From assembly GCA_003229375.1 (NCBI GenBank), contig QIDP01000181.1, positions 1 to 39,459 on the forward strand: 39,459 nt of DNA. Reading direction: 5' to 3'. Below, in pieces: positions 1 to 39,459 of the stretch (positions are counted from its first letter, which is position 1; every line of letters begins with the position of its first letter). Both the position numbers and the translations under genes were made by a program. The notes under the pieces were generated by a model that saw only the letters and a program-made list of their open reading frames with translations, searched no databases and had not been told where the DNA came from. This stretch comes from Nitrospirota bacterium (GTDB lineage Bacteria > Nitrospinota > Nitrospinia > SZUA-224).

Positions 1-134
1 TTTTGCCACGAAAGCTTATTTCAAAAAGTCAAGCAAAAAATGACCCTCCAAGTTATTTTTTTACATGCAAAAACCTAACCGGACAACGCTGAGAATAACT
101 TTACATTTGTAATACTATTAGTGAGGATAATACC

Positions 135-338
135 ATGCTGATTCAAATTCCACAAGAAATATAAACCAGATTTTCCGCAATTTTAGCCAGGAAGACCATT
201 CCCGATTATCAACGATTCCACTACATTAAATGGCTCAGATATTACCTGGATTTTTGCACAAAGTACCATTTCCCTGAAAAAAAAAGTCTTCCACATTTTA
301 TTGTGAATGATATAAAAACAGCACCTGAAAAAAATTAG
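135..338 (+). pseudogene. Remnant of a tyrosine recombinase (integrase) N-terminal domain
   Basis: The frame from the ATG at 135 reads MLIQIPQEI, a TAA stop, then about 57 open codons ending in TAG at 336-338. The second part contains RFHYIKWLRYYLDFCTKYHFP, which resembles the N-terminal SAM-like core-binding domain of tyrosine recombinases, especially integron-integrase-like ones. The catalytic domain is absent and there is an internal stop, so this is a dead fragment. A 27-bp piece of the same sequence recurs at 3489-3515. Family assignment is from memory of the motif; I am fairly sure it is recombinase-derived, less sure of the subfamily. Confidence 0.55.
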
Positions 339-711
339 GTTCTTCCGGAAATAGTGTGGAGAAAAGGCGGGTAGCCGCAGGCTTCAGCCTGCGAGGAGAA
401 AAGGTGGCCTGCAAGAAGAACATGGGTATAAAAGAAATTTACCCATCCTAAATAGCAAAACAATTTCGGAACCAAACAGTGAATGACGATCTGAGAGACA
501 CATTTTACCGCTGGTATCCTGGAGTGTCTCGGATTGAAAACCACTATTATTCAAACTGTTGATGGAAGCGAGGCTTTTTATTGCCGGCCCCGGGCAGTAT
601 TTACCCTGTATGGCATGACTGAATTTCAGAAATATATCTCAACTTCTCAACTATTCCCCCCATGTTCTTCCCTCCTGTTTTTAATTTTTCATTACTGTTG
701 CTTTTGCATTA
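339..711. other. Gene-free interval
   Basis: No convincing gene. Short open frames on both strands lack ribosome binding sites and recognisable motifs. The interval contains one perfect palindromic unit at 376-393 (8-bp stem, CGCAGGCT/AGCCTGCG, 2-base loop), related to copies at 3640-3657 and 12387-12404. Confidence 0.6.
376..393. repeat. Palindromic unit, GCAGGCT type
   Basis: Perfect 8-bp inverted repeat with a TC loop, preceded by GTAGC. The same unit with an AA loop occurs at 3640-3657 and at 12387-12404 (end of ftsW), so it is a dispersed repeat of this genome. Confidence 0.8.
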
Positions 712-2580
712 TTACTGACCTGTATCAAAGTCAATAAACTCCCTGACCGTATACCAGTCGTCATCCATGAGCATGAAGTATCCGAAATTTTCATACGCAT
801 AGACAGCAGGGTCTTTGTCCGGGTCATATCTGATTCCGGGTTTTGTTGAATAGAGGAGCTGCCCCAGATACAGGCCGTCGGCTATCCTGACCAGCTCGTC
901 TATGCAAAGGAAGTCGGGGGCTATGGTATGGAATTCCGGCCATCGGTAGTTGAACTGCAAGACTTCCTTCCCCTCATTCTCGGGGTTGACTGATTTGTTG
1001 TTGGTTGCAATAAAGTAAAAACTCTTGACATAAATGTCCTTGTTTTTTTCCCTTTCGTCAGGATATTCCACCACCATCCCTATCTTATCCAGATGTTCTA
1101 TAAATGCCGTGGCAGGCAGGGACAGGTTAAGGTCTTTCCTGTATGTATTGGTTCCAATGATAACGGGATTCATACCCTCATAATATCCGGCGCTACCTCC
1201 AATATATTTTTTTATCCCCTCCACAGAAGACGCTGTAAAGGTCTTGCCCGTCCATGGGGAAAACGGTCTGACAGCAGAGTAGATGTCATTCAGCACAGTC
1301 CTGTTGAACTTTTTCAGGAAACCGCCGTTATTGAAAGAAACAACCCCTCCGTGCAGAAAGCCGTTGATGCCGTCGGGTCGTTCTCCGCATTTAAATACAT
1401 CGAGGAGCCTGTCAAAGTATTGCTCCTTGTATCCGGGATCTTTCTGTATCCCATCATAAATACCCCGGAGGTAATGGAGGATGGTCATCCTATCTCCGAT
1501 ATCCTCCTGAATGGCCCTGCACTCAGGATAATCTATAAAGCTGAATGTCCTGAACTTCCCGGACAGGTCATTGCCCGGATTGTATGCAAGATCGGGAAAG
1601 AGTCTGTTCTTTTCGTTAAGCCATGTGTCGTCCATGAGCAGGAAGTACCCGAAATTCCTGTATTTATAATCCTTTTTTGAAACCTCCTGGTCATAGTCTT
1701 TGAACATGTATTTCACGGAAGTTGCATAGTAGAGCTTTCCGAGGTAAAGACCTTTTGATATCTCTACGATCTCATCAATGAGGAGCTTGTTTGGGAGTAC
1801 ATTGTTCAGGTTCTTCCATCGGTAGTTCAGGGCAAAAACCTCTTTTCCAGGATGCCCTGCATCTACGGACATGCCTTTTTGGGCGATAAAGAGACCGCCT
1901 CTGGCATGTATCCATGAACGTTGTTTGCTTTCAGGTTCAGGCACGGCCTCCATATCTATAACAGAGGCCAGTATGTAGTTTGAAAGGTTGTTCACGACTC
2001 CCTTCTTTTCTTTGCGGAAGGAGTTTATTCCGAGGTAAACAGTATCCCCTCGCAGGTCAAAGCCGCCGGTAAATTCCCTTGTCTTCTCCGGCCCCATCTT
2101 TTTAAAATCCTTCCCGGCCCACGGTGATGTAGCAGACACTACCCTGCCGTAAAGGACCTGAAGTATATCAACCTCTTTGCCAACGCCAAGACTCCGGCGG
2201 GTTTCCTCCAGGATACTGAAAATATCCGTCCCTGTCTTCATGCTTATGGTGATTCCGTGGTAGTAGCCATCCAGGTCCTGAGGGGTCTTCCCGCAGAGGA
2301 AGAGCCTATCCAGCTTGTCATCGATTACTCCGTGAGAGGTGCTTCTGTTAAGGATATCGGCATAGTAATGCATAAGCTCCAGAGGGGTATTCTTTCCCTT
2401 CAGGTCTTTCTCCATTATCTCCATGAACAGCGGGTCTTCCCTGTTACAGGTATCAACAAAGGTAAAGTCCCGTGAGAGCCTGACCTCAGGCAAAATGCCT
2501 CCATCCTCTCTGAATTCCTTTTTAGTACAGGAAATAGAAAAAAACACCGATAAAATCAGGCAAATAATTTTTGTCTTCAT
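712..2580 (-). CDS. Lipoprotein with two tandem copies of an unrecognised module
   Basis: This 622-aa protein starts at an ATG behind an AGAGAGG-like ribosome site. It begins with a lipoprotein-type signal peptide (MKTKIICLILSVFFSISC, Cys18), so it is probably exported and lipid-anchored. I do not recognise the family. The chain is an internal duplication. The first half has a Cys-Gly segment with DGYYHG (about residues 93-110), SPWAGK, FALNYRW, LLIDEIVEISKGLYLGKL and NFGYFLLMDDTW. The second half repeats the same series as CGERPDGINGFLHGG, SPWTGK, LQFNYRW, LCIDELVRIADGLYLGQL and NFGYFMLMDDDW, offset by about 295 residues. The gene stands alone, with eroded mobile DNA on both sides. Function unknown. 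Confidence 0.85.
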   Translation of the reverse strand: MKTKIICLILSVFFSISCTKKEFREDGGILPEVRLSRDFTFVDTCNREDPLFMEIMEKDLKGKNTPLELMHYYADILNRSTSHGVIDDKLDRLFLCGKTPQDLDGYYHGITISMKTGTDIFSILEETRRSLGVGKEVDILQVLYGRVVSATSPWAGKDFKKMGPEKTREFTGGFDLRGDTVYLGINSFRKEKKGVVNNLSNYILASVIDMEAVPEPESKQRSWIHARGGLFIAQKGMSVDAGHPGKEVFALNYRWKNLNNVLPNKLLIDEIVEISKGLYLGKLYYATSVKYMFKDYDQEVSKKDYKYRNFGYFLLMDDTWLNEKNRLFPDLAYNPGNDLSGKFRTFSFIDYPECRAIQEDIGDRMTILHYLRGIYDGIQKDPGYKEQYFDRLLDVFKCGERPDGINGFLHGGVVSFNNGGFLKKFNRTVLNDIYSAVRPFSPWTGKTFTASSVEGIKKYIGGSAGYYEGMNPVIIGTNTYRKDLNLSLPATAFIEHLDKIGMVVEYPDEREKNKDIYVKSFYFIATNNKSVNPENEGKEVLQFNYRWPEFHTIAPDFLCIDELVRIADGLYLGQLLYSTKPGIRYDPDKDPAVYAYENFGYFMLMDDDWYTVREFIDFDTGQ

Positions 2581-2763
2581 GGCAGGCCTCTCTGTTAAAT
2601 GGTTTTTAATAAAAAGATTATACCCCTTTTTTTAGGGTATGAACAGCTTGTTTTAAATTTTCCTGTTCTACCTTAAATCATGTGGATTTAGTTATACGAC
2701 AAAGCTTTTCAAAACTGCAATTTCGGTTATATAACTTTTTTGCCCATTGACTTAGAGCACGCG

Positions 2764-2959
2764 TCAAGCTCCTGTCCACCGATCATCGTAAAGCTTAGCA
2801 AAGCTTCCTGAGAGGTCAGGGCTTGGGATATAAGTTCCCCAAAATTCCTCACCGCGTTTCGGGTCGTAGCCTATGATAGTGCAGATCCAGCCTCTTTACA
2901 GTCTGCTTGAGCGTGTAGCCATAACGCGAGCGGAGGCACCTAACAAATCTAACCCTCAC
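2764..2959 (-). pseudogene. Possible C-terminal fragment of a REP-associated (RAYT) transposase
   Basis: On the minus strand a GTG-led frame from 2959 reads VRVRFVRCLRSRYGYTLKQ and continues VKRLDLHY, resembling the helix-turn-helix tail of RAYT transposases (GYTLKEIA..LGLHYSTVS). The frame then breaks. A neighbouring frame continues from 2889 as WICTIIGYDPKRGEEFWGTY and ends in TGA at 2764, with no in-frame stop over 41 codons. This suggests a frameshifted coding remnant. The HTH match is by eye; I cannot place the rest. Confidence 0.3.
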
Positions 2960-2983
2960 TTTTTTGCCGCTCGAATGTTATGC
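2921..2983. repeat. Imperfect inverted repeat, ATAAC...GTTATGC
   Basis: ATAAC (2921-2925) and GAGCGG (2928-2933) pair with CCGCTC (2967-2972) and GTTAT (977 to 981 of the 2900s), separated by unpaired GC and GAAT. The two-box stem with unequal spacers resembles an integron attC site, but could equally be the REP-like hairpin of the adjacent transposase remnant. It overlaps that remnant. Confidence 0.4.
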
Positions 2984-3000
2984 AATTATTGCGGTTTGTT

Positions 3001-3111
3001 GCTAATACCAATTCCAAAAAATAATTACGGTTTTTAAGGTTGCTATCCAAAACTTATGCACGCGTGATTGGGCTATAGTTTAGGGAATTATTTTTGGAAA
3101 TTGGTATTAGC
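3001..3111. repeat. 111-bp MITE-like element with 26-bp terminal inverted repeats
   Basis: The left end (3001-3026, GCTAATACCAATTCC then an A-rich run) is the near-perfect reverse complement of the right end (3086-3111, ending GGAAATTGGTATTAGC). The 59-bp interior has no coding potential. A left-end-like piece of the same family lies at 39237-39258. The element abuts the RAYT fragment that starts at 3112. Confidence 0.75.
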
Positions 3112-3183
3112 ATGCCAAATCACATACATGGAGTAATCGTTGTAGGGGCAAACCCTTGCGGTTGCCCGGAATATACAATATGA
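3112..3183 (+). pseudogene. RAYT / IS200-type transposase fragment with the HUH motif
   Basis: The frame from 3112 reads MPNHIHGVIVVGANPCGCPE then YTI and TGA. MPNHIHG is the characteristic HUH metal-binding segment of Y1 (IS200/RAYT) transposases. Only this segment remains, cut on the left by the 111-bp inverted-repeat element and on the right by a GTAGGGGC-type repeat that supplies its last residues. Confidence 0.6.
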
Positions 3184-3225
3184 TAGGGCAGCAAGACAGG
3201 GGGCAGGCGCAAGACCTGCCCCTAC
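3142..3225. repeat. GTAGGGGCA...TGCCCCTAC inverted repeat
   Basis: GTAGGGGCA at 3142-3150 is mirrored by TGCCCCTAC ending at 3225, with further self-complementary GC-rich sequence inside. This is a dispersed palindromic repeat type; a related CCCCTAC motif appears beside palindromes at 7356-7364 and 21260-21266. Confidence 0.55.
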
Positions 3226-3366
3226 GATGGTTGGCGAAATCTTTGGAATATTTATACTCATTGTGTGTGTATTTGGCCACAGAATGCATTTCTGTACCAG
3301 CGAATTTTGAAATGTAAGACAGAATACAGATATCTTTTATACAGCCTCGTAATAGAAACCAAAAAT

Positions 3367-3488
3367 GTAACTATTCAGCTATTCATCCCCCCCTTTAGCA
3401 AAGGGTGAGGGGGGAGGATTTGTAGAACTTATAATTATAAAATCCCCCTTAATCCCCCTTTTTCAAAGGGGGAGACCTGAATAGTTAC
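3367..3488. repeat. MITE family A, full copy 1
   Basis: About 122 bp bounded by the 12-bp terminal inverted repeat GTAACTATTCAG / CTGAATAGTTAC. Each half carries a C-run/G-run hairpin around TTTAGCAAAGGG and TTTTTCAAAGGG, joined by an AACTTATAATTATAAAAT linker. The copy at 39259-39382 has the same ends and linker, and a left half is present at 23925-23985. Non-coding, so it would need a transposase in trans. Confidence 0.85.
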
Positions 3489-3515
3489 CGATTCCACTAC
3501 ATTAAATGGCTCAGA
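3489..3515 (+). pseudogene. Second fragment of the integrase remnant
   Basis: This 27-bp stretch is identical to 213-239 and encodes the RFHYIKWLR part of the recombinase N-terminal domain. It directly follows the right end of the MITE, which suggests the MITE landed in a second decayed copy of the same recombinase. Confidence 0.5.
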
Positions 3516-3549
3516 ATCCTTACGATTTAAGTGAGTCTGTTTCTATATT

Positions 3550-3789
3550 TAACCGCAGACACACGCAGCAGACCTGCGCAGACTAATAGCTGGCAGACCT
3601 GGCCGGCTATTAACTGAATATTGCACCGTTTCCGTGTTTCGCAGGCTAAAGCCTGCGGCTACCAGTTTTGTATCGTTTCAATATTAAACTGTCTTGCCCT
3701 TCGGGCAGATCTCTTTCCGCCTCTGGCGGAATGAATCTTTTGTTGGGCCGGGTCGGCCCAACAAAATGTCTGCGTATGTCTGCGGTTAA
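3550..3789. repeat. Composite multi-hairpin element
   Basis: The ends TTAACCGCAGAC and GTCTGCGGTTAA form terminal inverted repeats. Inside are four palindromes: 3640-3657 (CGCAGGCTAAAGCCTGCG), 3695-3707 (TGCCCTTCGGGCA), 3715-3731 (TTCCGCCTCTGGCGGAA) and 3738-3766 (13-bp perfect stem, TTTTGTTGGGCCG). No open frame of note. Confidence 0.7.
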
Positions 3790-3940
3790 TCTTTTGAATG
3801 AAAAATTTTATTGTAAAAATATCTTTCTGAATTCAGTTTGAACTTACCCATTAACTGTAGATTCCTTAGGCGCTGCTTTATAATTTTTATAAAGGTAGAA
3901 CCTTTTATGGTCCCGCTGCCAGAAATGGTGATTTATGGTA

Positions 3941-5143
3941 TTAATTAACCTGACTTTGTGTCGATTCCATACCTCTCCTTTTCATCCGCAGGAAGGTAGG
4001 GATATCAAGGTCATCCTCTTCTGTAAATGAGGAAAAATTCGGCCCTTTCAGTTTTATCTCTCTTCTCTTCTCTTCCTTCTCTTCCTTCTCTTCCTTCCGT
4101 CTCATAATTGTAGGAATATCAAGCACCTTGCCGTTGCCCGCAACCCTTATCCTTTCCGGCTCCTTTGGTATACTCTTTTTTTCCTCTGTCCCGAAGCCTG
4201 TTGCTATTACGGTAACCCTCATCTCATCGGTCATATTCTCATCTATCACCGAACCAAATATAATATGGGCATCCTCGTGGGCACTTTTGTGTATAATGCT
4301 TGATGCCTCATTCAGCTCATGGAGCGTCATATCAGATCCACCGGTAATATTTATCAGTATGCCCCGTGCACCATCAATTGAGGTATCTTCAAGAAGCGGA
4401 CTGGCTACGGCTCTCTGTGCAGCATCAATCGCCCTATTCTCACCCTTTCCGGTTCCTGTTCCCATCAAGGCCATACCCATCTCAGACATAATAGTCCGGA
4501 CATCAGCAAAGTCGAGATTGACCAGGCCGGGGACAACGATCAGATCCGAGATACCCTGGACCGCCTGACGCAGGACATCATCAGCAACCTTAAATGCATC
4601 TCTTAAAGGAGTCTGTTTGCCAACCACATTAAGAAGCCTCTGATTGGGTATAGTGATAAGTGTATCTACAGATTCCCTGAGGTCTTTTATCCCCATCTCA
4701 GCCTGAATCATCCTCCTCTTACCCTCGAAATTGAATGGTTTGGTCACAACTCCTACGGTGAGGGAACCCTTTTCCTTGGCTATCCTGGCTATAACAGGTG
4801 CTCCGCCTGTCCCGGTGCCGCCACCCATGCCAGCGGTAATAAAAACCATGTCTGCATTCTCTATCATATCCGCAATCTTATCCTCATCATCCATGGCAGC
4901 CTTCTTCCCTACCTCGGGATTAGATCCTGCGCCCAGCCCTTTTGTAAACTCAGCCCCAATCTGGAGTTTTACAGGGACATGAGAGCTCTTGAGTACCTGC
5001 ATATCAGTGTTTACAACTATAAAATCTACCCCCTCCATCCTCGAAGAGAGCATGGTATCAACAGCATTACAACCACCGCCGCCAACCCCTATCACTTTGA
5101 TTCTAGCAGAATATTTTTCTTCATCTGTAAGTTCAAACATCAT
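3941..5143 (-). CDS. ftsZ: Cell division GTPase FtsZ
   Basis: FtsZ is the tubulin-like GTPase that polymerises into the cytoplasmic Z-ring. The 400-aa chain has the nucleotide-binding GVGGGGCNA (residues 19-27), the tubulin signature GGGTGTG (107-113) and the catalytic T7-loop region NLDFADV (209-215). The start is an ATG about 10 bases after AAGGAGG; a second in-frame ATG follows at once. It lies 19 bases after ftsA and ends the dcw operon. Oddity: the conserved C-terminal peptide occurs twice, [10 protein letters not shown] at 341-350 and [10 protein letters not shown] at 379-388, separated by a Glu/Lys repeat. I see no convincing intrinsic terminator; only a weak 7-bp stem at 3890-3907 without a T-run. 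Confidence 0.98.
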
Positions 5144-5162
5144 CTCTATTTATCCCTCCTTA

Positions 5163-6398
5163 TTAAAAAAAATCCTCTATCCAACCCTTCATCCTGACAA
5201 ATATCTTTTCGAAGAGGTTACGTTCCCCCAATCCACGGGAATTGCCATTACTCCCTTTCTTCATACCGTAAAGCAGTAACCCAATACTTGTCGCATATAT
5301 AGGACTATTAACAACATCGACAAGCCCGCCGATACCCTTAGGAAGGCCCCTTCTCACAGGAAGCTGAAAGATATCCTCTGCTATCTCAGACATCCCTTCC
5401 ATGATACTGGCACCGCCGGTGATCACAATCCCCCCTGAGACCAACTTATCATAACCGCTCATGGTAATATCCCTCTTCACCAGGTTAAAAAGTTCGTCTA
5501 CCCGTGGTTCAAGTATTTCGGTCATGATATGGCGTGAAATAAGCATAGGCTCCCTTCCGCCAACACCGGTAATCTCTATCATCTCCTCTTCCTTCATAAG
5601 GCTCAACATGGCACAACCGTAGCGCTTTTTGATCCTCTCTGCCTCCACAGCCGGGGTTCTAAGTCCAACAGCGATATCATTGGTAAGCTGATTCCCTCCT
5701 ATAGTCAATACTGATGTATGTTTAACAGAATCCTCGAAAAATATCGCCAGATCGGTTGTGCCTCCCCCCACATCAATTACTGCCACACCCAATTCCCTCT
5801 CTTCCGGAGAGAGTACAGCTTCACCGGATGCCAGTTGTTCAAGTACAATATCCTCAACCTTTAAACCCGCACGGTTCACGCTCTTGACAATATTCTGTGC
5901 CGATGTTACTGCCCCTGTGATAATATGTACCTTTGCCTCTAATCTGACACCTGACATGCCAATGGGTATCCTGATGCCATCCTGGTCATCAATTATATAC
6001 TCCTGTGGCAGGATGTGAATTACCTCACGATCAAGGGGTATTGCTACGGCCCTGGCAGCATCTATCACCCTGTCTATATCTGGCTGGGTCACCTCCTTAT
6101 TTTTTACAGCAATTATCCCGTGACTGTTAAAGCTTTTGATATGTCCACCTGCTATGCCTACATAGACAGAGTCTATCTCTGTGCCGGCCATAAGTTCTGC
6201 TTCCTCTACAGCGCTCTTAATCGACTCCACTGTACTCTCGATATTTATCACCACACCTTTGCGGAGTCCTCTGGAGGGACTTGTCCCGATCCCTATGATA
6301 TCAATCCCGTTTTCATCGTTAATCTCCCCTATGATACAGCATATCTTAGTGGTACCTATATCGAGTCCCACAATATTACTATTCTTCCTATGAGCCAT
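5163..6398 (-). CDS. ftsA: Cell division protein FtsA
   Basis: FtsA is the actin-like ATPase that tethers FtsZ filaments to the inner membrane and recruits later divisome proteins. At 411 aa it has the usual length. The phosphate-1 motif GLDIGTTK is at residues 11-18, and the phosphate-2-like segment VIDVGGGTTDLA is in mid-chain. The C-terminus (NLFEKIFVRMKGWIEDFF) has the pattern of the amphipathic membrane-targeting helix. The ATG is preceded by a near-perfect ribosome site, AAAGGAGGTGA. It sits between ftsQ (25-base gap) and ftsZ (19-base gap), the canonical order. Confidence 0.97.
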   Translation of the reverse strand: MAHRKNSNIVGLDIGTTKICCIIGEINDENGIDIIGIGTSPSRGLRKGVVINIESTVESIKSAVEEAELMAGTEIDSVYVGIAGGHIKSFNSHGIIAVKNKEVTQPDIDRVIDAARAVAIPLDREVIHILPQEYIIDDQDGIRIPIGMSGVRLEAKVHIITGAVTSAQNIVKSVNRAGLKVEDIVLEQLASGEAVLSPEERELGVAVIDVGGGTTDLAIFFEDSVKHTSVLTIGGNQLTNDIAVGLRTPAVEAERIKKRYGCAMLSLMKEEEMIEITGVGGREPMLISRHIMTEILEPRVDELFNLVKRDITMSGYDKLVSGGIVITGGASIMEGMSEIAEDIFQLPVRRGLPKGIGGLVDVVNSPIYATSIGLLLYGMKKGSNGNSRGLGERNLFEKIFVRMKGWIEDFF

Positions 6399-6423
6399 CT
6401 ATATCACCTCCTTTCTTTTTTCT

Positions 6424-7338
6424 TTAATTCACCACAACCTTATCCTTAAAGGAAAGGTCAACATATCTTACCTCTCTCCCCTCTTTATTCAGAAAATCGA
6501 GTGTTGTATCAAGGCAAGAAAACCTCTTTTCTATCTCCATCTTGCCTACAAAATCGTGATATACTGATATCCTTATCTCGATCCCTGTAGAGGCAGGATC
6601 ATCAGCATCGTCTCCCTCTGTAAAGAGGGTAACCCCCTTTGCCGGTGTTATATCTATCCTTTTTATACCCGCATTTTTCAAAAATGTCGATTTCCGGACA
6701 TGCCTCAAAACATTAAGCCCTATAGATAGTCCATCTAATCTTATCCTCTTTCCTGGAAGGGGAGATTTGATCCCTGTTACAGTAATAAGGGGAAGGGACA
6801 GATAGTCATCTCCAGGGACGCCCTCAACCTCCTTAAGCACTATACCGCTGTCATCTATCAGATAGGTATCAGCCCCTCCTGAGAGTGAGACAATGGCAAA
6901 TGGACTCCTTTCCTCGATCCTGATTACTATTCTGTGAGGAAGATCCCTCTCTACTATCACATCCTTGATCCAGTGACTTTCCTTAATACGGGAGCATACG
7001 GCACTGAGATCTATACGTAACATGTTTTGGTGTATGATATTGCCTGCAAGTCTCAATATCTCTTTATCCTTCAATATATTGTTCCCTTTTATACTTACCT
7101 CTGATATCTCAAAATAAGAAGATGTAAGAAGATATTTATATCCCTCATAACTACATACTACAAATGCTGTCAGGAAAAGGAAGGTGACAAAGGCCCTAAG
7201 TATCATCCCCGATACCTTTGCAATGCTTGCCTCATTCGCTTTGACTCTGGAGGACATTACCCTGAGACCTGACATCCCGGGTGTTCCTCCTCTTATCCTT
7301 ACCCTATTTACAACTGCACCATTCATTCTGGTCTCCAT
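6424..7338 (-). CDS. ftsQ: Cell division protein FtsQ
   Basis: FtsQ (DivIB) is a bitopic inner-membrane protein linking early and late divisome components. The 304-aa chain has a basic cytoplasmic N-terminus, one membrane segment (ILRAFVTFLFLTAFVVCSYEG, about residues 46-66), then a POTRA-like region starting YFEISEVSIKGNNILKDKEI and the beta domain. Sequence identity in this family is low, so position between ddl and ftsA counts strongly. The start used is the ATG at 7338; another in-frame ATG at 7326 (M5) is also possible. The first start lies next to a palindromic repeat (7341-7359). Confidence 0.93.
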   Translation of the reverse strand: METRMNGAVVNRVRIRGGTPGMSGLRVMSSRVKANEASIAKVSGMILRAFVTFLFLTAFVVCSYEGYKYLLTSSYFEISEVSIKGNNILKDKEILRLAGNIIHQNMLRIDLSAVCSRIKESHWIKDVIVERDLPHRIVIRIEERSPFAIVSLSGGADTYLIDDSGIVLKEVEGVPGDDYLSLPLITVTGIKSPLPGKRIRLDGLSIGLNVLRHVRKSTFLKNAGIKRIDITPAKGVTLFTEGDDADDPASTGIEIRISVYHDFVGKMEIEKRFSCLDTTLDFLNKEGREVRYVDLSFKDKVVVN

Positions 7339-7340
7339 AT

Positions 7341-7359
7341 GGCGAATACAATATTCGCC
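7341..7359. repeat. Palindrome in the ddl-ftsQ junction
   Basis: GGCGAATA/TATTCGCC, an 8-bp perfect stem with a 3-base loop, followed by CCCTAC. It is transcribed between ddl and ftsQ, just upstream of the ftsQ start, and belongs to the GTAGGGGCGAA type of dispersed repeat. Confidence 0.7.
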
Positions 7360-7418
7360 CCTACAATTAATTTAACGTCCCGGATTTTCTATAATTATTC
7401 GTAACCGCGGCACATCCA

Positions 7419-8351
7419 TTATCTTTCCTCAACAGCCATTTCGAGCATCTTAGTTACAAGATCCCTGAAACTTAGTCCCATTTCCTTTGCAGCCATCGGG
7501 AGTAAGCTTGTCTCTGTCATTCCCGGAATGGTATTTACCTCAAGTACATAGGGTCTGCCATCCCTTCCCACTATAATATCTACCCTTGATACCCCCTTAC
7601 AGCAGAGTACGTTATGGGCATTCAGCGCCATGCTCTGACACCATAGATACTTCTCTCCTTCAAGTCTTGCAGGGACTATATACTCTGTCATCCCCTTTGT
7701 ATACTTGGACCGGTAATCATAAAATCCCTTACCCGGATGTATCTCTATAATCGGGAGGGGCTGATCACCCAGAATTCCAACAGCTATCAGAATCCCGTCA
7801 ATATACCTCTCGATAAATATCTCATCCTCATATTCGAAGGCCTTCCTTATAGCACTATCTATATCCGCTTTATCTTTTACTATACTGATCCCGATAGTGG
7901 ACCCCTGGGAAACAGGTTTTACAACAAAAGGCAGATCAAGATGAGATGAAAACCCCCTGCTATTAAAAAACTCATCTCTCTTCACTACACAAAAATCCGG
8001 CGTCATAATATCGTGGTATCTTAGGAGTTCCTTTGCAACAATCTTATTAAGAGAGAGCGCATTTCCTAATATACCTGAGCCTGTATATGGAGTACCCATT
8101 AATTCCAGAAGCCCCTGTATAGCCCCATCTTCACCATACTGACCATGAAGGGCAATAAATGCCAGTTCTATCCTCTCCTCCTTTAAACGTGTGGCTATAT
8201 CTCTATCCACATCGATCAGGACTACATCCAGACCTGCATCCTTTAAGGTTTCAAAGACCGCTTCACCTGTTTTTAGAGAAACATCCCTCTCTGTTGACAA
8301 TCCCCCCATAAGAACACCGATTCTCTTATCTATTATCTTGCTACCATCCAT
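7419..8351 (-). CDS. ddl: D-alanine--D-alanine ligase
   Basis: Ddl is the cytoplasmic ATP-grasp enzyme that joins two D-alanines for the pentapeptide of UDP-MurNAc. The 310-aa chain is the short DdlB type. It has the N-terminal GGLSTERDVSL motif (residues 16-26), the ATP-grasp core (PFVVKPVSQGSTIGI, EIFIERYIDG) and the Mg-binding C-terminal segment VLEVNTIPGMTETSL. It lies between murB and ftsQ as in many dcw clusters. The gap to murB is 234 bases and contains a hairpin-forming repeat. Confidence 0.97.
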   Translation of the reverse strand: MDGSKIIDKRIGVLMGGLSTERDVSLKTGEAVFETLKDAGLDVVLIDVDRDIATRLKEERIELAFIALHGQYGEDGAIQGLLELMGTPYTGSGILGNALSLNKIVAKELLRYHDIMTPDFCVVKRDEFFNSRGFSSHLDLPFVVKPVSQGSTIGISIVKDKADIDSAIRKAFEYEDEIFIERYIDGILIAVGILGDQPLPIIEIHPGKGFYDYRSKYTKGMTEYIVPARLEGEKYLWCQSMALNAHNVLCCKGVSRVDIIVGRDGRPYVLEVNTIPGMTETSLLPMAAKEMGLSFRDLVTKMLEMAVEER

Positions 8352-8425
8352 TATTAATCCCTATAGATTTCCATATAACAAATTACACTGCATTATTTAG
8401 TAAAAATCATTGGCGACATACCACT

Positions 8426-8551
8426 TCAAATATCAAAATATACATGTCAAAAGTAAATTGATATGCAAACATATCTTTAATTAACTATTAATATCTGTTA
8501 CAGATGATGAAAAATTTACTTTTGATATTAGGAATTTGATATTTGATATTT
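8426..8551. repeat. Hairpin-forming repeat between murB and ddl
   Basis: The arm at 8426-8459 (CAAATATCAAAATATAC then CAAAAGTAAATT) is complementary to 8512-8551 (AATTTACTTTTGATATTA then AATTTGATATTTGATATT). The AT-rich interior has no gene. It occupies most of the 234-base gap inside the dcw operon and looks like a MITE. Confidence 0.65.
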
Positions 8552-8585
8552 ATCCTATTCTAATAGCGCATCCTAATCTGAAAAT

Positions 8586-9488
8586 CTATATCTCTTCTCC
8601 CACAATATGTATTTCAGTCTCCAATACAATCCCCTTTTTCTCCAGTACAACATGCTTTATATAATCGATCAGTCTTATCACATCCTCAGCAGATGCATTG
8701 CCTGTATTGACTATAAAATTTGCATGCCTCTCTGATACCTGTGCATCCCCTATCCTGTACCCCTTAAGTCCTGCTGACTCAATAAGCCTGCCGGCAAAAT
8801 TGCCAACAGGATTCTTGAATATTGAACCGGCACATGGAAAGGAGAGTGGCTGTCTTTTCTGCCTTTCTTCAAGATTTACCTTCATACCCTCTCTGATCTC
8901 TCTCTTATCCCCCTCTCTCAGGGATAACCTCGTCCTGAGAAGGATAGACCCGGCCGGGAACCGGGAATTACGATACCCGAATCCTATATCATCTCCTACC
9001 ATGTTAAGGATATTCCCTTCCGGGTCCATTAATGTCACCGACTCAACTATCTTTGCCATCTCTTTCCCTGATGCACCGGCATTCATTATAAGCGCCCCTC
9101 CTACGGAGCCCGGAATCCCGACAGCAAATTCCAAACCGCTCAATCCATTATCCGCTGCAAAACCCACAACTTCCGTGAGTTTCGCCCCTACTCCAACCGA
9201 CACCAGCGTCCTATCAGCAATCTTGATATCTCTGAATCCCTTTCTGAGTGAAAGGACAATACCCCTGATCCCCCCATCCCTGACAAGCAGGTTTGCCCCT
9301 CCTCCCAGGACAAAGAGGGGAATCTGTCTATCTTTTGAAACAGATAGGATCTTTCTGATATCCCCGATATCCTCAGGAAATATAAGTATATCTGCCTTAC
9401 CGCCAATGCGAAAGGTGGTATATCTACGCATAGGTTCGTTAAACCTCTTTTCACCCCTGATCTTATCAATCCAACTTCCAATCCTCAC
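8586..9488 (-). CDS. murB: UDP-N-acetylenolpyruvoylglucosamine reductase MurB
   Basis: MurB reduces UDP-GlcNAc-enolpyruvate to UDP-MurNAc with NADPH and bound FAD. The 300-aa chain has TTFRIGG (24-30), the FAD-loop LGGGANLLVRDGG (61-73), the EFAVGIPGSVGGALIMNAGA segment, the YRNSRF motif (172-177), and the proton donor Ser222 in PCAGSIFKNP. The likely catalytic Glu is E292 in LETEI. The start is a GTG at 9488 that overlaps the end of murC by 23 bases, suggesting translational coupling. Confidence 0.97.
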   Translation of the reverse strand: MRIGSWIDKIRGEKRFNEPMRRYTTFRIGGKADILIFPEDIGDIRKILSVSKDRQIPLFVLGGGANLLVRDGGIRGIVLSLRKGFRDIKIADRTLVSVGVGAKLTEVVGFAADNGLSGLEFAVGIPGSVGGALIMNAGASGKEMAKIVESVTLMDPEGNILNMVGDDIGFGYRNSRFPAGSILLRTRLSLREGDKREIREGMKVNLEERQKRQPLSFPCAGSIFKNPVGNFAGRLIESAGLKGYRIGDAQVSERHANFIVNTGNASAEDVIRLIDYIKHVVLEKKGIVLETEIHIVGEEI

Positions 9489-10857
9489 CCCTCAATGCCC
9501 TCAGTAAATTAACGCCCACCTTCCATATATCCCCTGCACCCAGGGTCATAACAACATCACCAGATTTCGCTGTATCGAGTAGATACCTCACTATTTCTCC
9601 CTCTTTCTCTATAAAGACCGCATCTCTATGCCCTCGTTTCTTTATCCCATTGTAGAGAAGAGGACCATCTACCCCTTGTATTGGTCTCTCTCCAGCAGAA
9701 TAGATCGAGGTAACTATCAGGGTATCAGCATCATGGAAGGCTGTATAAAAATCCTTTAGTAAGGTCTTCACCCTCGTATATCGGTGCGGCTGGAAAACAA
9801 CAATGATCCTCTTATCTCTCCATACATCCTTAGCCGCCCTGATTGCAGCCCTTATCTCCACAGGGTGATGACCGTAATCATCCACAACAATGACCCCGCT
9901 CTCTTCACCCCTTATATGAAACCTCCTCTCAATCCCGCTGCAGTCCTCTAATGATTTGCTGATAGTAGAAAAATCGATATCGAGTTCCAGTCCAACAGCA
10001 ACAGCCGCTAATGAATTGCATACATTATGGACTCCGGGCATATTTATCGATATCTTCCCGAGTTCTTCTCCTTTCCGATAGACAGAAAAACCTGTATTTA
10101 GTCCTGAAAAGAGGATGTTCTTTGCTGTATAATCTGCCTGTGCAGAGAGACCATAGGTTATATACCTCTTTTCTATCTCAGGGATAAGATCCTGTATATG
10201 CTCCTGATCCAGACATAAAATCGCTGCGCCGTAAAAGGGTATTCTATTTATAAACTTAATAAATGCCTTTTTTATATTCTTTATATTTCCATAATAATCA
10301 AGGTGCTCCCTATCGAGGGTGGTAACTACAGCTATAGTAGGAGACAGGCGCAGGAAGGACCCATCACTCTCATCTGCCTCTGCCACCAGAAAATCACCCT
10401 GCCCTAACATTACTCCACTACTAAGGCTGTTAAGTCTTCCTCCGGTAACCATTGTAGGGTCCAGTCCGCCCTTTGCCAGTACCGTGGCTATCATAGAGGT
10501 AGTAGTAGTTTTTCCATGGGTCCCGGCAACAGCAATGCCATATTTCAATCTCATTAACTCAGAAAGCATCTCCCCTCTCGGTATAACAGGTATTGATCTT
10601 TCCCTTGCTGAGACTACCTCTGCGTTATCAGATTTCACGGCTGATGAAACAACCACCACCTCTGAGCCGTCTATATTAGAGGAAGAATGCCCTATAAAAA
10701 TATCTGCACCTATATCACTTAGATATCTGGTTCCCTCTGAATCATTAAGATCAGAACCGCTCACCTTGTATCCGTTATTTATAAGAACCTCTGCAATGCC
10801 GCTCATTCCGACACCACCAATACCTACAAAATGCACATGCCGTGTCTTTCTAAACAT
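9466..10857 (-). CDS. murC: UDP-N-acetylmuramate--L-alanine ligase MurC
   Basis: MurC adds the first amino acid, L-alanine, to UDP-MurNAc in an ATP-dependent reaction. The 463-aa chain starts with the Rossmann motif FVGIGGVGMSGIAEVL (10-25), has the Mur ligase P-loop GTHGKTTTT (112-120), the central EADESDGSFL segment, and the C-terminal VFQPHRYTR motif. The His in GTHGKT is typical of MurC. The ATG at 10857 follows AAAGGGAAAAGAATAGA. It overlaps murB by 23 bases and is separated from the small upstream gene by a palindromic repeat. Confidence 0.98.
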   Translation of the reverse strand: MFRKTRHVHFVGIGGVGMSGIAEVLINNGYKVSGSDLNDSEGTRYLSDIGADIFIGHSSSNIDGSEVVVVSSAVKSDNAEVVSARERSIPVIPRGEMLSELMRLKYGIAVAGTHGKTTTTSMIATVLAKGGLDPTMVTGGRLNSLSSGVMLGQGDFLVAEADESDGSFLRLSPTIAVVTTLDREHLDYYGNIKNIKKAFIKFINRIPFYGAAILCLDQEHIQDLIPEIEKRYITYGLSAQADYTAKNILFSGLNTGFSVYRKGEELGKISINMPGVHNVCNSLAAVAVGLELDIDFSTISKSLEDCSGIERRFHIRGEESGVIVVDDYGHHPVEIRAAIRAAKDVWRDKRIIVVFQPHRYTRVKTLLKDFYTAFHDADTLIVTSIYSAGERPIQGVDGPLLYNGIKKRGHRDAVFIEKEGEIVRYLLDTAKSGDVVMTLGAGDIWKVGVNLLRALRGEDWKLD

Positions 10858-10901
10858 TCTATTCTTTTCCCTTTCACCTTACCCCTTTCACCCTCTTGCA
10901 C

Positions 10902-10919
10902 GGACAAACAAGTTTGTCC
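10902..10919. repeat. Palindromic unit, GGACAAAC type, copy 1
   Basis: GGACAAAC/GTTTGTCC, an 8-bp perfect stem with an AA loop, followed by ATGCCACC. Other copies are at 19048-19065 and 29029-29046. Here it lies in the transcribed gap before murC. Confidence 0.8.
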
Positions 10920-10963
10920 ATGCCACCCCCCCTTCGTTGCCTCCTACGTTAGCGATTATGCCC

Positions 10964-11185
10964 CTACGACCCTTCACCTTTTTTACGCCCAAACAATTCT
11001 TTCACTTCCTTTTTTGTCACGAGACCTAAGCTCACAAGTATCTTTCCTATCTCTTTCTCTTTTTTCTTTTTTGATCCGATTCTCTTTTTAAGCGTCTCCA
11101 GATTATCAACACCATATATCACGTGATAAGAGACAAATCCCTGTGAAATACCTTTTTCTTTCTTCTTTCCCCGAGTAAAAGACAT
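10964..11185 (-). CDS. Small basic protein between murG and murC, unknown
   Basis: I do not recognise this 73-aa Lys-rich protein. The ATG at 11185 has an excellent ribosome site (AAAGGAG, 8 bases upstream). A longer version from a GTG at 11224 lacks one and is less likely. The C-terminal half, IGKILVSLGLVTKKEVKELF (about residues 45-64), has the pattern of the short helical modules at the N-terminus of GspE/PilB-type ATPases (iGkiLv..Glit..ql), but this is only a resemblance. It sits inside the dcw operon where a gene is not normally found. The stop codon lies in a GTAGGGGC-type repeat, so the original C-terminus may have been altered. Confidence 0.6.
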   Translation of the reverse strand: MSFTRGKKKEKGISQGFVSYHVIYGVDNLETLKKRIGSKKKKEKEIGKILVSLGLVTKKEVKELFGRKKGEGS

Positions 11186-11227
11186 GCTCTTACTCCTTTC
11201 TTTGTTTGGTTCGGTAATTTTCACCTT

Positions 11228-12325
11228 TCACACCTTTGTCTGAGACAAAAGCTTGCAGCACATATCTACTACCCTGGTCCCTGCATCCGGATTACCTAAT
11301 CTTTTACTCTCCGTCTCCATTTCCTCTAACTTCTCTTTGTTCTTCATCAGAAAGATGACTGTCTTTGACAATCGCTTGCCGGTAAGATCCGAATCCTTTA
11401 TCACCACCGCAGCTCCTCTCTCCTCCATGTGCCTGGCATTTATTTCTTGATGATTATTAGCAGCATAGGGAAAAGGGACAAGCACTGCACCCTTTCCACA
11501 GGCTGTTAACTCCGCTATTGTTGTAGCACCTGCCCTGCAAATAATAAGGTCTGCATTTCTATAATTATCAGCCATATCAAAAATAAAAGGCCTTACCTCT
11601 GCCGGGATATCCCTTTTACTATACTCCCCCTTAACGAACGAAAAATCCTCTTCTCCTGTTTGATGAATAATATGAATTTCATCCTTAACATCTGAAAACA
11701 AATCAAGGGCCTCAACCATAGATAGATTAATCTTGTGAGCACCACGACTTCCGCCAAAAACAAGAAGCATAAACTTAGACCCCTTTTTCTTCTCTATATC
11801 TTTACCATAATCAACATTATAAAATTCACTCCTTACCGGATTCCCTGTAAAACATATCTTTCCTTTCGGAAAATACCCCGCAGATCCCTGAAAGGAGATC
11901 GCAATCTTATCAACAAACCTGCCGAGGATTCTGTTTGTAATACCGGGAAAGAGATTTTGTTCCTGGATAACAGATGGTATCCCTAATAAAAAGGATGCAA
12001 AGACCATGGGCCCTGCTACATACCCCCCTACCCCGATAACGATATCCGGCCTGTAATTCCTTAGTAACAGGAGAGACTGGACAATCCCTATTGGTAATAT
12101 AAATATGGAAATGACCGTGCTCAAAGAGAATCTCCCTTTTAATCCCCTCACAGTGATACTCTTTAGATTGAACCCCTCTTTCGGAATTATATATCTCTCA
12201 ACCCCCCTCTCTGTACCCACAAAAAGTATGCCGGCACCTGAATCTCTCTTGAGAAACTCCCTGGCAACAGATATACCAGGATATATATGTCCTCCGGTTC
12301 CACCACCGGCTATAACCACCTTCAT
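11228..12325 (-). CDS. murG: Lipid II synthase glycosyltransferase MurG
   Basis: MurG transfers GlcNAc from UDP-GlcNAc to lipid I at the inner face of the cytoplasmic membrane, giving lipid II. The 365-aa GT-B fold protein has the N-terminal GGGTGGHIYPG (7-17), the membrane-associated VGVGGYVAGP and PSVIQEQNLFPGITNR segments, the C-terminal GGSRGAHKIN motif, and the donor-binding region ICRAGATTIAELTACGKGAVLVPFPYAANNHQ. The ATG is 12 bases after TAGGAG. That ribosome site lies right beside a duplicated copy of the ftsW 3' end. Confidence 0.98.
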   Translation of the reverse strand: MKVVIAGGGTGGHIYPGISVAREFLKRDSGAGILFVGTERGVERYIIPKEGFNLKSITVRGLKGRFSLSTVISIFILPIGIVQSLLLLRNYRPDIVIGVGGYVAGPMVFASFLLGIPSVIQEQNLFPGITNRILGRFVDKIAISFQGSAGYFPKGKICFTGNPVRSEFYNVDYGKDIEKKKGSKFMLLVFGGSRGAHKINLSMVEALDLFSDVKDEIHIIHQTGEEDFSFVKGEYSKRDIPAEVRPFIFDMADNYRNADLIICRAGATTIAELTACGKGAVLVPFPYAANNHQEINARHMEERGAAVVIKDSDLTGKRLSKTVIFLMKNKEKLEEMETESKRLGNPDAGTRVVDMCCKLLSQTKV

Positions 12326-12345
12326 TCAATAATAATTCTCCTAAA

Positions 12346-12438
12346 CCATATTCTCAATATATTCAATAACATCATGGCTGCGCATACGCAGGCTAAAGCC
12401 TGCGGCTACACCGTATTCTCGGATATATTCAACAACAT
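12346..12438. repeat. Palindrome bracketed by duplicated ftsW 3' end
   Basis: A 27-bp sequence (12346-12372, CCATATTCTC then TATATTCAATAACAT) repeats imperfectly as 12411-12438 (CCGTATTCTC then TATATTCAACAACAT), about 65 bp apart. Between them lies the palindrome CGCAGGCTAAAGCCTGCG at 12387-12404. The distal copy encodes MLLNISENTV, the present FtsW C-terminus, and the palindrome supplies its TAG stop. The proximal copy would read MLLNILRIW and leads into the murG ribosome site. Confidence 0.75.
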
Positions 12439-13500
12439 ACCTATACTGATCATCGAAATTAAGAGGGAAGACCCTCCCAAACTGATAAAGGGGAGAGGAA
12501 GTCCCTTTGTCGGAAGGAGTCCAACTGCTACACCCATATTAACAATAGCTTGAATCCCTATCATCAAGGTTATCCCGAGAGAGAGATAGGTCCCGAAGAG
12601 ATCCGGAGACCTGAGGGATATCCTGATTCCCCTCCAGACAAGGATTGCAAAGAGTGCTATTACACCGACAGTACCTATTAAACCTAGTTCCTCCCCGATC
12701 ACTGAAAATATAAAATCGGTATGCGGTTCCGGCAGATAAAATAACTTCTGTTTACCTTGTCCCAGACCGAGTCCTAATATATTTCCCCTTCCAAATGCCA
12801 GAAAGGATTGGATAATCTGAAATCCTGTGCCTAATGGATCATCCCAGGGATTCAGAAATGCCAATATCCTTATCTTTCTATAAGCAACCCCCAGCACAGT
12901 CACACAGAGGAAGGGGATGATCATTAAAAAGGAATAAAATATATACGAAAAACGGACGCCTGCTACAAAGAAGAGGGTGAAGACAACCATTGCAAGAACA
13001 AGAGCTGTTCCAAGGTCAGGTTGAAAGAATATCAGCAAAAAGAAGAGAACAAGTATTGCCAGGTTGGGCAGATACCCGAATGTAAAGTCTCTCAACTTAT
13101 CATCATTCTTTACCAATGAATGGGCGATATAGAGTATTAGTGTAAACTTGGCCAACTCTGACGGCTGAAAGTTGATAGGGCCTATATGGAGCCATCTCCT
13201 TGCCCCGCCTATCTCCCTGCTAAACTGAGGAATCATGAGGAGCACCAATAATACTACTGTGATAACTATTGCAGGATAGGTAAACATGCGAATGGTACTG
13301 TAATCCAAGCGTAGTATCAATGCCATCGCAATACATCCCATGGCCACCCATATCGCCTGTCTCTTCAAAAAGAAATAAGGATCATTGTATCTTTCCATGG
13401 CTATAATGGCACTGGAACTATAGATCATCACAATCCCGATACATATGAGGGTAACCGTGGCAATCAATATGATTGGATCAAATTTCCTTTTTACAGGCAC
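12406..13500 (-). CDS. ftsW: Septal peptidoglycan polymerase FtsW
   Basis: FtsW is the SEDS-family glycosyltransferase of the divisome and works with FtsI. The 364-aa chain is highly hydrophobic with about ten membrane segments. It has the SEDS motifs GGARRWLHIGPINFQPSELAK, PDLGTALVL, the PEPHTDFIFSVIGEELG loop and the C-terminal LPFISLGGSSLL. It starts at an ATG overlapping murD by 10 bases. The last residues (SENTV) are encoded next to an inserted palindrome that provides the stop codon, so the natural C-terminus has probably been replaced. Confidence 0.97.
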   Translation of the reverse strand: MPVKRKFDPIILIATVTLICIGIVMIYSSSAIIAMERYNDPYFFLKRQAIWVAMGCIAMALILRLDYSTIRMFTYPAIVITVVLLVLLMIPQFSREIGGARRWLHIGPINFQPSELAKFTLILYIAHSLVKNDDKLRDFTFGYLPNLAILVLFFLLIFFQPDLGTALVLAMVVFTLFFVAGVRFSYIFYSFLMIIPFLCVTVLGVAYRKIRILAFLNPWDDPLGTGFQIIQSFLAFGRGNILGLGLGQGKQKLFYLPEPHTDFIFSVIGEELGLIGTVGVIALFAILVWRGIRISLRSPDLFGTYLSLGITLMIGIQAIVNMGVAVGLLPTKGLPLPFISLGGSSLLISMISIGMLLNISENTV

Positions 13501-14843
13501 TTTACTATCTCCTTAAACCTATTCCCTCTATCCTCGTAGTCCCTGAACATATCAAAACTGGCACATGCAGGGGAAAGCAGGACTACGTCTCCATGTGCAG
13601 CCATTGAAAAGGCAGTATCTACCGCACCTTTCAGACTATCCACCTCTACTATTATCAGGCCATCTAAATCATCCATAGCTGATTTTATTTTATCCTTTGC
13701 CTCACCAAAGAGGATCAATCTCTTTACCTTTTTCTTTATTACCTCCTTCAACGGAGAATAGTCGTTCTCCTTATCCCTCCCGCCGGCAATAAGGAGAATC
13801 GGCCAGTCAAAACTCTGAACAGATCTTATAACAGCTCCCACATTGGTGGCCTTTGAATCATTGATAAACGTGATCCCTTCTACCTCCCTTACGAATTCTG
13901 TCCTGTGCTCCAATCCCTTAAATCCGGATATGGCACGCCGTATTACATCTGCATCCATCCGGCATACTGCACAAACAATAGCGGCAGCCATTACATTATC
14001 TATGTTGCGGATCACATCAGCCCCCAGATCGCTTAGAAGGGATATCTTCTCTTCTGATCCATCCAATCTAAGAATAATCTCTCCCTTCTTAATAAATACC
14101 CCCTCGTCAACCTCCTCAACAGTGCTGAACATAAGCTTCCTTGCCTTGCCCTCAAAAGAAAGACAGTAGGTAATCGGGTCATCATAGCTGAGTACAAGAT
14201 AATCTTCCTCTGTCTGGTTCATGTATATCCTCTTTTTAAGATTGATATACTCATTGAAATCTCCATGTCTATCAAGGTGATCAGGTGTAATATTGAGTAT
14301 CACCCCTATATACGGTCTGAATTTCTCTATCCCCTCTAACTGGAAGCTGCTTATTTCAGCCACTATAAAATCCTTTCCCCTCCATTCTGATACCTTCTCT
14401 GAAAGGGGAAACCCGATATTCCCGCCAATGACGATATCCTTACCACCCTCCAGGAGGATATCAGCTATAAGAGAGGTAGTCGTTGTCTTACCATTGGTTC
14501 CGGTAACAGCGATCAGTGGTGACTCTGCAAACAGATATGCCAGCTCAACCTCACTTATTATATGGACGCCGGTATCACGTGCCTTCTCAAACAGAGGGAT
14601 CCCCATATCAACCCCGGGGCTGGCAACTACAAGATCAACACCTAAAATATCCTCCTCTGAATGTCCCCCAAGCCTGACAGTTATACCCTTATTAAGTCTC
14701 CTTATATCCTCCCCAAGATCCTTCTCACCCCTTATATCGGTTATTGTCACAATTGAACCCATCCCTGATAAGAGATTCGCTGCAGCAATACCACTCTTCG
14801 CAAGTCCCACAACAGTGATTCTTTTATTTTTTAATAAATCCAT
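13491..14843 (-). CDS. murD: UDP-N-acetylmuramoylalanine--D-glutamate ligase MurD
   Basis: MurD adds D-glutamate to UDP-MurNAc-L-Ala. The 450-aa chain has an N-terminal Rossmann-like domain (RITVVGLAKSGIAAANLL), the ATP-binding P-loop GTNGKTTTTSLIAD (115-128), LNITPDHLDRHGD in the central domain, and the FINDSKATNVGA segment with the C-terminal AGGRDKENDYSPL. Its end overlaps ftsW by 10 bases. The gap from mraY (139 bases) is filled by a long imperfect hairpin. Confidence 0.98.
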   Translation of the reverse strand: MDLLKNKRITVVGLAKSGIAAANLLSGMGSIVTITDIRGEKDLGEDIRRLNKGITVRLGGHSEEDILGVDLVVASPGVDMGIPLFEKARDTGVHIISEVELAYLFAESPLIAVTGTNGKTTTTSLIADILLEGGKDIVIGGNIGFPLSEKVSEWRGKDFIVAEISSFQLEGIEKFRPYIGVILNITPDHLDRHGDFNEYINLKKRIYMNQTEEDYLVLSYDDPITYCLSFEGKARKLMFSTVEEVDEGVFIKKGEIILRLDGSEEKISLLSDLGADVIRNIDNVMAAAIVCAVCRMDADVIRRAISGFKGLEHRTEFVREVEGITFINDSKATNVGAVIRSVQSFDWPILLIAGGRDKENDYSPLKEVIKKKVKRLILFGEAKDKIKSAMDDLDGLIIVEVDSLKGAVDTAFSMAAHGDVVLLSPACASFDMFRDYEDRGNRFKEIVKCL

Positions 14844-14882
14844 AGTAAAATTACCATCACCAGAGGTGGTGGCTTGTTTATA

Positions 14883-14974
14883 AGTGCCTAAAGTGAGCTA
14901 AAGTGAACTAAAGTGCCTAAAGTTAATGGAATATAATCTTTTAACTTTAGTTCACTTTAGACACTTTAGGCACT
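14883..14974. repeat. Long hairpin repeat between mraY and murD
   Basis: The left arm 14883-14924 is built from CTAAAGTG units spaced by one or two bases (AGTGCCTAAAGTG, GCTAAAGTG, ACTAAAGTG, CCTAAAG). The right arm 14943-14974 is its near-perfect reverse complement, ending CACTTTAGGCACT. The 18-base loop is AT-rich. A second short stem, CCATCACC/GGTGGTGG, lies at 14854-14872. Confidence 0.8.
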
Positions 14975-14982
14975 CCTTTAAA

Positions 14983-16074
14983 TCACCTCAACTTCAATGT
15001 ACTCAAAGCTAACAGGGCTAATACTAAAGCTATGATCCAGAACCTCACTATCACCTTGGGTTCCTCCCATCCCTTCTCCTCAAAGTGGTGATGAAGCGGT
15101 GCCATTCTGAATATGCGTCTACCATTGGAGAGCTTGAAATAAGCCACCTGCATAATCACGGATAGCGCCTCTATTACAAATACTCCGCCTATGAGCACTA
15201 AGAGGAGCTCGTGCTTTGAGATAACAGCAACCGTACCCAACGCCCCACCCAATGCAAGGGATCCCACATTCCCCATAAACATCTGAGCAGGATAGCTATT
15301 GAACCACAGAAATCCCAGACTTGCCCCCACAACAGCACCACAAAAGACCGTAACCTCACCGGATCCTTTCACATATTGTATATCCAGATAATCAGCAAAT
15401 TTGTAATGCCCGGTCACATAGATAATAGCCATATATGCAGCAGTGGCAATTATTATCGGGCCGATGGCCAGGCCATCCAACCCATCGGTCAGATTTACTG
15501 CATTGGATGCCCCTACAACCACCAACATCACAAAAGGGATATAAAAGAGACCGATGTCCGGGATCACCTTTTTAAAAAATGGGACCCCAAGTCTGGTAGC
15601 ATAAGAAGCCCTCTCAGGCATGAAGTATATAATAACTATTGCAATACATAGACCTATAAATATCTGGGCAGCAAATTTTTCCTTTGCACCCAATCCCATA
15701 GATCTCTTCCTGACCACCTTGAGGTAATCATCAGCAAAACCGATAAGTCCAAAACCGAGGGTAGAAAAAAGGATCAATATTATATAACTATTTTTAATAT
15801 CTGCCCATAGAAGGGTAGGTATAAAAAGGGCCATCAGAATCAATATCCCACCCATGGTAGGTGTCCCTGTCTTTACAATATGGGACCTTGGACCATCCTC
15901 CCTGATATTCTCACCTATCTGATATTCCTTCAGCTTCCTTATCAGCCACGGACCTATAAAGAGGCTTATGAGGAATGCGGTCAGGACCGCATAGGCTGTC
16001 CTGAAGGTAATATACTTGAAGACATTAAATGCCGAATATACTTCATGTAATGGATATAATATATAATAGAGCAT
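14983..16074 (-). CDS. mraY: Phospho-MurNAc-pentapeptide translocase MraY
   Basis: MraY transfers phospho-MurNAc-pentapeptide from UDP to undecaprenyl phosphate, making lipid I in the inner membrane. The 363-aa polytopic chain has the family motifs [12 protein letters not shown] (68-79), the Asp pair in FADDYLKV (D115, D116), [13 protein letters not shown] and the C-terminal [24 protein letters not shown] with the catalytic-region histidines. It begins two bases after murF ends, an operon-like spacing. Confidence 0.98.
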
Positions 16075-16076
16075 AT

Positions 16077-17492
16077 CTAATCCTGTTCCAAATGAACCAA
16101 CCTCTCAACCACCTTCTCCATCTTCATCCCCCTCGAACCTTTCACTAATACACAGTCTCCATGCTTCAGCCTTTCGGATAATATCCTGAAGGCAGCCTCA
16201 TGATCTTTACAGACATGGACACTATCCTCTGCCATCCCCCCGGCTAATGCCTCTTCAGCTATCAACTGCGATAGCTCACCCACTGTTATAAGGTAATCTA
16301 TTGAGAATTCAGCAATCTTTCTCCCGATATCACGATGAAGCCTATAACTATCCTCGCCTAACTCCAGCATATCGCCGGCAACAAAAAAACTGTTACCTTC
16401 AAGGTCTGAATCTGCAATAACCCTGAGAGCAGCCTCTATAGACACGGGATTGGCATTATAGGTATCATTTATTATCATGATACCCCCTGTATCGATTCTC
16501 TCCATCCGCATCGGCATACCTCTAAATGACTCAAGCCCCTCTCTTATCTTATCTATTCCTATATCCAGAATACTTCCAACAGCAGCAGCGGATAGGGCAT
16601 TATAGATATTGTGATATCCCGGCATGGTGAGGTGAACCGGAGACTCACTGTCTCTTACCCTGAGAAGGATGTCAGAGCCTGACAGCCCCCTATTATCAAT
16701 ATTAAGTGCACGGACAGTGGCCTCTGAATCTATACCAAAGGTTATCACCCTTCCTCTCATCCTCTTTGCCATATCAAAAACCAGCGGGTCATCTGCATTG
16801 AGAGAGACCACATCCTCTGTACCCAGAAAATCTACAAGCTCGGCCTTTGCCTCCTTTACCTTTTCCACAGAGCCGAGATGTTCCAGATGTACATCCCCTA
16901 TATTTGTGATGACACCTATATTCGGCTCCGCGATCCTGCAGAGTCTCCTGATTTCGCCAGCAGCGCTCATCCCCATTTCTAACACTGCAACCTCATGCTG
17001 CGGGGTTAGCATTAACAAACTCAAGGGCAGCCCTATAAGATTATTGAGATTACCCTCACTCTTTAATGTCTTAAATCCTGTCATAGCAACAGAGGCTATC
17101 ATCTCCTTGGAGATGGTCTTGCCATTACTGCCTGTAACAGCTATAAGCAGAATAGAAAATCTCTTCCTGTGATAATTTGCTATCCCATGAAGGGAATCCA
17201 GTCCATCCTTAACCAGTAGAACAATCAATCCCTGATCTTTAGAGCCGGCAAACCCCGTCTTTTTCTCCAGTATATCTTTCCTCGATATTATTATTCCTTT
17301 AGCACCCTTCTTTACCGACTCCCGAACAAAGTCATGTCCATCAAAGTTATTCCCCTTAATACATATAAATAACTCACCGGGATTAATAGTACGTGAATCT
17401 ATCGAGACTCCGGAAAAGTTAACCCCATTTGTACCATGAATTAGCACACCGTCTGTAGCTTTAAGTATCTCATCAAGCTTAAATTCAGCCAT
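16077..17492 (-). CDS. murF: UDP-MurNAc-tripeptide--D-Ala-D-Ala ligase MurF
   Basis: MurF adds D-Ala-D-Ala to UDP-MurNAc-tripeptide, completing the pentapeptide precursor. The 471-aa chain has the substrate-binding segment [18 protein letters not shown] (30-47), the P-loop [11 protein letters not shown] (121-131; the third Thr of the usual GKTTTKE is Ile-Ser here, outside the essential GKT), [22 protein letters not shown] and the [10 protein letters not shown]-like [17 protein letters not shown]. The ATG overlaps the end of murE by 8 bases. Confidence 0.98.
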
Positions 17493-18960
17493 GCCTCTCC
17501 CTTAATACCTCCTTCGCAACCTCACGATCATCGAAATCTACCCTTGTGTCACCAATAATCTGATATGTCTCGTGTCCCTTGCCAGCAATAATAACAATAT
17601 CACCGGGCCCCGCCTCATTTATTCCGCACTCTATCGCCTCACGCCGATCAAGGATCACCCTGTATTCTCCCCTCCCGGATACCTCCTTTATCCCTCTCTC
17701 AATATCATTTACAATCTTCCGGGGCTCTTCCCCTCTTGGATTGTCTGATGTAACTATTGTAAGATCGCTGTGTGTAACAGCCACCTTTCCCATAAGCGGA
17801 CGCTTCTCCTTATCCCTATTACCACCACATCCAAATACTGTAATTACCCTCTTATCTGTCAATCCCCTGGCTGACATGATTACATTTCTTAAGGCATCAT
17901 CTGTATGGGCATAATCAACCACCACGAGAAAATCCTGGCCCTCATCAACAGGCTCAAACCTCCCCGGAACTCCACCCATAAGACCAATCCCTTCCCTGAT
18001 CTGCTTTAGGCTGATGTCCTGACTTATAGCTACTGCCACTGATGCAAGGATATTATAGACATTATGATATCCTACCAAACCGGACTCTATATAGGTCTTC
18101 CCGATAGGGGTCGATGCAACAAAACTGATTCCATCCTTAGATATCTCGATATCCTCTCCCCGAATATCTCCCTCCTTAATACCAAAGGTCATAATCTCTG
18201 TTGATGCCCTCTTTACTATCTCCCTGCCCCATTGATCATCTATATTGACTATGCATCTCTTTAAATCATAATCAGAGAAAAGCTTCATCTTTGACTGAAA
18301 GTAACCTTCTATGGTCTCATGAAAATCCAGATGGTCATGACCAAGATTCATAAATACACCGATATCAATATCTGAACCAAAGACCCTGTCTAACTCCAGA
18401 GAATGGGAAGAGACCTCTAAAACACAATAATCTGTTCCAGCATCTGCCATCTCACGGAACAGTCTCTGCAGATCAAGAGATTCCGGGGTTGTCTGTGGAG
18501 CGGACAGTCTGCGATCCCCAAAGGTGTACCCTATGGTTCCGATAACACCCGCCTTAAAACTTGAGGATTTAAGGATAGAGAGTATGAGATAAGAGGTTGT
18601 CGTCTTCCCATTTGTCCCGGTAATACCCACAATCCTTATCTCCCTGGATGGATGTCTGTAAAAATTGTTCGAAATAACTGCCAATGCCCTCCTCGAATCA
18701 GAGACGGTAATACCTGTTACCTTTTTTGTCCCGGGGATAATATCCTTTACACGCCTTTCTGAGACAATAGCAACTGCGCCTCTCTTTATCACCTCATCTA
18801 TATAGTCATGTCCATCCACATTAAAACCCTTGATAGCAACAAATAATGATCTATCTCCTGTCTTGCGGGAATCATAGGCTATCCCTGTAATCTCTTCATC
18901 AACATCATTATCAACCTCAATTATATCCACTCCCTTTAGTAAACTCCTCAACATAACCAT
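17485..18960 (-). CDS. murE: UDP-MurNAc-L-Ala-D-Glu--meso-diaminopimelate ligase MurE
   Basis: MurE adds the third residue of the stem peptide. The 491-aa chain has AYDSRKTGDRSLFVAIKG (28-45), the P-loop GTNGKTTTSYL (115-125), LGHDHLDFHETIEGY and, at 406-409, the DNPR motif that marks specificity for meso-diaminopimelate rather than lysine, consistent with a Gram-negative wall. The first ATG (18960) and the third codon (ATG, 18954) are both possible starts; neither has a strong ribosome site. The 176-base gap to ftsI carries a palindromic repeat. Confidence 0.97.
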   Translation of the reverse strand: MVMLRSLLKGVDIIEVDNDVDEEITGIAYDSRKTGDRSLFVAIKGFNVDGHDYIDEVIKRGAVAIVSERRVKDIIPGTKKVTGITVSDSRRALAVISNNFYRHPSREIRIVGITGTNGKTTTSYLILSILKSSSFKAGVIGTIGYTFGDRRLSAPQTTPESLDLQRLFREMADAGTDYCVLEVSSHSLELDRVFGSDIDIGVFMNLGHDHLDFHETIEGYFQSKMKLFSDYDLKRCIVNIDDQWGREIVKRASTEIMTFGIKEGDIRGEDIEISKDGISFVASTPIGKTYIESGLVGYHNVYNILASVAVAISQDISLKQIREGIGLMGGVPGRFEPVDEGQDFLVVVDYAHTDDALRNVIMSARGLTDKRVITVFGCGGNRDKEKRPLMGKVAVTHSDLTIVTSDNPRGEEPRKIVNDIERGIKEVSGRGEYRVILDRREAIECGINEAGPGDIVIIAGKGHETYQIIGDTRVDFDDREVAKEVLRERHG

Positions 18961-19044
18961 TTTTAAATTATACTTTAATTCCCCTTTGTGCCGATACTGG
19001 CCGGCATGAACGTTTCACCTGAAAACACCTTTTCAGCCTAACCC

Positions 19045-19120
19045 ACGGACAAACAAGTTTGTCCATGCCACCCACCTATAGAGACTTCATTTCATCTATT
19101 CCCCTAACCGCAGCACCACC
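19045..19120. repeat. GGACAAAC-type repeat, long copy 2
   Basis: Palindrome GGACAAAC/GTTTGTCC at 19048-19065 plus about 55 bp of flank (ATGCCACCCACC, GAGACTTCATTTCA, CCGCAGCACCACC) shared with the copy at 29026-29100. The rest of the 18961-19136 gap between ftsI and murE holds no gene. Confidence 0.75.
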
Positions 19121-19136
19121 ATCATTCACAATTCCA

Positions 19137-20885
19137 TTATTCCAATTGGGGCGAAGCCCCTAAGCTCTTATCTGCAAATCTATATATCTTATTAGAATCC
19201 GAGGGAATATTCATATACCTCCTGACACGACGCGCCACCTCTCTGAACACAGGGGCAGCCACCTGCCCTCCCCAAAATATCTCTTTCGGTTCATCAATCA
19301 TCACCAGCATAGCCACCTTAGGATCATCAACAGGAAAATAACCAACAAAAGAGGCAAGGAATTTATCCTTCATATATGTCTTGCTTACAGGATCTATCTT
19401 CTGGGCTGTCCCTGTCTTGCCTGCCACATCAGATCCTTCTAACATAGCAAGTCTTCCTGTCCCGTATTCAACAACATATTTGAGGATATCTGTCATCTCT
19501 CTAGCTGTCCTCTCTGACACTACCCTTCTAACAACCTTAGGTGGAAATTCCCTCACTACCACGCCATCCCTCATGAATGATTTGACAACCCTGGGTTCCA
19601 TGAGAAGGCCACCATTTGCTATACACGATACAGCAGTAACAAGCTGAATTGGCGTAACAGATATCTCTTGTCCTATAGCGATGGAACCTATTGATACCTT
19701 TGACCAATGCCCGGGATCCCTAACAATACCAATCGCTTCGCCCGGAATACCTATCCCTGTTTTTGAACCAAATCCAAATCCGCGGATATAATTATAAAAT
19801 TTCTCCTTACCTAATTCCTGGGCAATCTTTATAGCGCCAACATTACTTGATTTTCCCACTATCTCCTTGAATGTCAGCCATTTATAACTTTTATGATCAT
19901 GGATGGTAATACCACCCACATCTATCTCTCCATTCTCACAAAAAAAGAGATCATCGCTGCTCGTCTCCTTTTCCTCCAGGGCAGCAGAGGCAAGTATTAG
20001 TTTAAATGTGGACCCTGGCTCATAGGTATTGGCTACCGCCCTGGTTTGCCATAAGAAGGGTTGGTAACGACCAAAGCTGTTAGGATTAAAACCCGGGTAG
20101 TCTGCCATAGCCAGGACATTTCCGGTATCCGGCGCCATCACAATGATCACCCCGCTATCTGCCCCTGTCTCTATTACCTTCTTTTTAAGCTCCTCCTCAG
20201 CGATATATTGTATTACCTCATCGATTGTCAGGACAATATCAACTTCCTTTAAAGGAAATAGAGATTTGTTTGCTACAAAGTTTACCCTACGGCCTAATGC
20301 ATCCTTTTCAAGGATTACCTCTCCCCGATCCCTTCTTAAGTAATCATCATAGGAATACTCCAATCCCGCCAAACCATTATTATCCATTCCTACAAAACCG
20401 ACTACACTGGCGGCCAATTCCCGCTTCGGGTAAAACCTCTTATTTTCTCTTAAGAATCCTATCCCCTTTATACCTGCCTCTTTCACCTTTACTGATTCCT
20501 CCGGGATTATCTTTCTCTTGACCCATGCAAAGCCCTTTCCTTTCCTTAATCTGGACAAGAGTTCTCTCCTGTCAATATTCAGGATAGATGAAAGTGTCCG
20601 GGCAGTATCTGTTAGATTCTTGATTTTCTTTGGATTGGCATAAACAGAATCCACCTTGATATTGACAGCTAATTCCCTGAGATTGCGATCATATATCGCT
20701 CCCCTGTCCGACCGATGATAAAATATCCTTTTAATCTGTCCCTCTGATTTTTCTAATAAATTCTCATGTTCCATTATCTGAAGGATATACAACTTAACAA
20801 TAAGTGATAAGAAACATACAGAGATAAATGTCAGAATAATATATATACGGATTTGTATCTTCTTTCTTGTATCTTTCTTTGTCAT
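19137..20885 (-). CDS. ftsI: Septal transpeptidase FtsI (PBP3)
   Basis: FtsI is the class B penicillin-binding protein that cross-links septal peptidoglycan. Starting at the ATG at 20885 it has 582 aa: a basic N-terminus, one membrane segment (about 13-37), the pedestal domain beginning RSDRGAIYDRN (58-68), and the transpeptidase motifs STFK (292-295), SSN (346-348) and KTGT (490-493). An upstream GTG/ATT-region start at 20927 would overlap ftsL; the ATG one base after the ftsL stop is preferred. No PASTA domains. The last codons (SLGASPQLE) contain a GGGGC/GCCCC palindrome at 19145-19157, so the tail may be repeat-derived. Confidence 0.95.
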   Translation of the reverse strand: MTKKDTRKKIQIRIYIILTFISVCFLSLIVKLYILQIMEHENLLEKSEGQIKRIFYHRSDRGAIYDRNLRELAVNIKVDSVYANPKKIKNLTDTARTLSSILNIDRRELLSRLRKGKGFAWVKRKIIPEESVKVKEAGIKGIGFLRENKRFYPKRELAASVVGFVGMDNNGLAGLEYSYDDYLRRDRGEVILEKDALGRRVNFVANKSLFPLKEVDIVLTIDEVIQYIAEEELKKKVIETGADSGVIIVMAPDTGNVLAMADYPGFNPNSFGRYQPFLWQTRAVANTYEPGSTFKLILASAALEEKETSSDDLFFCENGEIDVGGITIHDHKSYKWLTFKEIVGKSSNVGAIKIAQELGKEKFYNYIRGFGFGSKTGIGIPGEAIGIVRDPGHWSKVSIGSIAIGQEISVTPIQLVTAVSCIANGGLLMEPRVVKSFMRDGVVVREFPPKVVRRVVSERTAREMTDILKYVVEYGTGRLAMLEGSDVAGKTGTAQKIDPVSKTYMKDKFLASFVGYFPVDDPKVAMLVMIDEPKEIFWGGQVAAPVFREVARRVRRYMNIPSDSNKIYRFADKSLGASPQLE

Positions 20886-20886
20886 T

Positions 20887-21207
20887 TTATTTATTCTCTT
20901 TAATAAGGATAACGATCTGATCATCATCAGGAAATGTCAATCCCAGTCTCTCTCTTGCTATCCTCTCAATACGTTCCAGTGATTTAAGACTCGCTACCTC
21001 TAACCTTAATACCTTATTCGTCTGTATCATGGCCTGATGCATATTCTCTAACCTCTCAAATTCATATCCCATTCTTATTATCCGCACATGAGGCCATATA
21101 TAAAACAGCATTCCACTGACAAGGATCAGAACGCTGAACATATATGCTGCTATCTCTCTAAAATCCCTCTTCTGTTTTGCACGATATATAAATGAATTCC
21201 TTGACAT
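20887..21207 (-). CDS. ftsL: Cell division protein FtsL
   Basis: FtsL is a small bitopic protein forming the FtsQ-FtsL-FtsB complex. From the ATG at 21207 it has 106 aa: a basic cytoplasmic stretch, a membrane segment (AAYMFSVLILVSGMLFYIWPHV) and a coiled-coil-like region ending ERIERIARERLGLTFPDDDQIVIL, typical of FtsL. A longer version from a TTG at 21237 would begin with AKLRIAER, which is a duplicated copy of the RsmH C-terminus (AKLRVAERL) and is probably not translated. It sits between rsmH and ftsI, where ftsL belongs. Identification rests on topology and position as well as the tail motif. Confidence 0.88.
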   Translation of the reverse strand: MSRNSFIYRAKQKRDFREIAAYMFSVLILVSGMLFYIWPHVRIIRMGYEFERLENMHQAMIQTNKVLRLEVASLKSLERIERIARERLGLTFPDDDQIVILIKENK

Positions 21208-21294
21208 CCTCTCAGCAATCCTCAATTTTGCGATCAATAGGGTAGATACAGGTGCGTCTACCCCTACAACCTTTCAGCAACCCTCAATTTTGCG
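21208..21294. repeat. Palindrome bracketed by duplicated rsmH 3' end
   Basis: The 25-bp sequences 21208-21232 and 21270-21294 match at 23 positions (CCTCTCAGCAATCCTC versus CCTTTCAGCAACCCTC, then AATTTTGCG). Between them is the palindrome GGGTAGA...TCTACCC at 21240-21263. The distal copy encodes the end of RsmH; the proximal copy lies just before the ftsL ATG and provides its GAGG/GAGAGG purine tract. Confidence 0.8.
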
Positions 21295-22199
21295 CTTCTG
21301 GATCTAGGATTGATAGAGATCTCATCTTCGGAGGGTATAACAGGTTTTTTAGTCAACCCCCTGAGTGTTCTCTTCCCCCGGCACATGCATACAGGAATCT
21401 CTGAAGGACAGGAACATTCCCTCTCCATACCCCTAAAAATTTCCTTCACAATCCTGTCTTCCAGTGAATGAAATGAAATAACGCATATCCTGCTTCCATG
21501 ATTTAACAGGTCAACCGCATCTCTGAGTACCTCTTCCAGGACAGTAAGTTCTTTGTTAACCTCTATTCTCAACGCCTGAAAGGTCTTTGTGGCAGGATGA
21601 ATTTTCTTTGAACGATACGAAATCGGAATGACTGACTTAACAATATCCGCTAATTGAGATGTACTCCTGATAGGATGAGCCTCCCTTTCCCTGACTATTG
21701 CCTTTACTATCCTATATGACCATCTCTCTTCACCATATCTCCTGAGTATACCCAGGAGGTCTTTAAACGATAAATCATTTACAAGATCAGCAGCAGAAAT
21801 ACCCCTCCTCCTATCCATCCTCATATCGAGGGGAGCGTCATGAGAAAAACTAAAACCTCGCTCAGCAGAATCTAACTGACGGGAAGACACTCCAAGATCG
21901 AGAAGAATACCATCTACCTTCAATATATTAATCCTCTTAAGAATCTCCTTTATATTACAAAAATTGTCATGAATAAAAATAACCCTCTCTTTGAAACAGG
22001 ATAACCTCTCCTTCGCATATTTTAAGGCCTCGATGTCCTGATCGATCCCCACAACCATCCCCCCGGGAGCACTCCTGCTTAAGATCGCATATGAGTGACC
22101 ACCATCTCCAATTGTACAATCTACATAGACCCCGGAGGATTCACACCTAAGAAAATCTATCACCTCTTTGACCAGAACAGGGATATGCATACCTTCCAT
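21264..22199 (-). CDS. rsmH: 16S rRNA m4C1402 methyltransferase RsmH (MraW)
   Basis: RsmH methylates N4 of C1402 in 16S rRNA using S-adenosylmethionine. The 311-aa chain has HIPVLVKEVIDFL at the N-terminus, the SAM-binding VDCTIGDGGHS (26-36), GILLDLGVSSRQLDSAERGFSF, the helical insert with LRRYGEERWSYRIVKAI, and the conserved tail RSRSAKLRVAERL. It starts 7 bases after mraZ ends, the standard arrangement at the head of dcw clusters. Its 3' end is duplicated around a palindrome. Confidence 0.98.
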   Translation of the reverse strand: MEGMHIPVLVKEVIDFLRCESSGVYVDCTIGDGGHSYAILSRSAPGGMVVGIDQDIEALKYAKERLSCFKERVIFIHDNFCNIKEILKRINILKVDGILLDLGVSSRQLDSAERGFSFSHDAPLDMRMDRRRGISAADLVNDLSFKDLLGILRRYGEERWSYRIVKAIVREREAHPIRSTSQLADIVKSVIPISYRSKKIHPATKTFQALRIEVNKELTVLEEVLRDAVDLLNHGSRICVISFHSLEDRIVKEIFRGMERECSCPSEIPVCMCRGKRTLRGLTKKPVIPSEDEISINPRSRSAKLRVAERL

Positions 22200-22206
22200 C
22201 TAATCC

Positions 22207-22644
22207 TCATATATCTGCCATTTTCTCTGCAAGCTCTTCAAAATTGTTGTCATTATCGGTGATAAACTCATCCCACCTATCCTTACTCCATATCTCAATT
22301 GTAGTTGAAACCCCCACTAAAACTACTTCTCTATTCAAACCTGCATATTTCCTGAGAGAAGGTGGTATCAGTATTCTAGCGTGTTTTAATTGGCATTCCT
22401 CAACCCTTGAATAGAAAAGGCGTTTAAAGTCCCTAACATCCTTCTTCATAGATGAAAGTTTGAGGACCTTCTCTTCATTTGCTAACCACTCACTCTGGGG
22501 ATAGGCAACTAGACAGTTATCTTCTTTAAATAGCATCAGTATGTTATTATATCTATTATCGAGAATCTCTACAAATTTGCGCGGCAGGTTTATTCTACCT
22601 TTTGCGTCTAATAATACATTATGGGTTCCAGAAAATGTAAGCAT
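22207..22644 (-). CDS. mraZ: Transcriptional regulator MraZ
   Basis: MraZ is a ring-forming DNA-binding protein of the SpoVT/AbrB type that controls its own dcw operon. The 145-aa chain has two related halves. The first has the DxxxR motif DAKGR (13-17). The second has HARILIPPSLRK with Arg91 but Lys/Leu in place of the Asp, so only one intact DxxxR is visible. It is the first gene of the operon, and four 10-bp direct repeats that look like its operator lie 9-48 bases upstream of its ATG. Confidence 0.97.
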   Translation of the reverse strand: MLTFSGTHNVLLDAKGRINLPRKFVEILDNRYNNILMLFKEDNCLVAYPQSEWLANEEKVLKLSSMKKDVRDFKRLFYSRVEECQLKHARILIPPSLRKYAGLNREVVLVGVSTTIEIWSKDRWDEFITDNDNNFEELAEKMADI

Positions 22645-22652
22645 ATTATACC

Positions 22653-22692
22653 TTACTACACCTCATGACACTTCATGACACTCTATGACACT
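22653..22692 (-). promoter_or_regulatory. Four direct repeats, probable MraZ operator
   Basis: Read on the minus strand, four adjacent 10-bp units are AGTGTCATAG, AGTGTCATGA, AGTGTCATGA and GGTGTAGTAA. Known MraZ boxes are G-rich repeats with 10-bp spacing just before mraZ (TGGGN in E. coli, AAAGTG in Mollicutes). Here the period, position and shared GTGT core fit, although the exact box differs. They lie directly downstream of the -10 element, over the expected transcription start. Confidence 0.75.
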
Positions 22693-22695
22693 TAA

Positions 22696-22723
22696 ATATT
22701 ACATCCGGATATGTTTTTGTCAA
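22696..22723 (-). promoter_or_regulatory. Sigma70-like promoter of the dcw operon
   Basis: On the minus strand TTGACA (22718-22723) is followed after 16 bases by TAATAT (22696-22701). The expected start of transcription falls inside the MraZ repeats, so bound MraZ would block initiation. Confidence 0.7.
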
Positions 22724-23038
22724 TAGAAAAATGGATTTTTTTTGAAAAAAATGAGCGGGCACAAGATATGGTGTGCTAAAGGCAAAAGTACCACAAAAAG
22801 TGTTCAATCCCTAATAAGGTGAAAAGTGGGAGACAGAAGGTGAAATGGAAAAGGTTTGGACTTTTTTAACACAAAGCCCACACAGGAAGACAATTTAATT
22901 ATTGTCAAGCAATAATTAAATCGCAATCAAATGATTGCAAAGCCAAAAATTTGGGAAACTGGGGAAAATGTCCTTGCCAGGTTGAATATCTTGTGATATA
23001 GGTAAATTTGTTTAAAGATTAAAAGAGGGTGAATTATT
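22724..23038. other. Gene-free interval with two perfect palindromes
   Basis: No gene seen. At 22893-22921 a perfect 12-bp stem (ATTTAATTATTG/CAATAATTAAAT) with a 5-base loop is followed two bases later by GCAATCA/TGATTGC (22923-22938). They are probably repeat-derived; no adjacent T-run marks them as terminators. Confidence 0.6.
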
Positions 23039-23134
23039 ATGAAAGTCTACCTGGTTCAACATACCCTGGCAAAAAACAAAGATGAATCTAATAACTTCTC
23101 TATTGAGTGGATATTAACTGCGGATATAATCTAA
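23039..23134 (+). pseudogene. Truncated start of a SixA-like phosphohistidine phosphatase
   Basis: The 31-codon frame reads MKVYLVQHTLAKNKDESNN, then an unrelated tail and TAA. The beginning matches the N-terminus of SixA-type phosphatases (MKvYLVqHa.Ak.kdeDp). It has a plausible ribosome site (GAGGGTG). In bacterial SixA the catalytic His lies in RHG or QHA; here it is QHT. The rest of the domain is missing, so this is a leftover 5' end. Confidence 0.45.
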
Positions 23135-23213
23135 GGACCCGGTCAAAAACAGAATTTGAGAAAATCTAACTTATTATAAGCTTTGGTTTTTATGTTATTC
23201 AAATTTTAGTCTC

Positions 23214-23793
23214 TTAAGGCATCGCCCCCCTACCGTTTAATTTAAATCCGCCAACTAAATTCTGGAGTTCTACGGCTAAGTTGCTTAGTTCCTGACTGGA
23301 CTTAGATGACTGCCGGGCACCGGCAGCAGTCTGCTTAGTTACATTAGCCACTGACTCAATACTGGAAGATACCTCTTCCCCGGCCGAGGATTGCTGCTCT
23401 GTAGCAGCGGCAATCTGCTGAACCATAGCCCACGGACTTACCTTTTTCAAAATATGATGCAAACAACTTCTCAATCTCATTTAATGCTTGATCTCCTGTC
23501 ATGTCATGAAGCTCTCTCATGTTTATGATAAAATTATTATATGCGTCCTGTGAGGTTTTTATTTGATCTTCATCAGAATCAACTACGGCATTTATGAGAG
23601 ACTCCCTGACCTGTCTTAGATAGTCTATCAAGAAATTGGTCTTATCCAGTGCAGGGTAGGTCTTTTCCTTCAAATTATTTGCAAAGCTCATGATATTTGA
23701 ACTGCTGATAACAGCATATACCGCTGTTCCTACAAACAAAAGTATAACCACCATAAATCCTGCCAGTATCTTCTTACGAATATTAAATTTCAT
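23214..23793 (-). pseudogene. Methyl-accepting chemotaxis protein with its middle deleted
   Basis: The 5' part (from the ATG at 23793) encodes a membrane segment (KKILAGFMVVILLFVGTAVYAVI) and a four-helix-bundle-like sensor start (FANNLKEKTYPALDKTNFLIDYLRQVRESL) up to about FASYFEKGKSV. The sequence then jumps, with a frame change near 23425, to QQIAAATEQQSSAGEEVSSS and the usual receptor C-terminus ending LVGGFKLNG. The rest of the sensor, the HAMP domain and the signalling tip are gone. The product cannot be a working receptor. Confidence 0.75.
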
Positions 23794-23924
23794 TTGAAAA
23801 TGCTTCTTTTTTCATTCCTGGTCCTATTTGTCTGGACCAAAAATCCTACTTTTTTAACATATAACATATTAACATATAACATTTATACATTTATATGTAT
23901 TGTCAAGTATTTTAATTTAAAAAG

Positions 23925-23985
23925 GTAACTATTCAGCTATTCTCCCCCCCTTTAGCAAAGAGGGGGGATTTTGAGAACTTATAAT
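23925..23985. repeat. MITE family A, left half only
   Basis: Begins with GTAACTATTCAG, continues through the C-run, TTTAGCAAAG and G-run to GAGAACTTATAAT, then stops where full copies (3367-3488, 39259-39382) continue to the right half. Confidence 0.75.
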
Positions 23986-24000
23986 CGTCTTTCCGACAAA

Positions 24001-24049
24001 AAGGAGGTAGTTTATGATTGACAACCGGCGGCCAGGGGTTAAATTTTAA
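24001..24049 (+). other. Orphan ribosome site and 11-codon frame
   Basis: A strong AAGGAGG at 24001-24007 precedes an ATG at 24014 and the peptide MIDNRRPGVKF. This looks like the leftover start of a gene cut away, adjacent to the truncated MITE. Confidence 0.3.
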
Positions 24050-24059
24050 GTATTTTAGT

Positions 24060-24273
24060 TCAATGAGAATGACCTACTCGAGCTTTGGCTATCTTGATTA
24101 ATTGCCTTAAGGTTTCATTTACTGCTTCATCAGTGGGGAAAGCTCGTGCTACGTCTGGTGCTAACAGCACTAAATTAGTACCTGCATGATACTGCTTTGC
24201 ATATTTGCCTTTGACACCACTTTTTAACTTATAGAAGTCGTGCTCAGCTTTAAGGTCATCATCTGATTTTGTG

Positions 24274-24290
<17 letters not shown>
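24060..24290 (-). CDS. BrnA-type antitoxin partner of the BrnT-like toxin
   Basis: The 76-aa protein starts at the ATG at 24290, which lies inside the 3' end of the toxin frame. Its sequence (FYKLKSGVKGKYAKQYHAGT, then NLVLLAPDVARAFPTDEAVNETLRQL) matches the ribbon-helix-helix antitoxins encoded after BrnT toxins. These bind the toxin and repress the operon. The 17-base overlap with the toxin's restored reading frame indicates coupled translation. A longer start at 24326 would need no toxin overlap but lacks the family-like beginning. It remains intact while the toxin is shifted. Confidence 0.75.
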
Positions 24291-24617
<327 letters not shown>

Positions 24618-24745
24618 TTAGTTTTCTGCAATACTATTATATTGTAAAAACATAAAATTATATGACCTTACCTTTAAAAGCATTATGAATGAGCAGAACG
24701 AGTATGTCAAGGGTAATTGGGCGGGGGCGTACTTCCTAATTTGCG

Positions 24746-26023
24746 TTAACCACCTGTAAATAGCCTTACGAGGAACAGGCTAAGCCAGGGGAAATATGTT
24801 ATGATCATAAGGCCGGTAAGATGTATCATCAGGAATGGAAGTGCTGCCCTGTATAGTTTGATCACCGGTTGTTCAAAACGTGAGCTGGAGATAAAGAGAT
24901 TTATCCCTACAGGCGGTGTGGAGTAACCTATCTCCAGGTTTGCCAGGAATATTATACCGAGGTGCACCATATCCACCTCAAAGCTCATGGCAATAGGGAT
25001 GATAAGGGGTACTACTACTATGATAGCCGAGAATATGTCCATCATACACCCCACGATAAGGAGGAAAATATTCAATAGCATCAGAAAGGCCAACTTACTT
25101 GTAATATATAACTTCATGAAATCTAGTAGCTTCATCGGGATCTCCTGATCTATTAGATAGCCTGTAAGACCCATTGCTGTTCCTAATATAATAAGTATGG
25201 TGCCGATCAGCAGCATACTCTCACGCATAATCTGCGGCAGATCCCTGAAGAGATTGATGTCCCTGTAAATAAAGACCTCAACAATGATTACATAGAATGC
25301 TGTAATGGCAGCGGCCTCTGTGACAGTAAAGATCCCTCCGTATATACCGCCTAATATAAGAAAGGGTAAGGGAATCTCCCATATTGAATCCCTGAGGGCC
25401 CTGTATGCCTTGTTTATCCTGAACTCTGTCCTCGGCACCAGTTCATAAAGACCCTTCCTTATACTATAGATGGAGACAAAAGTAACCAGCATGATGCCCG
25501 GGAGTATCCCGGCTATAAAGAGTTTATCAATACTGACCTTGGCTACAAGGCCGTAGAGTATAATAGGGAGACTGGGGGGGAAGAGGAGTCCTATGCTGCC
25601 TGATGATGTGAGGAGACCGAGGGAGAATCTCTCGGGGTATTTCTCTTTTAACAGGATAGGGTAGAGGAGACCTCCCAGGGCTATGATCGTTACACCCGAG
25701 GCACCTGTAAATGCAGTGAAGAATGCGCTGGAGACAAGCGCCACAACCGCAAGTCCGCCCGGCATCCATCCCAGGAATGCATTTGCCAGATTTGTCAGTC
25801 TCTTAGGGGCATTACTCTCTGCCAGAACATATCCTGCAAAGGTAAAGAGCGGGATGGCAATAAGTGTAGGCGCGGTTGCCATCCTGTACATCTCTACCAT
25901 TACCACGGATGAGTCTATATCTATCCCGTAAAAGGACACCATGGCTATGGCAGATATGATCACAAAGAGCGGTGTACCCAGCAGGGCCAGGAGCAGAACA
26001 GCTAATCCAAAGAGGATGGTCAT
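24746..26023 (-). CDS. TRAP transporter large permease (DctM/TatM type)
   Basis: This 425-aa polytopic protein is the sodium-coupled transport subunit of a TRAP transporter. It is hydrophobic throughout, with about 12 membrane segments and family features such as PTLIAIPLFTFAGYVLAES, ASGVTIIALGGLLYPILLKEKYPERFSLGLLTSSGSIGLLFPPSLPIILYG shortened here to its pattern, and ATPPVG-like YSTPPVGINLF near the C-terminus. Its ATG overlaps the small permease gene by 4 bases. It ends the operon fxsA-tatT-P-Q-M. Confidence 0.95.
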   Translation of the reverse strand: MTILFGLAVLLLALLGTPLFVIISAIAMVSFYGIDIDSSVVMVEMYRMATAPTLIAIPLFTFAGYVLAESNAPKRLTNLANAFLGWMPGGLAVVALVSSAFFTAFTGASGVTIIALGGLLYPILLKEKYPERFSLGLLTSSGSIGLLFPPSLPIILYGLVAKVSIDKLFIAGILPGIMLVTFVSIYSIRKGLYELVPRTEFRINKAYRALRDSIWEIPLPFLILGGIYGGIFTVTEAAAITAFYVIIVEVFIYRDINLFRDLPQIMRESMLLIGTILIILGTAMGLTGYLIDQEIPMKLLDFMKLYITSKLAFLMLLNIFLLIVGCMMDIFSAIIVVVPLIIPIAMSFEVDMVHLGIIFLANLEIGYSTPPVGINLFISSSRFEQPVIKLYRAALPFLMIHLTGLMIITYFPWLSLFLVRLFTGG

Positions 26024-26514
26024 GATGAATTACCTTTAGATAAAGCAATAATCCCTTCTATTGCACGAATAATAAACCGAAAGGTGATAAGGATAAAGGC
26101 TGATGGGAGGATGATCTCCATAATCCATGCAGGAATATTGTTGAAGAGGATTCCGCCACTCTGCCATTCATCTGTGATAAATTTCCAGGCTGCTACTGAC
26201 AGAAAGATGCATACAGTGGCAGAGACTATGTTAACTACTACTTCTGTCAGTGTCTTCCATCTCCAGGAGAGATACCTTGATATGATATCAATATTTATAT
26301 GCCTTCCCTCTCTTGTGGCTAATGATGCCCCTAAGAGGGCTATCCATATAACAAGATATCTTAAGAATATGTCACCCCATACGATTCCGTATGAAAAGAG
26401 ATTACGCAGTATAACTTCGAGAAAAGCAAGGCTAATCATGAAGGTGAGGAGAGAAATCAATAGTACAGTTTCAATCCTGGCTAAGATATCGTCGATTCCC
26501 TTCAATATCTTCAT
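26020..26514 (-). CDS. TRAP transporter small permease (DctQ/TatQ type)
   Basis: The 164-aa protein has four predicted membrane segments and the DctQ pattern WGDIFLRYLVIWIALLGASLATREGRHI in mid-chain, here with the conserved EGRHI. It forms the membrane complex with the large permease. It overlaps that gene by 4 bases and follows the binding-protein gene after 4 bases. Confidence 0.93.
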   Translation of the reverse strand: MKILKGIDDILARIETVLLISLLTFMISLAFLEVILRNLFSYGIVWGDIFLRYLVIWIALLGASLATREGRHINIDIISRYLSWRWKTLTEVVVNIVSATVCIFLSVAAWKFITDEWQSGGILFNNIPAWIMEIILPSAFILITFRFIIRAIEGIIALSKGNSS

Positions 26515-26518
26515 CCTT

Positions 26519-27562
26519 TTACCTCTTTTTCATCATCCTGTATTCATCAATTGCCTTCAGTACCTCATTAAGCACCTCTCTGGAATAGAGATTATTAACT
26601 AGTTTGTTCCTCACCTCCTCACCGGTCTTGAGGAATCTTTTCATCTCTATCTCATCCGGCACCGGTACCACCTTTATCCCCCTCTTTTTCATTATCTCTA
26701 TCGATTCATTGTTATCCTTACGGGTTAGGTCTATCAGTCTGACCATATGTCTGCTTACAGTCTCCTTTAATATCAACTGAAGATCCGCAGGCAACTTATC
26801 ATAGAATCTCTTAGTAATCAATATCCCGCCCATGGCATCTGCTATCGGCATGCCGGACATATATTTTACTTTAGTGAACCACTGCATGGCAATCGCCCCT
26901 AACGGCGATATATAGACAGTATCTATGAGCTTTGTCTGGAGCGAAAGGAGGACATCGGTCACAGAGAGGGGATGCGGGGTCAGATTAAAGGCATCAAACA
27001 TTGCCCTGGCAAGGGGGTCCCCCTGCCACATCCACATCTTAACATCCCGCATGTCATCTAGTGAGCGTATAGGTTTCCGGGAAAATATGTGGACAAAACC
27101 CACCTCGGCCCATCCTAACAATACATATCCCTTTTTTTCAAATGCTGTTGAGAACCTCTCATACAGTCTGTTACATACATGGTCTACCTCATCGTAATCC
27201 TTGAAGAGAAATGGGAGATCCATAATCCTGACCTCGGGGAGGATGGTGCCCAATCCAACCCCTGTAAATCCAGCGCTTTGAATCTGGCCTAACCGCATCT
27301 TTCTTATTACATCCTTTTCATCGCCCATTACTCCACCGGAATATATCTTGAATTTTAACCTTCCATTGCTCTTTTCCTGGATTTCCTTATTGAGATCATT
27401 CATGACATTCAGCCATGTAGTACCTTCCGGGGCCAGGGTAGCAAACTTGATCACAAACTTCTTATCCCCTGCCCCATATACTACTCCTGTATGCAGGAAT
27501 AAAAGACAGGATAAAGTTATAATAATCTTCTTCAATCTATTTCTCCTAAAAAAAGTCTTCAA
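26519..27562 (-). CDS. TRAP transporter periplasmic binding protein (DctP/TatP type)
   Basis: The 347-aa protein has a cleavable signal peptide (LKKIIITLSCLLFLHTGVVYG) and the DctP fold: IKFATLAPEGTTWLN (38-52), the GGVMGDEKDVIRKMRLGQI segment, LPFLF and KKGYVLLGWAEVGF. In most DctP proteins a KiRv motif supplies an Arg that grips the substrate carboxylate. Here the place is occupied by KMW (175-177), with Trp for Arg, and the following QxNP becomes ISP. This points to a non-carboxylate or hydrophobic ligand. It overlaps the TatT-like gene by 17 bases. Confidence 0.93.
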   Translation of the reverse strand: MKTFFRRNRLKKIIITLSCLLFLHTGVVYGAGDKKFVIKFATLAPEGTTWLNVMNDLNKEIQEKSNGRLKFKIYSGGVMGDEKDVIRKMRLGQIQSAGFTGVGLGTILPEVRIMDLPFLFKDYDEVDHVCNRLYERFSTAFEKKGYVLLGWAEVGFVHIFSRKPIRSLDDMRDVKMWMWQGDPLARAMFDAFNLTPHPLSVTDVLLSLQTKLIDTVYISPLGAIAMQWFTKVKYMSGMPIADAMGGILITKRFYDKLPADLQLILKETVSRHMVRLIDLTRKDNNESIEIMKKRGIKVVPVPDEIEMKRFLKTGEEVRNKLVNNLYSREVLNEVLKAIDEYRMMKKR

Positions 27563-28532
27563 CCCTCTCCAGCAGCCTCCTTGCCTTTGTCTTTGCTATC
27601 TCATTGGCAAGTCTCTGTTCTGGCAGTACACTACCGGGTGTGTCTATAACTTTATTTAACAGCTCCTCGAAAAACTCTCTGTCCTGTACCTGAACAGCAT
27701 AAAATCTGGCATAAAGGACATAGGTCATGAGAAACCTCCCACCGGTAATCTCGATACATATCTCAAAATGTGATCTTCCCTTTTCAGTATCCCCCCCCAG
27801 CATTCCTGGGCGTCCTGCATAATATGCCCCTAAAAAGAGGTGACTACCCCAATAATAATACCCCTCATTATAAGTTAATATCCTGTCCCTTTTCTTAGGG
27901 TGAGTGCTAAGATACTCTTTTAATTCCTGTAGAGATATACCATCTCCCGGTATTATTCCTTCATCTTGCAATAGCCGTTCTATTAGCTCTAGTACCCTAT
28001 TCATAAGGTACTCCACCTTTACAATATCAGCTATCGCCTCAGGGGAGTCCTTATTAAGATTGATCCAGCCGCTCCAGCTATAACCGGTCCAGAAAAGTGC
28101 AGGAATATCATCCCTGCCAAACCCCTTTAATGAATCCTTAAACCCCTCTGCACCTTTTTCCAATGCCTCAGAAAAATATTTGTCCTTTTTTAATATTCTG
28201 AGACCATAATCCCTTCCCCTGTTATAGAATATCTTTGCCCTCTCCGGATCACTCTCCTCTGCAAAACCGAATGCATAGCTGCTGAATCCCTGTGCAGCAA
28301 GGAGAAGTAGTTTCCTGTTATCCGGATCGCCCTTTATAAGCCCTTCCAGCATCTTCATGTTCGATAGTATTGCCTGTTCTGCCATAATCATGTCCTGCTC
28401 CTCATTTATGGCAGCAATACTGTCATCAAGGATCAAGGCGGTTGACCTGATAACCATCCTCTTCAGGCTGCAGCCGGCTATATTGACAATAAAAAGGGTT
28501 ATGCAAATTATCGAAAACGTTTTTAATAACAT
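27546..28532 (-). CDS. TatT-like TRAP-associated lipoprotein
   Basis: The 328-aa protein has a lipoprotein signal (IAGC, Cys21). Its helical sequence (ILSNMKMLEGLIKGDPDNRK, AAQGFSSYAFGFAEE, FYNRGRDYGLRIL) resembles TatT, the T component found with some TRAP systems, first described in Treponema pallidum (Tp0956). That protein is a trimer with TPR-like repeats that binds the P component. Direct overlap with the P gene supports the pairing. The family name is by motif memory plus context. Confidence 0.8.
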   Translation of the reverse strand: MLLKTFSIICITLFIVNIAGCSLKRMVIRSTALILDDSIAAINEEQDMIMAEQAILSNMKMLEGLIKGDPDNRKLLLLAAQGFSSYAFGFAEESDPERAKIFYNRGRDYGLRILKKDKYFSEALEKGAEGFKDSLKGFGRDDIPALFWTGYSWSGWINLNKDSPEAIADIVKVEYLMNRVLELIERLLQDEGIIPGDGISLQELKEYLSTHPKKRDRILTYNEGYYYWGSHLFLGAYYAGRPGMLGGDTEKGRSHFEICIEITGGRFLMTYVLYARFYAVQVQDREFFEELLNKVIDTPGSVLPEQRLANEIAKTKARRLLERVEDFF

Positions 28533-28595
28533 AATTCAGGGAATTATATTACCCTATAACTTCAGTACAAACAAGTTAAAATTGGTAATAAGGGC

Positions 28596-28991
28596 TTAAA
28601 ATCTTCTCGTGTGGATATTAATAGAGGAAGATATCTTCTTTTCGATATGGCGTCTTACCAATATCTTTATCCTTCTCCTGGATACAGGAAAAACAAGAAG
28701 AAAACCAATGATATCAGTAACAAAACCAGGGGTCACCAAAAGGGCACCTGCTACCAGGACCATGGCCCCGTCAATAAGTTCCTCGGCCGGGAAGATTCCC
28801 TCCCGCATGTTCCTCTGAAATCGGTAAACAACCCCGATCCCCTCTTTTCTTACCATGAATGACCCGACCACAGCGGTTCCTATAACCAGGGTTATGGTAT
28901 TTAATGTACCAATGACGGTACCGACTTTAATGAGAATAGCAAGTTCAATAACAGGAAGCAAAGTAAATAGCAAAAATAATCTGAAAAACAT
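28596..28991 (-). CDS. fxsA: FxsA family membrane protein
   Basis: The 131-aa protein starts at the ATG at 28991, 3 bases after AGAGGAA; a longer frame from 29057 would run through a repeat element and is rejected. FxsA is a small polytopic inner-membrane protein; in E. coli excess FxsA relieves exclusion of phage T7 by the F plasmid, its normal role is unclear. Visible features are MFFRLFLLFTLLPVIELAIL, VGTVIGTLNTITLVIGTAVVG, then ALLVTPGFVTDIIGFLLVFP with the family's conserved TPGF..D. It precedes the tatT-like gene by 63 bases, possibly in the same transcript. Confidence 0.9.
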   Translation of the reverse strand: MFFRLFLLFTLLPVIELAILIKVGTVIGTLNTITLVIGTAVVGSFMVRKEGIGVVYRFQRNMREGIFPAEELIDGAMVLVAGALLVTPGFVTDIIGFLLVFPVSRRRIKILVRRHIEKKISSSINIHTRRF

Positions 28992-29025
28992 CTTTCCTCT
29001 GAAAATCCTCACTGTTCCACAAGAG

Positions 29026-29100
29026 CACGGACAAACAAGTTTATCCATGCCACCCACCCATCGAGACTCATTTCAGCTATTCCCCAACCGCAGCACCGCA
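29026..29100. repeat. GGACAAAC-type repeat, long copy 3
   Basis: Palindrome GGACAAAC/GTTTATCC at 29029-29046 (one mismatch) with the same right flank as 19045-19120. It lies between the TPR gene and fxsA. I see no terminator in 29058-29134. Confidence 0.7.
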
Positions 29101-29134
29101 ACACCGCAGCACTGATTTTCATCTACAGCGAGCC

Positions 29135-30196
29135 CTATAAATTCTTTAAAACCTTAGTGAGGTTAGCACATCCCCGTTCAAGACCCATGTCACAGGCCTT
29201 TTGAAAATCAGAAAGCGCCTTTACCTTGTTATTCGACATAGCATAGGCAAGCCCCCGATTATTGTAGACCCCGGCATAGTCCGGGTTTATGGCAATAGCC
29301 TTATTATAATCCTCTATTGCCTTGTCGAGCTGTTCTTTTGTATGATAGGCATAATAGGCAAGCCCCCGATTGTTGTAGGCCTCGGCAAGATTCGGGTTAA
29401 CAGCAATGACCTTATTATAATCCTCTATTGCCTTTTCGAGCTGGCCCTTCGTATAATAAGCAACACCCCGGTTGCCATAGGTTTCTATATAATTCGGATC
29501 AATGGCAATAGCCTTATTATAATCCTCTATCGCCTTATCATATTGACCTTTACTATAATAAAAAATTCCGCGATTACCATAGGATTTAGCAAGCTTCAGG
29601 TTTATGGCAATACCCGGGGCAACGGCAATAACCTTATTATAATCCTTTATCGCCTTGTTGTATTGGCCTTTGTTATAATATATATTTCCCCGGCTGATAT
29701 AGGCCCTGGCATAAGTCGGGTTTATGACAATAGTTTTATTGTAACACTCTATCGCATTGTCAGGCTGGCCTTTCTTTTCATAGACAATCCCCTGATTGTA
29801 GTAGGCCCTGGCATAAGTCGGGTTTATGGTGATAGCCTTATGATAATCATCAATTGCCTTATCAAACCGGCCTTTTATATAATAAGCAGACCCTCTATTA
29901 TTGTAAGCCTCTGCATCATCAGGGTCTATTACAATAGCCCTATTATAGTCCTCAATTGCTATATCATATTGACCTTTATCATAATAGGCATTCCCGCGAT
30001 TGTAATAAGCTTCTGCCATATTAGGATTTACAGCAATTACCCGATTATAACTTTCAATAGCACTGTTGTATTCCCCCATTTTGTAATGATGGTTTCCCCT
30101 CTCTAACAACACCCTTACCCCTCTGCTTGTTACACATGCTATTGGCAATAACAGGAGTAGTACAGGTATCACCATACCTATTCTAAGACGCTTCAT
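29135..30196 (-). CDS. TPR-repeat lipoprotein
   Basis: From the ATG at 30196 the protein has 353 aa (a TTG two codons earlier is possible; GAGGTGG lies 10 bases before the ATG). A lipoprotein signal peptide ends at Cys21 (LLLLPIAC). The rest is nine tetratricopeptide repeats of 34 residues with the consensus NRGxAYYxKGQYDKAIEDYN and KAIAINPxYAEAY. The fifth and eighth are lengthened by 6 and 3 residues. TPR arrays bind other proteins, so this is probably an outer-membrane or periplasmic scaffold. Partner unknown. It diverges from the MoxR-like gene. Confidence 0.9.
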   Translation of the reverse strand: MKRLRIGMVIPVLLLLLPIACVTSRGVRVLLERGNHHYKMGEYNSAIESYNRVIAVNPNMAEAYYNRGNAYYDKGQYDIAIEDYNRAIVIDPDDAEAYNNRGSAYYIKGRFDKAIDDYHKAITINPTYARAYYNQGIVYEKKGQPDNAIECYNKTIVINPTYARAYISRGNIYYNKGQYNKAIKDYNKVIAVAPGIAINLKLAKSYGNRGIFYYSKGQYDKAIEDYNKAIAIDPNYIETYGNRGVAYYTKGQLEKAIEDYNKVIAVNPNLAEAYNNRGLAYYAYHTKEQLDKAIEDYNKAIAINPDYAGVYNNRGLAYAMSNNKVKALSDFQKACDMGLERGCANLTKVLKNL

Positions 30197-30307
30197 TAAC
30201 AAGATACCACCTCTCTATAATAATACACTTAATATTAGAAATTTATCACAATATTACCTGTTTCGCAACTTTTCTATTCACTCCTTTACAATCCCAATAT
30301 TAAAAAT

Positions 30308-30336
30308 TTGATTTTTTTGAAGAAATTGTTTAATCT
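30308..30336 (+). promoter_or_regulatory. Possible sigma70 promoter for the MoxR-like operon
   Basis: TTGATT (30308-30313) and TAATCT (30331-30336) are separated by 17 bases, 34 bases upstream of the ATG at 30370. The region is AT-rich throughout, so chance occurrence is possible. Confidence 0.45.
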
Positions 30337-30369
30337 AAAAAAAGAAAAATTATTAATTAAGAGGATAAA

Positions 30370-31320
30370 ATGGAAAATAAAAAAGGGAAAAATGGTATTT
30401 TAGTTGAAGGGGTCCATTTGTATCTAAGTCATCCGGATACGAGTGAAGGGAGGTGGATCGGTCAGGGAGAGATATTAAAGCAACTTTTAGCCTGCTGGCT
30501 TGTTGTTGATGAAAAGGACCTGCCTCTTTCACCAAGGATAACCGGCATACCCGGGATAGGGAAAACAACCCTTGCAATGGCAGGCGCCCGTATAAGAAAA
30601 CAGCCGCTGTATATATTTCAATGCACGAGTGACACCAGACCGGAGGACCTTCTTATAACGCCGGTCCTTTCCGAGTCAGGGAAAATAGTCTATCATGCCT
30701 CTCCTCTTGTAAGTGCAATGCTTACAGATGGAATATGCGTCCTTGATGAAGGGAACAGGATGAATGAAAAGAGCTGGGCATCGCTTGCACCTCTTCTTGA
30801 CTATAGACGTTATGTCGAATCCATTGTGGCAGGAATTACCATACACGCCCATAAAGAATTCAGATGCTGCGTAACCATGAATGAAGACGAATCCACTTTT
30901 GAGATACCGGATTATATACTCTCCAGGATCCAGCCTACCCTCTCTATAGGGTTCCCAGGGAGAGAGGAAGAAAAGGCAATACTTCAGTATCATCTCCCAT
31001 TTGCAGAAGAGGAGATGCTTCAATTAATCGTAGGTTTTCTGCAAAAGTCGCACGAACTTAATCTGGACTTTTCTCCCAGGGATGGTATGCATGTACTTCA
31101 ATACGCATTGAAGCGACTGGCACAGGACTCTGATCATCCTTTGTCCCGTGATAAGATATGGAAAGAATCATTAAAAAATGTATTGGGAGATGAGGCGCTT
31201 GACCTTGAAAATCTTGCTGAAAAGAAGAAAAAGAGCATCGGGGAATACGATATCCCTCTCGGTTTAGGTGATTTTTTCTTTGAGGGTGACAATCCCCTTC
31301 ATCCTGATAAAGAGATATGA
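30370..31320 (+). CDS. MoxR-like AAA+ ATPase
   Basis: The 316-aa protein is an AAA+ ATPase of the MoxR/AAA_5 type, whose members act as chaperones that load or activate partner proteins. Walker A is GIPGIGKTT (59-67), Walker B is GICVLDEG (121-128, with Gly in place of the Ile-Asn of DEIN), sensor 1 is VTMNED (168-173) and the arginine-finger region is LSRIQP (184-189). It starts after AAGAGGATAAA. The last bases overlap the next gene as ATGA, so the two are co-translated and are likely to form one system. There is no VWA-domain gene next to it, the usual partner of MoxR proteins. Confidence 0.92.
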
Positions 31321-33167
31321 TGCCTGCTGAAACAACTCACTTTTTATCAATAAGTGACAAAATTAAAGTACTTCCCTTAATTCATGGCAGCGGGAATTTT
31401 GCTCAAGTTGTAAGACAAAAGATGCTAAACGAGTCCTTTGACTGCCTTGCAGTGTGTATCCCCCCCTCATTTAAGGAGTCAGTGGAACATGGAGTACGTC
31501 TTTTCCCGCAGATTACGTTAGCCGCTCTCGAAGAAGATGTATATCCCAAACCGGTATATAGCTACATTCCGATTGACCCATGTCAGCCCGTAATAATGGG
31601 GATAAGGATTGCCCTTGAGGAAAATATCCCGTGTGCATATATAGACAGGGAAGTCTCTAACTTTGAACCGCTACAGACAACATTACCGGATGCCTATGCA
31701 TTAAAAAAGGTATCTATAGAAAAATTCTCAGCAGCTATACTCCCGGCGATTCCCCCTCCTCAACAGGGAAGCCGGCAGGAAAAGAGAATACGGTGGATGT
31801 CTTTTCAACTGCATCTCCTGGAGCTTCAATTCAATAAAATACTCTTTTTATGTTCTGTTCTTGACTGGCCCTGGATAAGGGATTCTTATAATCAAAGGCT
31901 TCCATATGAAGACCATGAGATATTTACTCAAACACCCGGACTATATTCTGTCAAAGAAAATACCCTATATTTTGTACTCGGTGAACTTCCATATATCACC
32001 TATCTCTATGAGAAAAGACGGCAGGAATTGGCCTCTGATACATATCTTTCTATAGATGGAGTAAAGGAGATTATTATTGAGGCAAGAAATAGATGGATAA
32101 AAAAATATGATCTAAAGTACCACTCCCTTACCCTGCAGGTGCTTAATATCTATATGAAGTATGTAAGAAACCTGACACTTCTGGAAAGGAGAATGACGCC
32201 TGATATCTATACACTCGTCACTGCTGCAAAGCAGATAGGCGGTGACGGTTTTGCCATTTCATTAATGGAGACAGCCCGTGCATATCCTTACCAGAGAGAC
32301 AAAAATAATCTCCGGGAGGTTTTAATGGGTATTGGTCAGGGAGAGCTTCCTGAGAGTGGTGTGGTCCGGATGAAAAACAGATTATCCGGTCCTGCAATCT
32401 CATGGCGTACCCTTCATCTAAAACCAAAACCGGAGATTAAAAAACAGAAGTTATGGAAATTCCTCTGGGATCCCTTTGGACAGTGTTCGTGGCCGATTGA
32501 GGATCAGAAGATCGAAAGCTTTAATCTCCATGTACGGGAACAGGCAAAGGCCTTGATAGGAGCCGACCTCGTACGCACAGAAAAATTTACCACGTCGGTA
32601 AAGGATGGAATAGATATAAGGGATACCTTAAGGCACTGGTATGAAGGGGATATCTATGTGAAAGAGATCCCGCCTGCAAGAGGAAATGTAGAGGTTATCG
32701 TACTTATATTTGAGATAAACCCTGATCCTGAAAAATACAACTGGCAGCAAACCTGGTATGCAGAACACAAGGCTGAATCAACCCTATGTTTTTATGCTAC
32801 ACCATATCCGGATAATATGATAGGACCCGGGATTGCCGAGTCAACATATGGAGGACTCTTTTTATTGTTCCCCCCGCGATATATTGTAAATATTTGGCAG
32901 GACCCCCGCTTTGATTTTGCCAGGACCCTTGAAGAACGCCTCCTTGCCGCTGCATTGTTTTATTCCAAAGAAAGGCATGTTGCAGTTATATCCCCTAAAC
33001 ACCCTCCCCTGAGCTGGCGGAGGCTGGCCCGTCAATATAAAAAAAGTTTGGTGTATATCCCTTTACAACGGTTTTCCCTGCAAACAATAGAAAAAATCAG
33101 GAGGTTTCACATATTAAACGGAAAACATGTCCGCACATACGCAGCACATTTTATAAGTGATTTTTAA
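31317..33167 (+). CDS. 616-aa protein paired with the MoxR-like ATPase, unknown
   Basis: I do not recognise this protein with certainty. No signal peptide or membrane segment is visible, so it is probably cytoplasmic. The first ~200 residues ([18 protein letters not shown] at 18-35, [12 protein letters not shown] at 41-52, [18 protein letters not shown] at 96-113, then a helical [26 protein letters not shown]) have the pattern of TraB/TIKI-like proteins and perhaps of the DUF5682 proteins known beside MoxR ATPases. The C-terminal ~230 residues ([20 protein letters not shown], then [17 protein letters not shown] and [20 protein letters not shown]) form a separate domain that I cannot place. 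It starts within the stop of the ATPase gene (ATGA); a second ATG follows at once. Confidence 0.85.
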
Positions 33168-33259
33168 GGCTCACCCCAAAATTTCAGCAAGCTCGGTGAA
33201 CATAGGGTATGTTGGGATATATTTTCCTCACTTGGGATTTTTCCTTTGCAAGAAAGGGG
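33168..33259. other. Gap between the 616-aa gene and the gap promoter
   Basis: No gene and no clear intrinsic terminator seen. Confidence 0.5.
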
Positions 33260-33289
33260 TTGACTTATTTTCCTCAGGGGGTGTATACT
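33260..33289 (+). promoter_or_regulatory. Sigma70-like promoter of the gap operon
   Basis: TTGACT (33260-33265) and TATACT (33284-33289) with an 18-base spacer. A perfect 8-bp hairpin, CATCGGCT/AGCCGATG (33311-33328), follows in the expected 5' leader, ahead of the ribosome site. Confidence 0.7.
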
Positions 33290-33362
33290 AATTTTTCAAT
33301 TTAGATAGTTCATCGGCTGTAGCCGATGGTAATTAAACTTATTGTTATAAGGAGGTATATAA

Positions 33363-34370
<1,008 letters not shown>

Positions 34371-34395
34371 AGTTTCGATATGAAGGGGGTTCGGT

Positions 34396-35589
34396 ATGCA
34401 TAAGCTGACTATAGAAGATATCGATTTGAGAGGTAAGAGATGTCTTATCAGGGTAGATTTTAATGTCCCTTTTGATCAATATGGAAACATAACGGATGAC
34501 ACCCGTATTAAGGCCACGCTTCCAAGTATAAACTATGCTATTGATGAAGGGGCTAAGGTAATTCTCGCTTCTCACCTTGGACGACCCAATGGAAGAGTGG
34601 CTCCAAATATGAGTCTCAATCTGATATTAAAGAGATTACAGAGACTCCTTGACAAGAAGGTAAAGATGGCTGAGGATTGTATAGGTCCTGAGGTAAAAGA
34701 ACTTGTAGAGGAGATGGAAAATGGGGATGTCTTACTCCTGGAAAATCTGCGGTTTCATAAGGAGGAGACAGAAAACGATGATAGTTTTGCAAGAGAACTT
34801 GCAGGTTTGGCAGATATTTACATAAATGATGCCTTTGGGACAGCGCATAGGGCCCATGCCTCGACAGCCGGTATAGCCAAATACGTGCCGGTAGCCGCGG
34901 CCGGATTTCTACTGAAAAAGGAGATAGATTACTTCAACAGGTCGGTATCAGATCCAATGAGACCCTTTGTAGCAATATTAGGTGGTTCCAAGGCATCCGG
35001 GAAGATAGGGGTTATAAAGAATCTTGAGGAAAAAGTAGATAAGGTAATCCTGGGAGGAGGACTTGCATGTACGTTCTTGAAGGCACTTGGCAATGATGTC
35101 GGTGCATCCTTTGTTGAAGATACCATGCTGGATGAGGTGCCCGAGATTATGAAAAAGGCAAAGGAGAAAGGGGTAAAATTTTATCTCCCGGTAGACTTTG
35201 TAGTTGCAGAGAGGTGCGATGCAAGGGCACAAAGCAAGGTGGTTCCAGCCCAGGAAATACCCTCTGACTGGGTGGCCCTGGATATTGGACCCGCAACCAC
35301 TACATTATTTTCAGAGGTCCTTCATGATGCAAAGACAATCATCTGGAATGGCCCTATGGGGGTATTTGAATTGGATGCCTTTAGCAGGGGGACATTCGCC
35401 ATGGTTCATGCAGTGTCAAACTCATATGCATTGACGATCGTAGGTGGAGGAGATACAGATGTAGCGGTCCACAGAGCAGGTGAATCTGATAAGATCTCCT
35501 ATATCTCTACTGGCGGAGGGGCATTTATTCAGCTTTTAGAAGGGAAGAAGATGCCTGGAGTAGAGGCACTGACCGATAAGAAGGAATAG
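34396..35589 (+). CDS. pgk: Phosphoglycerate kinase
   Basis: Pgk transfers the acyl phosphate of 1,3-bisphosphoglycerate to ADP. The 397-aa chain has RVDFNVPFD (19-27), SHLGRPNG, ENLRFHKEE, the hinge segment around VAILGGSKASGKIGV, GGGLACTFL, and the nucleotide-binding C-terminal IWNGPMGVFE and VGGGDTDVAVHRAG. The start follows GAAGGGGG. A 231-bp inverted-repeat element separates it from tpiA. Confidence 0.98.
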   Translation: MHKLTIEDIDLRGKRCLIRVDFNVPFDQYGNITDDTRIKATLPSINYAIDEGAKVILASHLGRPNGRVAPNMSLNLILKRLQRLLDKKVKMAEDCIGPEVKELVEEMENGDVLLLENLRFHKEETENDDSFARELAGLADIYINDAFGTAHRAHASTAGIAKYVPVAAAGFLLKKEIDYFNRSVSDPMRPFVAILGGSKASGKIGVIKNLEEKVDKVILGGGLACTFLKALGNDVGASFVEDTMLDEVPEIMKKAKEKGVKFYLPVDFVVAERCDARAQSKVVPAQEIPSDWVALDIGPATTTLFSEVLHDAKTIIWNGPMGVFELDAFSRGTFAMVHAVSNSYALTIVGGGDTDVAVHRAGESDKISYISTGGGAFIQLLEGKKMPGVEALTDKKE

Positions 35590-35598
35590 GTATAATTC

Positions 35599-35829
35599 AC
35601 CACAGAGGTCACAGAGAAAAATAAACTGTAAGCGTTCACAGAACACTGAAATTTGAAATTTGAAATTTGAAAAAAATCAAAATACCAAATAGTAATTGAA
35701 AAACTTGGTCCAAAGTTGAATGCGTTTATCAACAGCACAAAAATATGATAACACAAATTTCCAACACAAATTTCCAATTTCCAATTTCAAACCGTGAACG
35801 GTTACAATAAACTCTGTGTTCTCTGTGGT
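35599..35829. repeat. 231-bp inverted-repeat element between pgk and tpiA
   Basis: The ends ACCACAGAG...CTCTGTGGT begin terminal inverted repeats of roughly 36-41 bases that also share CACAGAG, ATAAACTGTAA/TTGTAAC and CGTTCAC. Inside lie GAAATTT triplicates and their inverted counterpart CCAATTTCCAATTTC, giving a nested stem. No coding potential. Confidence 0.75.
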
Positions 35830-35851
35830 TAATAGGTGTAGGTAATTAAAT

Positions 35852-36613
35852 ATGAATCGTAAGAGAATAATCGCTGGTAACTGGAAGATGAATAAAGTAA
35901 TTGAAGAGTCTCTATCTCTTGTCAATGAGTTAAAAGAGGCTGTTCAGGGGATAAATGATAGTATAGAAATAGTAGTAAGCCCGCCCTTTACCACGTTAAG
36001 TGTTATTAATGATATTATTAAAGGGAGCAATATCCTCCTTGCGGCACAAGACGTATTTTGGGAAGATAAAGGGGCATATACTGGAGAAATTTCTCCGGTG
36101 ATGTTAAAAGATGTTGGTTGTAAATATACAATAATAGGTCATTCTGAACGGAGGCAGTATTTTAACGAGACCAATGAGACGGTCAACAAAAAGATAAAGG
36201 CGGTACTAAAAAATGATCTGTCTGTTATAGTATGTGTAGGGGAAACCCTGGAAGAGAGAGAAAATGAAACGACATTTTCTGTGATAGGAACACAGATTAG
36301 AGATGGTCTTAACGGGTTGGGTCAAAAGGATATGGAACAGGTTGTTATAGCATATGAACCTGTCTGGGCAATCGGTACAGGGAAGACAGCTACTCCGTCC
36401 CAGGCAAATGAGGTGCATATATTTATAAGAGATACCATAAAAGAGATGTTTGGAGATGAAATAGCCTCTTCCATTACGATCCAGTATGGGGGGAGTGTTA
36501 ACCCTTCAAACATAACAGAACTGATGTCTGAATCCGATATTGATGGGGCCCTTGTTGGCGGCGCCAGTCTTGATTCAGGATCTTTTATACAGATTATAAG
36601 AGGAGCATTATAA
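35852..36613 (+). CDS. tpiA: Triosephosphate isomerase
   Basis: TpiA interconverts dihydroxyacetone phosphate and glyceraldehyde-3-phosphate. The 253-aa TIM barrel has Lys12 in GNWKMN, His97 in IIGHSERR, the catalytic Glu169 in AYEPVWAIGTG, and the phosphate-binding YGGSVNPSN and GALVGGASL. It is followed directly by secG, whose GTG begins two bases after the stop. Confidence 0.98.
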   Translation: MNRKRIIAGNWKMNKVIEESLSLVNELKEAVQGINDSIEIVVSPPFTTLSVINDIIKGSNILLAAQDVFWEDKGAYTGEISPVMLKDVGCKYTIIGHSERRQYFNETNETVNKKIKAVLKNDLSVIVCVGETLEERENETTFSVIGTQIRDGLNGLGQKDMEQVVIAYEPVWAIGTGKTATPSQANEVHIFIRDTIKEMFGDEIASSITIQYGGSVNPSNITELMSESDIDGALVGGASLDSGSFIQIIRGAL

Positions 36614-36614
36614 A

Positions 36615-37016
36615 GTGTATATAGCATTAACTGTTATTCATATAATTGTAGGTCTGGCATTGATCTTTATCGTCTTATTACAGACCGGTAAAGGTGCATC
36701 TATGGGGGCAGCATTTGGTGGATCCAGCCAGACGATCTTTGGAGCAAGAGGGGCAGGGAGTTTTTTGGGTAAGCTTACCACCGGAGCCGCAATCGTCTTT
36801 ATGCTGACCTCTCTGACATTGGCATTTCTGTCCTCTCGCATGGCCAAATCATCTATAGTTCTAAAAGAAGTTACCACGCAAACAGAGGTAGAGCCAGAGA
36901 AGGGTGCTCAGATTCCAGTGGCATCCGAGGCAGAATCACAGGGAGATAGTTCAGAAGAAGGAAAATCCCGCTCAGAAGAGGTTGATCAAACCTCAGAAGC
37001 TCCGGTTAGTGAATAG
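36615..37016 (+). CDS. secG: Preprotein translocase subunit SecG
   Basis: SecG is the small subunit of the SecYEG export channel. The 133-aa protein starts at a GTG preceded by AGAGGAG in the tpiA end. Two membrane segments (about 2-22 and 52-72) flank the conserved loop QTGKGASMGAAFGGSSQTIFG. The C-terminus is a long acidic tail of about 55 residues, which makes it longer than a usual SecG. The tpiA-secG pairing is common in bacteria. Confidence 0.95.
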   Translation: MYIALTVIHIIVGLALIFIVLLQTGKGASMGAAFGGSSQTIFGARGAGSFLGKLTTGAAIVFMLTSLTLAFLSSRMAKSSIVLKEVTTQTEVEPEKGAQIPVASEAESQGDSSEEGKSRSEEVDQTSEAPVSE

Positions 37017-37103
37017 CTAAATACTAATTTCTGTAAACTTATTCCCTTCAGAGCGTCCAAATTTGACTCAAGTTTGGGTATGAAAGCCTCTTTTTTAGCT
37101 AAT

Positions 37104-37188
37104 GCCGAAGTGGTGGAATTGGTAGACACGTACGCTTGAGGGGCGTATGGGTAACTCCGTGGGGGTTCGAGTCCCCCCTTCGGCACCA
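37104..37188 (+). tRNA. tRNA-Leu (anticodon GAG)
   Basis: The acceptor arms GCCGAAG and CTTCGGC pair fully. The anticodon stem TACGC/GCGTA encloses the loop TTGAGGG with anticodon GAG. A long variable arm (TGGGTAACTCCGT) marks a class II tRNA. The T arm is GGGGG TTCGAGT CCCCC. Discriminator A and CCA are encoded (185-188 of the 37000s). Confidence 0.97.
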
Positions 37189-37275
37189 ATAGAATAATCA
37201 GGAATTAGTATTAGGTATTATCTTAGCTTGCTGCGCCTCGGATTTAGAGATCTTTTTTATAAAAGGAAAAGGTAA

Positions 37276-37920
37276 TTGCATTCATTTAAAAAAAATATAG
37301 TCTTTATATTCCAAATTATCATTATACTTTCTTTATCTTTTAGTTGCGGTACAAAACAAAACCAAAAAGAGGTATCTGATAAAACTCATAACCATAACCA
37401 TATTAGTAAAACAGATAAAGAAGAAAAAAATATTATTTTATATGGTAGAGATTATATGCTAAAAGAGGAGCATTTTGAATTTTCGCTCATTTTACCGCCA
37501 AATTGGGGTAATGCCCCTCAATTTGAACTCAATAATCGTAAATTAAGATATAAAACCTCAGAAATACAACTGGTAGGGTTTTTTATGAGAAAGTCTGGCA
37601 GCAACACACCGAATATCTCTATTCTTACAAACTACATGTCAAATCCGGAGATAAATAGTGCTATGGATTATGTTAAGTATATTCAGAGAAATCCGTATAT
37701 CAAGGTAGAAGAGAAACCAAAAGAGATTCTTTTGGCAAATAAAAAGGGGATAGAATCTATTTATAAGATAAGGGGTTCTAAATATATTAGTTATTATTTT
37801 TTCGACAATAAAACAATTATAATAATATCAGCCGTGATTGATCCTGATAAATTTATTACTGAAAAGGAAGAGATTAAAAAGATTTTTGGGACATTTACCT
37901 TTAAAAAAAATAAAATATAG
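37276..37920 (+). CDS. Small lipoprotein, unknown
   Basis: The 214-aa protein starts at a TTG (37276) that follows AAGGAAAAGG. A signal peptide ends with LSFSC (Cys24), then a His/Lys-rich linker. The rest, starting about residue 55 (EEHFEFSLILPPNWG) and ending with a beta-rich VIDPDKFITEKEEIKKIFGTF, has the look of PsbP/DcrB-like exported proteins, but I cannot name a family. The gene is richer in A and T than its neighbours. It is 11 bases upstream of apgM and probably co-transcribed. Confidence 0.8.
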   Translation: MHSFKKNIVFIFQIIIILSLSFSCGTKQNQKEVSDKTHNHNHISKTDKEEKNIILYGRDYMLKEEHFEFSLILPPNWGNAPQFELNNRKLRYKTSEIQLVGFFMRKSGSNTPNISILTNYMSNPEINSAMDYVKYIQRNPYIKVEEKPKEILLANKKGIESIYKIRGSKYISYYFFDNKTIIIISAVIDPDKFITEKEEIKKIFGTFTFKKNKI

Positions 37921-37931
37921 AACAATATCCC

Positions 37932-39200
37932 ATGAAGACAATTCTCATTATCCTTGATGGTCTGGGTGATAGGCCACAGCACGAGCTTGATAATAAAACA
38001 CCTCTGGAGTATGCCGGGACGCCAAATCTTGATAAGATAGCTAGCATAGGTATAAATGGTCTTTACCATCCCTTGTCATTAGGGATATGCCCGTCGAGTG
38101 AGATAGCGCATTTCAGGATATTTGGCTATGATCTCTATGACTTTCCCGGGAGGGGAATTATAGAGGCCTCCGGAGAGGGCATCCCATTTGACAATAATGA
38201 TGTCGTATGTCTGGCACATTTTGCAGATGTTGAAGAAAGGGATGGACATCTATATCTTAAAAGGGATCGGTCAAACCTGACATATGAGGAGTGTGAGCGA
38301 TTAACCTCTTTAGTGGGTAATTTTCAGTTTAATGGTATATGCTTAAGATTTCATCATACAAGAAAGACAGAAGGTATCCTTGTACTCACCGGTGATGTCA
38401 GTCATGAGATCACAGATTCTGATCCTATGTTTGAGGGATTACCCATAATCAAGGTCCAGCCATACGAAGATGCTGCTGATAGGCAACGGGCCGGGACTAC
38501 TTCAGAGGCGCTCAACAGATATATTCGCTGGGCTTATAACCATATAGATGATAAGACCGGACGGGTAACCATAATAACTCAGAGGCCAGGCCGCAAGAAA
38601 TCTATCATACCATTTGATAAAAAATACGGAATGAAGGGGTTATCTATTGCATCATCTCCATTATATTGGGGACTTGCCAGGGAGATTGGCTTATCATGCA
38701 GGAAGGTAAAAGATAGTGATTCTGCATATAGGGATTTAAGAGAGAGATTGATTATTGCAAGGGATTCCCTGAGCGAATTTGATTTTATTCATGTACATAC
38801 AAAGAGACCAGATGCTGCGGCTCATACCAGAAGGCCTATAAATAAGGTGAGGACCATTGAGGATATTGATAGGGCAATGGGATTTGCCTTAGATGAGTTC
38901 ATTGACAGGGATGACATAATCATGATTGTGGGCTCGGATCATTCTACACCCAGTTCCGGTGCCCTCATCCATTCAGGTGAACCGGTACCTGTCGTAATCT
39001 GTGGTAATGGTATAAGGGTTGATGATGTTAATGAATTTGGCGAAAGGCCGGTCTCTAAGGGTGGACTGGGACATATATATGGGAGTGATATCATGAACAT
39101 GATATTAAATATTACTGACAGGGGTAAGCTTGCAGGATTAATGTCTACACCAATAGACCTGCCATATTATCCGGGTAATATTGAGCCATTTGAACTATAA
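37932..39200 (+). CDS. apgM: Archaeal-type 2,3-bisphosphoglycerate-independent phosphoglycerate mutase
   Basis: ApgM interconverts 3- and 2-phosphoglycerate without a cofactor; it belongs to the alkaline phosphatase superfamily. The 422-aa chain has the metal-binding DGLGDR (9-14), the active-site segment CPSSEIAHF (53-61, where many relatives have GSD or GTE), FPGRGIIEASGEGI, HVHTKRPDAAAHT and the C-terminal VGSDHSTPSSG...HSGEPVPVVICG. The pattern recalls Methanocaldococcus MJ0010 more than MJ1612. Glycolytic genes lie just upstream. A related family has been proposed as an alternative homoserine kinase, but the context favours phosphoglycerate mutase. Confidence 0.88.
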   Translation: MKTILIILDGLGDRPQHELDNKTPLEYAGTPNLDKIASIGINGLYHPLSLGICPSSEIAHFRIFGYDLYDFPGRGIIEASGEGIPFDNNDVVCLAHFADVEERDGHLYLKRDRSNLTYEECERLTSLVGNFQFNGICLRFHHTRKTEGILVLTGDVSHEITDSDPMFEGLPIIKVQPYEDAADRQRAGTTSEALNRYIRWAYNHIDDKTGRVTIITQRPGRKKSIIPFDKKYGMKGLSIASSPLYWGLAREIGLSCRKVKDSDSAYRDLRERLIIARDSLSEFDFIHVHTKRPDAAAHTRRPINKVRTIEDIDRAMGFALDEFIDRDDIIMIVGSDHSTPSSGALIHSGEPVPVVICGNGIRVDDVNEFGERPVSKGGLGHIYGSDIMNMILNITDRGKLAGLMSTPIDLPYYPGNIEPFEL

Positions 39201-39202
39201 AA

Positions 39203-39238
39203 TCCATAAAGACTTACTGATCCATAAAGACTTACTGA
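39203..39238. repeat. Perfect 18-bp tandem duplication
   Basis: TCCATAAAGACTTACTGA occurs twice head to tail just after the apgM stop, next to the element end at 39237. Confidence 0.85.
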
Positions 39239-39258
39239 TACCAATTCAAAAAAATAAT
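39237..39258. repeat. End of the 3001-3111 element family
   Basis: GATACCAATTC followed by an A-rich run and ATAAT matches the left terminal repeat of the 111-bp element at 3001. It directly abuts the MITE that starts at 39259. Confidence 0.55.
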
Positions 39259-39382
39259 GTAACTATTCAGCTATATTCATCCCCCCCTTTAGCAAAGGGG
39301 GGTGAGGGGGGATTTGGAGAACTTATAATTATAAAATCCCCCTTAATCCCCCTTTTCCAAAGGGGGAAACCTGAATAGTTAC
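39259..39382. repeat. MITE family A, full copy 2
   Basis: 124 bp with the same GTAACTATTCAG/CTGAATAGTTAC ends, hairpins and linker as 3367-3488. Small differences: an extra TA after GCTA and ATTTGGAG for ATTTGTAG. The remainder, 39383-39459, shows no gene. Confidence 0.85.
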
Positions 39383-39459
39383 CCTAAAAGTATGATAACA
39401 GTTTAGATAATCGTGCATTACTGTTCATTTAAAACCCTCCCTGAATGGTCATCTTGCCC

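What the first reader, a model, noticed from the sequence alone, without database searches (positions are those of the whole stretch)
30370..33167. MoxR-like ATPase coupled to an unrecognised 616-aa protein: candidate undescribed system
The two genes overlap as ATGA, have their own plausible promoter and stand between unrelated units. The ATPase has complete Walker A, Walker B, sensor and Arg-finger motifs. MoxR ATPases normally work with VWA-domain proteins, but none is adjacent. The partner has a TraB/TIKI-like looking N-terminus (IHGSGN, CIPPSF, AYIDREV) and a large separate C-terminal domain. MoxR genes next to TraB-fold or DUF5682-like proteins have been discussed as conflict or quality-control modules. 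Whether this pair is a reduced version or something new is open.
Basis: partly seen in the sequence, partly recalled or inferred. Interest (0 to 1): 0.65.

Follow-up and report, generated by a model that had tools for sequence, protein, structure and literature searches.

The report
ATPase with dedicated TIKI-fold partner
Two neighbouring genes encode a ring-type ATP-driven motor and a partner protein that almost always occur together in several bacterial phyla even when their genes lie far apart, which marks them as one ancient machine whose client is unknown; the partner carries an old enzyme fold whose predicted active site has been lost in the lineage of this genome.

Summary
The genes lie at 30370-31320 (316 aa, MoxR/AAA_5 ATPase) and 31317-33167 (616 aa), overlapping as ATGA, in a Nitrospinota-type MAG. 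The partner matches no Pfam, NCBIfam, PADLOC or PDB family above cut-off. Its N-terminal domain (about 13-196) is a TIKI/ChaN/TraB-type fold: the AlphaFold model matches ChaN (Z 8.0) and HopBA1 (Z 6.9), and the family profile aligns to the DUF5682 (YehM) profile (hhalign probability 94.8%, E 5e-8; unrelated profiles under 1%). The pair is widespread: 533 loci in GTDB species genomes, adjacent in 75 of 80 fetched. In 353 Planctomycetota and Nitrospirota genomes, 59 have both genes, 1 only the ATPase, none only the partner, 293 neither. In 20 of 36 planctomycete carriers the genes are not adjacent, so co-occurrence does not rest on linkage. It is single-copy, without a third conserved gene, VWA partner or defence context. 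The predicted catalytic Glu and second His are replaced together in the main clade, including this window (C47, D183). Best reading: an ancient two-protein AAA+ remodelling module, distantly parallel to yehL-yehM, in which a conserved C-terminal domain of unassigned fold stands in for VWA. A conflict system is not supported; the client is unknown.

The parts
30370..31320 (+). P1: MoxR/AAA_5-type AAA+ ATPase, 316 aa
   Evidence: ORF; Pfam AAA_5 E 3.6e-16 and AAA_3 over cut-off; PDB relatives CbbQ, NorQ and midasin
30544..30570 (+). Walker A, residues 59-67
   Evidence: key residues invariant in A2
30733..30750 (+). Walker B, residues 122-127 (ICVLDE)
   Evidence: D126 and E127 invariant
30880..30882 (+). 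Sensor 1, N171
   Evidence: invariant
30925..30927 (+). Arginine finger, R186
   Evidence: invariant
31078..31080 (+). Sensor 2, R237
   Evidence: invariant
31317..33167 (+). P2: 616-aa partner, start overlapping the ATPase stop as ATGA
   Evidence: ORF; 533 related loci in GTDB genomes
31353..31904 (+). P2 N-terminal TIKI/ChaN/DUF5682-like domain, residues 13-196
   Evidence: AlphaFold model pLDDT 84.9; VIA Z 8.0 ChaN, Z 6.9 HopBA1; hhalign to DUF5682 probability 94.8, E 5.3e-8
31383..31385 (+). H23, retained first His of the TIKI-type motif
   Evidence: invariant in 23 diverse members
31455..31457 (+). C47 at the position of the superfamily's catalytic Glu
   Evidence: Glu in 8 deep-branching members, C/P/A/S/G in 64
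31863..31865 (+). D183 at the position of the superfamily's second His
   Evidence: His in the same 8 members; Asp in 63 and Glu in 1 of the rest
32052..32282 (+). P2 middle helical domain, residues 246-322, resembling an AAA+ C-terminal lid
   Evidence: VIA Z 7.4, 1.8 A over 68 residues to Mg-chelatase ATPase subunit; no sequence support
32472..33164 (+). P2 C-terminal alpha/beta domain, residues 386-616, most conserved part, fold unassigned
   Evidence: 35 invariant of 231 columns; model pLDDT 78.7; no PDB match above Z 4.5

Best explanation
The two genes encode one ancient, mostly vertically inherited, two-protein AAA+ machine. P1 is a MoxR-type ATPase expected to form a hexameric ring. P2 is its dedicated partner, built from a TIKI/ChaN-fold N-terminal domain of the DUF5682 kind, a lid-like helical domain and a highly conserved C-terminal alpha/beta domain. 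Most likely mechanism: the C-terminal domain (perhaps with the lid-like domain) engages the P1 ring where other MoxR systems use a VWA domain, and ATP hydrolysis moves P2 so that it remodels a client held by the TIKI-fold domain. In the deep-branching form that domain may still hydrolyse its client; in the main clade, including this window, the predicted catalytic Glu and second His are gone and the domain probably only binds. Shown: pair conservation, linkage-independent co-occurrence, domain fold and homology of the N-terminus, coordinated residue change. Inferred: physical complex, ring stoichiometry, docking role of the C-terminus, and a housekeeping client.
For: Co-occurrence: Planctomycetota 36 both, 1 P1 only, 0 P2 only, 158 neither; Nitrospirota 23 both, 135 neither. 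Fisher p is 7e-67 combined, ignoring shared ancestry. In 20 of the 36 planctomycete carriers the genes are not adjacent: 12 lie 0.2-4.6 Mb apart on one contig and 8 on different contigs. In the own class, family f6 has both genes unlinked and nine P2-negative genomes also lack P1. Adjacency: 75 of 80 loci and the Neochlamydia plasmid pair. Domains. E47/H183 are kept together in 8 of 8 deep members and lost together in 64, on a branch with 100/99 support. The 2His/2Glu active site of TIKI enzymes is described in PMC6254334. Finger-in-pore docking is described for NorQ-NorD, and in McrBC with a partner lacking VWA (PMC13036017).
Against: No direct evidence of a complex: multimer modelling was not available. 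The C-terminal domain has no confident fold match, so its docking role is conjecture. Lid likeness is structural only; small-window sequence comparisons gave nothing. ChaN Z 8.0 lies at the edge of what unrelated models reach, so the fold assignment leans on the profile match. One genome (G174) has P1 without a detected P2, and MAGs G011 and G015 show single genes, possibly through incompleteness.
Confidence: 0.62

Rival explanations
1. P2's C-terminal domain is a cryptic VWA that has lost its metal site, so the pair is an ordinary MoxR-VWA couple in disguise, like the DUF5682-VWA fusions of Singulisphaera and Streptomyces.
For: By eye, '[34 protein letters not shown]' resembles the YehP stretch before its first VWA strand, and hhalign's best local match falls exactly there. 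DUF5682 proteins fused to VWA exist.
Against: hhalign probability 0.24% and no Pfam VWA match in any of 23 members. The structural second look listed no VWA; its best rows are creatinase N-domain, integrases and argonautes at Z 4.5 or less, which does not exclude it.
Confidence: 0.15
2. A regulated anti-phage or conflict module of the MoxR kind.
For: MoxR-centred conflict systems are known, including in Planctomycetes (PMC7159879); one pair lies on a plasmid.
Against: No PADLOC match, no phage copies, single copy per genome, housekeeping neighbours, no variable effector, no VWA, mostly phylum-tracking tree.
Confidence: 0.08
3. The TIKI-fold domain is an active hydrolase throughout the family, with D183 and other residues replacing the usual ones, and P1 gates substrate access.
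For: H23, D110, D125 and R157 stay invariant even in the main clade, and D183 is nearly fixed (63 of 64), which suggests it still does something.
Against: The Glu position varies freely among P, A, C, S and G, unlike a catalytic residue; PMT shows that members of the superfamily can lack the motif and the activity (PMC6254334).
Confidence: 0.2

Closest known systems
yehL-yehM-yehP-yehQ of Escherichia coli (MoxR, DUF5682, VWA, SWIM) and its relatives with DUF5691
   Same: MoxR gene followed directly by a gene whose N-terminal domain is homologous by profile; same order
   Different: No VWA, SWIM or DUF5691 gene; partner 616 aa and without a DUF5682 match above cut-off; ATPase in a separate clade; occurrence in Planctomycetota not significantly tied to that of DUF5682 (7 genomes shared, p 0.14)
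TIKI/TraB/ChaN/Ere superfamily (ChaN 2g5g, HopBA1 5t09, RRSP)
   Same: Fold of residues 4-196; motif positions 23, 47 and 183
   Different: Catalytic Glu and second His replaced in the window protein; fused to lid-like and C-terminal domains; tied to a MoxR ATPase
NorQ-NorD and CbbQ-CbbO (MoxR-VWA couples)
   Same: Single-module MoxR ATPase with one dedicated partner
   Different: Partner has no recognisable VWA or MIDAS
McrB-McrC
   Same: AAA+ ring with a partner that lacks VWA (PMC13036017)
   Different: No sequence relation or nuclease seen here; analogy only

Membership tests
MoxR-type AAA+ ATPase | Walker A/B, sensor 1, Arg finger, sensor 2; AAA_5/AAA_3 above cut-off | tested here: met
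MoxR-type AAA+ ATPase | helix-2 insert | tested here: inconclusive
   alignable to CbbQ and NorQ across the region; ATPase structure not modelled
MoxR-VWA couple | VWA partner adjacent | tested here: not met
   no VWA gene next to the pair in the window; no third gene conserved in the fetched neighbourhoods; no CoxE-type VWA above cut-off in the genome
MoxR-VWA couple | VWA domain inside the partner | tested here: inconclusive
   hhalign 0.24%, no Pfam match, no VWA row in the structural second look
DUF5682 (PF18934) | score over the Pfam gathering cut-off | tested here: not met
   no PF18934 match for P0002; best E 0.028 in 2 of 23 members
DUF5682 (PF18934) | homologous N-terminal domain | tested here: met
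   hhalign 94.8%, E 5.3e-8 over P2 15-195
TIKI/ChaN superfamily | parallel-sheet TIKI core | tested here: met
   ChaN Z 8.0 (4.0 A, 137 aligned), HopBA1 Z 6.9, both named as TIKI members in PMC6254334; Z modest, read together
TIKI/ChaN superfamily (active enzymes) | catalytic Glu and second His | tested here: not met
   C47 and D183 in the window; E and H in 8 deep members
MoxR-centred conflict systems (VMAP and others) | VWA plus third component plus variable effectors | tested here: not met
   no third conserved gene, single copy
MoxR-centred conflict systems (VMAP and others) | protection against invaders | not testable with these tools
   needs a phage challenge

The most novel reading that the evidence does not exclude
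P1-P2 is the founding example of a MoxR machine without VWA, in which a new C-terminal docking domain couples the ring to a TIKI-fold domain: active hydrolase in the deep clade, binding-only pseudo-enzyme in the main clade, serving a conserved housekeeping client across Nitrospinota, Nitrospirota, Planctomycetota and others.
Probability: 0.35. Interest if true: 0.75.

Novelty: new variant of a known kind. Interest (0 to 1): 0.6.

Why it matters
MoxR ATPases are understood through VWA partners. A widespread pair in which a different partner co-occurs almost perfectly, even when unlinked, gives a clean system to ask what replaces the VWA domain. The paired loss of Glu and His marks a natural switch from likely enzyme to likely binder on one branch, testable by comparing two living clades. 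Carriers include nitrite oxidisers and planctomycetes, and no function is recorded for these genes in the collections searched here.

Tried and rejected
GH125 match (E 0.002, below cut-off, one of 23 members): rejected as chance. Full-length and C-terminal Foldseek searches gave no hit under E 0.001. C-terminal rows resemble RNase H-like and creatinase N-domain arrangements, but at Z 4.5 or less this is not evidence. VWA in the C-terminus: no support. Lid homology by sequence to MoxR, YehL, P1 or DUF5682: not significant. Third conserved gene: none across phyla; ligA/trp in Nitrospira and MurJ/HAD/M32 in Nitrospinota are lineage-specific synteny. Viral and phage collections: no P2. Natural P1-P2 fusions: candidate long ORFs in L118, L130 and L135 put the genes in different frames. 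DUF5682 literature: no paper in the library uses the name.

Full report
WHAT IS THERE. The window is contig C8 of a 2.56 Mb assembly whose nearest named relatives are Nitrospinota MAGs. P1 (30370-31320) and P2 (31317-33167) are intact ORFs overlapping as ATGA. P1 has a complete set of AAA+ motifs and passes Pfam AAA_5 and AAA_3; its nearest solved relatives are CbbQ, NorQ and midasin. P2 passes no cut-off in Pfam, NCBIfam or PADLOC and has no PDB sequence relative.

DISTRIBUTION. P2 is in 47 of 60 class relatives at up to 67% identity over its full length. A scan of GTDB species genomes confirmed 533 loci; the best 80 fall in Nitrospinota, Nitrospirota, Planctomycetota, Latescibacterota and a few other bins. 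P1 lies next to P2 in 75 of these 80. Of the other five, three (L062, L064, L093) have P2 at a contig edge, and two (L060, L061) belong to a family in which the genes are unlinked. A plasmid of Neochlamydia sp. S13 carries the pair too: ATPase 54% and partner 28% identical.

CO-OCCURRENCE WITHOUT LINKAGE. In 195 Planctomycetota genomes P2 is in 36 and P1 in 37; all 36 P2 genomes have P1, and one genome (G174) has P1 alone. In 158 Nitrospirota genomes the 23 carriers of P2 are exactly the 23 carriers of P1. Fisher p for the pooled table is 7e-67; genomes share ancestry, so this overstates independence. More telling, in 20 of the 36 planctomycete carriers the genes are not adjacent, 12 of them 0.2-4.6 Mb apart on the same contig. 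In the own class, nine P2-negative genomes also lack P1. Presence of DUF5682 in the same Planctomycetota set is not significantly associated with P2 (7 shared, p 0.14).

NO THIRD PARTNER, NO DEFENCE CONTEXT. Clustering of neighbours found only lineage-specific synteny: ligA and trp genes in Nitrospira; MurJ, HAD and M32 genes in Nitrospinota. Around unlinked planctomycete copies little is shared except a few recurrent kinase-like and secreted-protein-like ORFs. The genes are single-copy, and the P2 tree needs 5 phylum changes where 4 is the least possible. No phage copy exists in the collections searched. This argues for a chromosomal housekeeping role.

DOMAINS OF P2. The model of P2 has mean pLDDT 84.9. 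Residues 4-196 match ChaN (Z 8.0) and HopBA1 (Z 6.9); the top two rows are Tetrahymena complex IV chains (Z 10.6 and 9.4), whose family I did not verify. ChaN and HopBA1 are both named as TIKI superfamily members in PMC6254334. Independently, the P2 profile aligns to DUF5682 over P2 15-195 at 94.8% and E 5e-8, and a smaller P2 alignment over 13-311 at 91.9%; unrelated profiles score under 1%. Residues 246-322 resemble an AAA+ lid in structure (Mg-chelatase ATPase, Z 7.4, 1.8 A over 68 residues) but not detectably in sequence. Residues 386-616 are the most conserved part (35 of 231 columns invariant against 11 of 184 in the TIKI domain), yet have no confident fold match.

THE ACTIVE SITE. In the DUF5682 alignment, YehM H11, E35 and H202 correspond to P2 positions 23, 47 and 183 (my reading of the alignment). 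Eight deep-branching members, including Neochlamydia, have Glu47 and His183. The other 64, including the window, have P, A, C, S or G at 47 and Asp (63) or Glu (1) at 183; no sequence has only one of the two changes. The main clade is set off by a branch with 100/99 support. Since TIKI enzymes rely on a His/Glu site (PMC6254334), the simplest reading is loss or change of catalysis on that branch. That DUF5682 and P2 are enzymes at all is untested.

MECHANISM. In NorQ-NorD a finger of the VWA domain enters the hexamer pore and the motor twists the partner to remodel a client; McrBC shows a finger-in-pore with a partner that lacks VWA (PMC9976466, PMC13036017). P1-P2 fits this plan with the conserved C-terminal domain of P2 as the docking part and the TIKI domain as client-binding part. 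Every step of this paragraph is inference for P1-P2 except the P1 motifs and the domain layout.

COMPARISON. The nearest known arrangement is yehLMPQ and its relatives. P1-P2 shares its first two genes in kind, but P2 fails the DUF5682 cut-off, the VWA and SWIM genes are absent, and P1 forms its own well-supported clade rather than a branch of YehL; the joining branches are long, so their order is uncertain. I therefore rate it a new variant of a known kind.

Noticed in passing
window 33363-36613: gap, pgk and tpiA genes follow directly downstream on the + strand, a glycolytic gene cluster unrelated to the pair.
   Followed up: no
window 26519-30202 (- strand): TRAP-transporter DctP and T-component (TAtT) genes, then FxsA and a TPR lipoprotein with about nine very similar repeats; the 301-aa ORF opposite the TPR gene is probably an artefact of those repeats.
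   Followed up: partly
L023 3709-3858 (G059:C56:164075-164263) and G049:C438:4057-4263: Short stop-containing copies of the P2 C-terminal end, apparently decayed partial duplicates, one of them just downstream of the intact gene.
   Followed up: no
L161 6149-7453: A 435-aa ORF sits between P1 and P2 in one planctomycete genome (G160).
   Followed up: no
G174:C1:213938-214870: The only one of 353 surveyed Planctomycetota and Nitrospirota genomes with P1 but no detected P2; could be a diverged or missing partner.
   Followed up: no
L143 1-828 and L144 1-1333: DUF4132 genes lie just upstream of the yehL-type genes in both E. coli and Iodobacter, a possible further member of the DUF5682 operon.
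   Followed up: no
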